64,000 nucleotides of DNA from Rhodothermales bacterium. Lineage in GTDB: Bacteria > Bacteroidota > Rhodothermia > Rhodothermales > UBA10348. The stretch is from assembly GCA_040221055.1 (NCBI GenBank), contig JAVJVN010000014.1, positions 425,001 to 489,000 of the forward strand, read 5' to 3'. The notes under the pieces are model-generated. The model was not told the origin of the DNA and did not search any database. It saw nothing but the letters and a program-made list of their open reading frames with translations. Below are positions 1 through 64,000 of this stretch, in pieces; the first letter of the stretch is position 1, and every line of letters begins with the position of its first letter. Position numbers and translations under genes: made by a program.

Positions 1-160
1 CGTTCACGCCCGGGATGGGCTCGCGCTCGTGCCCGTCCAGCACACGGGCTTCGAGGATGTTCTGGGCGGCTCCGGGGCGGCTGATGAACGCGAGCAGGAG
101 AGCGAGTACACTCACGACACGGATGGCGAGTCGGTGTTGGCCCTGAAAACGGACGGACAT
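1..160 (-). CDS. N-terminus of an exported protein with a CarboxypepD_reg-like start (partial)
   Basis: The minus strand opens with ATG at 158-160 and reads without a stop to the window edge (53 codons). The product starts with a basic n-region, a hydrophobic stretch (VVSVLALLLAFI) and a likely cleavage near GAAQ, so it has a clear signal peptide. The mature part then reads ARVLDGHEREPIPGVN, the typical first strand of the carboxypeptidase-regulatory-like domain found at the N-terminus of Bacteroidota TonB-dependent receptors and other surface proteins. The rest lies outside the window, so receptor versus other surface protein cannot be decided. It diverges from the toxin-antitoxin pair that begins at 305. 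Confidence 0.72.
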   Translation of the reverse strand, partial: MSVRFQGQHRLAIRVVSVLALLLAFISRPGAAQNILEARVLDGHEREPIPGVN

Positions 161-277
161 GGTATCGGAAGGACAGGGTCAGTTGCAACGGCGCGGCCCG
201 TCTGTACCGTGAGTTCCGTTCTTGGTTCTGGCCGTTGGCGTTCCGGTGAACTTTCGGGCGGACTGGAAGTATTAAAC

Positions 278-309
278 GCCAAAAGGCATAAATAATATTG
301 CCAAATGGC
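278..309 (+). promoter_or_regulatory. Twin operator-like palindromes over the Xre antitoxin start
   Basis: Two similar 10-bp palindromic sites, GCCAAAAGGC (278-287) and GCCAAATGGC (300-309), are spaced 22 bp apart, about two helical turns. The second overlaps the antitoxin start codon at 305. The sequence between them is AT-rich (ATAAATAATATT) and could hold the -10 region. Paired sites over the start of a DNA-binding antitoxin fit autorepression. This is inferred from the pattern only. Confidence 0.5.
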
Positions 310-703
310 CGAATCGTACAACTATCTGGACTGGGATCTGCCCACGGCTGCCCGCAAGGTGGCAGAGGGGCTTCCCACGTATGCGTTGGAGCGGGTTCGG
401 GAGAGGCTGAGTGTATCCAGAAAAGAGTTTTCGGATATCATCCAGATATCCGAGCGAACGTTGTCGCGCCGGGCGAAGGAGCGCGCGTTGCCGGTCGATG
501 AGTCGGAACGGGTCTACCGGTTGTCCCGGCTCATGGAGCTTGCTGCGCGCGTACTGGGTAGCGAAGACGATGCGCGGGACTGGATGAAGGAGTCGAATTT
601 CGCACTCGGGGGAGCCATCCCGCTGGAATATGTGCGAACAGAACCCGGAGCGGAGCTTGTGGAGCAGATTCTGGGGCGCATAGAACACGGCATCCCCGTC
701 TGA
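305..703 (+). CDS. Antitoxin, Xre/MbcA/ParS toxin-binding (DUF2384) family
   Basis: 132 residues. The N-terminal half is helical with an HTH-like segment (SRKEFSDIIQISERTLSRRAKE, about residues 38-59). The C-terminal half reads like the DUF2384 toxin-binding domain: SERVYRLSRLMELAARVLG near residues 66-84, then DARDWMKESNFALGG and AIPLEYVRTEPGAELVEQILGRI. In this family the C-terminus neutralises the partner RES toxin and the HTH part represses the operon. The next gene starts directly after the stop codon, so the pair is translationally linked. Assignment rests on the domain pattern and the RES neighbour. Confidence 0.88.
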   Translation: MAESYNYLDWDLPTAARKVAEGLPTYALERVRERLSVSRKEFSDIIQISERTLSRRAKERALPVDESERVYRLSRLMELAARVLGSEDDARDWMKESNFALGGAIPLEYVRTEPGAELVEQILGRIEHGIPV

Positions 704-1162
704 TTGCGGATTACGGCCTGGCGCATATCGCATGCCCGTTTTGCGGACTCCATGTTTTCCGGGGTCGGCGCGGAGGCGGTGGGCGGGCGGTTCAACAGCC
801 CGGGACGGCGCGCGGTATATGCCGCCGGATCCTTGTCTCTGGGTATCCTTGAGTTGGTCGTACAAGGCAATGCGCGACACAGGCTGCACGGGTTGGTTTG
901 CGCATCGGTTTCTTTTGATGAGCGATTTCTGCACTGCCTGGAGATTCGAGATTTGCCCGCGGGCTGGAATTCGCGGCCGGCATCATCCGTCTCGCAGTGT
1001 ATTGGAGACGCTTGGCTCGACAGCCAGGAGTCATTGGTCATGCGCGTACCGAGTGTCGTGGTGCCAGGGGAGTACAATTACCTGATAAATCCGGGTCATC
1101 CAGGCGTCGGCGCGCTGAAGGTGGGGGAGCTGCGGCCGGTGGACCTTGACCCGAGGCTATAA
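704..1162 (+). CDS. RES-domain toxin (NAD+-degrading)
   Basis: 152 residues starting with TTG directly after the antitoxin stop. RES toxins deplete cellular NAD+ and arrest growth. The family signature is visible: an early Arg (WRIS, residues 6-9), GGRFNSPGRRAVY (27-39), LSLGILELVV (44-53) with Tyr39 and Glu50 in the expected places, and the C-terminal VPSVVVPGEYNYLINP (115-130) with Ser117. All candidate active-site residues are present, so the toxin looks intact. It forms an operon with the upstream DUF2384 antitoxin. The exact start is uncertain because TTG is the only start that fits the N-terminal motif. Confidence 0.87.
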   Translation: MRITAWRISHARFADSMFSGVGAEAVGGRFNSPGRRAVYAAGSLSLGILELVVQGNARHRLHGLVCASVSFDERFLHCLEIRDLPAGWNSRPASSVSQCIGDAWLDSQESLVMRVPSVVVPGEYNYLINPGHPGVGALKVGELRPVDLDPRL

Positions 1163-1164
1163 TC

Positions 1165-1298
1165 ATGGCATACGACGAAGGACTGGCTGAACGGCTCCGG
1201 GATCAATTCCGCGGACAGGCAGGCATCGAGGAGTAGATGACCTCGCCTACTGGGTTGGCGTATGTCAGGAGTTTGTGGATACGCTGCCGTCGCGGTGA
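1165..1298 (+). pseudogene. TfoX N-terminal-domain-like gene, internally deleted remnant
   Basis: An ATG at 1165 opens 23 codons (MAYDEGLAERLRDQF..., stop at 1234-1236) that match the usual start of small TfoX_N-domain proteins. Immediately after, in another frame (1236-1298), the sequence reads DDLAYWVGVCQEFVDTLPSR and then a stop, which matches the usual end of the same proteins (acidic-Leu-Ala-x-Trp-Val ... Leu-Pro-x-basic). Both ends of one gene therefore lie head to tail with the middle, by family length about 60 codons, missing. I read this as a deletion scar. The family assignment is from memory of the terminal motifs. Confidence 0.62.
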
Positions 1299-1307
1299 CG
1301 ACGTAAC

Positions 1308-1338
1308 TAACACTTGTGTTACTAACAAAAATGTTAGT
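1308..1338 (+). promoter_or_regulatory. Two adjoining inverted repeats upstream of the DUF234-type ATPase
   Basis: TAACAC-TT-GTGTTA (1308-1321) is followed, sharing one base, by ACTAACA-AAAA-TGTTAGT (1321-1338). Both are perfect. They end 11 bp before the GTG start at 1350, so they cover the place where the promoter and the start of the transcript should lie. They look like a repressor operator. No regulator gene sits next to them apart from the ATPase itself. Confidence 0.5.
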
Positions 1339-1349
1339 ATATTGCGCAA

Positions 1350-2780
1350 GTGGCCGGAACGACGAAAATAGCGACAGACAGGCTGCCCCCGCGCAAGCCG
1401 GATGATCTGCTGGACAGGGACCGGGAGTGGATGCGTCTCTCAGACGAGGTCCTGGCACCCGGTCCGGGACTGATTCTCGTCTTGGGGCGCCGGCGCGCCG
1501 GCAAAAGCTTCCTTTTGACACGGTTTGCACACGCCGCGGGCGGTTTTTATTACCAGGCGACGCGCAAGTCGGACCAGGAACAGCTCAAGACGCTGTCCCA
1601 GCGGCTCGCTGATCATTTTGACGACGCTTCGCTCAAGCACACGGTGTTTCCGGACTGGGATTCGCTGCTTGGATGGCTTCGTCAGAAGGTTGCCAACGAG
1701 CCGTTTACGCTCGTTCTGGACGAGTTTCCGTATCTCGCCGACGCATCCCCTGCGCTGACATCCATCCTGCAGAGCTGGTGGGATCATGACTTGACCGATT
1801 CCCGCATCACCCTCATCCTGAGCGGAAGTCACGTATCGGCCATGAAAAAGCTGGTGGACGTTGACCAGCCGCTCTATGGGCGCCGGACCGCCCGGCTGGA
1901 CATTCGCCCGTTTGATTTTCATGATGCGGCGCGGTTCGTGCCCGATTGGTCACCGCGGGACAAGCTTCGTCTATACGGCATTTTTGGCGGTATGCCCGGG
2001 CATTTGGCGCTGGTCGATGCCAGCAGATCGCTCAAGGAGAACGTGGCCCGACAGCTACTGGACAGCACGGGCCGCTTGCACGACGAGGCCATCCATGCGT
2101 TCGATGCGTTTGTATCGGACGCGGACGTGCACTATTCGATTGTGGATGCCATTGCCGGGGGCGAACGACGTTGGAGCCGGATATCGAGCCGGGTGGGACG
2201 GCAGACCAGTGCGCTGTCGCGGCCGCTCGATTGGCTCGTGGACATGGAAATCGTGAAACGGACCGCGCCGCTTGAGGGAGGCAAGAAGCCGAGTCCCAAG
2301 CGGAGTCTGTATCACGTTACCGATCCGTATTTCAACTTCTGGCACACGTTCATTGCCGACATCCGGCAACGGGGTCTGTCTGAATTGGTGGATCCGCAGG
2401 ACCTGTGGGACCGGTTCATTGCACCCCGGCTGGATGACTACATGGGGGGCGTCTTCGAAACGGCGTGCCGCCAGTTCGTCATGCGAGGTGAACACGCGTT
2501 GTTGCCCTTCCGGCCCATGGAAGTCGGAAGCTGGTGGAACAGCGATTCAACCGAAGAAGTGGATGTCGTGGCCGTGGACGGCCAGGGAGCGCTGCTTGTG
2601 GGCGAGTGCAAATGGGGCGCGGCCAATGCACGCGATATCGACACGCTTCGTCGCCGCGCTGACCTCGTCGCCGCGCAATCCAAGGACATCCGCGCCATGC
2701 ATCTGGTGATGTTCGGGGATGGTCCGGCAGCGGATGGGGTCATCCATGTACCGATGGAGGCGCTGTTCGAGGGCGCCTGA
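1350..2780 (+). CDS. AAA-type ATPase with C-terminal DUF234/nuclease-like domain
   Basis: 476 residues, GTG start. Walker A is GRRRAGKS (residues 46-53) and Walker B is FTLVLDEFPYL. The middle contains a winged-helix-like region (SRISSRVGRQTSALSRPLDWL). The C-terminal part has EEVDVVAVDGQGALLVGECKWG, a D...ExK arrangement as in PD-(D/E)XK nuclease folds and typical of the DUF234 domain attached to archaeal-type ATPases. The cellular role of these proteins is not established. They often lie in accessory regions, as here, next to a toxin-antitoxin pair and a deleted gene. An upstream gene of similar codon use is missing, so it is probably a single-gene unit under its own operator. Confidence 0.85.
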   Translation: MAGTTKIATDRLPPRKPDDLLDRDREWMRLSDEVLAPGPGLILVLGRRRAGKSFLLTRFAHAAGGFYYQATRKSDQEQLKTLSQRLADHFDDASLKHTVFPDWDSLLGWLRQKVANEPFTLVLDEFPYLADASPALTSILQSWWDHDLTDSRITLILSGSHVSAMKKLVDVDQPLYGRRTARLDIRPFDFHDAARFVPDWSPRDKLRLYGIFGGMPGHLALVDASRSLKENVARQLLDSTGRLHDEAIHAFDAFVSDADVHYSIVDAIAGGERRWSRISSRVGRQTSALSRPLDWLVDMEIVKRTAPLEGGKKPSPKRSLYHVTDPYFNFWHTFIADIRQRGLSELVDPQDLWDRFIAPRLDDYMGGVFETACRQFVMRGEHALLPFRPMEVGSWWNSDSTEEVDVVAVDGQGALLVGECKWGAANARDIDTLRRRADLVAAQSKDIRAMHLVMFGDGPAADGVIHVPMEALFEGA

Positions 2781-2783
2781 CCC

Positions 2784-4397
2784 CTACGGCAGCGACAGCT
2801 CCATCTTCGGGCCGCTGACGTTCACGCGGTCCAGCAACGTCGCGCTGGCGGCGTTCAGGCCGATGACGTCCACCTGGATATTGCGCTTGCGGAATTTCAG
2901 GACGGCCTTGTCGATGGCGGCCACCGCGGACGCATCCCAGATATGGGCGGTGGTCAGGTCCAGTACCACGCGGTCCACGTCCTCCAGGAAATCGAAGTGG
3001 GCAATGAAGCCGGTGACGGTCACGAAGAAGAGGTCGCCGTTCACGGTGTAGGTGCGGACTCGGCCGTCGGCGCTGAGCGCATCCTCCATGAATGCCAGGT
3101 CGGCCACTTTGCGGGCGAATAGCAGGGCGCTGAGCACGACGCCGGTGAACACCCCGATGGCCAGGTCGTGCGTGTACACGACGGTACCGACGGTCACGAC
3201 CATGACCATGGTTTCGCTCAGCGGCATGGTCCGCATGGTGCGCAGCGACGCCCAGTCGAAGGTGCCAATCGACACCATGAACATGACGGCGACGAGCGCC
3301 CCCATGGGGATGAGCACCAGCCAATCGGCCAGCACCAGGATGAAGAACAGCAGGAACACCCCGGCCGAGAGCGTGGACAGCCGGCCGCGGCCGCCCGAGT
3401 TCACGTTGATGACCGACTGCCCGATCATGGCGCATCCGGCCATGCCACCGAAGAACCCGGTCACGATGTTGGCTATGCCCTGACCCGTGGATTCCCGGTT
3501 CTTGTCGCTCGGCGTATCGGTCATTTCATCGACAATCGATGCCGTGAGCAGCGATTCAATGAGTCCCACCATGGCCAGCGCCAGCGATATGGGGAAGATG
3601 ATGCGCAGTGTATCGATGGAAAACGGAATGGACGGCAGGCTGAATGCCGGCAGGGCCGTGGGCAGCGCGCCCATGTCACCGACGCGGCTCAGCCCCTCCG
3701 GCAGGAAGAGCGAGACCACCGTCAGCAGCAGGATGGCCACGAGCGGCGACGGTACGACGTTCGTCACGCGCGGCAGGAGATAGATGACGGCCAGGCCACC
3801 CGCGACCAGGGCGTACATCATCCACCCGGCGCCCACGAACAGCGGCAACTGCGCCATGAAAATGAGGATGGCCAGCGCGTTCACAAACCCGATCATGACG
3901 GATTTGGGGACGAATTTCATGTACCGGCCCAGTTTGAACCAGCCGAACAGGATCTGGATGATGCCGGTCAGGATGGTGGCCGCGAACAGGTATTCCAGTC
4001 CGTGATCCCGCACGAGTACGATCATGAGCAGCGCCATGGCGCCGGTTGCCGCCGAAATCATGCCGGGGCGGCCGCCTACGAACGCGGTGACGACGGCAAT
4101 GCTGAACGATGCGTACAGCCCGACCTTCGGGTCGACACCGGCAATGATGGAGAACGCGATGGCTTCGGGAATGAGCGCCAGGGCCACGACGACCCCCGCA
4201 AGCAGGTCGCCCCGGACGTTGGAGAACCACTGCTCGTGGAGCGTGCGGGTACTGGGAATGGACAGCCCATATCGGCGGTCCCCAAGAATGGAACGGAGAT
4301 TCAAGTATATTCGGGGGTCAGAATGAAGCGTATGAAAGAGCCCCCGAACCCGGTCCGGCACATACAGATCCGTACGATGCGCCGGAAGCGCTATCAT
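2784..4397 (-). CDS. SulP-family anion permease with STAS domain
   Basis: 537 residues. The N-terminal core carries the SulP signature ([26 protein letters not shown] near residue 65-90) followed by about a dozen hydrophobic segments. The C-terminal cytoplasmic STAS domain (about residues 430-537) includes [23 protein letters not shown]. SulP proteins move sulfate, bicarbonate or other anions. The substrate cannot be told from sequence alone. The first 40 residues before the core are poorly conserved in type, so the true start may be a downstream TTG near 4308. The gene is divergent from the kinase gene at 4424, with only about 26 bp between the assigned starts, another reason to suspect a shorter N-terminus. 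Confidence 0.9.
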
Positions 4398-4423
4398 TCA
4401 CGGTAACCACATCCCCCACGGTC

Positions 4424-7108
4424 ATGATTGACTCCATGCTTTCCCATTACCGCATTGTCGCCGAACTCGGGCGGGGCGGCATGGGCATTGTCTACAAAGC
4501 CCAGGACACCAAACTGGACCGCGAGGTGGCCATTAAAGTGCTTCCTGCCAACGCGCTCGCATCGGACGATGACCGCGCCCGCTTCCACCGTGAAGCAAAA
4601 GCCGCGGCCGCGCTGAATCATCCCCACATTGCCGCCATCTATGAAATTGACCATGCGGACGGGGAGCATCCGTTCATTGCCATGGAGTTCATTGACGGCG
4701 AGACATTGGATGCTCGCGTCAAGAAGGGGCCGCTGAAGCTGAAGGATGCGGTGGACATTGCCTGGCAGATTGCGTCGGCGTTGGGGGCCGCCCACGAAAA
4801 AGGCATCGTGCACCGGGACATCAAGAGCGCCAACATCATGCTCACGTCCAAAGGCGTGGTCAAGGTGCTGGATTTCGGGCTGGCCCAGACGTCCGCATCC
4901 ACGAAGCTGACGCGCATGGGGTCGACGCTCGGGACGGTCGCCTACATGAGTCCCGAGCAGGCGCGCGGGGAGGAAATCGATGCCCGGACCGATCTTTGGG
5001 CCCTCGGCGTGACCCTCTACGAGCTCGTCGCGGGCCGCAATCCATTCCACGGGGACTACGAGCAGGCCGTGGTGTACGCCATCCTGAATACGGAGCCGGA
5101 GCCGCTGACCGCCGTGCGCACGGGCGTTCCCATGGAACTCGAGCGTATTGTGAACAAGCTGCTGTCCAAGCAGAAGGAATACCGGTACCAGTCGGCTGCC
5201 GACTTGCAGGCGGATCTGAAGGCGATGGATGTGCGGGGGAGTGGTCTGAGTCAGCGATCCATGCCGGCCCACACCGGCGGGGTGGCCGCGCCCCTGCCCG
5301 GCCTCATGTCCGGTCCCCTCTCCGGATCCTTGCCCCGGTCGAACCGCGGGTTGGCCATGGTGGCGGTGGGCGCTTTGCTGGGCCTGGTGCTGGCCACAGC
5401 CGCGTTCCTGGCGCTGTCCGGTTCCGGTACGCCTCTGCCCGCGACGAAGACGGTGGTGGCACAGATCAATCTTCCGTCCGGCATGACGCTGGAACCGGGG
5501 CGGTCCGCTCCCCTGGAACTGCACCGGAAGGGGATCGCCCTGTCGCCGGACGGCAATACGCTCGTTTTGGTAGGCTCCTGGCGGGAAACGACCGCCCTGT
5601 ATCGCCGCGACATGGCCTCGACCGTTTTCGACCGGATTCCCGGCACCGAAGATGCCTACGGCGTGACGTTTTCGCCCGATGGATTGCGCGTGGCCTTTTA
5701 CGCGAACAACCGGTTGAAAACCGTGCGTCTGGACGGGGGCTCGCCGCGTGATGTGGCAGACGTTTCCCTGCCCTACGGCCTGGTATGGCTGCCGGACGAT
5801 CAAATCATGTTCCTGAATGCGGAAGGGGGGCGCCTGGAAGTGGTCCCGGCCTCGGGAGGGGAATCCCGCGTGATGGATATCCGATTGCGGGATGACCCGT
5901 CCATATCCCTGACAAGTAGTTTCGATCCGATTGACCTGCTGCCGAATGGGCACGTGCTGGGTGATACGGAGATGGGTGTATTCGAATTGGATCCGACCGA
6001 TGGGACCGCCCGACGGATTCCCGTTGCGACCGCATTCGCCTTGATGGGCGCCGATGGGTCGTTGGTCTACCAGGATGGTAAAGGGTTGTCCGTCGTCCCT
6101 TTCGACGTCACGTCAGCCGCTCCTCGCGGTCCGGCCGTGACCCTTTCGGACAGCTTGCTGTCCTTCCGATCAGCACAGTCCCACGTGACAACGGACGACC
6201 ACGGCAACCTGGTGTACGTCCGGGGGGCGGACTTGCGGCGAACGAAGCTTGGCTGGCTGGACGTGGACACGGGCCAGGTGGAGGATATTGAGGATTTCGC
6301 ACCTGAAGCGTTCCACGCGTTCATGATCGCCCCGGATGGACGCTCCGTGGCCATTTCCGTCGGGGGTATTTCGTCGGATGAAATATGGAACTACAACCTG
6401 GAACGGGGCACCCGGACCATGGTGTCGTCGGGCGGATTCAACAACACCCCGGTCTGGTCGCCTGACGGACTGCACATACAGTACGGAAGCTCATTGGAGG
6501 CCGGTTCGGCTGTGCTGGGCGTTTCCGCGGGGGGCCTGTCTGCCCCCGACACGCTGCTCGGGTACGGTCGCGCACCCGAGTGGATGACACCCGACGCGTC
6601 CATCCTGGGGGTGATCTATATGACCGGCCGGCAGTGGGGCCTGGGTTACGTCCATCTGGATGACCCCGAGACGGTCCTGCCGATTGCCGATCAACCCGAT
6701 GTGACGCAGGTGTTGTCGCGTCTTTCCCGCCGGGGCGATCGGGTCGCCTACACCTCGAACGCCAGTGGGGATTACCAGGTCTATGTCCAGCCTTTTCCGC
6801 CCACGGGCCAGGTCTGGCAGATTTCGGTTGGCGGGGGCGAGGAGCCCGTTTGGGATCTGGACGATTCCGCCATCTTCTACCGGAACGGCAACGAGCTATT
6901 CCGGGTGGATGTGACCGAAACCGCGACCGGCCCGGCGTTTTCCCGCCCGGAAAGCGTGTTCCGCGGCGCATTCCAGAACGTCGCCGGCTACTCCTACGAC
7001 ATTTCCCCGATTGACGGGCGCTTCCTCATCTTGCGCACCGCTTCCGAGGAGCGGCCCATCACGCGCTTGGATGTCATATTGAACTATCCGGCGCTGGTGG
7101 AGGAATAG
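4424..7108 (+). CDS. Membrane Ser/Thr protein kinase with PD40 beta-propeller
   Basis: 894 residues. An N-terminal Hanks-type kinase domain (residues 9-275) has the glycine loop GRGGMG (16-21), VAIK with Lys38, HRDIKSAN (130-137) with catalytic Asp132, DFG (150-152) and the SPEQARG activation segment end. It looks catalytically complete. A single membrane helix follows at about 307-330, and the rest (about 345-890) is a periplasmic propeller built from WD40-like PD40 repeats (SPDGNTLVLVG, SPDGLRVAFYA, APDGRSVAISV). The layout is a one-piece sensor: external propeller, one helix, internal kinase. Such proteins are common in Rhodothermales, Acidobacteriota and Gemmatimonadota. The ligand is unknown. 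Its stop lies 1 bp from the stop of the convergent aminopeptidase gene. Confidence 0.93.
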   Translation: MIDSMLSHYRIVAELGRGGMGIVYKAQDTKLDREVAIKVLPANALASDDDRARFHREAKAAAALNHPHIAAIYEIDHADGEHPFIAMEFIDGETLDARVKKGPLKLKDAVDIAWQIASALGAAHEKGIVHRDIKSANIMLTSKGVVKVLDFGLAQTSASTKLTRMGSTLGTVAYMSPEQARGEEIDARTDLWALGVTLYELVAGRNPFHGDYEQAVVYAILNTEPEPLTAVRTGVPMELERIVNKLLSKQKEYRYQSAADLQADLKAMDVRGSGLSQRSMPAHTGGVAAPLPGLMSGPLSGSLPRSNRGLAMVAVGALLGLVLATAAFLALSGSGTPLPATKTVVAQINLPSGMTLEPGRSAPLELHRKGIALSPDGNTLVLVGSWRETTALYRRDMASTVFDRIPGTEDAYGVTFSPDGLRVAFYANNRLKTVRLDGGSPRDVADVSLPYGLVWLPDDQIMFLNAEGGRLEVVPASGGESRVMDIRLRDDPSISLTSSFDPIDLLPNGHVLGDTEMGVFELDPTDGTARRIPVATAFALMGADGSLVYQDGKGLSVVPFDVTSAAPRGPAVTLSDSLLSFRSAQSHVTTDDHGNLVYVRGADLRRTKLGWLDVDTGQVEDIEDFAPEAFHAFMIAPDGRSVAISVGGISSDEIWNYNLERGTRTMVSSGGFNNTPVWSPDGLHIQYGSSLEAGSAVLGVSAGGLSAPDTLLGYGRAPEWMTPDASILGVIYMTGRQWGLGYVHLDDPETVLPIADQPDVTQVLSRLSRRGDRVAYTSNASGDYQVYVQPFPPTGQVWQISVGGGEEPVWDLDDSAIFYRNGNELFRVDVTETATGPAFSRPESVFRGAFQNVAGYSYDISPIDGRFLILRTASEERPITRLDVILNYPALVEE

Positions 7109-7109
7109 C

Positions 7110-8600
7110 TCAACGCAGAAACGCCTCCATGTCTGGAAACGCCTGTAGGATACCGTCCTGCGCCATCCAGGCTTCAATGGCGTCGATGTCCATGGGCACG
7201 AAGTCCGAGACGATCTCCGCACGGTCCTCGTGGATGATAATGAGGTCCTCAAGCCGGATGTAGATCTGCTCCTCCGGCACGCGCAGCGCCGGCTCGATGG
7301 TGAAGACCATGCCGGCCTGCAGGACGCCGCTGTAGTCGCCCACGTCGTGCGTGGCCATGCCGACACCATGACCGAGGGTCGCCCCGTCGCGCGTGGCCCG
7401 CTGCTCATAACTGTTCACGTACGACTCGGCGGCCGCGCGGTAGATGTCCTTCGAGAAGGTCCAGTCGTCCAGCATCTGCCGCATTTCGACCACGGCCTCG
7501 CGCATGATCTGATTGGGGGTCACACCGGGGCGTATCCGAAGCAGCACCGCCCGGTACGCGCCCAGGTAGAACCCGTAGAGCTCCCGTTGCCAGGTGTTGA
7601 ACGTGCCGTTGACGGGCATCATCCGCGTCACATCCGACATGTAATACTCGACGTCCGGGGCATAGTCCATGAGAAGGAAATCGCCGTCCTGCATTGTCCG
7701 CTGCCCGGCGTTGTAGTGCGGGTAATAGGCGTTGCCGGCGCTGGCCACGAGCGAGTAGTAGGCATCGCCCTGGGCGCCGTTGCGCCAGTAGTGGTACTTG
7801 GCGACGGCATCGAGCTCCATTTCTTTCTGGCCGGGAGCCACGGATCGCATGGCTTCCATGAGCGCGATGCCCGACAGACGGGTGGCCTTTCGGATGATCT
7901 CCATTTCACGCGGGCTCTTGATGAGGCGCAGGTCGTCCAGGATGGGATTGATGCTTTCCATGTGGAACGTGGGGTACCGCTCGGCGATGAGGCTCATGAA
8001 GTGGGCTTCGCGTGAGGGGCGGCCGTCCCACGGGTCGCTCAGCCGGTCCGATACGTGGCGCAGGCCCAGATCGCGGCTCTCGGCCAGACCTTCTGCCGGC
8101 TGGAAGAGCGTGTACAGCGTGGGGACCGTGCGACGACGCATCTGGCGTCCCAGGTCTTCGGCGAACTGTTCGGTCGCGGCGACACGGTCCATGCCGGAGA
8201 GCTCGCGGACCAGCGTCGCATCTTCAGCAGACAACACGTGGCCTTCGGAGCGCTCCCGGCCTTCGTTGCGGTGGGGGAGGTACAGGGTAGTCGTGCGACT
8301 GGCGCCATCCATGATGAGGAGCGCGTGTGCGACCTCTATGCCGGTCAGATAGTAGAACTCGTTCGACTGGCGGAAGCGGGTGTAGCCGCGCGGCGTGGGC
8401 TCGCCCTGGAGGACGACGATGGCGTCTGTTCCAATGCGGTCGAAGACGTTGGCGCGGCGCTCGGCGAATTCCGAGGGCGGGAAGTCTTGCGTGAACAGCG
8501 GCATGCCGTCCTGGGCAAGGGCGGTGCCGGGCGTGAGGGCGGCGGTGAGCAGAAGAAGGGTCGCGAAGAGGCCGAATGTGGCACGAAGTAAGCGGGTCAT
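7110..8600 (-). CDS. pepP: Exported Xaa-Pro aminopeptidase (M24B, aminopeptidase P family)
   Basis: 496 residues from the ATG at 8598-8600, chosen because it begins a signal peptide (MTRLLRATFGLFATLLLLTAAL...GTALAQ). Longer frames upstream lack one. The N-terminal aminopeptidase P domain includes RRANVFDRI and QSNEFYYLTGIE. The C-terminal pita-bread fold shows the metal ligands: Asp in LLMDYAPDVEYYMSDVTR (two Asp), His in LGHGVG, Glu in FTIEPAL and Glu in IRLEDL. It removes N-terminal residues before proline, here probably in the periplasm for use of exported or imported peptides. Convergent with the kinase gene. Confidence 0.92.
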   Translation of the reverse strand: MTRLLRATFGLFATLLLLTAALTPGTALAQDGMPLFTQDFPPSEFAERRANVFDRIGTDAIVVLQGEPTPRGYTRFRQSNEFYYLTGIEVAHALLIMDGASRTTTLYLPHRNEGRERSEGHVLSAEDATLVRELSGMDRVAATEQFAEDLGRQMRRRTVPTLYTLFQPAEGLAESRDLGLRHVSDRLSDPWDGRPSREAHFMSLIAERYPTFHMESINPILDDLRLIKSPREMEIIRKATRLSGIALMEAMRSVAPGQKEMELDAVAKYHYWRNGAQGDAYYSLVASAGNAYYPHYNAGQRTMQDGDFLLMDYAPDVEYYMSDVTRMMPVNGTFNTWQRELYGFYLGAYRAVLLRIRPGVTPNQIMREAVVEMRQMLDDWTFSKDIYRAAAESYVNSYEQRATRDGATLGHGVGMATHDVGDYSGVLQAGMVFTIEPALRVPEEQIYIRLEDLIIIHEDRAEIVSDFVPMDIDAIEAWMAQDGILQAFPDMEAFLR

Positions 8601-8911
8601 GGCGGCGTGTGGCAGGTGGATACGGAGGCAATGTAGCGCGATCGGTGCATGCATTCTGTAGGGAAATCCACCGCGAGGCGTGCATGGGGACTGGACTCCG
8701 GGTGTCGCTGTCAATGCAGGAGTGTTTCGCTGGCGAAACACTTTCGGGCAGGTTGTCCGGACTTCAGGCGGGAGCCGTGGGTCCGGAATGGGTGAAAACG
8801 GGCTGGAAACGACATTCTGATCGGGGCGTGCCAAAAAGTGGGCTGGGCCGGCACGCAGCTTGCAAGAGAGTGGACAGTTACCAACACACACACACCGACT
8901 CTCTCAAGACC
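8601..8911. other. Intergenic region with a 22-bp perfect palindrome
   Basis: This 311-bp stretch separates two divergent genes and contains no convincing gene. It holds a perfect inverted repeat, AGTGTTTCGC-TG-GCGAAACACT, at 8721-8742, which resembles operators of dimeric repressors of the LacI/TetR type. Just before the next start codon, AGAGAGT (8865-8871) and ACTCTCT (8898-8904) could form a leader hairpin. No regulator of those families is in the window. Confidence 0.55.
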
Positions 8912-9391
8912 ATGAAAAACCTCTTCGCTCTCGCTTTCGCCCTGACCTTCGCCTTCGCCGCCACGACCGCTTCCGCGCAGTCCAACACGGCCACGCAGAA
9001 TGTGTCCATCAACGTCGCTGAAATCGCGGTGATCGCCGTAACCGGCAACATCTCGATGACCATCAACGCAGCGACCGCCGGTCAGGCCCCGGACGCCGCC
9101 ACGGCATCCAGCTCCTACAACGTGACCACGAACGGCACCGACAAGAAGATCACCGCCGAGCTCGACCAGAAGATGCCGAAGGGCCTCACGCTGAACGCCA
9201 CGATGGCTGCTCCCGAGGGCGCCGAGTCGGAAGGCAAGCAGGCACTCTCTGACAAAGCAGTCAACCTGGTCACCGGCATCACGCAGGTCCGTGGAACGGG
9301 TCTCTCGCTGAACTACGAAGCCGTAGCCACGGTCGACGCCGACCCGGACAGCTACACCCGCACGGTCACCTACACGATCACGAACAACTGA
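8912..9391 (+). CDS. Small exported Ala/Thr/Asn-rich protein of unknown function
   Basis: 159 residues from ATG 8912, which starts a strong signal peptide (MKNLFALAFALTFAFAATTASAQ). The mature part alternates hydrophobic and polar residues (NVSINVAEIAVIAVTGNISM, YEAVATVDADPDSYTRTVTYTITNN), suggesting an all-beta fold such as a subunit of a fibre or a small surface protein. No enzyme motif is visible. It is a single gene between its own leader and a strong terminator, which suggests substantial expression. I do not recognise a named family. Confidence 0.85.
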   Translation: MKNLFALAFALTFAFAATTASAQSNTATQNVSINVAEIAVIAVTGNISMTINAATAGQAPDAATASSSYNVTTNGTDKKITAELDQKMPKGLTLNATMAAPEGAESEGKQALSDKAVNLVTGITQVRGTGLSLNYEAVATVDADPDSYTRTVTYTITNN

Positions 9392-9412
9392 TCCATCAGG
9401 CACCAGACAGAA

Positions 9413-9445
9413 AGGGCGGCACCCGCGAGGGTGCCGCCCTTTTTT
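9413..9445 (+). terminator. Intrinsic terminator with GCGA tetraloop
   Basis: A perfect 12-bp stem AGGGCGGCACCC / GGGTGCCGCCCT (9413-9424 and 9429-9440) closes a GCGA (GNRA-type) loop and is followed by a T-run (9440-9445). It lies 21 bp after the stop of the small exported protein and should end its transcript. Confidence 0.93.
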
Positions 9446-9491
9446 CGTATTCTTTTTCTTTCGAGAACTTCGAACAACACCGCACACGTCG

Positions 9492-10523
9492 ATGACACTG
9501 CATGCTTCCATGGGCCGCAAGTTCGTCCCCTTGGCGGCGCTGCTGCTGACTACCGCGTGCAGCACGCCGCCCGAGAGCCGCACTCCCGAAAGCCGGGAGG
9601 ACTTCAATCTGGCCGTGCCTCTTTTCTTGCAGGAGTCGTCTGAGCGCGTATTCAAGGACGTTCAGGTGGAAGAAATCACGCCGCTCCTGTCGCCCGATTC
9701 GCTGCATTTTCCCGGCTCAACGCATCTCACGGAGCATGGCGTCTTCGTGACCGAGTATTCCGATGCGCACATCTGGCTGTTCGATTTCGAAGGGAATCTC
9801 GTTCAGACGTTCGGTGCCGGAAAGGGGGATGGCCCGGGAGAAATGCAGAATCCGCTTGACATGGTCGTGTTCGCAGAAACGCTGGCGGTACTGGATGCAT
9901 ACTCATTCGACGTACACCGTTTCCTGCTGGACGGCACGTTCCTGGACTCCCAGTCCATGACGAGACAAGGCTTGTCCATGGCCAGTACCCGGTCGACAAC
10001 GCTGGTCTTGATGACGAATCCGGAGCAACCGCTTGTCCGTTATCCATTCGTCGAGGGCGATTCCTCCGTGGTGTTGTTCGAGGGTCTTGGAGGCATGGAC
10101 ATATTCAGCACGGTAGGCAACCTGACCTCGGACGATGACCATATCGTTTTCATCCATCCATTCCGTCCGTTTTTTGCCGTGATGTCGGACAATGGAGACG
10201 TCATGTACGCGCGTGCAACGGTCGATGATGGTTCGGTCGACGATCCCGATTTGACGGCGCCAGGCGGTGGTCCAGTACGATTTCCTCCCCCGTTGAACCG
10301 GCGGAGTTCGGCCTTTGAGGGGCGACTCTATATGGAAAATGGCCCGACCCGCACCGATTCCAGTTTCGTGGTGGATGTATATGACCTGGAAGACCAGGGA
10401 GCCTATCTGTATTCCTTGCGCATGCCGTTCTCGGGTAGAAGCATCTCCATGCGAGGAAATCTGATGACAGCCCGGACCGGTCCGGTCACCGCTTCGCTCT
10501 TCCGATTCGAGGTGGTGGAATAG
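9492..10523 (+). CDS. Lipoprotein with 6-bladed beta-propeller
   Basis: 343 residues, ATG 9492 (an in-frame ATG at 9510 is also possible). The N-terminus has a lipoprotein signal, AALLLTTACS, with the lipobox Cys about residue 23. The rest resembles the 6-bladed (NHL-type) propellers common in Bacteroidota: GVFVTEYSDAHIWLFDFEGNLVQTFG, then GKGDGPGEMQNPLDMVVF, and LAVLDAYSFDVHRFLLDGTF, typical blade strings. Function is unknown; these proteins are surface or periplasmic and often bind sugars or proteins. It follows the terminator of the preceding gene, so it has its own promoter. Confidence 0.82.
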   Translation: MTLHASMGRKFVPLAALLLTTACSTPPESRTPESREDFNLAVPLFLQESSERVFKDVQVEEITPLLSPDSLHFPGSTHLTEHGVFVTEYSDAHIWLFDFEGNLVQTFGAGKGDGPGEMQNPLDMVVFAETLAVLDAYSFDVHRFLLDGTFLDSQSMTRQGLSMASTRSTTLVLMTNPEQPLVRYPFVEGDSSVVLFEGLGGMDIFSTVGNLTSDDDHIVFIHPFRPFFAVMSDNGDVMYARATVDDGSVDDPDLTAPGGGPVRFPPPLNRRSSAFEGRLYMENGPTRTDSSFVVDVYDLEDQGAYLYSLRMPFSGRSISMRGNLMTARTGPVTASLFRFEVVE

Positions 10524-10572
10524 TTTGATATGCTGCGTGTGGTGCAGGAGTTGGAACTAAACGGCACGCTAT

Positions 10573-10615
10573 GTCTTTTGTAGACGACACATATAATCAT
10601 GTGTATTACAAGTAA
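10573..10615 (+). promoter_or_regulatory. Promoter/operator region of the first HipBA module
   Basis: Three inverted repeats lie in 43 bp: GTCT-N5-AGAC (10573-10585), ACACAT-N6-ATGTGT (10587-10604) and TTAC-AA-GTAA (10606-10615). The middle one overlaps a TATAAT box (10592-10597). The antitoxin start is at 10622. This fits autoregulation by the HTH protein, as known for HipB. Which repeat is bound cannot be told by eye. Confidence 0.5.
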
Positions 10616-10621
10616 GACACC

Positions 10622-10960
10622 ATGGCAGCCAATCGTACACGTTCATTGTCCCCGCCCGCCCGGTTGGCCTTGGGCATCCTGGGTAAGCTCATCCGGACCG
10701 GTCGAATCGAAAGAAAAATGACGACCGCCGAGCTGGCCGAACGTGCCGGTATTTCGCGGGACATGTTATACCGCGTGGAAAAAGGCGATCCCCGCTGCGA
10801 AATCGGTGTCGTCTTCGAACTCGCCACCATCGTGGGTGTCACGCTGTTCGAACCGGAGGTCTCTGCGCTGCGGAGGCTGGAACACAGGGTTGCGGACCGA
10901 TTGACGTTGCTGCCGAAGTCCGTCCGGAATCCAGAGGAAGAGGTTTACGATGACTTCTGA
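10622..10960 (+). CDS. HipB-like XRE-family regulator (antitoxin)
   Basis: 112 residues with one XRE-type helix-turn-helix (MTTAELAERAGISRDMLYRVEKGDP, about residues 33-57), followed by a helix that in HipB homologues helps dimerisation. The gene overlaps the hipA-like gene by 11 bp, so the two are translationally coupled. It probably represses its own operon through the upstream inverted repeats and restrains the kinase. No other domain is visible. Confidence 0.87.
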   Translation: MAANRTRSLSPPARLALGILGKLIRTGRIERKMTTAELAERAGISRDMLYRVEKGDPRCEIGVVFELATIVGVTLFEPEVSALRRLEHRVADRLTLLPKSVRNPEEEVYDDF

Positions 10961-12191
10961 TCGGGAAGCATTCGTTTGGATCTGGCTGCCAGGTGCCGTG
11001 CAGCCCGTCGTAGCCGGTCGGATTTCCCACACGACGGATGGTCTGCAATTCAACTATGGACAGAGTTATCTCGAACGGGCCGAGGCTATTCCGCTCTCGT
11101 CACGGGAACTGCCATTGCGAGAAGGACTGCAGCCGCTCCTGCCCGGACTCCTCATGCCTGGATGCATCCGTGATGCCTCCCCCGATGCATGGGGCCGACG
11201 TGTCCTTCTGAACAAATTGGCTGGCAAGCGAGGACCCGATGCCGATCCCGTGTCCGTGGGAGAGTTGACCTATCTGTTGGAATCCGGATCGGACCGGATT
11301 GGGGCACTCGACTTCCAACGATCCGCTACCGAGTACACCCCCCGTTCCGGGGATACCGCCAAGTTGGATGATCTGATGGAGGCGGCCGATCGCATTGAGC
11401 GCGGCTTACCACTTCCGGAGGGACTGGATACGGCTTTGTTGCACGGTTCGTCCATTGGCGGTGCTCGGCCCAAGTCTACGCTGATGGATGGTGAGACGCC
11501 CTTCATTGCCAAATTTTCGTCGAGCTCGGACCACTTCCCGGTCGTCAAGGCCGAGTTCGTCGCCATGCGTCTGGCCGCCCGTGCCGGGCTGGATGTGGCT
11601 GATGTCCGACTGATGCAGTCAGCGGGTCGGGACGTCCTGTTGGTCAAGCGATTCGACCGTGGGCCTGTCCCGGGTGGATACCATCGTCGGCTCATGCAGT
11701 CGGCTCTGACCCTGCTGGAGTTGGATGAGATGATGGCTCGGTATGCCAGCTATGAACGATTCGCCGACGTCATCCGCCACTCGTTTGCCAATCCGCGGGC
11801 CACCTTGCATGAGTTGTTCGCCCGTCTGGTATTCAACATCCTGTGTGGAAATACGGATGATCATGCGCGCAATCATGCTGCGTTCTGGGATGGTCAAACA
11901 TTGCGTCTGACACCGGCCTACGACATCTGTCCACAGCTCCGAAGTGGAGGAGAGGCAACCCAGGCCATGCTCATCCACGGAGAAAATCGATTCAGCAGAC
12001 TGGATGTCTGTCTGGATGCGGCCCGGGTATTCCATTTGTCACACGCTGAAGCACGTGGAATAGTAGAGCGCCAGTTGGAAGCCATTCGGGCGCATTGGAG
12101 TGAGGTGGCGGACGAGGCCTGCCTGGCCACGGCCGAGCGCGACTTTCTCTGGGGAAGGCAATTCCTGAATCCGTACGCGTTCGGAAAATGA
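10950..12191 (+). CDS. HipA-family Ser/Thr kinase toxin
   Basis: 413 residues. The HipA N-terminal lobe is seen in LPGLLMPGCIRDASPDAWGRRVL and GSDRIGALDF. The kinase core has the Gly-rich phosphorylation loop SSIGGARPKS, the lysine strand FIAKFSS, a second basic strand DVLLVKRFDRG, the catalytic loop NTDDHARNH (residues 301-309) and the metal-binding LTPAYDICP. All are intact. E. coli HipA phosphorylates glutamyl-tRNA synthetase and causes persistence; the target here is unknown. It pairs with the overlapping HTH gene. Confidence 0.9.
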   Translation: MTSDREAFVWIWLPGAVQPVVAGRISHTTDGLQFNYGQSYLERAEAIPLSSRELPLREGLQPLLPGLLMPGCIRDASPDAWGRRVLLNKLAGKRGPDADPVSVGELTYLLESGSDRIGALDFQRSATEYTPRSGDTAKLDDLMEAADRIERGLPLPEGLDTALLHGSSIGGARPKSTLMDGETPFIAKFSSSSDHFPVVKAEFVAMRLAARAGLDVADVRLMQSAGRDVLLVKRFDRGPVPGGYHRRLMQSALTLLELDEMMARYASYERFADVIRHSFANPRATLHELFARLVFNILCGNTDDHARNHAAFWDGQTLRLTPAYDICPQLRSGGEATQAMLIHGENRFSRLDVCLDAARVFHLSHAEARGIVERQLEAIRAHWSEVADEACLATAERDFLWGRQFLNPYAFGK

Positions 12192-12283
12192 GCGTAGGGT
12201 AAGCGGGGGGTGTAGCCGTATTGCATGTGAAGGGCGTTGAGAATCGCCACTGCATATCAAACGAACCTACCACGCTCCGCATC

Positions 12284-13156
12284 ATGAAATCGTTCAAGAT
12301 CACGTTTTTTACCCTGTTCCTGGCCGCCTTTGGGCTCGTCGGGTGCGATACCGGCAGTGCACTGACCGACTCCATGTCGGAAGGCGCCGGTGACACGCCG
12401 GTTTCGCTTTCCTTCTCCATGGTGGACAACAGCACGCCGGCTGCCTTCGGAGCGGTCGCGCTCTCCAACGATGCCAATGTCCTCTCGAAGTCGGGAGCCA
12501 TTGAGCTGACCCGCGTGCGCATGTTGCTGCGTACCATCCAGTTCCACTCCAGGGAAGACGACGATCCGTCGGACTTCAGGACGGCTCCGGTCGTGGTGGA
12601 ACTGAACCTGGACGGCTTGCCGACCGAAGTGGAAGTGGCCGACATTCCTGCCGGCACGTATCACAAGGTCTCCTTCCGCATCCACAAGCCGGAAGACGAC
12701 GAAGAGCTTTCGGAGGACATGGCCGATTTCCGCACCGGCGAGAGTGGCCGTGAGCGCTATTCGATGATCATTGAAGGCACGCACGGTGGCACACCGTTCG
12801 TGTACCGCTCAAGCAAGTCCATGCAGCAGAAGATTGATCTGAACCCGGATCTCGTCGTGAACGACTCGCTGGCCGGTCCGCTGAATGTTGCCATGCAGGT
12901 GGATGTCGACGAATGGTTCTTCGATCGTGATGGAAACGCACTCGACCCCGCGGATACGTCCGAGCGGAATGCGAATGCCATTGATCGATCCATCCGTGAG
13001 TCCTTCCGCATGTTCCCCGACCATGACCATGATCGCCACCCGGATCGGGACGAAGACGACGACGATGACGACGACGACGACGATGACGACGACGACGACG
13101 ATGACGACGACGACGATGACGACGACGACGATGACGACGAAGAAGACAACGGATGA
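12284..13156 (+). CDS. Lipoprotein with 28-residue poly-aspartate tail
   Basis: 290 residues from ATG 12284, chosen because it starts the lipoprotein signal (FLAAFGLVGC, lipobox Cys about residue 20). The body has short beta strands (ELTRVRMLLRTIQFH, VEVADIPAGTYHKVSFRI) that recall the DUF4382 fold, though I am not certain. The C-terminus changes to DHDHDRHPDRDE and then 28 consecutive Asp codons (13055-13138) and ends EEDNG. The His/Asp tail is an obvious candidate cation or metal binder. It lies just upstream of, and on the same strand as, the sigma-receptor frame, which itself carries an acidic insert, so the two products may act together at the outer membrane. Confidence 0.85.
   Translation: MKSFKITFFTLFLAAFGLVGCDTGSALTDSMSEGAGDTPVSLSFSMVDNSTPAAFGAVALSNDANVLSKSGAIELTRVRMLLRTIQFHSREDDDPSDFRTAPVVVELNLDGLPTEVEVADIPAGTYHKVSFRIHKPEDDEELSEDMADFRTGESGRERYSMIIEGTHGGTPFVYRSSKSMQQKIDLNPDLVVNDSLAGPLNVAMQVDVDEWFFDRDGNALDPADTSERNANAIDRSIRESFRMFPDHDHDRHPDRDEDDDDDDDDDDDDDDDDDDDDDDDDDDDDEEDNG
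13055..13138 (+). repeat. GAC/GAT trinucleotide tract coding for 28 Asp
   Basis: A pure run of 28 Asp codons with GAC dominant and GAT interspersed. Trinucleotide tracts can change length by slippage without shifting the frame, so the tail length may vary between strains. It is also a likely place for assembly error. Confidence 0.95.
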
Positions 13157-13230
13157 TGAACCGGGCGAATGGATCTGCCCTTCTTGCCATGAGTAGTGAC
13201 CGTATTCGCTACTCGGCCAAGCAATCCACA

Positions 13231-13260
13231 AGCGGCAGGGTGCACGGGCATCCTGCCGCT
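13231..13260 (+). promoter_or_regulatory. Strong hairpin just upstream of the sigma-receptor start
   Basis: AGCGGCAGG (13231-13239) pairs perfectly with CCTGCCGCT (13252-13260), with possible extension inside. No T-run follows, and the structure ends 10 bp before the ATG at 13271, where no clear Shine-Dalgarno is seen. It may end or weaken transcription from the lipoprotein gene or control translation of the next gene. Confidence 0.5.
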
Positions 13261-13270
13261 TCGCTCGTAA

Positions 13271-16200
13271 ATGACCCCCAGCGCATTCCAGAATTTCTTC
13301 CGGGAAATGTATCCGCAGGCGGTGCGCTTCGCACAGAGCCGACTGGGGGACCGCCAGCAGGCCGAGGACATCGTGCAGGACGTGTTCGTCCGGATGTGGG
13401 AAAATCGTCGGCGAATTGCGACCGACAGATCGCCGAAGGCCTACCTGTTCAAACTGGTCGCGAACGCGATCATTGATCATTACCGGCACGAGAAAGTGAA
13501 ACAGCGTCACGCCGAACATATGCTTGCAGGAGGGCCCGCCCTGACGCCGGCCCACGATCCCACGCAGGAGGAGGATATCCTGCGTGCCATCGATGACCTG
13601 CCCGAGAAAGAAAGCACCGTGTTCCGCCTGAACCGGTTTGCCGGAATGACCTATGCCGAGACGGCCCGCTACCTTGGCGTATCCCAGAAAACCGTGGAAA
13701 AGCACATGTCACGCGCCCTGGCCCGTCTGGGCACGTCGCTCCGGGACTTCCTGGTGGTGCTCATCGCGCTCCTGACGCTGGCCGTGGCCGGCGCGGCACA
13801 CGGTCAGGATCGGACGGCGGAGTTCGCCGCATCCAGCGTGGATATCCAGCTTGAAGGCATGTCGCTTCGCGATGCCTTGAGCGCGGTGGCTGCCCGGACG
13901 GGTGCGGGTCTTGTTTTTGATGATGCGATGGTGGAATCCAGGATGGTCGGCCCGCACTGTTCGACCTGTCCGCTCAAGGAATTGATGCGTGATGTGCTCG
14001 CGCCGCATGGTCTCGCCTTCGAACTCATGGGTGGCCCGGTCATCGTCGTCGTGCGTGGACGGGGCCTTCAACTCACAGGCCGTGTCGTGGATGCCGAAAC
14101 CGGGGAGTCGCTGCCGCTCGCCCAGGTCTGGACGGGATCCACGGGAGGGGTCGCCGACGAGGACGGGTGGTTCTCGCTCACGGTTCCGGCGGATGGAGCG
14201 ACACATTTGACGGTCAGTTACATGGGATACGAGCACCGGATGGTCCGGGTGGAGCCGGGAAACCTGGGCACGATCGCGCTCCGTCCACGCACCATCGTGG
14301 TGGGTGAGGTGACGGTGATTGCGGAGCCCGTCATTCCCGTCTCCGGGGACGGCTCCGGGGCGCGACTCATGCGCGGCGGAACCATGGACCGCATTCCGAC
14401 CATTGGCGGCGACGATCCGCTGCTGGCCATGCAGATGCTCCCGGGCATGGACAACACGGGCGAACGGGCCGGTGAAATGTTCATCCGCGGGGCCACGCCG
14501 CGCACGAACCTCGTGACGTGGGATGGGATACCGGTATTCAGTGCCGATCATTTTTTCGGAATGATTTCCACGTTCTCACCGCAGGCCGTGGGCGAGGTCA
14601 AGACGTATCCCCGGGGCGTCCCGGCGCATCTGGGGGGACGCGCGGGCACGGTGGTCGAACTGGCCTCTCCGTCCGGGTTGGGGCATCCCCAACTCCTGGC
14701 GCATTCGTCCGTGCTCGTGTCCGGAGCCAGCGTGCGCATTCCGTTGGGTCCGCGCATGGGGGGATGGATTTCGGCACGCCGGTCCACGCCCGCCATTGAA
14801 CAGCAGACCGCCTACAGCTCCTTCTTCGACAAGGCCATCGGCGAGGAATTCGAGGCGAATCGGCCGGGCTTCACGTTCAGCGATGTGAGCGCCCGGTTGG
14901 ACGTGCTGGCTGCCGCGCGGCATCATGTCTCGTTCAGTCTCCATACGAGTGACGACGGTTTGGACCGCAATACGAGTGACGTCTTCCGGCAGTTGGAACT
15001 GGTGAACGAGCAGACCGAGGAAGAGGAGGAGGAAAACGAGAATCGCGGGCGTGGACAGGGCCGCGGGCGCGGCGGCGATGACGATGATGATGATGACGGA
15101 GAAGAGGATTCGGACGCGGACGACGATGAAGGCGATGCGGAATTCGTGGAAACGGTGGTTACCGAGCGCGAGCGCACGAACAACGATTGGAGTCTGACCG
15201 GTGCGGCGCTCAACTGGACGGCGAATTGGGCGGCCGGCGCGCCCATGCATGTGCAGGTGACCCGGTCCCGGTCCCGGAGCAGTTATGCCGCTGACCTGTC
15301 TGAACTGGCCGCCGATACACTGGCGTTCTCGGCCGTGGAAGACCGCCGGCACTCCATTGAGCAACAGGCCATTCGCGTGCGGCAGGAACTGCCGTCGGCA
15401 CTGGGCAGCACGACGGTCGGGGCATTTTTTGAGGGGTCCCGTTCCCGGTTCGCTGCCTCCACGGTGTTCAACACGGTGAATGCGTTCGATTCGACGTCGG
15501 TCCGGGACATGACGCTGGCCGGCGGGCATGTGGCGCAGGAAATGCGTCATGGACCGGTACGACTGCAGGCCGGCATCCGGCTCACGCGTCTTTCGACAAA
15601 TGGCGCCTGGTACACCGCTCCGCGCGTGGCCGCGGACGTTGCGTTGACGGGCCGCCTGTCGGCGCAGGTATTCTGGGGCCAGTATCATCAGTACATGCTC
15701 CGGTCCCTCGACTCCGATATCCTGGTGGAGCGCCGGGACAGCTGGGCGTTGGTGGACGCCGGACAGGATCCGGCCCGCTCGCGTCAGGCGGGGGCCTCGC
15801 TGGAAATGAGCGGTCGCGCGTGGAGCCTTTCGGCCGACGTCTGGCGCCGGACCAGTCTTGGTGTTCCTGTGCTCCCGGAAGCCACACCCCGGGCGGATGT
15901 CCGTCCGTTCAACGGGGATGAAACCCATACGCTGGGTATGGACGTGGGCGGCCAGGTGCGAATTTCGGGCGTCGTCGCGTTGGTTTCCTACACGTACACG
16001 GAGAGCGAGGCCCGCAGTCCGGCGTTTCCCGGGTTGGGTTGGTTCCGATCGCTGTCCGAGCGGCCCCATGCCGTGAAGGGCGTGGTATCGGCGCCCGTGG
16101 GGCCGGTCACGGTCGGCGTGTCGTACTCGCTGGCATCGGGTCGGCCCGTTGGCGTACTGCTCGATCCACGGCGATTCGTTTCTGCGGACGGGTCCCAACT

Positions 16201-16456
16201 CCTGGGCAGTGCCGCGGCATCCCTGGACGGCGAGCAGCTGCCGCCGTACCGCCGACTGGATGTCGACGTGGAGTGGACGGGTCGGATAGGCGGCCTGAAC
16301 ATGGCTGCCGCCGTGTCCGCCGTGAATGTCCTGGACCGTCAGAATGTGCGCTACCGGCGCATTGTCACTGAAGGTACATCGGTGCTCCTGCGCGATGTGA
16401 CCATGCTTGGCTTTACGCCCACGGCCTCACTCCGGATTGGACTCAACCGGCCATGA
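13271..16456 (+). CDS. ECF sigma factor fused in frame to a TonB-dependent receptor with STN domain
   Basis: 1061 codons without a stop. Residues 1-160 are a complete FecI-like sigma factor: region 2 (residues 9-48, with EDIVQDVFVRMWENRR) and region 4 (about 106-158, MTYAETARYLGVSQKTVEKH). Where such sigma factors normally stop, the frame continues through LRDFLVVLIALLTLAVAGAAHG, a hydrophobic h-region with a plausible cleavage at 176-179. Then come an STN domain (about 187-262), a carboxypeptidase-regulatory-like domain (263-350), a TonB plug (GEMFIRGATPRTNLVTWDGIPV) and a beta-barrel. An acidic, Gly/Arg-rich insert lies at about 583-625. FecR overlaps the end by 4 bp (ATGA). An internal ATG at 13706 (Met146) could start a secreted receptor without the sigma part. 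Either a true fusion or a nested gene pair is possible; a sequencing error is less likely because both parts end and begin neatly in one frame. Confidence 0.88.
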   Translation: MTPSAFQNFFREMYPQAVRFAQSRLGDRQQAEDIVQDVFVRMWENRRRIATDRSPKAYLFKLVANAIIDHYRHEKVKQRHAEHMLAGGPALTPAHDPTQEEDILRAIDDLPEKESTVFRLNRFAGMTYAETARYLGVSQKTVEKHMSRALARLGTSLRDFLVVLIALLTLAVAGAAHGQDRTAEFAASSVDIQLEGMSLRDALSAVAARTGAGLVFDDAMVESRMVGPHCSTCPLKELMRDVLAPHGLAFELMGGPVIVVVRGRGLQLTGRVVDAETGESLPLAQVWTGSTGGVADEDGWFSLTVPADGATHLTVSYMGYEHRMVRVEPGNLGTIALRPRTIVVGEVTVIAEPVIPVSGDGSGARLMRGGTMDRIPTIGGDDPLLAMQMLPGMDNTGERAGEMFIRGATPRTNLVTWDGIPVFSADHFFGMISTFSPQAVGEVKTYPRGVPAHLGGRAGTVVELASPSGLGHPQLLAHSSVLVSGASVRIPLGPRMGGWISARRSTPAIEQQTAYSSFFDKAIGEEFEANRPGFTFSDVSARLDVLAAARHHVSFSLHTSDDGLDRNTSDVFRQLELVNEQTEEEEEENENRGRGQGRGRGGDDDDDDDGEEDSDADDDEGDAEFVETVVTERERTNNDWSLTGAALNWTANWAAGAPMHVQVTRSRSRSSYAADLSELAADTLAFSAVEDRRHSIEQQAIRVRQELPSALGSTTVGAFFEGSRSRFAASTVFNTVNAFDSTSVRDMTLAGGHVAQEMRHGPVRLQAGIRLTRLSTNGAWYTAPRVAADVALTGRLSAQVFWGQYHQYMLRSLDSDILVERRDSWALVDAGQDPARSRQAGASLEMSGRAWSLSADVWRRTSLGVPVLPEATPRADVRPFNGDETHTLGMDVGGQVRISGVVALVSYTYTESEARSPAFPGLGWFRSLSERPHAVKGVVSAPVGPVTVGVSYSLASGRPVGVLLDPRRFVSADGSQLLGSAAASLDGEQLPPYRRLDVDVEWTGRIGGLNMAAAVSAVNVLDRQNVRYRRIVTEGTSVLLRDVTMLGFTPTASLRIGLNRP
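13693..13708 (+). promoter_or_regulatory. Candidate internal ribosome site and start codon for the receptor
   Basis: Within the sigma region 4 coding part, GTGGAAAAG precedes an in-frame ATG at 13706-13708 by a few bases. Starting here gives an n-region with three Arg (MSRALARLGTSLRD), a 15-residue hydrophobic core and a GAAHGQ cleavage context, in other words an ordinary signal peptide. The last helix of the sigma factor would then double as the n-region of the receptor signal. Confidence 0.45.
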
Positions 16457-17469
16457 ACATGAACGAATACAACCCTACAGAGCAGGAATTGCTGGCGCGA
16501 CTCTTCGATGGAAGCCTGTCGGACGCCGACCGGAATGCCCTCCGGACGCGCATGCGCCTGGACGCCGACCTGGCTTCGACCGTCCGGACCGTCGAGCGCC
16601 TGGCCGCCATCATCCCGCCGGTGGATACGGGTTTGGTTCAGCAGGCCGTCACGGAGGACGATACCCGAGCCGCCTGGAAACGGGTCGAGGCGCGGATTGG
16701 ACGTGGACTGGATATTGGGCTTGGGCACCCGGTTGCCACCCTGTACCGGCTTCGGTGGGTGGCGGCGGCCGCAGCCGTCCTGGTCGTGGCGGTCGCGTTG
16801 TCGGTCGTGCTCCGGCCTGCATCCACGCCGGACTGGGAAACCGTACTGGCTGCCCGGGGCGAGATCCGGACCGTCGTGCTGGATGATGGGTCCACCGTGA
16901 CGCTCAACGCCGACAGTCGATTGGAACACGCGGTGTCGGAAGGAGCAGATCCGCGGGTCGTGCGCCTGGACGGGGAAGCGCGTTTCGAGGTGGCATCCGA
17001 CGGTCGGGCCTTCGTGGTGGAGACGACCGAGGCACGCGTTCGCGTCCTGGGCACGCAGTTTACGGTGCGAGCACGGGGCGAGGCGACCGCTGTGGCCGTA
17101 CACGAGGGGCGTGTGGCGGTCGAAGCGGGATCCGATGCCCGGGAATTGACCCGGGATGAGGCTGTTGAGGTCCGCGCTGGCGCTCCGGTACGCGTATTGC
17201 CTCCGGACGTGGCCCGCTCGGCCGATGATTGGACCCGCGGCATGTTGACGTTCCAACGCGTCCCCCTCACCCGGGCACTGGTGGACGTGGAACGCCGATT
17301 CGACGTGGAGATTGCCCTCACGGGGTCATGGACCGGGTCTGAATCTGTTTCAGGATCCTTCCCCGATCAGGACGTCCGGGAGGTCCTGGACAGCCTGTGC
17401 CGCATTTACGCGTGTGAGGTCCGGGAGCGTTCAGCCGCCGCCGGGCCCGGGTACGACCTGGCTCGGTAA
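16453..17469 (+). CDS. FecR-family transmembrane sigma regulator with DUF4974-like C-terminus
   Basis: 338 residues, overlapping the receptor stop by 4 bp (ATG 16453; an ATG at 16459 is also possible). The cytoplasmic N-terminus (ELLARLFDGSLSDADRNAL) is the anti-sigma part. One membrane helix lies at about 100-121 (WVAAAAAVLVVAVALSVVL). The periplasmic FecR domain follows (RTVVLDDGSTVTLNADSRLEH, VVRLDGEARFEVA, VRVLGTQFTVRA), and the end (LTFQRVPLTRALVDVERRF, VSGSFPDQDVREVLDSLC) is the DUF4974 / STN-like domain. In cell-surface signalling this protein receives the signal from the receptor STN domain and controls the sigma factor. Here both partners are encoded in the single upstream frame. Confidence 0.93.
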   Translation: MNMNEYNPTEQELLARLFDGSLSDADRNALRTRMRLDADLASTVRTVERLAAIIPPVDTGLVQQAVTEDDTRAAWKRVEARIGRGLDIGLGHPVATLYRLRWVAAAAAVLVVAVALSVVLRPASTPDWETVLAARGEIRTVVLDDGSTVTLNADSRLEHAVSEGADPRVVRLDGEARFEVASDGRAFVVETTEARVRVLGTQFTVRARGEATAVAVHEGRVAVEAGSDARELTRDEAVEVRAGAPVRVLPPDVARSADDWTRGMLTFQRVPLTRALVDVERRFDVEIALTGSWTGSESVSGSFPDQDVREVLDSLCRIYACEVRERSAAAGPGYDLAR

Positions 17470-17502
17470 CCACGTCCCATCCCCAGCGTCCGGTCGCTGA
17501 TA

Positions 17503-18003
17503 TCAGTCGGCTGAGGCGGCTTCCCACTCCGCTTCGGTCGCCACGCTCTTCTGGTATTCCATGACCATGAGCCAGGCGCCGTCCTTTTTCACGAACAGCG
17601 ACTCCAAGTGGATGAGGGCCACCTGGGGCTCGGCGGTGCCGGATTGCGAAACGTATCGGAAAATCCCGGTGTCATGGGCCGTCGTCGCATCGGCAAGGCG
17701 CTGCGTTATCCGGAATTCCACCGAGGCCTTCATCTGGCCGTTGCGCGTCGCATCGAACCCAGGCTTCCAACCGGCAAGGGCCGATGCAATGGGGTAGGAT
17801 TCGCCGGAAAGTTTGTTCACCAACACGGCATCCGGATGGTAGAGAGCGGAATAGCCCTCGAAATCGCCTTCCTGGACGGTTCGGGACATTTCGGCGTAGG
17901 CCGCGTCCAGTTCCGGGTCGGCAGGATGGTCTGGGCTGATGGGGGCCGGAGAAAGCGTCACCGCGGCAAAGAACAGGGGCAGGAGCAGGTTGAGTGCGTG
18001 CAT
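17503..18003 (-). CDS. Exported SnoaL/DUF4440-like (NTF2-fold) protein
   Basis: 166 residues from ATG 18001-18003, which begins a signal peptide (MHALNLLLPLFFAAVTLSPAP). The mature part has the order of an NTF2-like domain: DAAYAEMSRTVQEGDFEGYSALYHPDAVLV, then ATTAHDTGIFRY and SLFVKKDGAWLMVMEYQKS. Members are small enzymes or ligand binders; no catalytic residue set is clear. Its stop faces the FecR stop 33 bp away. It diverges from the PadR-like gene at 18109. Confidence 0.83.
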   Translation of the reverse strand: MHALNLLLPLFFAAVTLSPAPISPDHPADPELDAAYAEMSRTVQEGDFEGYSALYHPDAVLVNKLSGESYPIASALAGWKPGFDATRNGQMKASVEFRITQRLADATTAHDTGIFRYVSQSGTAEPQVALIHLESLFVKKDGAWLMVMEYQKSVATEAEWEAASAD

Positions 18004-18108
18004 GGGTATGGTATGTTCGGTTGATGCGAAGCGGGGGACGCGCCGGCAGTATACCGTGCATCCCGCAATTTTGTTATACTGGCAGGCCCGTTCATTCCCT
18101 CTCGTTCC

Positions 18109-18435
18109 ATGCCACCACCCAAACAACTCTCCCGCGCCGATGAGGTGCTGCTCCTGTGCATTGCCGTGCTGGGAGACGATGCCTTCAGCACCACCATCCG
18201 GGCCGAACTGCAGGAGCGGGCGGGCAAGAAGGTGACCGTCGGCAGCCTGTGGGTATCGCTCGACAATCTGTCGGAGCGGGGGCTGCTACGCAAACGCAGC
18301 GTCCCGAATGAAACCCGTAAGGGTGGACGGCCGCGGGTGTATTACCGGGTCACGCCGCGAGGCATCCGCGCGTTGCAGCGCGCAAGGGAGTTCCAGGAGC
18401 GGCTTTGGAAGGGGGTACCGGACCTGGAAGGCTGA
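18109..18435 (+). CDS. PadR-family winged-helix transcription regulator
   Basis: 108 residues with the PadR pattern: LSRADEVLLLCIAVLGDDAFSTTI, then KVTVGSLWVSLDNLSERGLLRKR and GGRPRVYYRVTPRGIRALQRA (the wing followed by the family's Tyr-x-Val/Thr strand). PadR proteins are dimeric repressors, often of transporters or envelope genes. A TATACT box (18074-18079) lies about 30 bp upstream. Its target is unknown; the next genes are a HipBA-like pair, and the divergent neighbour is the SnoaL-like protein. Confidence 0.86.
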   Translation: MPPPKQLSRADEVLLLCIAVLGDDAFSTTIRAELQERAGKKVTVGSLWVSLDNLSERGLLRKRSVPNETRKGGRPRVYYRVTPRGIRALQRAREFQERLWKGVPDLEG

Positions 18436-18442
18436 AACAACT

Positions 18443-18496
18443 CATCAAAAGTGATGTATTAAGCCTTTGAATCAGGTTAATCCATCAATAATGATG
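18443..18496 (+). promoter_or_regulatory. Two identical operators of the second HipBA module
   Basis: CATCA-N4-TGATG occurs twice, at 18443-18456 with AAAG in the middle and at 18483-18496 with ATAA. The centres are exactly 40 bp apart, close to four helical turns, and the second site overlaps the start codons at 18491/18494. This fits a dimeric HTH repressor that binds both sites and blocks its own promoter. Confidence 0.65.
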
Positions 18497-18853
18497 AATA
18501 ATAAATTTGTGGGTTCGGATGCCGATGTGCTGGCGGAGCTCGGCCGTCGGGTGGAACGCTTGCGACTGGATCGTAACTGGACTCAGGAACAGCTGGCCCG
18601 GGAGGCCGGCGTATCGCGCCCGACCGTGGAGCGCATGGAGGCGGGGGCGTCGGGCAGCATGACGTCGTTCGTCCGGGTGCTCCGGGCGCTCGACCGGTTG
18701 GAGGCGCTGGACGACGTGGTGCCTGTGCCGGACGTGAGGCCCATGGAGGTACTCCAGGAAGGGGCCCCGAAGCGACGAAAGCGCGCACGGCCACCGGGAC
18801 CGGCGGATGAAGCGTCGTCAGCGTCCGCGTGGACCTGGGGCGATGAGGAATGA
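18491..18853 (+). CDS. HipB-like XRE-family regulator (antitoxin)
   Basis: 120 residues from ATG 18491 (ATG 18494 equally possible; a TTG at 18467 is less likely because it lies between the operators). One XRE helix-turn-helix is visible (NWTQEQLAREAGVSRPTVERMEAG, about residues 30-53), then SMTSFVRVLRALDRLEALDDVVP and a basic, Pro-rich C-terminus (KRRKRARPPGP) ending WTWGDEE. The pairing with the HipA-like gene 16 bp downstream and the twin operators support an antitoxin role. Confidence 0.88.
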   Translation: MMNNKFVGSDADVLAELGRRVERLRLDRNWTQEQLAREAGVSRPTVERMEAGASGSMTSFVRVLRALDRLEALDDVVPVPDVRPMEVLQEGAPKRRKRARPPGPADEASSASAWTWGDEE

Positions 18854-18869
18854 CCATGCGTGAGGTTTG

Positions 18870-20168
18870 ATGATGGGTACCCTTGCCGAAGTGCGATTGT
18901 GGGGCACCACGATCGGCGCCGTGTTCATGGAGGATGTAGAACGCGTTGCGTCGTTCGAGTATGCCTCCGGTTTCCTGCGAAGCGGGATCGGGTTGTCGCC
19001 CGTGCACATGCCGCTCCGGGAAGGCGTATTCCGTTTCCCGGAACTGGACAGCGGGGCGTTCCACGGATTGCCCGGAATGCTGGCCGACTCACTGCCGGAC
19101 CGGTACGGGCACGCGCTCATCAACGCCTGGCTGGCTCAACAGGGGAGGCCCCCCGAATCGTTCAACGCCGTCGAACGCTTGTGTTATGTAGGCCGGCGCG
19201 GGATGGGTGCACTGGAATATGAGCCGTCCGTGGGGCCTGACGCGTCCGAATCGCACGTCATCCAGGTAGGCGCGCTGGTCGAATTGGCCGGGCGCGTTAT
19301 CCGGGAACGGGGGCGTCTCGACACCCGATTGGATGTCGGAGAGGATGCCATTCGGGACATCCTTCGCGTAGGAACCTCCGCCGGTGGGGCGCGGGCCAAG
19401 GCACTGATTGCCTGGAATCCGGAGACGGATGACGTTCGATCGGGCCAGGCGCATCCCGGGGACGGTTTCACCCACTGGATACTGAAGTTTGACGGCGTGA
19501 CGGGGGATGCACGGATTGAGGTGGGGCAAAGCGCCGGATACGGAGCGATAGAGTATGCGTACTCGGTCATGGCCCGACGCGCCGGTGTGGCCATGCCGGA
19601 GACGCGTCTGTTCGAAGAAGGCGGTCGGCGCCATTTTATGGCACGCCGCTTCGACCGCACGGACGACGGCGACAAACTCCACATGCAATCACTTGGCGCA
19701 CTCCTGCATTTCGATTACAATCTGGCGGGCGCGCACGGGTATGAGCAGGCCCTGCAACTCATCCGCCGATTGGGAATGGGTATGGATGCGGTGGAGGAGC
19801 AGTTCAGGCGCATGGTGTTCAATATCGTTACGCGCAACCAGGATGACCACGTCAAGAATATTGCCTTTCTGATGGACCGGAAGGGGAAATGGTCGCTGTC
19901 GCCTGCCTTCGATATCACGTGGAGCTATAACCCGGAGGGCGATTGGACGAGCCGCCACCAGATGTCCGTGAACGGCAAGCGGGACGACTTCCTGACAGCC
20001 GATCTGGAAGCCGTCGCCGAGGGAGCCGCCATGAAGCGGGGACGGTGGCGCGAAATCCTGCATGAGGTCGTGGAAGCGACAACCACATGGAACGACATTG
20101 CCTGTGATGCCGGTATTCCCGAAAGCGACGCAGCCGCCATTGCGCGGACGTTCCGGACAGCGTGGTAA
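18870..20168 (+). CDS. HipA-family Ser/Thr kinase toxin
   Basis: 432 residues from ATG 18870 (ATG 18873 possible). N-lobe: SGIGLSPVHMPLREG and LPGMLADSLPDRYGHALI. Core: phosphate loop GTSAGGARAKALIAW, lysine strand HWILKFDG, FMARRFDR, catalytic loop NQDDHVKN (residues 323-330) and metal-binding LSPAFDITWSYNP. It looks complete. It differs from the HipA at 10950 both in length and in sequence, so the two are separate lineages rather than a recent duplication. It ends before a perfect terminator-like hairpin. Confidence 0.9.
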   Translation: MMGTLAEVRLWGTTIGAVFMEDVERVASFEYASGFLRSGIGLSPVHMPLREGVFRFPELDSGAFHGLPGMLADSLPDRYGHALINAWLAQQGRPPESFNAVERLCYVGRRGMGALEYEPSVGPDASESHVIQVGALVELAGRVIRERGRLDTRLDVGEDAIRDILRVGTSAGGARAKALIAWNPETDDVRSGQAHPGDGFTHWILKFDGVTGDARIEVGQSAGYGAIEYAYSVMARRAGVAMPETRLFEEGGRRHFMARRFDRTDDGDKLHMQSLGALLHFDYNLAGAHGYEQALQLIRRLGMGMDAVEEQFRRMVFNIVTRNQDDHVKNIAFLMDRKGKWSLSPAFDITWSYNPEGDWTSRHQMSVNGKRDDFLTADLEAVAEGAAMKRGRWREILHEVVEATTTWNDIACDAGIPESDAAAIARTFRTAW

Positions 20169-20191
20169 ACGGCCGGCTGCACCGAAACGAA

Positions 20192-20225
20192 TCCGCCCCC
20201 GGCCGCGCCAGCGGCCGGGGGCGGA
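20192..20225. terminator. Perfect 15-bp hairpin between convergent genes
   Basis: TCCGCCCCCGGCCGC (20192-20206) and its exact complement (20211-20225) enclose a GCCA loop. It lies between the stop of the HipA-like gene and the stop of the T9SS protein, the usual place for a bidirectional terminator. The T-tract is weak on both sides. Confidence 0.75.
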
Positions 20226-20252
20226 TTCTCAACGTCGTACGTCGGATGATGC

Positions 20253-22043
20253 CTATTTAATGAGCGACATCACGCGGGTCTGGACAACGGCACCTGCCTG
20301 CAGGCGGTACAGGTACGTTCCCGAGGAAAGACCCGATGCAGCGTTCCACGTCACACGATGGGCACCGGCCTGCATGGGACCGTCCACCAGACGGCTGACT
20401 TCACGACCCATGACGTCGTAGATCGTCAAACGTACGTGCGTATCGGCCGGCAGGGAGAATCCAATGGCCGTGCTGGGATTGAACGGATTCGGATAGTTCT
20501 GGTCCAGCGCAACCTGCTCGGGCTGGACACCCTCGGCAACGGCGAACGCAGCGGCGGCACCCTTGCCCAGGGAAGGCTGCGTGAGCGCGCTGTAGTAGAT
20601 GTACCGGCCGTTGTTGCTGTATGCGGGGGTTCCGTCGTTCGAGCCCACAACGCCCGTTACCGGAACGCGATCGCCACCGGAGGCGGACACGGAGAAGAGG
20701 TCACGGTCCGAATTGGCGCCTTCCCGGAAAGCCGAGTACACGATTTCCTTGCCATTGTTGGACCAGCTCGGGTTGGCGCTGCCGAATCCGAAGCCGCCAC
20801 CCAGGTTCACGGGGGATCCTTTCGGCTCACCGTTCTGCTTCACGGCAACCGTATGGATCTTGAAATCGACAGAGAAGGCAATCGACTTCCCGTTCGGTGA
20901 CCAGGACGGCTCGAATCCGCGCGCCGCGACCGTGGTTTCTTTCTTGCTTTTCAGGTCGATGGTGCGAACCGTGAGGTCCGTTCTGTCCGTGAAGGCCAGA
21001 CGCTTGGAATTGTTGTTCCAGGACGGCTGGAAGGCATTCTCCCGGATGAGTTCGGGTGTGCCTCCACTCGCCGGTACCACGTACACCGAGAAATCGCCGA
21101 CACGGGAACGATCGAAAGCAATCTGCTTGCCATCGTTGGAGAACTCCGCATGGCTTCCCCCTTCGCCGCCGGCCAGCGGCGTGCTGACTCCCGTGGTCAG
21201 GTCCATGAGGTACACATTGTTGATGCCGTCGTCACCGACGACGTTGTACGCCATGGTCTTCCCATCTGGCGAGAGCGACGGGCTGAATTCGTTCGTGGTC
21301 ATGTCGAACGTAACGCGCGCCACGTCTCCGGTCCGGACATCATACCGATAGATGTCCACGCTGGGCTGTGGCGGCACCGGGCACGGGTTGTCCAGGATCT
21401 CCTGAGCCGAATTGCACTGTCCGGCGGGCGCATTGCCCGCGACAATGAAACCGTCCGGTGGCGTGAACACGCCCGCGAAGGCCGGAGGATCACCGGCAAT
21501 GAGGCCCTTCAGGCCACAGGAGCAGGATTCGAGCGATGCGTTGTCTTCAATGGCAAAGAAATTGCCGCCGCCGACCGTGGTGACGCCCTCGAGACCGTCC
21601 AGCGATGGCAACACCGCATTCCGTGCAATGATGAGGTCGGATCCAACCTGCACCATGTTCTCCAGCCCGGAGAGGCTGGCCAGGAGCGGGTTGTCGGTGA
21701 TGTACAGCCATGCATCCGTTCCGGACAGGCCCTGCAGGCCATCCAGGCTGGTGAGGGAGGTCCCGGTAATGGTCAGGTTTTCAACCTGCGACAATCCCGT
21801 CAGTCCGGCCAATGAGGTGATGCCCGGGCCGGAGACCTCGAGAGAGCGGACTGCGCTCCCACATGGCCACGTGTCCAGGAAGGTCTGACTCGTAGCCACG
21901 ATCGGCTGGCCATCATATGGGTCGGTGATGTTGCAGACATTCTCCCAAGGCTGGGCCTGGGATGTCTGGGAGATTGAAAGGGAAACGCCGAAGACCATCA
22001 AGACGGTCAACAGGCGCAGGAATGTGGTAGATGTAGCGGTCAT
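20253..22043 (-). CDS. T9SS-exported protein: L-domain-like repeats plus PD40 propeller
   Basis: 596 residues from ATG 22041-22043, which begins the signal peptide (FLRLLTVLMVFGVSLSISQTSQAQ). The N-terminal part (about 30-215) has receptor-L-domain-like leucine repeats (ITSLAGLTGLSQVENLTI, LPSLDGLEGVTTVGG). The middle (about 230-500) is a TolB/PD40 propeller (SPSLSPDGKTMAYNVVG, SWSPNGKSIAFSV, SWSNNGKEIVYSA). The C-terminus is a type A T9SS sorting domain (QNYPNPFNPSTAIGFSLP, VRLTIYDVMGREVSRLV, YRLQAG, ending SLIK). It is therefore exported across the outer membrane and probably attached to the surface. A CheY-like gene lies 31 bp upstream on the same strand. Confidence 0.9.
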   Translation of the reverse strand: MTATSTTFLRLLTVLMVFGVSLSISQTSQAQPWENVCNITDPYDGQPIVATSQTFLDTWPCGSAVRSLEVSGPGITSLAGLTGLSQVENLTITGTSLTSLDGLQGLSGTDAWLYITDNPLLASLSGLENMVQVGSDLIIARNAVLPSLDGLEGVTTVGGGNFFAIEDNASLESCSCGLKGLIAGDPPAFAGVFTPPDGFIVAGNAPAGQCNSAQEILDNPCPVPPQPSVDIYRYDVRTGDVARVTFDMTTNEFSPSLSPDGKTMAYNVVGDDGINNVYLMDLTTGVSTPLAGGEGGSHAEFSNDGKQIAFDRSRVGDFSVYVVPASGGTPELIRENAFQPSWNNNSKRLAFTDRTDLTVRTIDLKSKKETTVAARGFEPSWSPNGKSIAFSVDFKIHTVAVKQNGEPKGSPVNLGGGFGFGSANPSWSNNGKEIVYSAFREGANSDRDLFSVSASGGDRVPVTGVVGSNDGTPAYSNNGRYIYYSALTQPSLGKGAAAAFAVAEGVQPEQVALDQNYPNPFNPSTAIGFSLPADTHVRLTIYDVMGREVSRLVDGPMQAGAHRVTWNAASGLSSGTYLYRLQAGAVVQTRVMSLIK

Positions 22044-22074
22044 TTCTTTGGAAAGGGGTTGTTCAGGGGATTCG

Positions 22075-22437
22075 TCATCGTCCCACCAGGGGACTGGTTG
22101 CCGATGCCAGGACAAGGGCATTGAAGGGTTTGCGCAGGACCGGCCCATCCCTGGACCGGACGGCATCGCCTGTCATCAGCAAGACGGGAATGTGCGCGAG
22201 TCGGCTGTCCGCCGCCATGGCGGCCTTGAGGGCGCGACCATCCATGCGAGGCATGTTGATGTCGGCGACCACAAGGGCAATCCGGCGGGTCGGAATCGAG
22301 GTGAGCACGTCCAGTGCCTCCGCGCCGTCGGCGGCCTCAATGGACCGGTATCGGAACGCCGAGAGACACTGGCGGACGTAGGCCCTCAGGTCGGCATCGT
22401 CGTCCACAACAAGGATGATCGGTTCAGCAAGGGCCAT
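22075..22437 (-). CDS. Single-domain response regulator (CheY-like receiver)
   Basis: 120 residues forming one receiver domain: acidic pocket VVDDDAD (residues 10-16), phospho-acceptor Asp59 in VVADINMPRMDG, LLMTGDA and the conserved Lys in LRKPFN. There is no output domain. It lies between a hybrid two-component regulator and the T9SS protein, all on the minus strand, and could take phosphate from the former. The T9SS protein gene starts 31 bp downstream. Confidence 0.9.
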   Translation of the reverse strand: MALAEPIILVVDDDADLRAYVRQCLSAFRYRSIEAADGAEALDVLTSIPTRRIALVVADINMPRMDGRALKAAMAADSRLAHIPVLLMTGDAVRSRDGPVLRKPFNALVLASATSPLVGR

Positions 22438-22570
22438 GGCACGTCGTCTGGTTGAATGACGTCGCCAATCAACGACAGGGCCGTTTCCCTGCGCTTTTCC
22501 CTGCGTTCCGAACTGTTGTCCCTGCGTTCAAAAGGGACAAAAACACACCAATCCACGGCCTGGCGAGTGG

Positions 22571-25500
22571 CTAATGCGTGGCTCCGGAGTGGACCGCCGA
22601 CGGAGGCACACCGTACGTGTCCCGGAACCGGGTGGAGAAATGGGCCACGCTCTTGAAGCCGACACCATAGGCCACTTCACTGACCGTTCCGGAGCCCGTC
22701 GAGAGCAGATCGTGTGCCCGGGACAGGCGCCGCTGCCAGAGGTAGTCCATGGGAGTCTGGTCCAATGCATCCTTGAAGCGGCGAAACAGGGTGGTTCGCC
22801 CCATGCCGACGGCTTCGGCCAGTGTCTGGACGGAGAAGTCGTCCTCGGACAGGCGCTCCTCGATGATGTCCAGCGCACGCTCGACGTCCGGGTCCGAAGC
22901 CCGCGGACGCGGCTCGGAAGCCGCCGCCGTGTAGTGCCGCTTCAACCGCTGACGGCCCACGAGGATGTTTTCCACCCGGATGAGCAGCTCGCGCATGTCG
23001 AAGGGTTTGGTCAGGTAATCGTCGGCACCCGTTCCCAGGCCCTCCAACCGGCTGTCCTGGGAGGCCCGGGCCGTCAACAGGAGAACGGGAATGAAATCGA
23101 CGTCCGGATCCTGTTTGATGGCATCACACAGTTCGAATCCGTCCATGTCCGGCATCATGACATCGCTGATGACCAGATCCGGCAATGCCTCATGGACCAT
23201 GTCCAGGGCCTCCTGCCCGTTGGATGCCTCGATAATCCGATAGCGGGGCGCCAGGTGGGTACGGATGTATGCCCTGACGTCGGCGTGGTCATCCACGACG
23301 AGAACGGTCGTGTTGACATCCGCGTCTGGTGCCAAGGGCGATGGAAGCTGGCTGAGCGCATCGTCCGGCTCGGCCATGGCGTCGTCCACGATGGGGAGCA
23401 AGGTGAAGGCGGGCGGCGCATCATCCTCTTCATCCAACACTTCATGGGGTGCCAGGTGCGCATGTCCGAACGGCAGCCGGATGGTGAACGTGGATCCTTC
23501 TCCGGGTGAACTGGCCAGCGAAACCGTGCCTCCGTGGTGGTCGACGAGGCTTTTCACGAGGGCGAGGCCAATGCCGGTGCCCTCACGTCGACGCGTCGAG
23601 CTCGTGTCGGCCTGATAGAATCGATCGAAGGCGCGTGCGGCTTCGGCCGGCTGCATCCCGGGGCCTTCATCGGAGACTTCAAGGATGGCTCCATCCGCGT
23701 CCGACCGGACCTGAACCGCGATGGCCTTTCCGGACGGCGTGAATTTGAAGGCGTTGCCCAGGAGGTTCGTCAACACCTTCTGGAAATGCTCCGGATCGAT
23801 GTAGACCGTCACGGATTCATCGGGAATGCTGACATGGAACGGATGACCGTTGCGCTCGGCCTGCACCCGGAAGGCGGCACAGACGTGCCCGGTGAACCAG
23901 CCCAGGTCCACGGGGCGGGCCTCCAGGCGAAACTGGTCCGTTTCCATGCGCGAGACGTCCAGCAGCTGGTTGATCAATGTCAGCAGGCGTTGCCCGTTGC
24001 GGACGGCCGCTTGGATTTGCCTGCGCGCCGACTCGGTCAGTCCACCGTGCATGCCGGCCCGCAGGTCTTCCAGGGGACCCAGGATGAGGGTGAGCGGTGT
24101 TCGGAATTCATGGGAGATGTTGGCGAACAGGCGGGACTTGGCCTCATCCAGGCTGCGGAGTTCTTCGGCCTGGGCGGCGACCGTTTCTTTTTCGCGCTTC
24201 AGGTCCTCCGTCCGCTCCCGCACAATCCGGTTCAGATGGATCTCCCGGGCACGCAGCTGTTGAGTCCGCACCCGGTAGGCCGCGAACAGCAGCAGCCCGC
24301 CAATCAGCATCATCAGCGACCAGAACCACCGGGTTTCAAAGAACACCGGTGCCACGGAAAGGAGGGCCACGGCCTCTTCCGCTGACCAATCTCCCGCCCC
24401 CGAGCCACGCTGCAGTCGGAACACATAGTCTCCAGGTGGGACGTTGGTATAGGTGGCTTCCCGTTGTTCGCCGGCGTCCACCCAGTCGGGGTCGAACCCG
24501 TCCAACCGATAGCGGTAACGTTGGCGCTCCGGGTTGCGCAGGCTCATTCCGGAATACGTGACGGTGAAACGCTGCTCGTCCGGCCTCACGCGGGCGTGGC
24601 CGTCCCGTTGCAGGATGTTCACCCCATCCACCATGACCGCCTTTATCAGGGGCGGACGGGCGACCGGGGGCGTGAGGAGCGGCTCGTCCGGATCCACGAC
24701 CGCCGCGCCGAAGAACGTGGGAAACCAGAGGGTGCCGTCGCTCGCTTTCACGGCCCGTGATCCCGTTGATTCCGGATTCACCAGACCGGACTCGGCGCCG
24801 AAGGACGTCACTGGGACGGTTGGCGCCGTTCCCTCGAAGAAGGCCTGCAGGTCAGCCAGGGCCACGCGTTGGATGCCCTTGTTGCCGTTCATCCAGAGGT
24901 TGCCATGGTCGTCTTCCAGTATGGCGGAGATGGCATTCTCGAACAGCCCGTCGGCTTCGGTAATCGCCTGGAACCCGTCGCCATCGAAGCGCAGCAGCCC
25001 CTGCCCGTAGGTACCCGCCCACAGCGTGCCACGGCTGTCCACATGGAGACTGCGGAAGTGGCTGGACGGCGCGCCGGTGTCGCGGGCGAAGCGGGCTTCC
25101 GACGTCCCGTCCACTCGGAAAAGTCCCGATTCCGTCGCGGCCCAGAGCACCCCGTCCGGCTGCAGGAGCACATCCCGGATGCCGAACTTGCCCTCTGTGA
25201 GCATTTGGAACGACGGTGCGTCGCCGAACGCATCCCGGAGGAGCACGGCGTCGTCCGACGTCCAGAACAACAGATCGTCCGAAGACCCGGCGACCGCCTT
25301 GAAATAGCCGCCAATTCTGGATTGGCTGGAATACTCGGCCACCCTCAGGGGTGCCTCGTCCGGACGATGTCGGACAATCGTAATGCGTACGGAGCCGTCC
25401 GGCAGTGGGACGCGCTCCGCCGTCAAGCGCTCCGTCCGGCTTCGTTCATGGATGGATTCTCCAGTCAGGAATGGTACGGGCTCGACCGTCTCGGAGTGTT

Positions 25501-26635
25501 GCGCTCCGGCCCCCCGGAATACCCGTTTTTTTACGTCGACCAACAGGACCGATCCATTTGCGCCGGGAGCCAACAGGGTCACGGCATCGTCTGCAATGGA
25601 CGTCGTGGTCACGACCCGGACCGGATTCTTCCGGATGCGGAAAAGGCCTTGCGTGTACGTGCCTACCCACAACGTGCCTTCACTGTCCACGAACATGGGG
25701 GTCGCAGAGCCAGTCCGAAGGTCAAGGTCCAACACGTCCTTCGCCCCGATTCCGTTTTCCGGATACTTGACGAGTCTCGAACCTTCGCGGACCCACAGTG
25801 CCTTCTCGGCGGTCAGCACCTGTGGGCACGAGGACGCGGGGATATCGAAGTTGGCAACGACACGACCATCCATGGATCGGAGGATGAGTCGCGTGCCCTG
25901 CCGCTCCATGGCCACCACGGATCCTGCCCCGGCGTCGTACATGATGTACTCCCCGGCAGTTGGCAATGCGGGTTCGGGGCCGGATTCTTCCAACTTGTAG
26001 ATCATCCAGGAGGATGCCCCCGTGTTTGCGCATACGCCGGGTACGCGCGCGGTGGCTTTGCCGGCCGACATCCACGCCTGGCCGGACCGGTCCACCCTGA
26101 ACATGAAAATGGACAATCCTTCGTCCATCGGGAGGCGTCGGGGCACGCCGTCGTGCGTGTCGAACCGGTACAGGCCCCCGCTGCCAGCTGGGACGCCCCA
26201 CAGGCGACCCGCCCCGTCGCGGGTGAACGTGTTGAGGGTCATGACGCTGTCGTCGACGCCTCCGTGCCGGACCAGACTGTCGCCCCGGACGAACAGGATA
26301 TCGGAGCCATCGGCACTTCCACCGCGGGCGACGGCGGCCACGGAATCGGCGGTGACCGCGCTCAATCCGATGAACAGCGGGGAGTTGAGGGGCGGGTGGA
26401 TGCGCTGCGTGAGATCTTCGAACGCATAACCGTCGAACCGGGCGAGACCATTGTTGGTGGCCACCCAGAGGTATCCATCCGGGGATTGGTCCACGCCATA
26501 GATCTGGTTTCCCGGCAATCCGTGGCGCCCGTCGAACAACGTGACGTTGTACCTGGGGAGCTGTTGGATCTGCGCCGTGCCGTCAATCGGAAACAGCACG
26601 CAGAAAAGCGCTATGGACGCGAGTAATCGCGGCAT
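22571..26635 (-). CDS. Hybrid two-component system: propeller sensor, kinase, receiver and AraC output
   Basis: 1354 residues. After a signal peptide come Reg_prop propeller repeats (HGLPGNQIYGVDQSPDGYLWVATNNGLARFD; IRDVLLQPDGVLWAATESGLFRV), a Y_Y_Y domain (RYRYRLDGFDPDWVDAGEQREATYTNVPPGDY), one membrane helix (WSLMMLIGGLLLFAAYRV), HisKA with ISHEFRTPLTLIL (His about 842), HATPase (NLLGNAFKFTPSG, GTGIGLALVKSLVDHHGG), a receiver (LVVDDHADVRAY; Asp about 1158 in ISDVMMPDMDG) and a C-terminal AraC HTH (LAEAVGMGRTTLFRRFK, VSEVAYGVGFKSVAHFSTRFR). In Bacteroidota such proteins sense a sugar or other solute in the periplasm and switch on nearby genes. All catalytic residues appear intact. Possible targets are the two genes downstream. 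Confidence 0.95.
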   Translation of the reverse strand: MPRLLASIALFCVLFPIDGTAQIQQLPRYNVTLFDGRHGLPGNQIYGVDQSPDGYLWVATNNGLARFDGYAFEDLTQRIHPPLNSPLFIGLSAVTADSVAAVARGGSADGSDILFVRGDSLVRHGGVDDSVMTLNTFTRDGAGRLWGVPAGSGGLYRFDTHDGVPRRLPMDEGLSIFMFRVDRSGQAWMSAGKATARVPGVCANTGASSWMIYKLEESGPEPALPTAGEYIMYDAGAGSVVAMERQGTRLILRSMDGRVVANFDIPASSCPQVLTAEKALWVREGSRLVKYPENGIGAKDVLDLDLRTGSATPMFVDSEGTLWVGTYTQGLFRIRKNPVRVVTTTSIADDAVTLLAPGANGSVLLVDVKKRVFRGAGAQHSETVEPVPFLTGESIHERSRTERLTAERVPLPDGSVRITIVRHRPDEAPLRVAEYSSQSRIGGYFKAVAGSSDDLLFWTSDDAVLLRDAFGDAPSFQMLTEGKFGIRDVLLQPDGVLWAATESGLFRVDGTSEARFARDTGAPSSHFRSLHVDSRGTLWAGTYGQGLLRFDGDGFQAITEADGLFENAISAILEDDHGNLWMNGNKGIQRVALADLQAFFEGTAPTVPVTSFGAESGLVNPESTGSRAVKASDGTLWFPTFFGAAVVDPDEPLLTPPVARPPLIKAVMVDGVNILQRDGHARVRPDEQRFTVTYSGMSLRNPERQRYRYRLDGFDPDWVDAGEQREATYTNVPPGDYVFRLQRGSGAGDWSAEEAVALLSVAPVFFETRWFWSLMMLIGGLLLFAAYRVRTQQLRAREIHLNRIVRERTEDLKREKETVAAQAEELRSLDEAKSRLFANISHEFRTPLTLILGPLEDLRAGMHGGLTESARRQIQAAVRNGQRLLTLINQLLDVSRMETDQFRLEARPVDLGWFTGHVCAAFRVQAERNGHPFHVSIPDESVTVYIDPEHFQKVLTNLLGNAFKFTPSGKAIAVQVRSDADGAILEVSDEGPGMQPAEAARAFDRFYQADTSSTRRREGTGIGLALVKSLVDHHGGTVSLASSPGEGSTFTIRLPFGHAHLAPHEVLDEEDDAPPAFTLLPIVDDAMAEPDDALSQLPSPLAPDADVNTTVLVVDDHADVRAYIRTHLAPRYRIIEASNGQEALDMVHEALPDLVISDVMMPDMDGFELCDAIKQDPDVDFIPVLLLTARASQDSRLEGLGTGADDYLTKPFDMRELLIRVENILVGRQRLKRHYTAAASEPRPRASDPDVERALDIIEERLSEDDFSVQTLAEAVGMGRTTLFRRFKDALDQTPMDYLWQRRLSRAHDLLSTGSGTVSEVAYGVGFKSVAHFSTRFRDTYGVPPSAVHSGATH

Positions 26636-26786
26636 GGAGGGGGAAAGTAGTAGCCTGTGGGCGACGAGCCTGGAATCGGGAGGAATCGCAGGTCATCCTC
26701 AAACTACGTTTCCGCGGACTTCCAATGCGAAGGAGATCCTGGTGGATCCACACCGTGGTCAGGTTTTTGAAGACCCGGCGTACGCG

Positions 26787-26817
26787 TTGCTATCCAGGAA
26801 CGCATCCCGTATTATTG
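26787..26817 (+). promoter_or_regulatory. Candidate Bacteroidota-type promoter of the arginine operon
   Basis: TTG (26787-26789) and TATTATTG (26810-26817) are separated by 20 bp, close to the Bacteroidota -33 TTG / -7 TAnnTTTG arrangement. The transcript would begin near the leader peptide ATG at 26823. A second possibility is TTTG (26766) with TATCCAGG (26791), which would leave about 20 bases ahead of the leader. Confidence 0.4.
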
Positions 26818-26822
26818 CGCCC

Positions 26823-26909
26823 ATGTTCACGAACCGCACAGAGCGCCGCCGACTTCCCGTCCGACGTATGACCCCGATGGGCCATCCGGCAGTCCGTGCA
26901 CGCGTGTAG
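26823..26909 (+). CDS. Arginine-rich leader peptide of the arginine operon
   Basis: A 28-codon frame (ATG 26823, TAG 26907) with Arg at residues 5, 8, 9, 10, 14, 15, 25 and 27: eight Arg in 28, including an Arg-Arg-Arg and an Arg-Arg. A strong intrinsic terminator follows 26 bp after its stop, and then argG, the first gene of an eight-gene arginine cluster, starts at 27017. This is the layout of ribosome-mediated attenuation: ample charged tRNA-Arg lets the leader be read through and the terminator form, while stalling at Arg codons should prevent it. The Arg codons AGCGCCG at 26842-26848 are complementary to the right arm of the terminator (26957-26963). Confidence 0.72.
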   Translation: MFTNRTERRRLPVRRMTPMGHPAVRARV

Positions 26910-26934
26910 TGTAGACCATTGACACCCATGTTGC

Positions 26935-26970
26935 AGCGCTGATCCGGATCCCGGGTCGGCGCTTTTTTTT
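26935..26970 (+). terminator. Attenuator terminator ahead of argG
   Basis: An 11-bp stem (26935-26945 with 26953-26963, two G-U pairs) with a 7-base loop, followed by eight T (26963-26970). It lies between the Arg-rich leader peptide and argG. There is no other gene between the terminator and argG, so its natural role is premature termination of the arginine operon. Confidence 0.88.
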
Positions 26971-27016
26971 GCCCGTACTTTCCCTGTTCCACTTCGCCAA
27001 CTCCTGATAATTGCCC

Positions 27017-28213
27017 ATGTCCATTTTGGTAGCCTTCAGCGGGGGACTCGATACGTCCTTCTGTGTACCGTGGCTGAAAGAAGAATACAACCTGCCCATC
27101 ACGACGGTGACCGTCGACACGGGTGGCCTGTCGGCCCGCGAGCGCGCGGCCATCGAGAAGCGCGCACTGGAACTCGGCGCCGAGCGCCATATCCTGGTCG
27201 ATGCGCGTCAGGATCTGTTCGAGACACAGATCCAGTACCTCATCAAGGGAAATGTGCTGCGCGGTGACGTGTATCCGCTGAGCGTGGGCCCGGACCGGGT
27301 CGTACAGGCGCGGCACGTGGTCCGCGTGGCAAAGGAATTGGATGCGAAGTACGTGGCACACGGCTCCACCGGGGCCGGTAACGATCAGATCCGGTTCGAT
27401 GTGGCGCTGTCGGTGCTGGCGCGGGGCCTGGAAGTGCTCACGCCCATCCGGGACGGAAACCTGTCGCGGGCCGATACGACGGCGTTCCTGAAGGCCCGGG
27501 GATTCGACGTTCCGGCCTCCACGACCACCTATTCCATCAATACCGGCATGTGGGGAACGACCATCGGCGGGCGCGAGACGCTGGGCACGAAGCAGCCGCT
27601 GCCGGATGATGCGTATCCGGGCACGGTCAACCCGGCCGATGCGCCCGATGAGGCCCAGACCATCGAAATCGCCTTCGAAAAGGGCGTCCCGGTGGCACTC
27701 GAAGGGGCGCCGCTGGATCCTGTAAACCTCATTGAAGCCCTGAACGAAATGGGCGCGGCCCACGGGGTGGGCCGCGCCATCCATGTGGGTGACACCATCC
27801 TGGGCATAAAAGGCCGCGTGGCGTTCGAGGCACCGGCGGCGCTCGTCCTCATCCAGGCCCACCGGGAGCTCGAAAAACTGGTGCTCACCCGCTGGCAGCG
27901 GTACCACAAGGACCAATTGGCGGATTTCTACGGTATGATGGTGCATGAGGCCCAGTACTTCGATCCCGCACTCCGGGATATCGAGGCGCTGTTCAATGCT
28001 TCGCAGGAGTATGTGACCGGCACCGTGTCGGTCCGGCTGTTCAAAGGCCACTCCAGCGTGGAGGGTGCGGAGAGCCCGTATTCCATGTTCAATACGTCCG
28101 TCGCCACATACGGTGAGACCAACACCCTCTGGGATGGTCGGGATGCCCGCGGATTCGCGCGTATCCTGGGTGTCCAGTCCATGTTGTCTCCATCCAATCG
28201 GGACCAGTCATGA
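27017..28213 (+). CDS. argG: Argininosuccinate synthase
   Basis: 398 residues from ATG 27017. Joins citrulline and aspartate with ATP in the next-to-last step of arginine synthesis. The ATP-pyrophosphatase P-loop SGGLDTS is at residues 8-14. Other family strings are YVAHGSTGAGNDQIRFD and INTGMWGTTIGG, near the sites for citrulline/aspartate. The length matches the family. First structural gene after the leader/terminator; its stop overlaps the DUF1611 start (ATGA), so the operon is tightly coupled from here on. Confidence 0.97.
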   Translation: MSILVAFSGGLDTSFCVPWLKEEYNLPITTVTVDTGGLSARERAAIEKRALELGAERHILVDARQDLFETQIQYLIKGNVLRGDVYPLSVGPDRVVQARHVVRVAKELDAKYVAHGSTGAGNDQIRFDVALSVLARGLEVLTPIRDGNLSRADTTAFLKARGFDVPASTTTYSINTGMWGTTIGGRETLGTKQPLPDDAYPGTVNPADAPDEAQTIEIAFEKGVPVALEGAPLDPVNLIEALNEMGAAHGVGRAIHVGDTILGIKGRVAFEAPAALVLIQAHRELEKLVLTRWQRYHKDQLADFYGMMVHEAQYFDPALRDIEALFNASQEYVTGTVSVRLFKGHSSVEGAESPYSMFNTSVATYGETNTLWDGRDARGFARILGVQSMLSPSNRDQS

Positions 28214-29298
28214 TGAAAGACACCAAGCAGATTCACGCCACCTACGTATCGTCCACCGCGGCCGTGACGGGCATCACGAAAGACGTCACCGTTTCGGACT
28301 ACGTGGTGGCCCAGGAAGGCTACTGTCTGGTGGTCGAGGCGCTTGAATCGAAACCGCATTACAACCAGATCGAGTGCGAGGACGGCGAGTTCCGCACCAT
28401 CGCCCAGGGGGACATCCTGGTCGGCGTGCTCGGCGAGCGGAAAGCGCTGAAGGGATACAGCGGCGTGGTGCCGCGCTCGGCGCATCCGGGAGACACGCTG
28501 CACGTGTTGAACATAGGCGGCGTCATTGGCACCTGCACGTCGGATCATCCCGATCTCGGGCCGGCGCTGCGTGTGAAAGTCATCGGGGCGGCCATGGTGG
28601 AGCTCAACGGTCGTCTGGTCCATGCGCGCATCCAGGACTTTGCACTGCAGCCCATTGAGCGCCTGGAGCAATCCGTGCCGCTCGTGTTCATCAGCGGGAC
28701 GGCCATGAATACCGGCAAGACGTGGGCCGCGTGCGAGCTCGTGCAGCGCCTGACGGGGCACGGGCTGAAGGTGTGTGCGGCGAAGGCCACGGGTGTGGCG
28801 CTCATGCGCGACATCAATACCATCAAGCGCCACGGGGCAGTACGCGTCATGTCGTTCACTGACGTGGGGCTCGTATCGTCCACCTCGAAGGCCATGTCCT
28901 CGTACGTGAAGGCCATCATCAAGGAGCTCTCGCGGGAGGAGCCGGACGTGATCGTGATTGAGCTCGGCGACGGGATCATCGGGTATTACGGCGTGGATGA
29001 GCTTTTGCAGGACAAGGAATTGCAGGCTTTCGCGGCAGCGCACATCGTAGCCGCCGTGGACCTTGCAGGCGTGTGGGCTGCCCAGCAACTGTTCAAGGAG
29101 CGGTACCATGCCGAAATCACGTGCATCACGGGACCCGTGACGGACAACGGCGTCGGACAGCAATACATCCGGCAGGTCATGGGCCTTGCGGCCATCAACG
29201 CCCGCGAGGAACCGGCCCGCATGGGCAATGTGGTAGCGGCGCGTTTGAACAAGAAAAAGGGACTCATGGAGTTGGCCAATGAATCGGACATCGGATAG
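28210..29298 (+). CDS. DUF1611 P-loop protein, candidate glutamate N-acyltransferase
   Basis: 362 residues. The C-terminal half holds a P-loop-like FISGTAMNTGKTWAACEL (about 160-177) and IVIELGDGIIG; the N-terminal half is the DUF1611 N-domain (GVVPRSAHPGDTLHVLNIGGVIGT). As I recall, the DUF1611 protein DgcN is a D-glutamate N-acetyltransferase. Here the gene lies inside an arginine operon, overlapping argG and argC, and no argA, argJ or GNAT gene is present in the cluster. I infer that it makes the N-acyl-glutamate that ArgB phosphorylates. The acyl donor (acetyl- or succinyl-CoA) and the stereochemistry are unknown. Confidence 0.8.
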   Translation: MMKDTKQIHATYVSSTAAVTGITKDVTVSDYVVAQEGYCLVVEALESKPHYNQIECEDGEFRTIAQGDILVGVLGERKALKGYSGVVPRSAHPGDTLHVLNIGGVIGTCTSDHPDLGPALRVKVIGAAMVELNGRLVHARIQDFALQPIERLEQSVPLVFISGTAMNTGKTWAACELVQRLTGHGLKVCAAKATGVALMRDINTIKRHGAVRVMSFTDVGLVSSTSKAMSSYVKAIIKELSREEPDVIVIELGDGIIGYYGVDELLQDKELQAFAAAHIVAAVDLAGVWAAQQLFKERYHAEITCITGPVTDNGVGQQYIRQVMGLAAINAREEPARMGNVVAARLNKKKGLMELANESDIG

Positions 29299-30292
29299 CC
29301 CCGTCCGCGTCGGCATCCTGCACGGCGCCGGTTACGTGGGGCGCGAGGTCATCGGCCTCGTGCTCCGGCATCCGGGCCTGCGCCTGGTGGCCGTGACCAG
29401 TTCCACGTTCGCCGGGCAGCCGCTGTGGGTGTCGCATCCGTCGCTGCGCGGCGTGACTGATCTGCGCTTCAGCGACGTACTGGATGAGAGTGTCGATGCA
29501 CTCTTCGTGACCGCCGGGCACGGCCAGAGTGCGAGCGCCATCGGGAAGGCCCGCGACGAGGGATTCGACGGCGTGATCGTGGACTTGAGTGCGGACTTCC
29601 GGTATCCGGACGTCGCCTCCTACGAGCGGTGGATCGGGGCGCAGCATACGCGGCCGGACCTGCTGCCGGGGGCCATCTACTCGTTGCCCGAAATCACGGG
29701 CGATCTGCCGTCCGATGCGCGGCTCATTGCCAATCCGGGGTGCTTCGCGACCGCCCAGGCCCTGGCGCTCTGGCCGCTCTCCCTGAACGTACCGGACAGC
29801 CCGGTTGCGGTTACCGCGCTCACGGGAGCCTCCGGGTCGGGCGCCACGCCGAAGCCCGGCACGCACTTCCCGGACCGCGACGGCAACGTGAAGGCCTACA
29901 AGGTGTTCGAGCACCAGCACGCGGCCGAAATCAGCCAGTTGTTTCCGCCCGGATACGACTTCTCATTCGTACCGGTCTCCGGTCCCTGGACGCGCGGCAT
30001 CTGGGGGACGGCGCAGGTGATGGTGCCGGAGGGCACGACGTCCGACGACGTGGCGTCCTGGTTTCGCCAGGCCTATGGCGAAGCCCCCCTCATCCGGCTC
30101 TTGCCCGGCTCGTTGCCGGAAATGCTTCACGTTGTGAACACGCCATTCGCCGATCTGGGGTGGGTCCTGTCGGACCGCCACCTCGTGGTCGGCTTCAGTA
30201 TTGACAACCTCATGAAGGGAGCGGCCTCCCAGGCCATCCAGAACCTCAATCTTGCCCTTGGTTTGCCCGCGGAGGCGGGCCTGCTGCCATGA
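29279..30292 (+). CDS. argC: N-acyl-gamma-glutamyl-phosphate reductase
   Basis: 337 residues; starts inside the end of the DUF1611 gene (20-bp overlap). Reduces N-acyl-glutamyl phosphate to the semialdehyde with NADPH. Visible: nucleotide-binding start VGILHGAGYVGREVIGLVLRH, the catalytic Cys in ANPGCFATAQALAL, and the conserved TGASGSGATPKPGTHF with HEHQHAAEI-like context (FEHQHAAEISQL). Ends with a 4-bp overlap onto argD. Family length and motifs are standard. The acyl group (acetyl or succinyl) cannot be told from this gene. Confidence 0.96.
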   Translation: MNRTSDSPVRVGILHGAGYVGREVIGLVLRHPGLRLVAVTSSTFAGQPLWVSHPSLRGVTDLRFSDVLDESVDALFVTAGHGQSASAIGKARDEGFDGVIVDLSADFRYPDVASYERWIGAQHTRPDLLPGAIYSLPEITGDLPSDARLIANPGCFATAQALALWPLSLNVPDSPVAVTALTGASGSGATPKPGTHFPDRDGNVKAYKVFEHQHAAEISQLFPPGYDFSFVPVSGPWTRGIWGTAQVMVPEGTTSDDVASWFRQAYGEAPLIRLLPGSLPEMLHVVNTPFADLGWVLSDRHLVVGFSIDNLMKGAASQAIQNLNLALGLPAEAGLLP

Positions 30293-31506
30293 CCGCAACC
30301 ACATCAACCCATCCCGCTGCCATGACCCGCGATGAATTGATGGCTCTGGAGGATCGTCTCCAGCTGCCTACCTACAACAAGCTTCCCATTGTCGTGGACC
30401 GGGCCGAAGGCTCCTGGTTGTGGGACCTGAACGGCAACAAGTACCTGGATTTCTACGGGGGGCACTGTGTGGCGCTCCTCGGACACACCCATCCGCGGGT
30501 CGTGAAGGCGCTCCAGGAGCAGAGCAAAAAGATCCTGTTCTATTCGAACCTGGTCTACTCCCCGGTGCGGGCCCGGGCCACCGAGAAGCTCATGCGCCTC
30601 GCGCCGCCCGAAATGCATCAGGTGTTTTTCTGTTCGACCGGCACGGAGGCCAACGAGACGGCCCTCAAACTCGCGCGCAAGGCCACCGGCCGCGGCCGCG
30701 TGGTGGCCGCCGATGGCGATTTCCACGGGCGGACCATGGGGTCGCTTGCCGCAACGTCCTTCCCGAAATACCGCGCCGGCTATGAAAAGGTGTTTCCCGA
30801 TACCGTTTTCGTGCCGTTCGGCGACGCGGAGGCCCTGGAACAGGCGCTGGCGCATCCCGATGGCGTGGCCGCCTTCATCATTGAGCCCATCCAGTCCATG
30901 GCCGGCGTTACGACCGCACCGGCATCCTATTTCCGGGCGGTCCGTGAGCTGTGCGACCGGGCCGGCACCAAACTGGTGTTCGACGAAGTGCAGACCGGTG
31001 TCGGTCGCACGGGGACGTTCTCGATTTCGGACCACTTCGGCATGCGGCCCGACATGATTACCCTGGCCAAGAGCCTCGGCTCCGGGATTCCGGTCGGTGC
31101 GGTGCTGGTGAACGAGGCCGTCGCATCGTCCGTCTCGTTCGGCGACCAGGGCACGACATTCGGGGGCGGCATGATGCCCATGGCCGCCATGGAAGCCACC
31201 ATGGACGCATTGCTGGAGGACGGCATCATGGAGCGCGCATCCATCATCCATGACCGCATCCGGGACGGCATTTCATCCTACGGGGGTACGCTCCGCGGGG
31301 CCGGTTGCCTGATCGGCCTGGAGGCCTCGCGGCCCGTGGGTCCGATTGTGGCCGGGCTGCGCAAGGAAGGGGTCATTGTGGGCGGGTCGCTCGATCCGAA
31401 TGTCATGCGCCTCATGCCGCCGCTTACGGCGACGAATGAGGAAGTGGACTTTTTCATTGATGCGTTCTCCCGCGTGGTGGAGCCCATCCTGGCCGCGGAC
31501 GCATGA
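30289..31506 (+). CDS. argD: N-acylornithine aminotransferase (class III, PLP)
   Basis: 405 residues. Moves an amino group from glutamate to N-acyl-glutamate semialdehyde. The class III pattern is clear: NKYLDFYGGHCVALLGHTHP, FFCSTGTEANETALKLAR, DFHGRTMGSLAAT, LVFDEVQTGVGRTG and the PLP lysine in MITLAKSLGSGIPVGA. Overlaps argC and argF' by 4 bp each. An ATG at 30322 would give a shorter protein that still holds all motifs; the upstream start is preferred for the overlap. Confidence 0.95.
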   Translation: MTATTSTHPAAMTRDELMALEDRLQLPTYNKLPIVVDRAEGSWLWDLNGNKYLDFYGGHCVALLGHTHPRVVKALQEQSKKILFYSNLVYSPVRARATEKLMRLAPPEMHQVFFCSTGTEANETALKLARKATGRGRVVAADGDFHGRTMGSLAATSFPKYRAGYEKVFPDTVFVPFGDAEALEQALAHPDGVAAFIIEPIQSMAGVTTAPASYFRAVRELCDRAGTKLVFDEVQTGVGRTGTFSISDHFGMRPDMITLAKSLGSGIPVGAVLVNEAVASSVSFGDQGTTFGGGMMPMAAMEATMDALLEDGIMERASIIHDRIRDGISSYGGTLRGAGCLIGLEASRPVGPIVAGLRKEGVIVGGSLDPNVMRLMPPLTATNEEVDFFIDAFSRVVEPILAADA

Positions 31507-32510
31507 ACCACCTGCTGGACTGGCCGTCAATACCCGATGCGATCTGGGAAGCCTGCCTGGACCGTGCCCTCGTGCACGCTTCGGACCGGTACGGAAACCG
31601 GGACCGGGCACGGGAGCAGGCGCTGGCTCTCGTGTTTTTCAACGATTCGCTGCGTACGCGGGTCTCCATGGAGCTTGCCGCGCAGCAGCTCGGCGCTGAC
31701 GTGACCACCGTCGTCCCGGGTCAGGGAACGTGGGGCTTCGCCTGGGGCGACGGACGAATGGATGGCTCCGAGGCCGAGCACATCCGCGAGGCCGTGGCCG
31801 TGCTGTCCCGCTACGCCACGGCGATTGGCGTGCGGTTGTTTGCCAGCGGGACGGATCTGGAGGCCGACCGCACGGAGGCCCGACTGAAGGCGTTCGCCGC
31901 GGCGTCGTCCGTTCCGGTCGTGAACCTCGAGTCGGCGTACGGGCATCCGTGCCAGGCGCTGGCCGATGCCGCCGTCGTGCGGCGCCATCTGGGCGACCCT
32001 CGCGGTCGACGGTTCGTGTTGTCCTGGGCGCCGCATCCGCGCCCGTTGCCCATGGCGGTACCGAACTCGGCGCTCCTGATGGCGGCCCGATTGGGGATGC
32101 ACGTCACGGTCGCCCGGCCCGACGGCTTTGCCCTGGATGAGGCTGTCATGCAGACGGCCCGCTCATTGGCCTCCGCGTCCGGCGGATCCGTCGAGGAAGG
32201 CGCGGACCAGGATGCGGCTGTGGCAGGGTCGGATATCGTGTATGTGAAGGCGTGGGGCGGGCTGGGTCGCTACACGGACCCGGCGGCCGAAGCCGCGCTA
32301 CGTGCGCGTCACGGTTCGTGGACCATGACGCAGGCGAGGATGGACACCACCCGCGATGGCCGGTTCATGCATTGCCTCCCCGTGCGGCGGGACGTTGTCG
32401 TGGAGTCGGCGGTGCTCGAAGGAGGAGCGACGCTGCATCTGGACCAGGCCGAGTTCCGGCTGCACGCCCAGAAGGCCATCCTGGAATACGTCTGGGGGCT
32501 CCTGCCGTGA
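31503..32510 (+). CDS. argF': N-acylornithine carbamoyltransferase (ArgF'), probably N-succinyl type
   Basis: 335 residues. Carbamoylates N-acyl-ornithine rather than ornithine. The carbamoyl-phosphate loop is SLRTR (49-53), with MHCLPVRRDV later and the Lys of RLHAQKAIL that is carboxylated in studied enzymes. The residue that sets the acyl group lies in MDGSEAEH (86-93): Glu in Xanthomonas N-acetylornithine enzymes, Pro in the Bacteroides N-succinylornithine enzyme, Ala91 here. As I recall, Ala at this position gives N-succinylornithine activity in engineered enzymes, so succinyl is the better guess. 4-bp overlap with argD and 1-bp with argB. Confidence 0.93.
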   Translation: MNHLLDWPSIPDAIWEACLDRALVHASDRYGNRDRAREQALALVFFNDSLRTRVSMELAAQQLGADVTTVVPGQGTWGFAWGDGRMDGSEAEHIREAVAVLSRYATAIGVRLFASGTDLEADRTEARLKAFAAASSVPVVNLESAYGHPCQALADAAVVRRHLGDPRGRRFVLSWAPHPRPLPMAVPNSALLMAARLGMHVTVARPDGFALDEAVMQTARSLASASGGSVEEGADQDAAVAGSDIVYVKAWGGLGRYTDPAAEAALRARHGSWTMTQARMDTTRDGRFMHCLPVRRDVVVESAVLEGGATLHLDQAEFRLHAQKAILEYVWGLLP

Positions 32511-33265
32511 TGACCGTCGTCAAAATCGGGGGTGCACTGCTCGGCGCCGATCTTTCGGGGTTCTGGGAGCAGGTTGCGGCGCTGGAAGGACAGGTCGTCA
32601 TTGTGCACGGCGGCGGACCGCAGTCCACCGACATGGCGCGACGGCTGGGGCACGAGCCCCGGATGGTCCGTGGTCGGCGGGTGACCTCCGATCTGGACCT
32701 GGCCATCGTGAAATGGGTGCTCCGGGGAGAGCTGTCCACCGATCTGGTGGGCTCGGCGCTGCAGGCGGGCGTCCGGGCCGTGGGTATTTCCGGGGCCGAT
32801 GCGGGCATGGTCCGCGTGGATCGCCGCCCGCCGTGGACCGTGGACGGTGAGGACGTGGATTTCGGCTGGGTGGGGGATGTGACATCGGTGGATGCGCGCT
32901 TGGTCAGCGATTTGCTGGATGCGGGCTGGGTGCCCATTGTGACGCCCATGGGGACCGATGCGTCCGGGCAGGTCTACAACGTGAATGCCGACACGATCGC
33001 GCTCGAACTGGCCGCAGCGCTGAAGGCGGACACATTCCTGCTGGCCACGGAAGTGGGCGGGGTGTTGGGCGCCGACGGCCAGCGCATCGAGCGCCTGCCG
33101 GGCGCCGTGGCCGACGCCGGTGTCCAGGGCGGCTGGATTGCCGGTGGCATGCAGGTGAAGGTGCACGTCGCCCGGCAGGCGCTGGCGCGCGGCGTCGGCG
33201 CCGCCTGGGTTGTCGCCGCCGACGACCTGGTCCACCGGGAACGCGCCACGCAGGTGGAGGAATAG
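32510..33265 (+). CDS. argB: N-acylglutamate kinase
   Basis: 251 residues, starting at the last base of the argF' stop. Phosphorylates N-acyl-glutamate. The amino-acid-kinase fold is seen in VVKIGGALL (residues 3-11), VVIVHGGGPQSTDMARRLG, VNADTIALELAAALKAD and LATEVGGVLG, with WIAGGMQVKVHVARQAL near the end. At 251 residues it belongs to the short class. No regulatory N-terminal helix of the arginine-sensitive kinases is evident, so control may rest mostly on attenuation. Confidence 0.95.
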   Translation: MTVVKIGGALLGADLSGFWEQVAALEGQVVIVHGGGPQSTDMARRLGHEPRMVRGRRVTSDLDLAIVKWVLRGELSTDLVGSALQAGVRAVGISGADAGMVRVDRRPPWTVDGEDVDFGWVGDVTSVDARLVSDLLDAGWVPIVTPMGTDASGQVYNVNADTIALELAAALKADTFLLATEVGGVLGADGQRIERLPGAVADAGVQGGWIAGGMQVKVHVARQALARGVGAAWVVAADDLVHRERATQVEE

Positions 33266-33267
33266 CC

Positions 33268-34359
33268 GTGGTTGTTCAACTCCATCGCGAACTCGTGGCC
33301 ATCCCGTCGCTCAGCCGGGAGGAAGCCGCCGCGGCCGATCATCTCGAAGCCTGGTTCCGGCGCCACGGGGTAGACGTGGTCCGGTACGGCGACAATGTTG
33401 TTGCGTCCGTTGATCTGGGTTCTGGTGCAGGTTCAAACTCAGGCGCAAATCGTGCGGGAAAGACCTTGCTCCTGAACTCCCACCTTGATGTGGTCCCGCC
33501 GAGCAGCAATCACCCGTTCGACCCATTCGATCCGGTCATTCATGAGGGCGCCATCTGGGGGCGTGGCAGTGTGGATGCCAAAGCGTCTGTGGCGGCCATG
33601 GCGCACGCGCTGGTCCTCACCGCGGGGCGGGCAACGGCCGGTCGGGTCATCGGCGCATTCACCGTATGCGAAGAACTCGGCGGCACGGACAATGGCCTGG
33701 AAGCCACGCTACCCGAACTCGGCCCCATCCATGCGGCCCTGGTCGGTGAGCCCACCGAAATGCAACCGTGCATTGCCCAGAAGGGCCTGCTCATCCTGCG
33801 TCTGACCGCGCGCGGCCGCACCGCGCATGCTGCCCGGGCCGGAGAGGGTGACAACGCCATCGTGCGGGCCGCGCGCGACATAGCCCGCCTGGAGAACCTC
33901 GATTTTTCGCCGCCGCATCCCGAACTGGGCCCCGTTACGTGCAACGTGACGATGGTGGAAGGGGGGACCGCCCGGAATGTCATTCCCGACGCCTGCACGT
34001 TCTGGCTGGACATCCGATCGACCCCCGATTGGCCGCACGACCGACTTGTCCGGTTCATCGAAGACCAACTCGAAAGCGAGGTCCACGTGCACAGCACGCG
34101 GCTGGTCCCCACGGGGACGGACGTGAACGAAGCCATCGTGCGGGCCTGCCTGGCCGCCGACCCTACCCGGGTACCCTTCGGATCGCCCACGCTCTCGGAC
34201 TGGATCCATCTGAAAGGCATTCCGACGGTCAAGATCGGTCCCGGAGACAGCCGCCTGTCGCATACACCCCGCGAACATGTGCCCGTGGCCAGTCTTGAGG
34301 CCGCCGCCGAGGGCTACGCACGCATCATCCAACAGTATTTTGAGCAGATCCAACCCTGA
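33268..34359 (+). CDS. argE: M20-family N-acyl amino acid deacylase (acylcitrulline/acylornithine deacylase)
   Basis: 363 residues, GTG start preceded by GGAGGA. Removes the acyl group; in pathways with ArgF' the substrate is N-acyl-citrulline. M20 zinc motifs: NSHLDVVPPS with His and Asp, GRGSVDAKAS with the bridging Asp, and CEELGGTDNG with the catalytic Glu pair. A conserved Arg/His region follows (AHAARAGEGDNAI). Two bp after the argB stop. The assignment as ArgE rests on position in the operon. Confidence 0.93.
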   Translation: MVVQLHRELVAIPSLSREEAAAADHLEAWFRRHGVDVVRYGDNVVASVDLGSGAGSNSGANRAGKTLLLNSHLDVVPPSSNHPFDPFDPVIHEGAIWGRGSVDAKASVAAMAHALVLTAGRATAGRVIGAFTVCEELGGTDNGLEATLPELGPIHAALVGEPTEMQPCIAQKGLLILRLTARGRTAHAARAGEGDNAIVRAARDIARLENLDFSPPHPELGPVTCNVTMVEGGTARNVIPDACTFWLDIRSTPDWPHDRLVRFIEDQLESEVHVHSTRLVPTGTDVNEAIVRACLAADPTRVPFGSPTLSDWIHLKGIPTVKIGPGDSRLSHTPREHVPVASLEAAAEGYARIIQQYFEQIQP

Positions 34360-34371
34360 CCGACGCCAACC

Positions 34372-35676
34372 ATGAAAGACACTCCGAATCGCCCCATCTG
34401 GTTCAAGGGTACGGGCGCGACCGACTGGGTGACCCGGTTCACGGTCGGCGACGACCCCTTCTGGGATACGCTCCTCATCCCGTACGACCTGGCGGCCAGC
34501 CGGGCGCACGCCCGCGGGCTGGTGACGGCAGGCGTGTTGACCGAACAGGAATTCTCCGCACTTTCTGCGGAGATTACAGCGCTGGAAAAACGGACAGACC
34601 TGGTGGTTCAGGTCGAAGACGAAGATTGTCACACCCTCATTGAGCGCCTCTTGATCGAAAAAGTGGGCGACGCCGGTCGCAAGATCCATACCGGCCGGTC
34701 CCGCAACGACCAGGTGGTGGCGGCCCTCCGGCTCTGGCTCATGGATGCGCTCGACGGCACGGCCCGCGCCACCGCGCGCGTGGCGGGCCACCTGTTGGAC
34801 CACGCCGATGCCGGCGCGGACCAGTTCATGCCGGGATATACCCATTTGCAGCGGGCCATGCCGTCGAGCGTGGCCGTCTGGGCCCTCGGATACGCCGAGA
34901 ACCTGGTGGACGACGTCCGCGCACTGCGCGAAGCCACGGGCCACGTATCGCAGGGACCGCTCGGCAGCGCCGCCGGATACGGCGTCCCGTTCCTGGATTT
35001 GCCCCGGGAGGCTACGTCGGCGGATCTCGGGTTCGCCCGCCTCCAGGAACAGGTCGCGGCCGTGCAATTGTCCCGCGGAAAGCTGGATCTGCATGCCGTC
35101 CACGCCCTGGTGCAGGCGGCCATGACCATCAACCGGCTGGCCTCGGACCTCGTCCTGTTTGCCACCGCCGAGTTCGGCTTCATCACCCTGCCCGTCGAAT
35201 ACACCACCGGCAGCAGCATCATGCCGCAGAAGCGCAACCCAGATGTGCTCGAACTGGCACGGGCCACGCTGCATCGGATTACGGCGGAAATGCAGGTCCT
35301 GATCGGCGTACCCTCCAATCTTCCATCCGGATACCACCGGGACCTGCAGCTCACGAAGGAAGCCGTCATGCGGGCGTTCCTGCGTGGAAAGGACCTTTTG
35401 GACGCCATGGATGCCATGCTCCCGGAAATCGCCTTCAACCCCGACAAGCTGGAGGCGGCGCGCACGCCGGACCTGTATGCCACGGCGAGCGCATTGGAAC
35501 GGGTAAGCAAGGGCGTACCCTTTCGCACCGCCTATGTGGAATCGGCCAGCGACAAGGCCGACTGGGAACGGCAGCGCCAGCAGGCCGCCGCCGAACAGTA
35601 CCGGCACGCAGGGGCGCCGGGACAAACCCGCACAACCGTGCTCCGCGCCGAGCTGAAAGAGCTGACGTCCTTCTAA
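34372..35676 (+). CDS. argH: Argininosuccinate lyase
   Basis: 434 residues. Splits argininosuccinate to arginine and fumarate. Fumarase-superfamily signature GSSIMPQKRNPDVLELAR is present, with the HTGRSRNDQV segment (IHTGRSRNDQVVAALRLWL) and MPGYTHLQRAMPSSV. The N-terminus has the usual FTVGDDPFWDTLL. Last gene of the arginine operon; its stop TAA overlaps the stop TAG of the convergent DUF5916 gene. Confidence 0.97.
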   Translation: MKDTPNRPIWFKGTGATDWVTRFTVGDDPFWDTLLIPYDLAASRAHARGLVTAGVLTEQEFSALSAEITALEKRTDLVVQVEDEDCHTLIERLLIEKVGDAGRKIHTGRSRNDQVVAALRLWLMDALDGTARATARVAGHLLDHADAGADQFMPGYTHLQRAMPSSVAVWALGYAENLVDDVRALREATGHVSQGPLGSAAGYGVPFLDLPREATSADLGFARLQEQVAAVQLSRGKLDLHAVHALVQAAMTINRLASDLVLFATAEFGFITLPVEYTTGSSIMPQKRNPDVLELARATLHRITAEMQVLIGVPSNLPSGYHRDLQLTKEAVMRAFLRGKDLLDAMDAMLPEIAFNPDKLEAARTPDLYATASALERVSKGVPFRTAYVESASDKADWERQRQQAAAEQYRHAGAPGQTRTTVLRAELKELTSF

Positions 35677-38027
35677 CCCACCCGGAACACGTAACTCAGC
35701 TTCATGAACAGGCCGTCATTCAGGCGGCGCGTATTCCGCAGCTGGAACGCCTCGGGCTCGCTCATGGTGTTGCCGTATCCCAGGAAGAACACCGTCCCGG
35801 GCGACGGGCGGTAGGACAGGAGCCAGTCCACATGGATGACGTTCCGTTCGCGTTCCTGCGTCCGGTGGTAGGTGCCGGTTTCGCGGTCCAGAATGAGGAT
35901 GGGGTCGTCCGTCCGGGAATTGTCACGGAGCTCATCCCGGAAGTTGGAATCGTACTCGCCCACCAGGCGCACGAAGAAGGAGGGGGTGATCTGGTATTCC
36001 ACGCGCAGCCGCGGCACCCGTCGCAAGCCGACCGTGCTCTTGTCATCCGCCCGAACGTAGTGCTGGTGGTTGTACAGGAGCTGGGCGCGGAGCTGGTCGG
36101 TCGGGTTGTAGTTGAGCGTGATGGTGGCGAAGTAAATATCGGCCGGTGCCCACTCGAAGAAGTTGTCGTCGCGACCGCCGACCAGGAAAAGGTTGGCGGA
36201 AAAAGCGTTCAGACGCGGGGTATTCAAGGTGGTCCAGAACCCCAGATTCTGCAAGCGGTCCGTGCCCGAGTAGGCAACGGTATCGACCGGGACGCCGTTT
36301 TCGTGCCGCTCCACGAAATAATCGGTGTACAGCTGGTACGGATACTTGAAGGACTCGTAGAAGATGGACGTGCCGCCCGACCAGCCGCCCTTGAGCGAAT
36401 AGCCGGTGTTGAAATGCAGTTTCCGGTCGTTGGGGCCCGTTCCAGCCGTGAACCGGTCGTAGTCCCAACGTCCATCGAACGTGAGGCCGAAGGTGAAGCT
36501 CTCCAGCATGTCGCCCTCGTCGCCGAACCACGTGCGCCGCGGCACGAAGGTGGCCTGGGCCACGTCCACGCGCTGGATGAAGCCCGATTCCGCGTTGAAC
36601 TCCCCGTGGTAGCCGGTCGTCGTGAACGTCGCGCCGTACGTGCGCCCATTGGCCCCCATCGCCATTCGCCACATGGGCGCCGACACGGTCTCGCCCACAC
36701 CGCCCGTGAAGCTCATGGCACCTTGCCAGGTCATGGACCAGATCTTGCTCCAGACCAGGCGTCCGTCCAGGGCCGCCACGCGGTTCCAGTGGTCGCCGTC
36801 AATCTTGTCGGTATAGACCATTCCGACGGAATTCTGTCCCGACAGGTCCCGTTTCAGGCGGACGGCATTGAAATAGCGGGCATCCAGGTCCGACAGGTAC
36901 CGGGCCGAATTGTCGACCGCGCTCAGCAATGCGACATTCAGGTTGCCCTGCTTGCCCGTCAGCTTCACGGCGCTGACGGGGTTCGCAATCCGACGGGTAT
37001 AGATGAGGTTCGTGGGCGACTGGAATTGTTCAATGCCGTCCAGGAAGAAGGGCCGGCGTTCGGATATGAAGACCGCCTCCCGGGGGTCGAACTGGATCTG
37101 GGCCGCATCGGCCTCCACCTGGGAGAAGTCCGGGTTCACGGTTCCGTTCAGCGTCAGGTTGTTCGTGACGCCCCAGCGTACGTTCACGCCCAGCGGATCC
37201 CGGGCGTTCGCATCGAATTTCGTTCCTGCACCCGGCCCGCGGTCGGCACCGCCCGTCAGTTCGGGATTGACGTCCAACACCAGGCCCCGACGGAGGTCGG
37301 TGAGTCCGACCAGGACGCCGTTCTGCGCCATGAAACTGGCATTCCCCTGCCGCACGGCCGTCCACGTCGACGTGTAGCCGGAGTGTTGGATGCGCCGGAT
37401 GACATTGAATCCCCAGTCCTGCTCAAACCCCGGCTGGTACCGGAGGCTCTTGAACGGAACGGAAATCTCCACGACGTATCCCTCGGGCGTCAAGCGGCCC
37501 TTGCTCTCGAAGCGGAAGTCCGGGCTCGTGTCCGTCGTGAATCCCGTGGAAGACTGACTGCGAAACGAGCCTGAATTTTCCGAATCCCGGAGGATGCCAT
37601 CGGCCTGCTGCCCCAGCGGGTTGACGCCGATGGAAATGGCCTGCCGCCGGTCGTTGTACGTATCCAGTACAATCTGGATGAAGTCGTCTCCAGAAATCTT
37701 GTCCCGGTCGGCAAGGGTGGCCCGCACCTGCCCATGGGGCTCGAACGCACGGATCCCGAAATGGATGGCGGTCGGAGAATACCAGACCAGCACGTGGGTG
37801 GAATCTTCGGCAGGCCGGTTGTCAATCGGGACGTAATCCTGGAAACCGCTCAGCACGGCGGCCTGCGACCAGACCGGCTCGTCCAGCACGCCGTCGACGG
37901 TAATGCTCCCCGTCTCCACCCGCGGGATGCGGACGTCCTGGGACCACGCGGTGAGCGGGTCGAGCAGACCGGCCGAGAAAAAGATCAGTGCGAACGCCGT
38001 CTCGGCGGTCGGTCGGAATCGTGACAT
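35673..38027 (-). CDS. DUF5916 exported protein with CBM9-like N-domain
   Basis: 784 residues from ATG 38025-38027, chosen because it begins the signal peptide (FALIFFSAGLLDPLTAWSQ). The N-terminal domain is CBM9/DOMON-like (ITVDGVLDEPVWSQAAVLSGFQ; FIQIVLDTYNDRRQAISIGVNPLGQQADG; TPEGYVVEISVPFKSLRY). The large C-terminal part looks like an outer-membrane barrel, with the DUF5916 strings PELTGGADRGPGAG, VNVRWGVTNNLTLNGTVNPDFSQVEADAAQ and FISERRPFFLDG, ending in VFRVG. These proteins are common in Bacteroidota/Rhodothermota; their role is unknown, perhaps binding or uptake of polymers. Convergent with argH. Confidence 0.92.
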   Translation of the reverse strand: MSRFRPTAETAFALIFFSAGLLDPLTAWSQDVRIPRVETGSITVDGVLDEPVWSQAAVLSGFQDYVPIDNRPAEDSTHVLVWYSPTAIHFGIRAFEPHGQVRATLADRDKISGDDFIQIVLDTYNDRRQAISIGVNPLGQQADGILRDSENSGSFRSQSSTGFTTDTSPDFRFESKGRLTPEGYVVEISVPFKSLRYQPGFEQDWGFNVIRRIQHSGYTSTWTAVRQGNASFMAQNGVLVGLTDLRRGLVLDVNPELTGGADRGPGAGTKFDANARDPLGVNVRWGVTNNLTLNGTVNPDFSQVEADAAQIQFDPREAVFISERRPFFLDGIEQFQSPTNLIYTRRIANPVSAVKLTGKQGNLNVALLSAVDNSARYLSDLDARYFNAVRLKRDLSGQNSVGMVYTDKIDGDHWNRVAALDGRLVWSKIWSMTWQGAMSFTGGVGETVSAPMWRMAMGANGRTYGATFTTTGYHGEFNAESGFIQRVDVAQATFVPRRTWFGDEGDMLESFTFGLTFDGRWDYDRFTAGTGPNDRKLHFNTGYSLKGGWSGGTSIFYESFKYPYQLYTDYFVERHENGVPVDTVAYSGTDRLQNLGFWTTLNTPRLNAFSANLFLVGGRDDNFFEWAPADIYFATITLNYNPTDQLRAQLLYNHQHYVRADDKSTVGLRRVPRLRVEYQITPSFFVRLVGEYDSNFRDELRDNSRTDDPILILDRETGTYHRTQERERNVIHVDWLLSYRPSPGTVFFLGYGNTMSEPEAFQLRNTRRLNDGLFMKLSYVFRVG

Positions 38028-38258
38028 GATTTTGGTCTGGGTGCGGCTTTTGAGGACAGCGGGAAAACAGGAAATCAACGGCAAACTCCGGAACTTACGT
38101 CCGAAGCAGGTACTGGAGCTTGAAGAAAATCTGACGACTGGTCTGTCCGAACTCGAATCCGGGGTACGTAGAAATACCCGATTGGTGACGCTTCCGACTT
38201 GCACATCTCCCGGTTGTGTGTATTCTTGGGGGGAATCCACTCCATCGGACACGCATCC

Positions 38259-38351
38259 ATGAACAAGAAACTCAAGCGTCAACTGCTGACGGCGACCCTC
38301 ATCCTGGTCGGTCTCTTCGTCGTCTTCGCGATTGTCAGTCGGATAGCATAG
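38259..38351 (+). CDS. 30-residue single-span membrane peptide
   Basis: A 31-codon frame with a basic start (MNKKLKRQ), then one hydrophobic helix (LLTATLILVGLFVVFAIV) and SRIA. The charge pattern (positive inside) fits a small membrane protein. It lies alone in the gap between the DUF5916 gene and the transaldolase gene, on the same strand as the latter, 98 bp upstream. No family is recognised, so its reality rests on the clean topology and the gap it fills. Confidence 0.5.
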   Translation: MNKKLKRQLLTATLILVGLFVVFAIVSRIA

Positions 38352-38449
38352 CCCCAATTCGCGGGATTTTGCCGGGGCTGCTATTGGGTCACGCCGGCAC
38401 GTCCGTTACCTTTGGGGCTGTACCCGTCTGAAAACCGCACCAACGCAGT

Positions 38450-39115
38450 ATGAAGTTCTTTATCGATACGGCTGACCTGGACGAAATCCGTGAAGCCAAT
38501 GACATGGGCGTCCTCGATGGCGTGACCACGAACCCGTCCCTCATGCGGAAGGTCGGGGGTTCCGACTTCCACGCACACATCCGCAAGATCTGTGAAATCG
38601 TGGACGGCGATGTATCCGCCGAAGTCGTATCGACCGATTACGCGGGCATGATGCAGGAGGCCCACGAGCTGGCCAAGATCCACGACAACGTCGTCGTCAA
38701 GATTCCGCTTATCCTGGACGGCATCAAGGCCATCAAGACCCTGACCGACGAGGGCATCAAAACCAATTGCACGCTCTGCTTTTCGCCCACGCAGGCGCTG
38801 GTTGCCGCGAAGGCGGGTGCCACGTACATCTCGCCGTTCATCGGGCGCCTGGATGACATCTCCACGTCCGGAATGGAGTTGGTGGGTCAGATCGTTCAGA
38901 TCTATGCCAATTACGGCCTTGAGACCGAGGTCCTTGCGGCGTCCATCCGCCACCCCATGCACGTAGTCGAGTCTGCCATGGCCGGCGCCGACGTGGCCAC
39001 CATGCCGCTCAGTGTCATCAAGCAGCTCATCAAACACCCGCTCACCGACAGTGGCCTCGAAAAATTCCTTGCTGACTGGCAGGCGTACCAGAAGGCGGCC
39101 GGGGACCCGAGCTGA
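38450..39115 (+). CDS. Fructose-6-phosphate aldolase / transaldolase (short form)
   Basis: 221 residues. Short transaldolases move a dihydroxyacetone unit between sugar phosphates (pentose phosphate pathway). The start [13 protein letters not shown] and GVTTNPSLM are signature strings, and the Schiff-base lysine is Lys84 in NVVVKIPLI, with [32 protein letters not shown] downstream. The split between transaldolase and aldolase activity cannot be told here. The next gene starts 2 bp after the stop. Confidence 0.95.
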
Positions 39116-39117
39116 GC

Positions 39118-40518
39118 ATGATTTATGTGCCACTGGGCGGCGCCATCGATGAAATCGGGGCGAGTTGCCACTATGTGAAGGTTGACGGAACCGGTTTGCT
39201 GCTGGATGCCGGTGCGGATCCGGAGAAGGAGGGACGCGACAGTTTGCCCGACTTCGGACGCATCCATGCCCGCAGCGACTGGCACGTGGATCACATTGTG
39301 CTCTCGCATGCGCATCACGACCACATCGGATCGCTGCCGATTGCCATCAAGGAATTTCCGCACGCCCATGTGCACATGACGCAGCCCACGCGATCGCTGC
39401 TGGATGTATTGCTGCCTGCCAGCGCGCGATTGCAGCGCCGCCGGGTGCAGGAAGGGACCATGACGGAGGACCCCCTGTTCTCGGAAGAAGACATCGAGGT
39501 TTCGAGTTACCTGTACCTGACCCATCCCTACGAAACCGACTTCGATTTGACCGGAATGAACGGTGCGAGTCCGGTTACGGGTCGGTTGATCGATGCAGGG
39601 CACGTGCTGGGTTCAGCCGGGGTGCTCATTACGGCCGAAGACAACGGGGAGACCCGCCGCATCTTCTACACGGGCGATACGGGCGCATCGTCCCAGACCA
39701 TTATTCCGGGTGCGGAATATCCGGACGGTCCGGTAGACGTGTTGCTCCTGGAGGCCACCCTGGGGATGGATGCCGAAGCCGAGAACTTCCCGCGTCGCGG
39801 AGAAGAAAAACGGCTGGGTGAGGCACTGAGAACGGTGTTGTCCCGCGGTGGATGCGTACTCATCCCTGCATTCTCGCTCGGTCGCAGCCAGGAAATGCTG
39901 GCGCTCATTGACCGGTACAAGAAGCGGAAGCTGATTCCGTCCGATACGCCCGTGTACACGGCCGGCATGATGCGGGCCATTTCGGACGTCTACGACAAGA
40001 CCCGCTTCGTTTCGCCGCGTCTGGACGAGGAGTTCATGGTCTTCGGCGTGGAGCAGAAACGACTGCCGCGCGGCAACAACGAACTCAACAAGCTGCTGTC
40101 CGAACCCGGGATTTTCGTGGTGGGCAGCGGGATGATGTTCGAGCGCACCATCTCGAACAAGATTGCCCAACAGCTGGTGTCCCACGAGAAGAATGGCATC
40201 TTCATGGTCGGATTCGCCCGGGTAGACTCACCGGCAGAACGACTGCTCGACGCCGCCGCCGCCGGCCCCGGTACGGAAGTCATCCTGGACCGGCTCAAGG
40301 GTCCGCAGGAGCTCAAGTGCATGGTCGACAAATTCCGGTTCAGCGGTCACAGCAACCGCCGGGACCTGCTCGACCTGGTTGAGCACCTGGAGCCCGAGCA
40401 CATCATCCTGCTGCACGGGGAGCAACCGGCGCGCCAGTGGATGGCGAACAATATTGCCTACTTCCATCCCGACATCCAGGTCCACATGCCCGAGCGCGGC
40501 GAGACCGTGGAAGTCTAG
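39118..40518 (+). CDS. MBL-fold beta-CASP nuclease-like hydrolase
   Basis: 466 residues. The metallo-beta-lactamase motif is HAHHDHIG (His64, His66, Asp68, His69), preceded by GTGLLLDAGADPE. Later motifs are DAGHVLGSAG, FYTGDTG and, in the beta-CASP/RMMBL part, FSGHSNRRDLLDLVEHL and ILLHGEQPA. Such proteins are RNA endo/exonucleases related to CPSF-73 and bacterial YSH1-like enzymes. It is two bp from the transaldolase gene and probably co-transcribed; stops overlap with the convergent repeat protein gene. Confidence 0.9.
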   Translation: MIYVPLGGAIDEIGASCHYVKVDGTGLLLDAGADPEKEGRDSLPDFGRIHARSDWHVDHIVLSHAHHDHIGSLPIAIKEFPHAHVHMTQPTRSLLDVLLPASARLQRRRVQEGTMTEDPLFSEEDIEVSSYLYLTHPYETDFDLTGMNGASPVTGRLIDAGHVLGSAGVLITAEDNGETRRIFYTGDTGASSQTIIPGAEYPDGPVDVLLLEATLGMDAEAENFPRRGEEKRLGEALRTVLSRGGCVLIPAFSLGRSQEMLALIDRYKKRKLIPSDTPVYTAGMMRAISDVYDKTRFVSPRLDEEFMVFGVEQKRLPRGNNELNKLLSEPGIFVVGSGMMFERTISNKIAQQLVSHEKNGIFMVGFARVDSPAERLLDAAAAGPGTEVILDRLKGPQELKCMVDKFRFSGHSNRRDLLDLVEHLEPEHIILLHGEQPARQWMANNIAYFHPDIQVHMPERGETVEV

Positions 40519-41435
40519 AAGTTGATCAGCGGCATGACCTTGAAGCGGTTCTTGTTGCGGGCGTAATTCAGGATGCCGATCTGTACGCCGCTCAGGTTGC
40601 GGGCGTAGTTGAACAGTCCGATGGTCACGCCCTGTTGCGTGCCGCGGATGTCTGATACGGCCGATACGGACAGTCCGTGATGCGTGCCGTCGTCAATCCG
40701 GAAATAGCCCGGGGCGACTGCCAACCCCGTGAAGTCCGATGCCCCGGCAGCAAACCCGGTGACGAAAAGACCCTCAAGGGCCGTTGCACCCAGCGCAAAG
40801 GATGCCATGTGGATGCCTTTCATGGTGCCGCCCGCGCCGGACGCGAATCCGCTCAGGGAAATGCCCGTCATGTCGCCGCCCGCCCCAAGTCCGATGCCTG
40901 CCATCATGATGCCGAACATGTCGCCGCCCACTCCGGCACCGATGCCGGCGAGCGCAATGCCGGTCATGTCCTCACCGGCACCGACCCCCAGGCCGCCCAT
41001 GGCGATTCCGGCAATGTCCCGGCCCGTTCCGACGCCCAGGCCGCCCAACATGACGCCGGAGAGGTCACGGCCGGCGCCTATGCCCAGTCCTCCCCAGGCA
41101 ATGCCTTCCATGTCCTGCTCGGCACCCACGCCGAACAGGCCCCAGCCGATACCCGTGATGTTCCGGGCTCCAGTGAGCGGAAGGCCCACCGCAATGCCCG
41201 ACACGTCACCCGTCCACGGTTCGTAGGGCGACCAGATGGTCACGTTCATCCCGTTGACCCGGCGCAGGTTGCGGTCGCGGTAGTTCAGGCGGAGCCCCGT
41301 GAGTTCCTCGCTGTCCCCGATCGAGACGCCAACGTCATTGACCGTGATTCCGACGCTCTGCGCGCGGGTTGTACCCGGCAGGGCAAGGAGGAGCATCAGG
41401 AGGGCGAAACACAACGCGGAGAAGTACGAACGCAT
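40515..41435 (-). CDS. Exported LA_2272-type surface repeat protein
   Basis: 306 residues with a signal peptide (FALLMLLLALPGTTRAQ). Residues 80-236 are ten tandem 15-16-residue units of the type GIAxGGLGxGxGxDMT, followed by LSVSAVSDIRGTQQGVTIGLFNYARNLSGVQIGILNYARNKNRF. The period and the Gly/hydrophobic alternation suggest a beta-solenoid or a barrel built from repeats. I recognise it as like the LA_2272 surface-repeat proteins of Leptospira and Bacteroidota. Function is unknown. Stop overlaps the convergent nuclease gene stop. Confidence 0.8.
   Translation of the reverse strand: MRSYFSALCFALLMLLLALPGTTRAQSVGITVNDVGVSIGDSEELTGLRLNYRDRNLRRVNGMNVTIWSPYEPWTGDVSGIAVGLPLTGARNITGIGWGLFGVGAEQDMEGIAWGGLGIGAGRDLSGVMLGGLGVGTGRDIAGIAMGGLGVGAGEDMTGIALAGIGAGVGGDMFGIMMAGIGLGAGGDMTGISLSGFASGAGGTMKGIHMASFALGATALEGLFVTGFAAGASDFTGLAVAPGYFRIDDGTHHGLSVSAVSDIRGTQQGVTIGLFNYARNLSGVQIGILNYARNKNRFKVMPLINF
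40728..41198 (-). repeat. Ten tandem units (45-48 bp) coding for a Gly-rich 16-residue repeat
   Basis: Within the surface protein, units of the form GIAxGGLGVGxGxDMT follow each other at residues 80-94, 95-110, 111-126, 127-142, 143-158, 159-174, 175-190, 191-206, 207-221 and 222-236. DNA copies differ, so the array is old rather than recently amplified. Confidence 0.85.
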
Positions 41436-41496
41436 GGCTTTTCGGGAGAGCTATGATTGGGGATCATGATCGCATGCAAGACGCGTCCGCCGGTCA

Positions 41497-42663
41497 TCAG
41501 GTTACAGCCGGGTGCCGACCTGGAGTGGTCTGCAAGATTTCTTGATAATCGGCTGCCGTCATGTTTCGACGGTTGGAGGCATTGGATCCGTTGCCCTCGG
41601 CGAGGCGGGCGATTTCGGCGTGGTGGCCGGGATCAATACCGAGTCCCGGGATATCAGGAATGCCAAGTCGTACGCGCAGGGCGTCGATCTCGTCCTGCAG
41701 AGGCCGTGAGAGCCCGAGATGCGTCTCGACGGGGAGCAGGTACGGGTTGATTTCAGCGGCCGTGTAGCGGAGTACAGGGGCCAACAGCACGGCATTCAAC
41801 AGTCCGTGCGGCAGGTCCAGCAATCCGCCGATGGCCTCCGACAGGCAATGGACGGCGCCCACGTCGGCATTTCCGAACGCCATGCCGGCAATGGTTGAGC
41901 CCTCCATGAGCCGGGTTCGCGTGGCCGGGTCGTCCAGGTCGGTGCCGAGGGCGGGGACCAGACGGGAGAGGGCGGCCAGGGCCAGGGTGTCGGACGTAAT
42001 GTTGGCCGGGAGGCCGATCATGGCCTCGATGGCATGGGTGACGGCATCCATGCCCGTGGTCGCCACCAGCGGTGTCGGGAGCGAATCCAGGAGGTCCGTA
42101 TCCACGATGGCCGCCGTCGGAAACATGCCATCGCCCTTGACGCTGATCTTGACGTGCCGTTCGGGATCGGAGATGACCGACACCCAGGTGACTTCGCTGC
42201 CCGTGCCGCAGGTGGTGGGCACAGCAATGAAGGGGGCGGAAGCGTGCGTGAACCGGTTCTTGCCCTCGTAGTCGGTGATGACACCGGGATTGCGGAGCAG
42301 CATGGCGACGGCCTTGGCGGCATCGAGCACGCTGCCGCCCCCCAATCCGACAACGGCAGCACATCCTGCCGCCCGGGCGGTGTCCGCCAGGGCATTGATG
42401 TCGTTGGCCCGGGGGTTGGGTTTCGTACCGGCGTCAACGATCACGCGCAGTCCGGCTGCTTCCAGGTCCTTCCGGATGGCATCGGGCCAGGGTGTATTCA
42501 GCAAACCCGCGTCCGTGACCAACAGGACCGATGGCGGTGATGGGGCATTGGCTGTGGGGGCGCCGGGCAGCACCCGTGCCAATTCAGGGACGATCGCCCG
42601 GCGCCCCCCACGCGCGATGAACACGCGCACAGGCAGGCGGAAGGGGGAAAAAGAATGGTTCAT
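41497..42663 (-). CDS. Iron-containing alcohol dehydrogenase
   Basis: 388 residues from ATG 42661-42663. The NAD(P) motif is GLGGGSVLDAAKAVA, and the iron-site residues sit in TTGMDAVTHAIEAM, GNADVGAVHCLSEAIGG and LPHGLLNAVLL. TTCGTGSEVT is the usual family string near the nicotinamide. It oxidises alcohols or reduces aldehydes; the substrate is unknown. The start overlaps the stop of the S41 protease gene by 2 bp, so the two form an operon. Confidence 0.93.
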   Translation of the reverse strand: MNHSFSPFRLPVRVFIARGGRRAIVPELARVLPGAPTANAPSPPSVLLVTDAGLLNTPWPDAIRKDLEAAGLRVIVDAGTKPNPRANDINALADTARAAGCAAVVGLGGGSVLDAAKAVAMLLRNPGVITDYEGKNRFTHASAPFIAVPTTCGTGSEVTWVSVISDPERHVKISVKGDGMFPTAAIVDTDLLDSLPTPLVATTGMDAVTHAIEAMIGLPANITSDTLALAALSRLVPALGTDLDDPATRTRLMEGSTIAGMAFGNADVGAVHCLSEAIGGLLDLPHGLLNAVLLAPVLRYTAAEINPYLLPVETHLGLSRPLQDEIDALRVRLGIPDIPGLGIDPGHHAEIARLAEGNGSNASNRRNMTAADYQEILQTTPGRHPAVT

Positions 42664-44285
42664 CGCGCGTGATGAACCGCCAACGAAGCCGCCTGATCCC
42701 ACAACACAAGGGCCCCGGTCACCGTCGGGTCCACCTGGTTGAAGACCGGGTACCATGCCTCGCTCCGGAACAGGCGCTGGGCAATCCGGGCCTTCAAAAT
42801 GACCTCGAGGATGTCCCGCGACGCATCGTCCGGCAGGACCACATCATGTTCAGCCGACCACGCCACGAACTGCGCCCAGAGTGCATCATTCACGTGGAAC
42901 GCCTCCATGAATCCAGCCTGATCATCCACCCAGCGATCCCGCACCGTCCGGCCATCGCCTTCCAGCCAATCCCGGGCAAACAACACGGGCAACCCGGCCT
43001 GGAGGGCCTCCCGAACGGGGGCCGAGGCCAGCGGCGACAGACTGTCCGGGGCAATGACCTGGTCGGGCATGACGCCGCCGCCGCCGAAGACCGTCCGGCC
43101 GCCCAGGGTCTCGAACCGGAGCGAATCGGGGATGTCGGCCAGGTACTCGGCCGGGCTGAACGTGGCGCGTTCGAAATCCGCGAACTTGGCGGAATAATAG
43201 TCCTCGTCACGCCCGTCCACATACGGCGTCTGGATGAGACGGCCTGACGGCATGTAGTAGCGTGCGACGGTCATCTGCAGAACGCTGCCGTCGCGAAGCT
43301 GGAACGGCCGCTGCACGAGGCCTTTTCCGAACGTGCGGCGGCCCACGATCAGGGCCCGGTCATGGTCCTGCAGGGCCCCGGCCACGATTTCGCTTCCGGA
43401 CGCCGAGCCCTCATTCACCAGCACGATGACCGCCCCGTCCGTGAAGAGTCCACCGGGCGTAATCCGGTCGACTTCATTCTCACGCGGATCCCGGCCGCGG
43501 GTCGTCACGATGACGCCATCGCCGTCCAGCAACTCATTGGCCACGGCGACCGCCGTCTCCTTGATCCCGCCCGGATTATCCCGCAGATCCAGTACCAGGC
43601 GCTCCATGCCCTGGGCCTTGAGGCGGGCCACGTGGTCCACGAATTCCCGGTGCGTGGTCATGGCGAAGCGGCCAATCCGCACATAACCCGTGTTCGCGTC
43701 CATCATGTACGACGCATCCACGGAGTAGAGGGGAATGGATGCCCGCTCCAGCGTGAATACCATCGGCTCGGCGCGTCCCGGACGCACCACTCCCAGGCGT
43801 ACGGGCGTGCCCACGGGTCCTTTTATGCGATCCTGGATGTCCAGCGAGTTCAGTCCCACGATGCTGGTGTCGTCCACGGCCACCATGCGGTCACCCGGCA
43901 TGAGGCCGACGTGTTCGCCCGGTCCGTCGGGGAGCGTGGAGGTGACCCGTGCCGTATCGTCCACGGCAACGTCGAACCAGATTCCGATGCCCCCGAACGC
44001 TCCTTCATACTCCTGGCGGACATCCTTGAAGTGCGATGCATCGATGAAGACGGAGTGCGGGTCCAGATCCTTCAGCATGGCCTGGATGGCGTCCTCGGCC
44101 AGTCGTTTCGCATCGACTTCTTCCACGTACTGCCGGTTGATGAGGAGGTAGGCCTCTTCCAGCTTTTGCAATTCCTTGTAGGGGTCGGCTGGCGTGGCGG
44201 GTTCGTTCACGCGGAGGCCAAGCACGGTGCCGGCCACGAACAGGAGCAGGCCGGGCAGGGCGTAGGTGAAGAGGGCGCGTTTCAT
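42660..44285 (-). CDS. S41-family C-terminal processing peptidase
   Basis: 541 residues. An N-terminal signal anchor (FTYALPGLLLFVAGTVLGL) is followed by a helical S41 N-domain, a PDZ domain (ADGxGEHVGLMPGDRMVAVDDTSI-like: GPGEHVGLMPGDRMVAV) and the catalytic core with VLDLRDNPGG, the nucleophile Ser in VNEGSASGSEIV and the general-base Lys in RRTFGKGLVQ. Periplasmic processing protease of the CtpA type, probably acting on envelope proteins. Operon partner is the Fe-ADH gene. Upstream and divergent lies the sigma/anti-sigma gene set. Confidence 0.94.
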   Translation of the reverse strand: MKRALFTYALPGLLLFVAGTVLGLRVNEPATPADPYKELQKLEEAYLLINRQYVEEVDAKRLAEDAIQAMLKDLDPHSVFIDASHFKDVRQEYEGAFGGIGIWFDVAVDDTARVTSTLPDGPGEHVGLMPGDRMVAVDDTSIVGLNSLDIQDRIKGPVGTPVRLGVVRPGRAEPMVFTLERASIPLYSVDASYMMDANTGYVRIGRFAMTTHREFVDHVARLKAQGMERLVLDLRDNPGGIKETAVAVANELLDGDGVIVTTRGRDPRENEVDRITPGGLFTDGAVIVLVNEGSASGSEIVAGALQDHDRALIVGRRTFGKGLVQRPFQLRDGSVLQMTVARYYMPSGRLIQTPYVDGRDEDYYSAKFADFERATFSPAEYLADIPDSLRFETLGGRTVFGGGGVMPDQVIAPDSLSPLASAPVREALQAGLPVLFARDWLEGDGRTVRDRWVDDQAGFMEAFHVNDALWAQFVAWSAEHDVVLPDDASRDILEVILKARIAQRLFRSEAWYPVFNQVDPTVTGALVLWDQAASLAVHHAR

Positions 44286-44455
44286 GCAGTGACGGAGTGG
44301 GGAGTGGGTTCGGAGCGAACGGCCGGCGGACGTTCCTTGGTTCGTAGGATGCCCCGGATTGTTTCACATCGGGGACACCGCAGCGTGAAAATCCGCATCA
44401 TGTAACCTTTCCCGCGTCGGCCGCGTTTTCCGGGCAGATTCCACTTGATGATGAT

Positions 44456-44980
44456 GTGAACGCCCTCACTTTCAATCAAATCATGCATGCGCACCGGCAG
44501 CGCGTCTTTTCCATGGCCTGGCATGTGCTGGGCGATGCGGACGAAGCCGCCGATGTGGCCCAGGATGTGTTCATCCGGTTGTGGGAAAACCGCGCCGACG
44601 TGGACACGGAACGGGTGGGCGCATGGTTGACGAAGGTGACACGGAACGCAGCCATCGATGCGTGGCGCCGGCGTCGAACCCGGCAAAACGTGTACGCGAC
44701 GGACACGGAAACCGTGGAGGCCCTGCCGGGACACGTGCGCGGGCCGGAAGGCGAAACGCGCGCCGAGCTGTTCCGCGACCGCCTCCGTGCGGCGCTGGCC
44801 ACGCTGGGCGAGCCGCACCGCAGCATCGTCATCCTGCGGGAAATCCAGGAATACCAATATGATGAGATAAGCGAGGCACTGGATCTGCCATTGAACACCG
44901 TGAAAGTGTATTTGCACCGCGCCAGGAAGACCCTGCGCGCCGAACTGGGAGAGGATGTACGCTATGACTATGCTGAGTGA
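44456..44980 (+). CDS. ECF RNA polymerase sigma factor
   Basis: 174 residues; GTG 44456 is assigned, with an in-frame ATG at 44483 as the alternative. Region 2: RVFSMAWHVLGDADEAADVAQDVFIRLWEN; region 4: RSIVILREIQEYQYDEISEALDLPLNTVKVYLHRARKTL. It is a separate protein, unlike the fusion at 13271. It overlaps the next gene (a putative membrane anti-sigma factor), and a DUF4252 protein follows, a set seen in many Bacteroidota. Confidence 0.93.
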   Translation: MNALTFNQIMHAHRQRVFSMAWHVLGDADEAADVAQDVFIRLWENRADVDTERVGAWLTKVTRNAAIDAWRRRRTRQNVYATDTETVEALPGHVRGPEGETRAELFRDRLRAALATLGEPHRSIVILREIQEYQYDEISEALDLPLNTVKVYLHRARKTLRAELGEDVRYDYAE

Positions 44981-45473
44981 ACCGGAACGCGCCTGGTGGC
45001 GTGATCGACTCGATGCCATGCTGGACGATGAACTGGACGCCGGGGATGCCGCGCGGTTCGAGGCCCTGGCGCGACTGGATCCGCTGTTGGCGGACGAGTG
45101 GGCCGTCATGGAAAAAATGCAACGCGTGCTGCGCTCCGAACGTGCACCCCTGTGTCCGGACCGGGTATCTCATGCCGTTATGGCGCACGTCCGGGACGAC
45201 GTGCGTCGGTCCTGGACGGTCCGTTTGGGCGCCTTGCTGCCCCGAACGGTCCTGTGGAAGCCCATGTTCGCCACGGCCATGTTGGTCGGCGTGGTGGTGA
45301 TGGCGGCACTGTCCGGGCGTACGACAGCTCCCGTGGGTGGACCTGCGGTGGCCGACGCGACCGAGGATGTGAAGTGGGTCCTGGCCTACGTCTCCGGGGT
45401 TGGCAGCGAGACGGGCCGATCGGTCCGGACCGATGTGGTGGACCCCATTGTCAACAGTCTTTCCGAGAATTGA
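44955..45473 (+). CDS. Putative membrane anti-sigma factor
   Basis: 172 residues (ATG 44955, or ATG 44964). The N-terminal 90 residues are acidic and helical (WWRDRLDAMLDDELDAGDAARFEALARLDPLLADEW), the layout of an anti-sigma domain, though the zinc HxxxCxxC motif is missing. One membrane helix lies at about 115-135 (MFATAMLVGVVVMAAL), and the rest is a short periplasmic tail. Overlap with the sigma gene by up to 26 bp supports the role. The stimulus is unknown. Confidence 0.75.
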   Translation: MYAMTMLSEPERAWWRDRLDAMLDDELDAGDAARFEALARLDPLLADEWAVMEKMQRVLRSERAPLCPDRVSHAVMAHVRDDVRRSWTVRLGALLPRTVLWKPMFATAMLVGVVVMAALSGRTTAPVGGPAVADATEDVKWVLAYVSGVGSETGRSVRTDVVDPIVNSLSEN

Positions 45474-45477
45474 ACCC

Positions 45478-46044
45478 ATGAAACGAAACTCCCTGAATAT
45501 CACCGGTCTTATCGTGGCCGTGTTGCTCCTGCTGAGCATGATCGCGATGGTCGTGGATGCGTCGGCCCAGTCGGCCCGTCAGCACCCGGGCTATGTGGAC
45601 CTCGAAACCATGGGCAGCCTGCGCCGGGTCATCGGTCACGAACCCACCATTGAAGTGAACGTGGAAGGGGCCCTGCTCCGCCTGGTGGCCGAGGCATCGC
45701 GCTACGAGGACCCTGAACTGGCCACCATGCTGCGACGGCTCGAAGGTGTATTCGTGCGCGGGTTCCACATCGGGGACACGAGCGCCGGACGGGCCCGTGA
45801 GCAGGCCTCCGTCATCGGCCGTGAGCTGGAAAAGGTGGGGTGGACGACCATTGTGAGCATCAATGAGCGGGACGAGTACGTCCGCATGTTCGCCCGCATG
45901 GAGCGCGACGAAATCGTGGGCATGGTGGTGATGGTGGTGGACGAAGCCGGGCGAGAGGCGATCTTCCTGAATATCGTGGGGGATGTGGACCCCGAGGAGA
46001 TCGGCCGGATAGGCAGCAAATTCCGGGTGCCTTTGGGGAATTGA
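45478..46044 (+). CDS. DUF4252 exported protein
   Basis: 188 residues from ATG 45478. A signal peptide (ITGLIVAVLLLLSMIAMVVDASAQ) is followed by a mature part with the DUF4252 pattern: GYVDLETMG, EPTIEVNVEGALLRLVAEASR, LEGVFVRGFHI, WTTIVSINERDEYVRMFARM and VGMVVMVVDEAGREAIFLNIVGDVDPEEIGRIGSKF. The family is often encoded next to ECF sigma and anti-sigma genes, as here. No biochemical function is known. Third gene of the set, 4 bp after the anti-sigma stop. Confidence 0.88.
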   Translation: MKRNSLNITGLIVAVLLLLSMIAMVVDASAQSARQHPGYVDLETMGSLRRVIGHEPTIEVNVEGALLRLVAEASRYEDPELATMLRRLEGVFVRGFHIGDTSAGRAREQASVIGRELEKVGWTTIVSINERDEYVRMFARMERDEIVGMVVMVVDEAGREAIFLNIVGDVDPEEIGRIGSKFRVPLGN

Positions 46045-46097
46045 TGTCCTGAGCCCTGCGGACCACCCCAGAAACCGCCGCCCGATCGTGCCGTATG

Positions 46098-46124
46098 CCT
46101 GTGGATTCAACCCTCATCCACAGG
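46098..46124 (+). promoter_or_regulatory. Hairpin that overlaps the lemA ribosome site
   Basis: CCTGTGGAT (46098-46106) pairs perfectly with ATCCACAGG (46116-46124) around a 9-base loop. The right arm includes the AGG part of the AGGAT that would serve as Shine-Dalgarno for ATG 46133, so the structure could hide the ribosome site. Both arms also resemble TTATCCACA-type boxes in part, which I regard as chance. Confidence 0.45.
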
Positions 46125-46132
46125 ATATCGTC

Positions 46133-46732
46133 ATGACCACGGGAAAAATTGTCGGCCTTGTTGTCGTCCTTGCCATTGGATTCGCCTTTTTCGCCGGAAT
46201 CGGGTCCTACAATGGACTCGTGGATTCCGAAGAGCGTGTTGCCCAGTCCTGGGCCAACGTGGAGACCACCTACCAGCGGCGCAGTGACCTGATTCCGAAC
46301 CTGGTCAACACGGTGCAGGGTGCGGCCGATTTCGAGCAGGAGACGCTCGAAGCCGTGACCAATGCGCGGGCCCGCGCCACGGGTATAAACCTGGATGTGT
46401 CGGACCTCAGCGATCCGGCCAGGGTGCAGGAGTTCATGGCCGCCCAGGAGGGCTTGTCCGGCGCGCTCGGCCGCTTGCTCGTTGTCTCCGAAAACTATCC
46501 GCAGTTGCGCGCCACCGAGGCGTTCCGTGACCTCCAGAGCCAGCTCGAAGGCACCGAAAACCGGATTGCCGTTGCCCGGCGCGACTACAACGAGGCGGTC
46601 ACCACGTACAACCAGCGCGTGCGTCGTTTCCCCGGCTCCATCGTGGCCGGAATCACCGGATTCGATCGCCGTACCCCGTTCGAGGCCCAGCCCGGTTCTG
46701 AAAAAGCACCTGTGGTTGACTTCGGATCGTGA
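46133..46732 (+). CDS. lemA: LemA-family membrane protein
   Basis: 199 residues from ATG 46133. One N-terminal membrane helix (IVGLVVVLAIGFAFFAGI), then the LemA core: YNGLVDSEERVAQSWANVETTYQRRSDLIPNLVNTVQG, ENYPQLRATEAFRDLQSQLEGTENRIAVARRDYNEAVTTYNQRVRRFPGSIVA. Coiled-coil-like. Often encoded with TPM-domain proteins; the next gene overlaps by 4 bp (GTGA). Function unclear, maybe envelope stress. Confidence 0.95.
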   Translation: MTTGKIVGLVVVLAIGFAFFAGIGSYNGLVDSEERVAQSWANVETTYQRRSDLIPNLVNTVQGAADFEQETLEAVTNARARATGINLDVSDLSDPARVQEFMAAQEGLSGALGRLLVVSENYPQLRATEAFRDLQSQLEGTENRIAVARRDYNEAVTTYNQRVRRFPGSIVAGITGFDRRTPFEAQPGSEKAPVVDFGS

Positions 46733-47574
46733 GCGTGCTGCATTCCATAGGGTTCCGGCGTGTGCGTCGCTCAGGAGCGGCCCTGCTGGTGTTGGCCGGG
46801 CTGCTGGTTTTTGGCGCCGTCGGCGTGCTGTTCGCACCGTTGGCCCATGCCCAGAACGTGCGTACCATTGCGCCGTCCGGCAAGTGGGTCACCGACCAGG
46901 CGGACTTCCTGTCCGACGCCGAGGAACGCCTGCTGACCGCCAAGTTGCGGGCCTATGCCGACACCACGTCCACGCAGATGATCGTGGTCACGGTCCAGGA
47001 CCTGGGTGGATACGCGGCCTCGGATTACGCCACGGAGCTCGGGCGTACGTTCAAGGTGGGCACGGCGGACAAGAACAACGGCATTGTGCTCCTCGCGTCG
47101 CGTGAGGAGCGGGAATTGTTCATTGCGACCGGATACGGGATGGAAGGCATGGTTACCGACGCGGTGGCTGCGCGGATCATCCGCAACGTGATCGTACCTG
47201 AATTCCGCAGCGGCAATTTTTTTGCAGGACTGGATGGTGCGGTTGATGCACTGATTGCGGTAGCTTCCGGCACGTATTCCGCGGACGAGATTGCCGATGC
47301 GCCGAGTGGAGGCTCGGATGCCGCCGGCCAGGTGATTGTCTACATCCTGTTCCTGATTGCCTTCCTGGTCGTGTCTTCCTTGCGTCACGGAGGCGGAGGA
47401 GGCGGAAAGAAGGGCTATCGCCGGGATCGACACCACGGGCTCCCCATGATTTTCTGGGGTGGCAGCATGGGTGGCGGATCCGGGGGTGGGGGCTTCGGAG
47501 GGGGCTTCGGAGGCGGAGGTTTCGGTGGTATGGGCGGCGGATTCGGTGGCGGGGGCGCCGGTGGCAGCTGGTAG
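46729..47574 (+). CDS. TPM-domain membrane protein with Gly-rich tail
   Basis: 281 residues, GTG start overlapping the lemA stop. An N-terminal signal or anchor helix is followed by the TPM domain (WVTDQADFLSDAEERLLTAKLRAYADTTSTQMIVVTVQDLGGYAASDYA; ATGYGMEGMVTDAVAARIIRNVIVPEFR), one membrane helix (VIVYILFLIAFLVVSSL), and a Gly-rich tail. TPM proteins include a Photosystem II repair factor and bacterial YgcG; their activity is debated. The lemA pair is standard. Confidence 0.93.
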   Translation: MSVLHSIGFRRVRRSGAALLVLAGLLVFGAVGVLFAPLAHAQNVRTIAPSGKWVTDQADFLSDAEERLLTAKLRAYADTTSTQMIVVTVQDLGGYAASDYATELGRTFKVGTADKNNGIVLLASREERELFIATGYGMEGMVTDAVAARIIRNVIVPEFRSGNFFAGLDGAVDALIAVASGTYSADEIADAPSGGSDAAGQVIVYILFLIAFLVVSSLRHGGGGGGKKGYRRDRHHGLPMIFWGGSMGGGSGGGGFGGGFGGGGFGGMGGGFGGGGAGGSW

Positions 47575-47634
47575 GGAACGTATGGCGGCAAGAGATAGTC
47601 AATACACGATGGAACAGCATTGAAAACTTTGACC

Positions 47635-47958
47635 ATGTCCAGGCTGAATCAGCTACTTGCATTTCACAGGGACGATCCGAAGGATTCGTTCGTCCGGTTC
47701 GCCCTCGGAGCGGAGTACGTGAAGCTCGGGCGGCTCGACGATGCGCGTCAGACGTTGGAGGCTCTCCGCGATGACGACCCGCGCTACCTGGGTACCTATT
47801 ACCACCTCGGGAAGCTGTACGAGCGCATTGGCATGACTGAAGAAGCCATCCAGACGTACCGCGCCGGGATGGAGATGGCCATGGAAGTCACCGATTTCCA
47901 CGCCCGTTCCGAGCTCCAGTCGGCCTTGTTGGAAGCCGAGGGGTTGGGCGCAGACTGA
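47635..47958 (+). CDS. Small tetratricopeptide-repeat protein
   Basis: 107 residues from ATG 47635. Three helix pairs with TPR spacing: LNQLLAFHRDDPKDSFVRFALGAEYVKLGRLDDARQTLEAL, YLGTYYHLGKLYERIGMTEEAIQTYRAGMEMA. No signal peptide, so probably cytoplasmic. Its stop overlaps the next start by one base (TGATG). Likely a protein-binding adaptor. Confidence 0.88.
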   Translation: MSRLNQLLAFHRDDPKDSFVRFALGAEYVKLGRLDDARQTLEALRDDDPRYLGTYYHLGKLYERIGMTEEAIQTYRAGMEMAMEVTDFHARSELQSALLEAEGLGAD

Positions 47959-48803
47959 TGCGGTACTTCGTGTTTTTCCTGGTCCTGCTCTTGACCGCGA
48001 CGGCGGCGCAGGCACAGGAAGGCACCACCCACACGGTCCGGCCGGGCGATACGTTGTTCAGCATTTCCCGTCTGTATGACGTGCCGGTGGACTCCATCCG
48101 CGTGTGGAACGATATGGCGGGCAACGATATCCGTGCGGGCATGGAGCTACGGGTGCGCCGCGCTGCAACTCCCACCGCCGAGCCTCCGGCGACCCCCAGG
48201 ACTCCGGCAGCCCCCGAGCCCGATCCTGTCCCCGCCGAACCCAAGCCGGCATCAAACACCGTCCCAGACCAACTTTTCGGGATTCCCCTCGACAGCCTCA
48301 AGACCTGGAATCCCGGATATCAGACCTACCTCGACTCCCTCGCGGCCGCGGGTACGGTACCTGTCCGTGGCCAGGCAACCTATGCCGTGAAGGCCGGCGA
48401 CACGCTGTTCGGCGTGGCTCGTGCACACGGCACGGACGTCGCCACGCTCCGTCGCCTGAATGCCCTGACGGATTCCGGGTTGCGCGTGGGCCAGGAACTG
48501 CGGGTGCCGTCGCGGGGCATCGTCGAGAGCCGCGTGGCCCAGTGGCCCGCGACCCTGTCCGGGCGTCGTCTGGCGGACGGCACCGTGTATCATCCGGACC
48601 GGCAGGTGGTGGGCCATCCCGAGTGGCCGTTGGGCAGCGTGGTCTTCCTCGATGCCGGCGGACCGGTATTGCTGGCGGTGGTCGCCGATCGTTCCCCGTC
48701 CATGGGCTTTCCCGTGCTGGACCTGTCCAAGGGTCTCGTGGACCGGCTGGGACTGGAACTGCACCCGGCAGCCGTGGTGCGTGTCCGGATGGTGCCGCAA
48801 TGA
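47958..48803 (+). CDS. LysM protein with RlpA-like C-terminus
   Basis: 281 residues with a signal peptide (YFVFFLVLLLTATAAQAQ). Two LysM modules: THTVRPGDTLFSISRLYDVPVDSIRVWN (about 24-68) and TYAVKAGDTLFGVARAHGTDVATLRRLN (about 138-180), joined by a Pro/Ala-rich linker. The C-terminal part (ASGxxxxGxxYHPxxxxxxHPxWPLGSVV-type: DGTVYHPDRQVVGHPEWPLGSVVFL) recalls the double-psi beta barrel of RlpA-like proteins. It binds peptidoglycan in the periplasm and may cut or organise it; the catalytic Asp is not confirmed. Confidence 0.85.
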   Translation: MRYFVFFLVLLLTATAAQAQEGTTHTVRPGDTLFSISRLYDVPVDSIRVWNDMAGNDIRAGMELRVRRAATPTAEPPATPRTPAAPEPDPVPAEPKPASNTVPDQLFGIPLDSLKTWNPGYQTYLDSLAAAGTVPVRGQATYAVKAGDTLFGVARAHGTDVATLRRLNALTDSGLRVGQELRVPSRGIVESRVAQWPATLSGRRLADGTVYHPDRQVVGHPEWPLGSVVFLDAGGPVLLAVVADRSPSMGFPVLDLSKGLVDRLGLELHPAAVVRVRMVPQ

Positions 48804-49540
48804 AAGAATACCTGAATGCCACCCGTACGGGAACGTGGGGCTTCGTGGCGGCCATGCCATTGCTGGTCCTGTACGAAGTCATGGTCCTGCTCGTCAACGC
48901 CGGCCGCACGGCTGAAGTCCGCGTCGGCGCCGACGTCTGGATAAAAGCCCTCATGTCTGTCCTGGGGGATTGGGGCATGCTGGGGTTGAGCGTGGCCATC
49001 CTGGTCACGGGTGGATGGATCTTCTTCCGGGACCGGAAACGGTCCATCCCCCTGAAACCCCGCTGGTTCGGCTATCTCATCCTGGAAAGCCTGCTCTACG
49101 CCATCGTGTTGGCCCTTCTGGTTTCCACCACCGTCGGTGCCCTCTTCAATGGAGCCGCGACACTGGTGGCCGGATTGCAGGCCATTGGAGAAGCCGCACC
49201 CGTTGACCGCGTCACCATGTTCGTGCTTTCGCTGGGCGCGGGACTCTATGAGGAACTGGTCTTCCGGGTCGTGCTGGTAGGCGGGCTGTTCTGGATCCTC
49301 AAACGCTTCGTAGGCCGACCGTGGGTGGCCTATGTCGTTGCCGCACTGGTCGGGGCGTTCCTGTTCTCGCTGGTCCACTACCTGGGGCCACTCGGCGATC
49401 CATTCTCGCTCGCCTCGTTCACGTTCCGGTTCCTCTTCGGACTGGCCCTCAACGGAGTGTTCCTGCTGCGCGGGTTCGGCGCGGCCGCCTGGACCCACGC
49501 GCTGTACGACGTGCTGGTGGTGACCCGTCTCCTGGGTTGA
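48800..49540 (+). CDS. CPBP-family intramembrane metalloprotease
   Basis: 246 residues starting inside the LysM stop (4-bp overlap). Seven to eight hydrophobic helices. The glutamate motif EELVFR (Glu151, Glu152, Arg156), the His in FSLVHYLGP and the third motif FLFGLALNGVFLLRG with WTHALYD at the end are the CAAX-protease/Abi (CPBP) signature. Possible roles are prenyl-protein or bacteriocin-related proteolysis. Confidence 0.9.
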   Translation: MKEYLNATRTGTWGFVAAMPLLVLYEVMVLLVNAGRTAEVRVGADVWIKALMSVLGDWGMLGLSVAILVTGGWIFFRDRKRSIPLKPRWFGYLILESLLYAIVLALLVSTTVGALFNGAATLVAGLQAIGEAAPVDRVTMFVLSLGAGLYEELVFRVVLVGGLFWILKRFVGRPWVAYVVAALVGAFLFSLVHYLGPLGDPFSLASFTFRFLFGLALNGVFLLRGFGAAAWTHALYDVLVVTRLLG

Positions 49541-49630
49541 CGATACCGGCGCTCCACGCCCGATTCATGGACACAAACGGATGGTGGCAGCGTACAAGGC
49601 AGCATTACCCATTGAACCGGAACCACGTGT

Positions 49631-50461
49631 ATGAACGGACTGCGCACAACAGCCTTGATGGCTGCCTTGATCGTGCTTTTTGCCCTGCTCGGACAGGCGC
49701 TCGGTGGACAGAGCGGGATGATGATCGCCTTCCTGTTTGCGGTCGTCATGAACTTCGGCAGCTACTGGTTCTCCGACAAGATTGTCCTGAAGATGTACAA
49801 GGCGAGCGAGGTGGATCGTTCGACCGCACCGGAGCTCGTGGACATGGTGGACCGCCTTCGCACCAAGGCCGGGTTGCCCATGCCCCGCGTGTACGTCATT
49901 CCGTCCGATCAGCCCAATGCCTTCGCCACGGGGCGCAATCCGGAGCATTCCGCCGTCGCCGTGACGAACGGAATCGTGCGGATGTTGTCCCGGGAAGAAC
50001 TGGAGGGCGTCATTGCCCACGAACTGGCGCACATCCAGAACCGCGACATCCTGACCAGTTCGATCGCGGCGACCGTGGGCGCGGCCATTACCATGCTGGC
50101 ACGGTTTGCCCTGTTTTTCGGTGGCGGTGATCGCGATCGCGGCAGCGCCATTTCTTCGCTGCTCATGCTCATCCTGGCGCCGATTGCGGCCATCATGATC
50201 CAGATGGCCATTTCCCGTTCGCGTGAGTTCGTCGCCGATGCCGACGGTGCGGCCATCTGCGGAAATCCGCGTGCCCTGGCGACGGCGCTTCAGCGACTGC
50301 AGGCCGGGTCCGAGCATGTACCCATGGATGCGAATCCATCGACCGCCCACATGTTCATCGTGAACCCCTTTGCTGGCGCCATGGGCGGTCTCCGGAGCCT
50401 TTTTTCCACGCATCCACCGACGAAAGCCCGTGTGGAGCGTCTTATGAACATGAGGCTTTAA
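49631..50461 (+). CDS. htpX: HtpX-type membrane zinc metalloprotease
   Basis: 276 residues. Zinc motif [10 protein letters not shown] (His130, Glu131, His134), with the third ligand Glu in [12 protein letters not shown]. Membrane helices at the start ([33 protein letters not shown]) and around 150-200. It degrades misfolded membrane proteins. Family length. A small membrane peptide gene follows one base later. Confidence 0.96.
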
Positions 50462-50462
50462 C

Positions 50463-50663
50463 GTGGATTATTACACCGTCGTCATCATCGTTACGTTCAT
50501 CGCGTTCAGTGCACTGGCAGCTGCCCTGCTCATTCCGGTGTATCGATTCCTGAAGCGGGAAGAAGCAGATGGGCACGCATTCACGAAGGCGGTGAAGAAG
50601 GCGGCAGACGAGTCGGGGGGCGCGAAGGAGGGTCGGTCTGAGTCGAATCCGGAGCTATCGTAA
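50463..50663 (+). CDS. Small single-span membrane protein
   Basis: 66 residues, GTG start one base after the htpX stop. One N-terminal helix (VVIIVTFIAFSALAAALLIPVYRFL) followed by a charged tail (KREEADGHAFTKAVKKAADESGG). It probably shares the htpX transcript. Its last 83 bp overlap the end of the convergent ComEA-like gene. No family is recognised. Confidence 0.6.
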   Translation: MDYYTVVIIVTFIAFSALAAALLIPVYRFLKREEADGHAFTKAVKKAADESGGAKEGRSESNPELS

Positions 50664-51108
50664 CGAGGGGACGCAATTTCTCCATCGTTTTCGGCCCGAT
50701 CCCGCGTACGTTCAGCAAGTCGTCCACGGACGTGAAGCCCCCCACGCGTCGTCGTTCGGCCAGGATCCGGTCGGCAATGGCCGGCCCAACCCCCGGGAGG
50801 GCATCCAGATGTACGGCGGTGGCGGTGTTCAGATGGATGGGGAAATCGATGGTGTCGGCGGGCACCACGTTGGCCTCCGGGGTCCAATACACTTCGTTGT
50901 CGGCTGAATCGGCACGGGCAGCGAGGACCTCGAACAGGCTGTCCATTTCCGCATAGGACCACTCCACCAACCAATCGGGATCGGCCGATGCGGATCGCAA
51001 CAGCAGGGTGACGGCGAGGGCGGCAAGGCCGGTACTGAAGAGCACGGCTTCCTGCTCGGTACAGTACAGGCGTTCCTGCAGACGGTATATCCAGTATTTC
51101 ACGCGCAT
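50581..51108 (-). CDS. Helix-hairpin-helix (ComEA-like) protein
   Basis: 175 residues from ATG 51106-51108. The N-terminus has a basic start and one membrane helix (EAVLFSTGLAALAVTLLLRS). The C-terminal two-thirds hold the HhH pair HLDALPGVGPAIADRILAERRRVGGFTSVDDLLNVRGIGPKTMEKLRPLV. It resembles ComEA, the DNA receptor for natural uptake, though the Rhodothermota versions may serve other DNA roles. An upstream ATG (51132) would add a few residues. The C-terminus is Pro/Ser-rich (SRPPTRLPPSSPPS) and overlaps the end of the small membrane gene. Confidence 0.85.
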   Translation of the reverse strand: MRVKYWIYRLQERLYCTEQEAVLFSTGLAALAVTLLLRSASADPDWLVEWSYAEMDSLFEVLAARADSADNEVYWTPEANVVPADTIDFPIHLNTATAVHLDALPGVGPAIADRILAERRRVGGFTSVDDLLNVRGIGPKTMEKLRPLVTIAPDSTQTDPPSRPPTRLPPSSPPS

Positions 51109-51204
51109 ACACCGGCTTGACACGCGTGGCATCCACGCGTAACCTGAACCCGGCTTCTCCGGCTCACACTCCCGGTCCATCTTCCTCCGCCCCACCTCCA
51201 CGCC

Positions 51205-51969
51205 ATGTCCGAAAAGCCGCACATCCTGAGGACGCCCGCCGTTGTGCTGCGCAGCATTGACTATGGCGAGACGAGCCGCATTGTGACGTTGTTCACGCAG
51301 GAGAGGGGGCGGATGTCGGTCATGGCCAAGGGTGCCCGGTCCAGTCGAAGCCGATTCGGATCGACGTTGGAACCGCTCTCGCACATGGAGGCCGTGGTGT
51401 TCTGCCGGTCGGGCCGGGAACTGCAGATGCTGACCGAGACCAGTCACATCGACGTCTGGCGGGACCTTTCGGGATCGCTGGAGAAGATCGAGACCGGGTA
51501 TCGGCTGCTGGAGATGACCAATGCGCTCATGCATCAGGAAGAGGCCCATCCGGCCGTGTATTCCCTCCTGGTGACCGCGTTGACGGCACTGAATGCCGCC
51601 GAGGCGCGCGCGGGCAACCTGTGGCCCTGGTTCCAGCTTCGTCTGGCCGGGCTCCTGGGTTTCGGGCCGGCCTTCGACGGTGATACAGTGAAACAGATGG
51701 ATACGGAATACGGCATGCTGGACCTGTCATCCGGGGTCATTGCCGCCCACGGACAGGCTGAACTGCAGGCCGGGCGGCGCGCGACGCGCCGTGCCCTGCG
51801 GGCATTCGCCGTCCTGTCGCGCGCCGCCCTTCGCGACGCGATGAACATGCACATGGATCCGATGACCTCAGCGGAAGTGACGTCGCTGGTGGCCGCCTAC
51901 ATCACGTGGCATGTCGAGAGCGCCTATCCCACGCGGACGGCACGCGTATTCGCGCAACTGGCGGGTTGA
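51205..51969 (+). CDS. recO: DNA repair protein RecO
   Basis: 254 residues, close to the usual size. N-terminal OB-fold strands (RTPAVVLRSIDYGETSRIVTLFTQERGRMSVMAKGARSSRSRFGSTLEPLSHMEAVV) followed by the helical C-domain. RecO loads RecA with RecR in gap repair. Upstream of lexA on the same strand, with the lexA promoter beginning just inside the recO end. No cysteine cluster for zinc is obvious. Confidence 0.94.
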   Translation: MSEKPHILRTPAVVLRSIDYGETSRIVTLFTQERGRMSVMAKGARSSRSRFGSTLEPLSHMEAVVFCRSGRELQMLTETSHIDVWRDLSGSLEKIETGYRLLEMTNALMHQEEAHPAVYSLLVTALTALNAAEARAGNLWPWFQLRLAGLLGFGPAFDGDTVKQMDTEYGMLDLSSGVIAAHGQAELQAGRRATRRALRAFAVLSRAALRDAMNMHMDPMTSAEVTSLVAAYITWHVESAYPTRTARVFAQLAG

Positions 51970-52009
51970 CTGGACTGCCCGGGTGTTGTATAATATGTGT
52001 GTAACATAT
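51966..52009 (+). promoter_or_regulatory. lexA promoter with overlapping operator
   Basis: TTGACT (51966-51971) and TATAAT (51989-51994) are 17 bp apart, an ideal sigma-70 pattern. An inverted repeat ATATGT-N5-ACATAT (51993-52009) overlaps the -10 box and the expected start of transcription. The repeat has the size and place of a LexA box, so lexA probably represses itself. The -35 box lies at the very end of recO. Confidence 0.8.
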
Positions 52010-52016
52010 ATCAAGG

Positions 52017-52679
52017 ATGGATGCCGCCATGCCGAGACGTGATTTGACCGACAAGCAGGAGTCGTTCCTGGAGTACATCCAGGAATACACGGACGAGCAC
52101 GGTGTTTGGCCGACGTATCGTGAGATCAGTGACCACTTCGATTTCCGGTCCCCGAACAGCGTCACCCAGAATCTGCAGGCCCTCCACAAGAAGGGCTATC
52201 TCGAAAAGGACGATGATGGGTTCTTCTTCCCGCGAAACGAGCGGTCGGAAGAGGCGACATCGGGCATTCCCATCCGGGGCATCATCACGGCGGGCAAGTT
52301 GCAGGAGGCCGTCGAGGAGCACCTTGGCACCATCACCCTTGAGACCCTGTTTCCGAATCTGGATCGCATTTTCGCCATCCGGGTGGCCGGCAACTCCATG
52401 AAGGGCGCCGACATCAACGACGGGGACTACGTATTGTTGATGGACGATGACATCCCCAACGGCGGCATCGGAGCCATCCTGTATGACGGCGAGACGTCCC
52501 TGAAACGGGTATTCTATGACCAGTTCGGACTTCGTCTGGAGCCCGCCAACGAGGAGTTCGACGACATCCATATCCGTCCGGATGTCTTCGAGGAGGTCCG
52601 GGTGCTGGGACGCTACGTGGGGCACGTGAACCACACCGGTATTTTCCGCCGCACCCCGGCAGGCCGCGCTGTAGCCTGA
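52017..52679 (+). CDS. lexA: LexA repressor (SOS response)
   Basis: 220 residues; ATG 52017 is assigned, with ATG 52029 (Met5) as a good alternative given AAGGA upstream. N-terminal winged helix (PTYREISDHFDFRSPNSVTQNLQALHKKGYLE), self-cleavage site Ala92-Gly93 in IITAGKLQ, catalytic Ser127 (GNSMKGADI) and Lys163 (ETSLKRVF). Represses DNA-damage genes and is cleaved with RecA. Neighbour recO fits a repair role. Full length, all residues intact. Confidence 0.97.
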   Translation: MDAAMPRRDLTDKQESFLEYIQEYTDEHGVWPTYREISDHFDFRSPNSVTQNLQALHKKGYLEKDDDGFFFPRNERSEEATSGIPIRGIITAGKLQEAVEEHLGTITLETLFPNLDRIFAIRVAGNSMKGADINDGDYVLLMDDDIPNGGIGAILYDGETSLKRVFYDQFGLRLEPANEEFDDIHIRPDVFEEVRVLGRYVGHVNHTGIFRRTPAGRAVA

Positions 52680-52770
52680 GGTGGTCGGCCGTGTGGTAGC
52701 CTGAAATTCTTGCCCTTCACTATTGGGTCGCGTTGCGTAGTTTTCAGGACTTCACCTCGCCACGCGCCGC

Positions 52771-54495
52771 ATGACTTTCCGATACGGACTCCTGTTTTTC
52801 CTTCTGCTGACGACCGCCGGGCACGTGTATGCGCAGCAGGCACCGTTCAGCTGGGAGGGAGCGACGGTCTACCAGATTGTCACAGACCGCTTCTCAAACG
52901 GCAATTCCGACAACAACGGTGCATACGGTCGCGGACTGGACGGCAACGGAACGCCGTATGCCGTGGACTCGACGGGGCACTTTCTGGGGGGAGACTGGGA
53001 CGGCATCCGCGGGTGGATCGAGGAGGGGTGGTTTACCCGCCTGGGTGTGGATGCACTCTGGATTTCAGCCCCCTATGAGCAGGTCCATGGGTGGATTTCG
53101 GAGCGTGGCGGGGAATATCAGCACTATGGCTACCATGGCTACTGGGCCCTGGATTACACGGAGCCCGAACGGGCATTCGGCGATCGGGAGGCCTTCCGGG
53201 CCCTCGTCGACACCGCCCACGCGAACGGAATCCGGATTGTCATGGACGTGGTCCTGAACCACCCGGGCCGCGCAACGCTCCATGACATGGTGGAGTTCGG
53301 ATTCGGGGGGGTGACCGACCCGTCCTGGCGTACGTGGCGTCCCTCGGACGGCATTTGGGCGGCCTGGGAGGACCGGTTCGTGACCTACGCGGATTCTTCC
53401 GACGCATGGGCCCGGTGGTGGGGCCCCGGCTGGATCCGCTCCGATCTTCCTGGTTACGAGCCATGCGGGGAGGATGAACGGACGCTGTGCCTGTTCGAAC
53501 TGCCGGATTTCCGGACGGACTCCCGCGCTGACGTGGACGTTCCGCCGTTCCTGCAGTTGAAATGGGGCGAGGACAAACTCGCCGCCGAGCAGGCCGAGCT
53601 CGATGCCTGGTTTGCCGAGCGCGGATACCCGCGCAGCCCGGGGCATCACATCATCAAGTGGCTCACCGACTGGGTGCGCGAATTCGGCGTGGATGGTTTC
53701 CGTTTCGATACCATCAAGCATGTCGACCTGGACATGATCCAGACGTTGAAAACGGAGGCAATCGGCGCTCTCGAAGATTGGCGTGAACGCCATCCCGGAC
53801 AGTCTCCCGACGACCTCCCGTTCTGGATGGTGGGCGAAGATTGGGGCCACGGCGTGGAACGCTCCGTGTATTTCGATCATGGACTCGATGCCATGATCAA
53901 CTTCGACTTCGTGACGGATATCGATGCCGATCTCGACTCGGTATACACGGCCTATGCATCCGCCCGTTCAACGTCGCCTGTCCTGACGTATGTCTCCTCC
54001 CACGACACGGAGTTGTTCGACCGGTCCCGGCTTATGGATGCGGGCACGCGGCTGCTGTTGCTTCCCGGTGCGGTGAACATCTTCTACGGCGATGAAACCG
54101 CGCGTCCTCCCGGCCCGGCCGTTTCCGATCCGTCCCAGTCCACGCGATCGTTCATGAACTGGGCCACGCCGGACGAAGCCGTCCTGGCCCATTGGCGGCT
54201 GCTGGGTGCGTTCCGGGACGCCCACCCGGCCGTGGCCCTCGGCACGCACACCCGGCTTTCTGCCGAACCCTACGCCTTTCACCGCCGCTTGGACTTCGGC
54301 CGCAACCAGCGGGATGACGTGGTGGTCGTACTCGGCGCATCGGACGAACGCGTTCGCCTGAACGTGTCACGCATCTGGCCGGATGACACCGCCCTGCGCG
54401 ACGCATCCACCGGAAAAGTGGCCATCGTATCGTACGGACAGGTCACGTTCACAGCCGGCCCCAACGGCATCCTCCTGCTGGAAGAAATCCGCTAA
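52771..54495 (+). CDS. Exported alpha-amylase, GH13 MalS-like
   Basis: 574 residues with a signal peptide (LLFFLLLTTAGHVYAQ). The barrel start is VYQIVTDRFSNGN, then LWISAPYEQVHGWI and HYGYHGYWALDYT as in periplasmic MalS. Catalytic residues: nucleophile Asp313 (GFRFDTIKH), acid/base Glu356 (MVGEDWGH) and Asp412 (SSHDTEL). It hydrolyses maltodextrins or starch outside the cytoplasm. No other sugar gene is adjacent. Extra Cys pair near 235-245 may form a disulfide (EPCGEDERTLCLF). Confidence 0.94.
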   Translation: MTFRYGLLFFLLLTTAGHVYAQQAPFSWEGATVYQIVTDRFSNGNSDNNGAYGRGLDGNGTPYAVDSTGHFLGGDWDGIRGWIEEGWFTRLGVDALWISAPYEQVHGWISERGGEYQHYGYHGYWALDYTEPERAFGDREAFRALVDTAHANGIRIVMDVVLNHPGRATLHDMVEFGFGGVTDPSWRTWRPSDGIWAAWEDRFVTYADSSDAWARWWGPGWIRSDLPGYEPCGEDERTLCLFELPDFRTDSRADVDVPPFLQLKWGEDKLAAEQAELDAWFAERGYPRSPGHHIIKWLTDWVREFGVDGFRFDTIKHVDLDMIQTLKTEAIGALEDWRERHPGQSPDDLPFWMVGEDWGHGVERSVYFDHGLDAMINFDFVTDIDADLDSVYTAYASARSTSPVLTYVSSHDTELFDRSRLMDAGTRLLLLPGAVNIFYGDETARPPGPAVSDPSQSTRSFMNWATPDEAVLAHWRLLGAFRDAHPAVALGTHTRLSAEPYAFHRRLDFGRNQRDDVVVVLGASDERVRLNVSRIWPDDTALRDASTGKVAIVSYGQVTFTAGPNGILLLEEIR

Positions 54496-54522
54496 AACTG
54501 CCACAGAACGGGACTCAACCGA

Positions 54523-57252
<2,730 letters not shown>

Positions 57253-57397
57253 GGGGTTTTCCGTCAATATGCCAAAAGAGCAACATACGAAACAGCGCCA
57301 TCCCCAAGAATGGAGAAGGTTCTAAATCGCACGTGCACGTTGTTGTACCGGTGGTCCCCGAACGGGGTCCGTGCGTATATTGACGCAACTGTTCCCC

Positions 57398-57470
57398 GGG
57401 GCTATAGCTCAGATGGTAGAGCGCCTGGATCGCACCCAGGAGGTCAGCGGTTCGAATCCGCTTAGCTCCA
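57398..57470 (+). tRNA. tRNA-Ala (anticodon CGC)
   Basis: The 73-base sequence folds into a cloverleaf: acceptor GGGGCTA/TAGCTCC with the G3-U70 pair that marks alanine tRNAs, D-arm GCTC...GAGC, anticodon stem CCTGG/CCAGG with loop ATCGCAC (anticodon CGC, codon GCG) and T-arm with GGTTCGAATCC. The discriminator base is A. CCA is not encoded (CAT follows). The last 8 bases overlap the stop end of the gene on the other strand. Confidence 0.96.
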
Positions 57471-58886
57471 CATCCGCGCCTTGAGCGCGTTGCCTTCTCG
57501 CCAGGTCTGCACCAACGTGCCCCCGGCAGCCGCCTGGGACGGCAACTCCGCGCCGGCCTGCAGCGAGGTCCAGTTGATGTTGCCCCCTCGCACGCGCCAG
57601 GAAGACAGACCGTTCCGTTCATGATCTTCCGTCAAAAGCGTCACCTGTCCGGATGATGCGGCAAGCGCTACCTGGGAAACCGGTACGTTGTCCAATACCG
57701 TACTGACCTTGCTGAAGGTTTCCCCGCGATCGGCCGATACGGCGTGCCGGATGCCCGGTGCGGACTCCGCACCCGTGTACCATACTACATGGACGCGGCC
57801 GTCCCCGTCCACGGCGATGGCGGGTCCGGTGTGGGGGCAGGCATTGATGTTCCAGTGGTCGCGGAAGACCGGCCGGAGCGGACTGAACGTCTCACCGCCG
57901 TCGTCTGAGTGCGCCGTCACGATGTCCCTTTCGCCGGATTCGTACTCGTGACGCCACACCGCGTGGATGCGCCCGTCCGGACCCACCGCCAGGTTTGTCC
58001 GGCAGCAAGGGCAGGACGACTGATCCAGCACGGCGGTTTCCCGGATGATCCGGCCGCCGTCCTCCACGCGGGCCACCCGGATTTCGGAACCGACGGCCGG
58101 TACATCGGAATCGTTGTTGAGAGGCGCATGCATGGCGGCATGTGCAGAATGTGCGTCACCCGATGTGGTCACAACGGTGGCTTCGATTTTTGCTTCGGCA
58201 GCCGCCCGGGCGCGCCCGTCAATCCACGATACCAGCATGCTGCCGTCCGGCAGGGGGGTCATGTTGTGGAAGGTGTGGCCCGTCGGGAGGCCACCGGCAT
58301 CGCTGTTCACCGTCTGCTCCGGTCCGAATGTCCGACCCCCGTCACCGGAGACCGCCAGGAACAGGTCGTTCGCCGGGAAGCGTCGTCCCGGGACATCAAT
58401 CCGGTTGATCCATGCCACATACACCCGGCCTTCCGCATCCACACCCACCTGAGGCGGGGCCTGGTTGTGGGCCGCGGCGTTTCCCGGGGTTGCGTTCACA
58501 CGCACGGGTGCGGAGGGCCCGGAGGCCCCCCGCGTCCACGCGCTGAGCCACACATTCCAGCCGGTGGAGTCCCGGGCCACCCACGTGTAATACGCCGTTC
58601 CACCGTCCGCCGAGAGGGCTACCGTGGAGCGACCGACTTCGCCCGAGGCCAGCTCGGCGGTGGCGACATGGAGGTCGTCCGAGCAGCCCGTGGCAAGCGC
58701 GGCGGCACCGGCAACGGCGAGCAGGAAGACCACGGTTTCAAGGCGCCGCCACCAGGCAACGTGTGCCGTCCGACCGGATGGGACGTTCAGTCCAGGTCGA
58801 ATCGAACGGATGTTGAGACCGTGCCGATGAGGGCGTGCAGCGTTTCCGGATTGTGGGGGCATTGTTTTTCCTGGCTGATCAAACAT
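57462..58886 (-). CDS. Exported BNR/sialidase-fold lipoprotein with CPCC motif
   Basis: 474 residues (ATG 58884-58886; an internal ATG 24 bases later is possible). The signal ends with LATGC, a lipobox. The mature part is a propeller of BNR/Asp-box type (VSGDGGRTFGPEQTV; SDDGGETFSPLRPV; SADRGETFSKVSTV), but no sialidase catalytic triad is visible. Two Cys-rich strings stand out: SSCPCCRTN and NACPHTGPAIAVD, possible metal or disulfide sites. It follows a TonB-dependent receptor gene by 54 bp on the same strand. Its stop codon lies inside the tRNA-Ala acceptor stem on the other strand. Confidence 0.82.
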   Translation of the reverse strand: MFDQPGKTMPPQSGNAARPHRHGLNIRSIRPGLNVPSGRTAHVAWWRRLETVVFLLAVAGAAALATGCSDDLHVATAELASGEVGRSTVALSADGGTAYYTWVARDSTGWNVWLSAWTRGASGPSAPVRVNATPGNAAAHNQAPPQVGVDAEGRVYVAWINRIDVPGRRFPANDLFLAVSGDGGRTFGPEQTVNSDAGGLPTGHTFHNMTPLPDGSMLVSWIDGRARAAAEAKIEATVVTTSGDAHSAHAAMHAPLNNDSDVPAVGSEIRVARVEDGGRIIRETAVLDQSSCPCCRTNLAVGPDGRIHAVWRHEYESGERDIVTAHSDDGGETFSPLRPVFRDHWNINACPHTGPAIAVDGDGRVHVVWYTGAESAPGIRHAVSADRGETFSKVSTVLDNVPVSQVALAASSGQVTLLTEDHERNGLSSWRVRGGNINWTSLQAGAELPSQAAAGGTLVQTWREGNALKARMWS

Positions 58887-58940
58887 GGCAGGCTGAATTC
58901 CTGCCCGAATAAGGGAGGTGCGGAATCAATCGACTCGGAA

Positions 58941-61259
58941 TCAATCAAGCGCGTAGCGCACCGACACATGGACCGTCCGCGGCAATCCCGGTGCGAATTC
59001 GTCGCCCCGGAATGCGTTGTAGGTGGCCCGTTCCGCGTAGAGCGCATCGGTCAGATTCGAAACGCGGACCAGCAGGGTCACATCCTGCGTCACCGACAGG
59101 TTCGCATTCAGATTCAGCAGGTCGTGCCCCTCGTACTTGGACGTGTTTTCCGCATCCATCCAGTAGTTGCCCAGCCGGTTCCACTCCACCGAAACGAGAC
59201 CACCTTCCAGCAACGGGAAACGCCATGTCGCCGCGGCGTTCAGCAGGACGCGTGGGGCCGTTTCCACTTCATTCCCGGAGTAGTCCTCGCCGATCTGGGT
59301 TTCCCAGGATTCGTAGGTGTGCCGCGCCAGGGATCCTCCAACGCGTACGGAAACGCCGGCCACCGGGGCCGTCGTGAGGCCGAGTTCCAATCCGCGGTGC
59401 AGCGTTTCGCCGGCGTTCACGCTCACGCGTGTGCCGTCCACATTCGTGAAGGCCACAATGTCGTCCTGCTTGCGGAGGGCGTAGGCCGCCAATTCGTACT
59501 CACCCACGCCGGGCACGCGTCCGCGAAGACCCAGGTCCACGTTGTCCACCTTGACCGGTTCGAGGTCGATGGTATTCGAAATGGATCCCTGGCGGAACAG
59601 TTGGCTCTCGGACGGTACCCGGAACGCGTGCCGCCACGATGCGAACACGTTCACGGATGGGGACACCTGGTACGTGGCGCCCAGTTTCGGACTCAGGTGG
59701 GTATAGGACCGCGAGGTTGAGGCCGGACGCCGGTGGGAGCCCGTCGTCACGGTGGACAGGTTGTTCGTGTAGTCGTAGGACATGACATCCAGGCGGAGTC
59801 CGGCGGTCAGGCGCAGCGCATCGGCCGGCGACGACTCCACATGCACATACGGCGATGCCTGGGCGTACTGCACATCGTAATCGTACAACGCCTCGTTCTC
59901 TGTCCAGTCAACAAATACCTTGCCGTCACGTACCGGCGTAATCCGTCGTTCCAGACGTTCTCCCGGACTGAAGTCCAGGTCAGTACCCACCACGACCCGT
60001 GTTCGCATGGGTTCCAGATCGTACCGGTACTTGATGAGCGCGCCTGCAGACCAGTTCTGTGTTTCCCAGATAGCAGGGTCGAACGACAGCGACCAGTTGG
60101 GCATGAGGTCCATGACATTGAACCGCACGTAGGGCGTAATACTCAGGAGGGACTTTGCCGTGAAGGTCTCGAACGCGGACGAGAGCCGGTACGCCTGGAC
60201 CTGTCGGTACGAGATTGGCTGGTAATTCTGTCGTGGGTTGTCGCGGTAGTCGGCCTCCGAAATCGCGGCGCTGCCAGCCGTATTTTGATCCACGTTGGAC
60301 CAGGAGAACACCGTCCGCAGAAGCCAATTGGACCGGGAACGACGGTCCCATCGCAGCGTGGCGCTTTGCCGGGTGTATTCCGTTCCGACGCGCCAACCGT
60401 CTGAGTCCGTGGCATTCACATCCAAGCGGAATCCGTTGAGTCCGATGGTGTTGCCGGCCGAAACCAGTGCGCGTTTGTATCCGAAGGAGCCCCCTTCAGC
60501 CGTGATGTCCAACATGGGCGCGCCGGGAGCAGACGCTGACGTCACATTGATGACACCTCCAATCGCATCGCTGCCGTACAGCGCCGTGCCCGGTCCCTTC
60601 ATGACCTCAATGCCCTCGGACTGCGGAACGTTGATTTCGTACAGGGCATTGTGATTGAAGAACCCGGTGGACCGTGTGGGTACACCGTTTTCCAGGTAGA
60701 GATACAGGGGATCGGTCGAGAGGGGCTGCCGGATGGAGGTCATGTGGCCTTCCCCGGCGGTTTGATTGACCCAGACCCCGGCAATCTGCCCCATGATGTC
60801 TGAAGGATGCGAGGGATTCTGCTCGCGGATGGATGCGCCGTCGACGGCGCCAATGGATGCGGCAATGTCGGATTTGAACTGCCGCTCGCGCGTGGCACTC
60901 ACGATGACATCCTGCATGCGAATGCCTTCCGGCGTCAGGGCGATGGACAGATTGAGGGCGGCATTGGCCGTTACGGTTTCACGATGTGTAGCGTATCCGA
61001 TGAACCGGGCCACGAGCACGTCGCTTTCGGCGGGCGCGCGGAGTTCGAATGTGCCGTCCACCGCCGTGACCACGCCGGTTCCCGCGCGCTCCAGGAAAAC
61101 GTGGACGCCGGGGACGGGATCACGCGTTTCGGCGTCGGTCACCAGGCCGGAAATGTAGGTCTGGCCAAGTGAGAAGGCCGGGGATACGAACAAGAGCAGG
61201 AGGAATGTGGAAAATGCCCTGAATGACATTGACCACACCTTCGAAGAGGATGGTTGCAT
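58941..61259 (-). CDS. TonB-dependent outer-membrane receptor
   Basis: 772 residues from ATG 61257-61259 (ATG 61229 also possible). Signal peptide (FSTFLLLLFVSPAFSLGQ), carboxypeptidase-regulatory-like domain (YISGLVTDAETRDPVPGVHVFLE), plug (RQFKSDIAASIGAVDG, MKGPGTALYGSDAIGGVINV) and a barrel ending in an aromatic-rich strand (TVHVSVRYALD). No STN domain, so it is not tied to a FecI/FecR pair. Flanked on the same strand by a small His-rich protein upstream and the CPCC lipoprotein downstream: this set may serve metal, perhaps copper, import. Confidence 0.93.
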   Translation of the reverse strand: MQPSSSKVWSMSFRAFSTFLLLLFVSPAFSLGQTYISGLVTDAETRDPVPGVHVFLERAGTGVVTAVDGTFELRAPAESDVLVARFIGYATHRETVTANAALNLSIALTPEGIRMQDVIVSATRERQFKSDIAASIGAVDGASIREQNPSHPSDIMGQIAGVWVNQTAGEGHMTSIRQPLSTDPLYLYLENGVPTRSTGFFNHNALYEINVPQSEGIEVMKGPGTALYGSDAIGGVINVTSASAPGAPMLDITAEGGSFGYKRALVSAGNTIGLNGFRLDVNATDSDGWRVGTEYTRQSATLRWDRRSRSNWLLRTVFSWSNVDQNTAGSAAISEADYRDNPRQNYQPISYRQVQAYRLSSAFETFTAKSLLSITPYVRFNVMDLMPNWSLSFDPAIWETQNWSAGALIKYRYDLEPMRTRVVVGTDLDFSPGERLERRITPVRDGKVFVDWTENEALYDYDVQYAQASPYVHVESSPADALRLTAGLRLDVMSYDYTNNLSTVTTGSHRRPASTSRSYTHLSPKLGATYQVSPSVNVFASWRHAFRVPSESQLFRQGSISNTIDLEPVKVDNVDLGLRGRVPGVGEYELAAYALRKQDDIVAFTNVDGTRVSVNAGETLHRGLELGLTTAPVAGVSVRVGGSLARHTYESWETQIGEDYSGNEVETAPRVLLNAAATWRFPLLEGGLVSVEWNRLGNYWMDAENTSKYEGHDLLNLNANLSVTQDVTLLVRVSNLTDALYAERATYNAFRGDEFAPGLPRTVHVSVRYALD

Positions 61260-61302
61260 GATAGTCCTTGGTTTTGGAGCTGACGAAGAATGGAATGGGT
61301 CG

Positions 61303-61707
61303 TCAGACCACCGGAGGACCACGCAGTTGGATGGTGTCAACGCTGGCTACGGCGTCAACGAGGGAGGCGACCACAACCTGTTTGTCGGGCCGGAATCCCG
61401 GCGCGATCACATCGGGCGCAGGAGCCGGATACGCACTGAACGTGCCGAACAGGTTTGAATAATCACACGTCAGGTGCTCCAGATCATCCGTGGAGGCCTG
61501 CGTTCCGGGCCCCGGCTGACCGGGACGGTGTTCGTCCGATGCGTGGGCAGAACCGGTATGCGCCGCCGAATTGTGCGGCATTGCAGCCGCCGCGACCTGG
61601 AAGTGTCCACCAAGCGCCATCCACGAATAGTGGACGACGGGAGACACGATGGTCCCGAGCACCAGAACGGTGCTCAACAGCAATCCGATATGTCGCCGGG
61701 TCTTCAT
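61303..61707 (-). CDS. Small exported/membrane protein upstream of the TonB receptor
   Basis: 134 residues from ATG 61705-61707. An N-terminal helix (HIGLLLSTVLVLGTIVSPVVHYSWM) serves as signal or anchor. The mature part is rich in His, Ala and Pro with one Cys (HNSAAHTGSAHASDEH, EHLTCDYSNLFG). It resembles small DUF2946-like proteins that often lie next to copper-related genes, but I cannot confirm the family. 43 bp ahead of the receptor start, same strand. Confidence 0.65.
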   Translation of the reverse strand: MKTRRHIGLLLSTVLVLGTIVSPVVHYSWMALGGHFQVAAAAMPHNSAAHTGSAHASDEHRPGQPGPGTQASTDDLEHLTCDYSNLFGTFSAYPAPAPDVIAPGFRPDKQVVVASLVDAVASVDTIQLRGPPVV

Positions 61708-61792
61708 CAGGGCCCAGTATACTGAACGAACACGAAATGGGTTCGTATCCAGCAAACCGGACACCCAATTTCCGATCACCATTCTCCGACGC

Positions 61793-63271
61793 ATGACCAT
61801 GCCTGCTGCCGCCCAATTGAAGAATGCTTCCCTGCTCCGATCCCAGGCCCATCTGGATGGTCAATGGTGCGACGCCCTGTCCGGCGCGACCTTTCCGGTC
61901 ATGAACCCGGCCGACGCGGGCACGTTGGCCACCGTTCCGGACATGGGGCCCGACGATGCCCGCCTGGCGGTCTCGGCGGCCCACCGGGCGTTCCCGGAAT
62001 GGTCGCGCCAGACAGCCGGTGACCGCGCCTCGACGCTGCGGAAGTGGAACGATCTCATCCTGGAAAATCGCCAGGACCTGGCCCGGCTCATGACGCTGGA
62101 GCAGGGAAAACCGCTCAAGGAATCGCTCGGGGAGGTGGATTACGGCGCATCGTTCGTCGCGTGGTTCGCCGAGGAGGCGCGCCGGGCGTATGGCGACGTC
62201 ATCCCGGCGCACGCATCGGACAAACGGATCCTGGCCCTCCGCCAACCCGTGGGCGTTTGCGTGGCCATCACCCCGTGGAATTTTCCGATTGCCATGATCA
62301 CCCGGAAGGTGGCGCCGGCGCTGGCGGCCGGGTGTACGGTGGTCGTGAAGCCCGCCGCCGAGACGCCGCTGTGCGCGCTTGCCTTGGCGTGGTTGGCGAG
62401 CGAAGCCGGGTTGCCGCCGGGGGTGTTCAACGTCGTCACGACGGATGACGCCAGCGCGGTGGGGGAGGCCTTGCTGGCGGACATCCGGGTGCGGAAAATC
62501 TCATTCACGGGATCCACGCCGGTGGGCAAGATCCTCATGCGGCAAGCGGCCGACACCGTGAAGCGTGTATCGCTTGAACTCGGCGGGAATGCACCGTTCA
62601 TCGTGTTCGACGATGCGGATGTGGAAGCCGCGGCGGACGGCGCGCTCGCATCGAAATACCGGAATGCCGGCCAGACGTGCGTGTGCGCCAACCGGATTTA
62701 CGTGCAGGATGGCATTTACGATGCATTCCTCGCGGCCTACGACAAGCGGGTCGCCGGATTGAAGGTGGGCTCCGGCCTCGATGATGGCGTCGACATCGGG
62801 CCCATCATCAACGAAAAGGGTGTTGGGAAAATTGAGCGGCTGTTGGACGATGCGGTGCGCACGGGCGCCCGGATTACCCGCGGCGGGACGCGGGTGTCGG
62901 ACGACGGCACGTGGTTCGAGCCGACCATCATCCAGGACGTGGAGGACCGGATGACGATCTCCGAAGAGGAGATTTTCGGGCCGGTCTCCGCCATCTACCG
63001 GTTCTCGGACGAGGAGGAAGCCATCCGGCGTGCCAACGATACACCGTTCGGACTGGCCGCGTACTTCTATTCGAAGGACAACGCACGGATCTGGCGGGTG
63101 TCCGAGGCGCTGGAATACGGTATGGTGGGGGTGAATACCGGCCTGGTTTCGACGGCGGTGGCACCGTTCGGCGGCGTCAAGGAATCGGGCATCGGCCGGG
63201 AAGGGTCGCGGTACGGTATGGACGAGTACCTGGAAATCAAGTATGTTTGCGTCGGCGGCCTTTCGGATTGA
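61793..63271 (+). CDS. gabD: Succinate-semialdehyde dehydrogenase (NAD(P)+)
   Basis: 492 residues from ATG 61793. ALDH fold with the NAD motif ITPWNFPIAMITRK, FTGSTPVGKILM, catalytic Glu262 (LELGGNAP) and Cys296 (NAGQTCVCANR). Sequence strings LEQGKPLKES and SALEYGMVGVNTG are typical of GabD. Converts succinate semialdehyde to succinate. Divergent from the receptor operon. The second Cys (298) next to the nucleophile is usual for this family. Confidence 0.94.
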   Translation: MTMPAAAQLKNASLLRSQAHLDGQWCDALSGATFPVMNPADAGTLATVPDMGPDDARLAVSAAHRAFPEWSRQTAGDRASTLRKWNDLILENRQDLARLMTLEQGKPLKESLGEVDYGASFVAWFAEEARRAYGDVIPAHASDKRILALRQPVGVCVAITPWNFPIAMITRKVAPALAAGCTVVVKPAAETPLCALALAWLASEAGLPPGVFNVVTTDDASAVGEALLADIRVRKISFTGSTPVGKILMRQAADTVKRVSLELGGNAPFIVFDDADVEAAADGALASKYRNAGQTCVCANRIYVQDGIYDAFLAAYDKRVAGLKVGSGLDDGVDIGPIINEKGVGKIERLLDDAVRTGARITRGGTRVSDDGTWFEPTIIQDVEDRMTISEEEIFGPVSAIYRFSDEEEAIRRANDTPFGLAAYFYSKDNARIWRVSEALEYGMVGVNTGLVSTAVAPFGGVKESGIGREGSRYGMDEYLEIKYVCVGGLSD

Positions 63272-63336
63272 CGTTCCGCGGTGTCAATCGGGCCGCTATC
63301 CAACCTGATCGCCGGTCTTGAAACCGGCCCCGAAAT

Positions 63337-64000
63337 ATGAACCCACGCTTCCGGCTGGCGCTTGGCGCCCTGCTGCTCTTCGTTCTCACGACCGCGTCGG
63401 CCTGCCAGGCCCAGCAAGCCGACATCACGCTCGAACGCCTGTTCAACACCGCGGACTTCGCGGCGGAAGGATTCGGGCCCGCCATCTGGCTGGAAGACGG
63501 ATCCGGATACACGACGGTCGAAACGGCCCGCGGCGGCGGCCAGGACGTCGTGAAATACGACCCGGAAACGGGAGAGCGGACGGTCCTGGTTTCGGCTCGC
63601 GACCTGACGCCCTCCGGGGCCGCGGAGCCGCTGCCCATAGACGGCTATTCCTGGTCGCCCGACGGGTCCAAGTTCGTCCTGTTCACCAACAGCACAAGGG
63701 TCTGGCGGCAGAACACGCGGGGCGACTACTGGGTGCTGGACCTGGGCAGTCGAAACCTGCGGAAGCTCGGCGGTGCCGAAGCCGCCCCGTCCACGCTCAT
63801 GTTCGCCAAGATTTCCCCGGACGGCACCCGCGCCGCCTATGTGCGCGAGAACAACATCTATGTGGAGGATCTGGCGACCGGCCGGATCACGCCACTGACC
63901 ACCGATGGGTCGCGCACCATCATCAACGGCACGTTCGACTGGGTCTACGAGGAGGAATTCGGACTCCGTGACGGATTCCGGTGGAGTCCCGACGGGCAGA
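63337..64000 (+). CDS. Exported DPP-IV-like S9 peptidase (partial)
   Basis: The 5' part of a gene that continues past the window edge (221 codons seen). Signal peptide (MNPRFRLALGALLLFVLTTASACQAQ), possibly a lipoprotein at the Cys of SACQ. Then the start of the DPP-IV propeller domain: YSWSPDGSKFVLFTNSTRVWRQNTRGDYWVLDL, FAKISPDGTRAAYVRENNIYVEDLATG, TDGSRTIINGTFDWVYEEEFGLRDGFRWSPDG. The DWVYEEEFG string holds the Glu pair that binds the substrate N-terminus in DPP-IV. The catalytic domain is outside. A GCCGGT/ACCGGC hairpin (63311-63328) lies just ahead of the start. Confidence 0.9.
   Translation, partial: MNPRFRLALGALLLFVLTTASACQAQQADITLERLFNTADFAAEGFGPAIWLEDGSGYTTVETARGGGQDVVKYDPETGERTVLVSARDLTPSGAAEPLPIDGYSWSPDGSKFVLFTNSTRVWRQNTRGDYWVLDLGSRNLRKLGGAEAAPSTLMFAKISPDGTRAAYVRENNIYVEDLATGRITPLTTDGSRTIINGTFDWVYEEEFGLRDGFRWSPDGQ

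Follow-up and report, generated by a model that had tools for sequence, protein, structure and literature searches.

Two kinds of system are among the closest to the locus described here. TonB-dependent cell-surface signalling (CSS) of the FecI-FecR-FecA type requires an ECF sigma factor of the FecI/TIGR02985 kind, a FecR-type anti-sigma encoded in the same cluster and a receptor with an N-terminal STN domain, the signal being relayed from receptor through FecR to sigma; classically, sigma, FecR and receptor are separate frames. In IutY, a sigma/anti-sigma hybrid of Pseudomonas putida, the sigma domain sits on a transmembrane segment and is described as being freed by RseP, with Prc needed only where more than 50 residues lie in the periplasm (PMC5411451). 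RseP is also described as clearing remnant signal peptides and cutting FecR (PMC8144685). No account of a sigma/receptor fusion was found among the matches listed in open-access full text, a scope that leaves the main ECF classification outside.

The window, a stretch of 64,000 nucleotides from a Rhodothermales bacterium, carries such a fusion. Open reading frame analysis gives a single stop-free frame of 1061 codons at 13271..16456 on the + strand (the strand of all features below), running from ATG to TGA and encoding an ECF sigma factor, a signal-like segment and an STN/TonB-dependent receptor in one protein of 1061 aa. Its earliest possible start is fixed by a TAA directly upstream (13268-13270). 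Sigma region 2 (13298..13495, residues 10-75, Pfam Sigma70_r2 PF04542, 1.7e-15) and sigma region 4 (13571..13729, residues 101-153, Pfam Sigma70_r4_2 PF08281, 4.6e-16) are both present, and residues 5-156 match NCBIfam TIGR02985 with 137.8 bits against a cut-off of 126.4, as expected of a CSS sigma factor of the FecI kind.

The receptor domains are fainter. The STN signalling domain (13826..14056, residues about 186-262) has no Pfam match at E 0.1 when the whole window protein is searched; when only this stretch is searched and E values up to 10 are admitted, a lax limit, all four members of the genus match STN. The window's own score, 16.5 bits (E 0.0075), lies below the Pfam cut-off of 28.4 bits; the best genus member reaches 4.7e-6. 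The best solved-structure match of the stretch is the HasR signalling domain (E 0.0028), and we take the receptor to have the N-terminal STN of CSS, though the window's score is below the Pfam cut-off. A Pfam CarbopepD_reg_2 (carboxypeptidase-regulatory-like) domain follows at 14072..14317 (residues 268-349), then a TonB receptor plug at 14423..14635 (residues 385-455, Pfam Plug 24.0 bits, just over the cut-off of 23.9). The region at 14681..16453, which contains an acidic low-complexity stretch, has no Pfam barrel match of its own; it is predicted to be a beta-barrel by alignment with the receptor of a split relative, G008, and by two split relatives' receptors that match a barrel family. Structure prediction of the first 370 residues of two sequences gave a mean pLDDT of 46.7 and was poor outside the sigma part, which alone reached moderate confidence.

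A FecR-type anti-sigma regulator lies in the same cluster at 16453..17469 (PF04773 3.8e-19, PF16344 1.6e-7, both above cut-off), its start overlapping the stop codon of the fused frame by 4 bases. An earlier, sequence-only reading had claimed a stop-free frame of 1061 codons joining sigma to receptor, a complete FecI-like sigma at its N-terminus, STN, plug and barrel after the junction, and a FecR overlapping its end. Frame, sigma and overlap are as it described; the STN rests at the lax limit, the plug just above its cut-off and the barrel on homology. Upstream, a gene for an acidic putative lipoprotein (12284..13156) adjoins the fusion at all four genus loci. A predicted RNA hairpin of 14 bp (13230..13261) ends 9 bases before the ATG of the fusion, and at 4/4 loci some hairpin is predicted ahead of the start; Rfam has no match at the hairpin of the window. 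The single Rfam match, at chance level (E 0.88), falls at 13055-13114.

The same in-frame fusion, without stops, is found in all four genomes of the genus (the window's, G001, G002 and G003). Frame lengths across the genus are 1061 (window), 1130, 1137 and 1157 codons, and whole-protein identity ranges from 47.7 to 76.3%. The classical arrangement of three separate frames is thus absent, sigma and receptor forming a single frame in 4/4. The sequence-only reading had been prepared to give way if relatives all carried the two genes separately, with a stop near 13750; inside the genus the opposite is seen. In the three comparisons among the window, G002 and G003, the dN/dS of the sigma half is 0.145, 0.126 and 0.099. 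The sigma half is under purifying selection as judged from these ratios, and therefore appears to be in use, though its frame continues into the receptor. We regard as very improbable a sigma half in decay, or a fusion that stems from misassembly or from the loss of a stop, with the receptor as the only working part. Close to its N-terminus the window copy does lack 15 residues present in the other three genus copies, as a relic might, but the low dN/dS and the TIGR02985 score above cut-off speak against decay, and the fused frame in four of four genomes rules out an assembly error or lost stop.

A Sec signal peptide for signal peptidase I has a positive flank, a hydrophobic core and small residues at -3 and -1. 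The junction has this layout. Directly after the sigma domain, where IutY has its membrane segment, stands a hydrophobic segment of 15 residues, FLVVLIALLTLAVAG (13748..13792, residues 160-174), preceded by 15 residues of net charge +2. Its length suits a signal peptide and is short for a stable anchor; in G003 the summed insertion energy of the stretch is near zero. The signal-peptidase-type motif A-x-[AG]-Q follows at 13796..13807 (AHGQ, residues 176-179) and occurs at that place in 4/4 members, out of 1, 2, 1 and 2 occurrences in the whole proteins of the window, G002, G003 and G001. It is kept even though identity between the window and G001 is down to 20% of the 20 residues aligned over 158-185, the junction region, which among the regions compared has the highest dN/dS (0.44 and 0.54) in two of three close comparisons. 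Flank, core and small residues at -3 and -1 agree with the rule at all four junctions, which makes the earlier description of a signal-like segment a fair one; the cleavage itself is putative.

Within sigma region 4 lies an in-frame internal ATG (Met146, 13706..13708), invariant in 4/4, which the one-product view of the sequence-only reading had overlooked. The receptor's source need not be the full-length product, since this codon could start a normal receptor precursor. One frame would then give two products, a receptor with a 33-residue signal peptide from ATG 13706 and sigma activity from the start at 13271, and the fusion would be mainly a compact gene overlap. We consider this unlikely, if worth keeping in mind. 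The layout from Met146, MSRALARLGTSLRDFLVVLIALLTLAVAGAAHG followed by Q after the cut, is that of a signal peptide, and at conserved residues the use of identical codons is slightly elevated where 28-codon windows begin at residues 158-170 (among the top 3-5%). However, windows that begin at residues 55-68 surpass this. An initial hint of fewer synonymous changes at the junction, which by codon identity reaches only that top 3-5% and is exceeded elsewhere, was therefore discarded. An equivalent of Met146 also occurs in three split sigmas, within sigma region 4, so that no start is required to account for its conservation. The Shine-Dalgarno pairing ahead of it is unconvincing and unremarkable (window -3.3, G002 0.1, G003 -3.3, G001 -6.4; background mean -2.9), a test of little power because four annotated sigma starts score worse (+1.9). 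Even with two products, the sigma would still be made only joined to the receptor. We give almost no credence to a programmed frameshift yielding free sigma: a +1-frame stop does lie 25-26 codons past a VEK motif in three close species, but in G001 it comes after 4 codons, and none of the four genus members has an in-register slippery heptamer near the junction.

In three genomes of the order outside the genus, the two genes are separate. In G008, of the same family, and in G055 and G057, of the same order, the order of genes is sigma, receptor, FecR. The sigma and receptor frames share 7 and 13 bases in two cases and are separated by a 1-base gap in the other (stop codon counted, receptor starts taken as the first possible ones). 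Each receptor has its own signal-like start, and the sigmas end in the hydrophobic tails LAHLLTLLILILLGMRW, LVQAILLLLLCNG and LRTLILILFC, one of them weak; those of G055 and G057 score as poor membrane segments (+1.3 and +3.9). A membrane-touching sigma may therefore pre-date the fusion, and, on sequence, the split genes resemble the products expected from signal peptidase cutting the fusion. In a tree of 95 different sigma sequences, from which four loci that repeat others and nine sequences identical to others were excluded, the three split and four fused sigmas cluster, weakly (91/64). The G008 receptor is the sole match from outside the genus at 1e-60 among the matches listed from 27 family genomes, and the matches listed from nested samples of 114 order, 244 class and 394 phylum genomes, with a capped number of candidates scored in each genome, contain no further fused frame. 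Several candidates were rejected. In the 607-codon sigma frame of G096 the extra length precedes the first possible start and the sigma ends against FecR; in four of the rows whose match ran past a stop (G055:C419, G016:C472, G053:C30 and G062:C5), each sigma frame ends as its own gene.

Tails were also counted in 57 TIGR02985 loci, made up of two lists of 30 minus L047, which had already been sampled, with L071 and L072, common to both lists, counted once with the order sample. In the order sample 1 of 29 loci has a hydrophobic sigma tail, so that FecR-linked sigmas do not as a rule require one. In the phylum sample 20 of 28 have one and FecR lies downstream in all 28, which suggests that tails are compatible with function. 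L047 has no tail, and with all listed loci the figures are 1/30 and 20/30. The tail threshold of 1.4 was set after the values had been seen, and falls in the interval from 1.01 to 1.46, which is empty for these loci. In loci chosen with the fusion profile, tails occur in 3/26 (order), 3/16 (class) and 5/5 (phylum). Overall, FecR is downstream in 55/57 loci and a receptor is also seen in 38/57, beyond FecR in 37; in L105 a weak receptor match begins where the FecR match begins. The sampled loci are short, and receptors can be missed; the FecR and receptor profiles were partly built from loci that L099, L100, L104, L117 and L120 repeat, and these match partly by construction.

The frequency of tails in the phylum sample bears on whether the sigma is ever freed. 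A tail-anchored remnant or the uncut chain might transcribe from the membrane, or FecR might only hand sigma to RNA polymerase, and E. coli FecI has been described as inner-membrane associated (PMC12037070). We nevertheless judge it improbable that sigma always stays bound. It is hard to see how an uncut chain would remain in the inner membrane while its barrel is placed in the outer one, 4/4 members retain the cleavage-type motif, and the genome of the window contains RseP-like candidates, two PF02163 matches to site-2 proteases. It also has a signal peptidase I candidate (PF10502).

We lean towards reading the fused gene as a precursor for FecI/FecR/FecA-like cell-surface signalling, from which signal peptidase would free the receptor while the sigma stays tethered. 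The single chain probably has to be severed at the inner membrane. Its ECF sigma domain, at the N-terminus, would fold in the cytoplasm, and the hydrophobic stretch after sigma region 4 would serve as a cleavable signal peptide inside the chain, in N-in orientation. Signal peptidase I would cut before the Q of A-x-[AG]-Q, and the STN-plug-barrel receptor would continue to the outer membrane. The cut would leave sigma in the inner membrane with a short C-terminal hydrophobic tail, as the split relatives encode. FecR, a protein of its own whose gene comes next and overlaps the fusion, would be the anti-sigma and would sense the receptor's STN domain. The sequence-only reading had proposed that signal peptidase or another protease ends the hold of the membrane on sigma. 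The signal-peptide-like junction fits a cut, but signal peptidase alone would leave sigma on its tail. To be released, sigma would need a further cut, which an RseP-like protease may make in the remnant tail; otherwise sigma may work at the membrane. As a result, every receptor made would come with one sigma, and the inner membrane would be the place where both are handled. The sequences themselves show that the fusion exists, that it is conserved and constrained, that its cleavage-type motif is kept and that split relatives occur; we infer translation as a single chain, both cuts, the pairing with FecR and the release.

If a transcription factor of the cytoplasm and a protein of the outer membrane are joined in a single chain, one product would serve two distant compartments, and signal peptidase would become a regulatory step. 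The fusion would offer a natural case in which to see how far information can travel by proteolysis of signal remnants. Its origin may have been simple: a coupled, tail-bearing sigma gene loses its stop, and the hydrophobic tail becomes the receptor's signal peptide. More speculatively, and with considerable doubt, receptor export may itself make sigma, each signal-peptidase cut shipping one receptor and creating one tethered sigma that a site-2 protease frees. If so, the cell would count exported receptors, transcription would be coupled to receptor biogenesis, and a polyprotein logic would span cytoplasm and outer membrane.

The fused locus resembles FecI-FecR-FecA type CSS in encoding together an ECF sigma, a FecR with FecR_C and a receptor with STN and plug, but differs in its single frame for sigma and receptor and in the gene order sigma, receptor, FecR. 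The clusters of G008, G055 and G057 share with it gene order, domain types, tight coupling and a hydrophobic sigma tail, whereas they have two separate frames and a receptor with its own signal-like start. In Methylocystis an ECF sigma is likewise reported, on the basis of annotation, to be merged with MbnA, a product of its operon, but this partner is a small precursor peptide, and the passage on it mentions neither a receptor nor a membrane segment (PMC3621798). IutY, too, runs from a sigma domain through a membrane segment into an extracytoplasmic part that belongs to the same signalling pathway. In the fusion, unlike in IutY, that part is the receptor and not an anti-sigma, FecR being a separate frame (16453-17469). 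The likeness to IutY would make release by RseP the natural model for the fused sigma, as far as it is described (PMC5411451; PMC9249621).

The frame at window positions 13271-16456 (forward strand) contains 1061 open codons, with a TAA directly before its ATG. In profile searches its product matches Sigma70_r2 at residues 10-75 and Sigma70_r4_2 at residues 101-153. The sigma part scores 137.8 bits (cut-off 126.4) against TIGR02985, the NCBIfam profile for ECF sigma factors of TonB-dependent cell-surface signalling (CSS), and judged by these profiles the ECF sigma factor in the fusion is complete. Towards the C-terminus follow an STN domain at residues ~186-262, which is under the Pfam cut-off, a CarbopepD_reg_2 domain (residues 268-349) and a TonB plug (residues 385-455) barely over the cut-off. 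At a lax limit each of the four genus members matches this STN domain (best 4.7e-6); the best relative among solved structures is the HasR signalling domain (E 0.0028). The profile search gave no Pfam match for a barrel in the window protein, and assignment of the putative barrel rests on relatives. A FecR gene (16453-17469) overlaps the fusion stop by 4 bases.

The fusion proposed in the sequence-only reading is real and conserved: the frame lacks internal stops in all four genomes of the genus, the window's own included (open frames of 1061, 1137, 1157 and 1130 codons), at whole-protein identities of 47.7-76.3%. The dN/dS of the sigma half is 0.099-0.145 among three close species; comparisons with the fourth, G001, were set aside because synonymous change is near saturation there. 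Both the sigma and the receptor half look to have been kept by selection.

The junction is laid out alike in each of the four proteins: the basic end of sigma region 4, ~15 hydrophobic residues and then an A-x-[AG]-Q motif. We take this arrangement to be a putative Sec signal peptide that includes a site for signal peptidase I. The motif reads AHGQ in the window and G002, ADGQ in G003 and ARAQ in G001, and occurs once or twice per whole fusion protein. The net charge preceding the hydrophobic stretch is +2, or +4 in G001. The signal-peptide-like layout persists even between the window and G001, whose identity over residues 158-185 is just 20% (20 residues aligned). In two of three close comparisons dN/dS peaks at the junction; this is not a sign of strong constraint but fits the loose sequence needs of a signal peptide.

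With a profile of the stretch from sigma to regulatory domain, the matches listed include fused frames in 4 of 114 order, 4 of 244 class and 3 of 394 phylum genomes, all in the window's genus; G002 is absent from the phylum-sample matches listed. Two TIGR02985 searches, one of 113 genomes of the order and one of 296 of the phylum, gave no other receptor-length sigma frame among the matches listed. The longest other sigma frame, of 607 codons in G096, is not a fusion, its extra length lying upstream of the first possible start. The fusion is thus rare as far as these searches reach, a reach limited because the samples overlap and at most 4 to 29 candidates, depending on the search, were scored per genome. 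A sigma/receptor fusion was not found among the matches listed from titles and abstract starts of the open-access literature, and the passages covered of a review on ECF sigmas of non-canonical build name several extensions, among them fusions to parts of anti-sigmas, but none to a receptor (PMC8999054).

Separate genes in the order sigma, receptor, FecR occur in G008, of the same family and another genus, and in G055 and G057, of another family of the order. With the stop codon included, the sigma gene and the receptor gene, the latter taken from its first possible start, overlap by 7 bases in G008 and by 13 bases in G055 and are 1 base apart in G057. At E 1e-60 the 27 genomes of the family yield a single match outside the genus, the G008 receptor (31% identity, residues 168-1058). 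Each split receptor has its own signal-like start, and the split sigma tails are hydrophobic (12-residue hydropathy 3.03 in G008, 2.67 in G055 and 1.73 in G057), that of G008 alone resembling a good membrane segment on the insertion scale. Cleavage of the fusion by signal peptidase would be expected to yield a receptor and a sigma carrying a short hydrophobic tail, and the split products resemble these. A tree of 95 sigmas unites the four fused ones with support (99/94) and places the three split ones with them in a wider but weak group (91/64). The fusion likely arose from such a coupled pair when the sigma tail lost its stop and became the receptor's signal peptide, a direction that we infer.

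The main rival is an internal start at Met146 (ATG at 13706), from which a receptor bearing an ordinary signal peptide would be made. This methionine is in frame and invariant, but it is also present in the three split sigmas. The ribosome-site strength before it is unremarkable, a weak test because annotated starts score no better. Even with this start, every sigma would still be joined to a receptor when made, barring a frameshift, of which no sign was found.

Among 57 TIGR02985 loci, a hydrophobic sigma tail occurs in 1 of the 29 drawn from the order and in 20 of the 28 that make up the phylum sample (L099-L126). FecR lies downstream in 27 of these 29 and in all 28, and a receptor match was obtained in 20 and 18, respectively. 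The tail is thus common in the phylum sample, uncommon in the order and dispensable for a FecR-linked sigma. The count in the phylum sample suggests that many CSS sigmas of the phylum contact the membrane on their own; no report of such tails was found in the part of the open-access literature covered.

A 14-bp RNA hairpin is predicted at 13230-13261, ending 9 bases upstream of the fusion ATG, with no Rfam family match. Each of the four genus loci has a hairpin predicted upstream of its fusion start (z -2.2 to -5.1 versus simple base shuffles); in G002 and G003 the stem sequence differs with pairing kept, and G001 has a different stem near the start. In each of these loci the gene immediately upstream of the fusion encodes a putative lipoprotein that is acidic and carries a long tail rich in Asp (window 12284-13156; 5245-6174 in L130, 5991-7043 in L131 and 9114-10058 in L132, the loci of the other members). 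Two of the four proteins weakly match Pfam MbnP, under cut-off. None precedes the split sigma of G008 (locus L127). The receptor part carries an acidic low-complexity stretch rich in Glu/Asp and Arg-Gly (window about 15030-15200), present yet variable in all four members. The two acidic features hint at a cation or metal substrate. By eye, HipA-type-looking frames flank the cluster on both sides (10950-12191 and 18867-20168), and a small helix-turn-helix-like frame (18467-18853) comes ahead of the second.

We modestly favor a model with one precursor chain, two cuts and pairing with FecR, of which we infer every step from translation onward. Sigma and receptor would be translated as a single chain, of which the sigma part would fold in the cytoplasm and the internal signal peptide engage Sec. 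A cut by signal peptidase would liberate the receptor, leaving the sigma on a short tail; FecR would hold or license this tailed sigma and sense the receptor's STN domain, and an RseP-like protease would take off the tail. That the sigma instead stays at the membrane seems improbable. The genome contains two PF02163 matches and two PF10502 pieces, the latter both inside one 366-codon frame. Known systems offer two precedents that fit the model. RseP frees the sigma of IutY, a process that requires Prc only when the periplasmic part exceeds 50 residues (PMC5411451), and RseP removes remnant signal peptides and also cuts FecR (PMC8144685).
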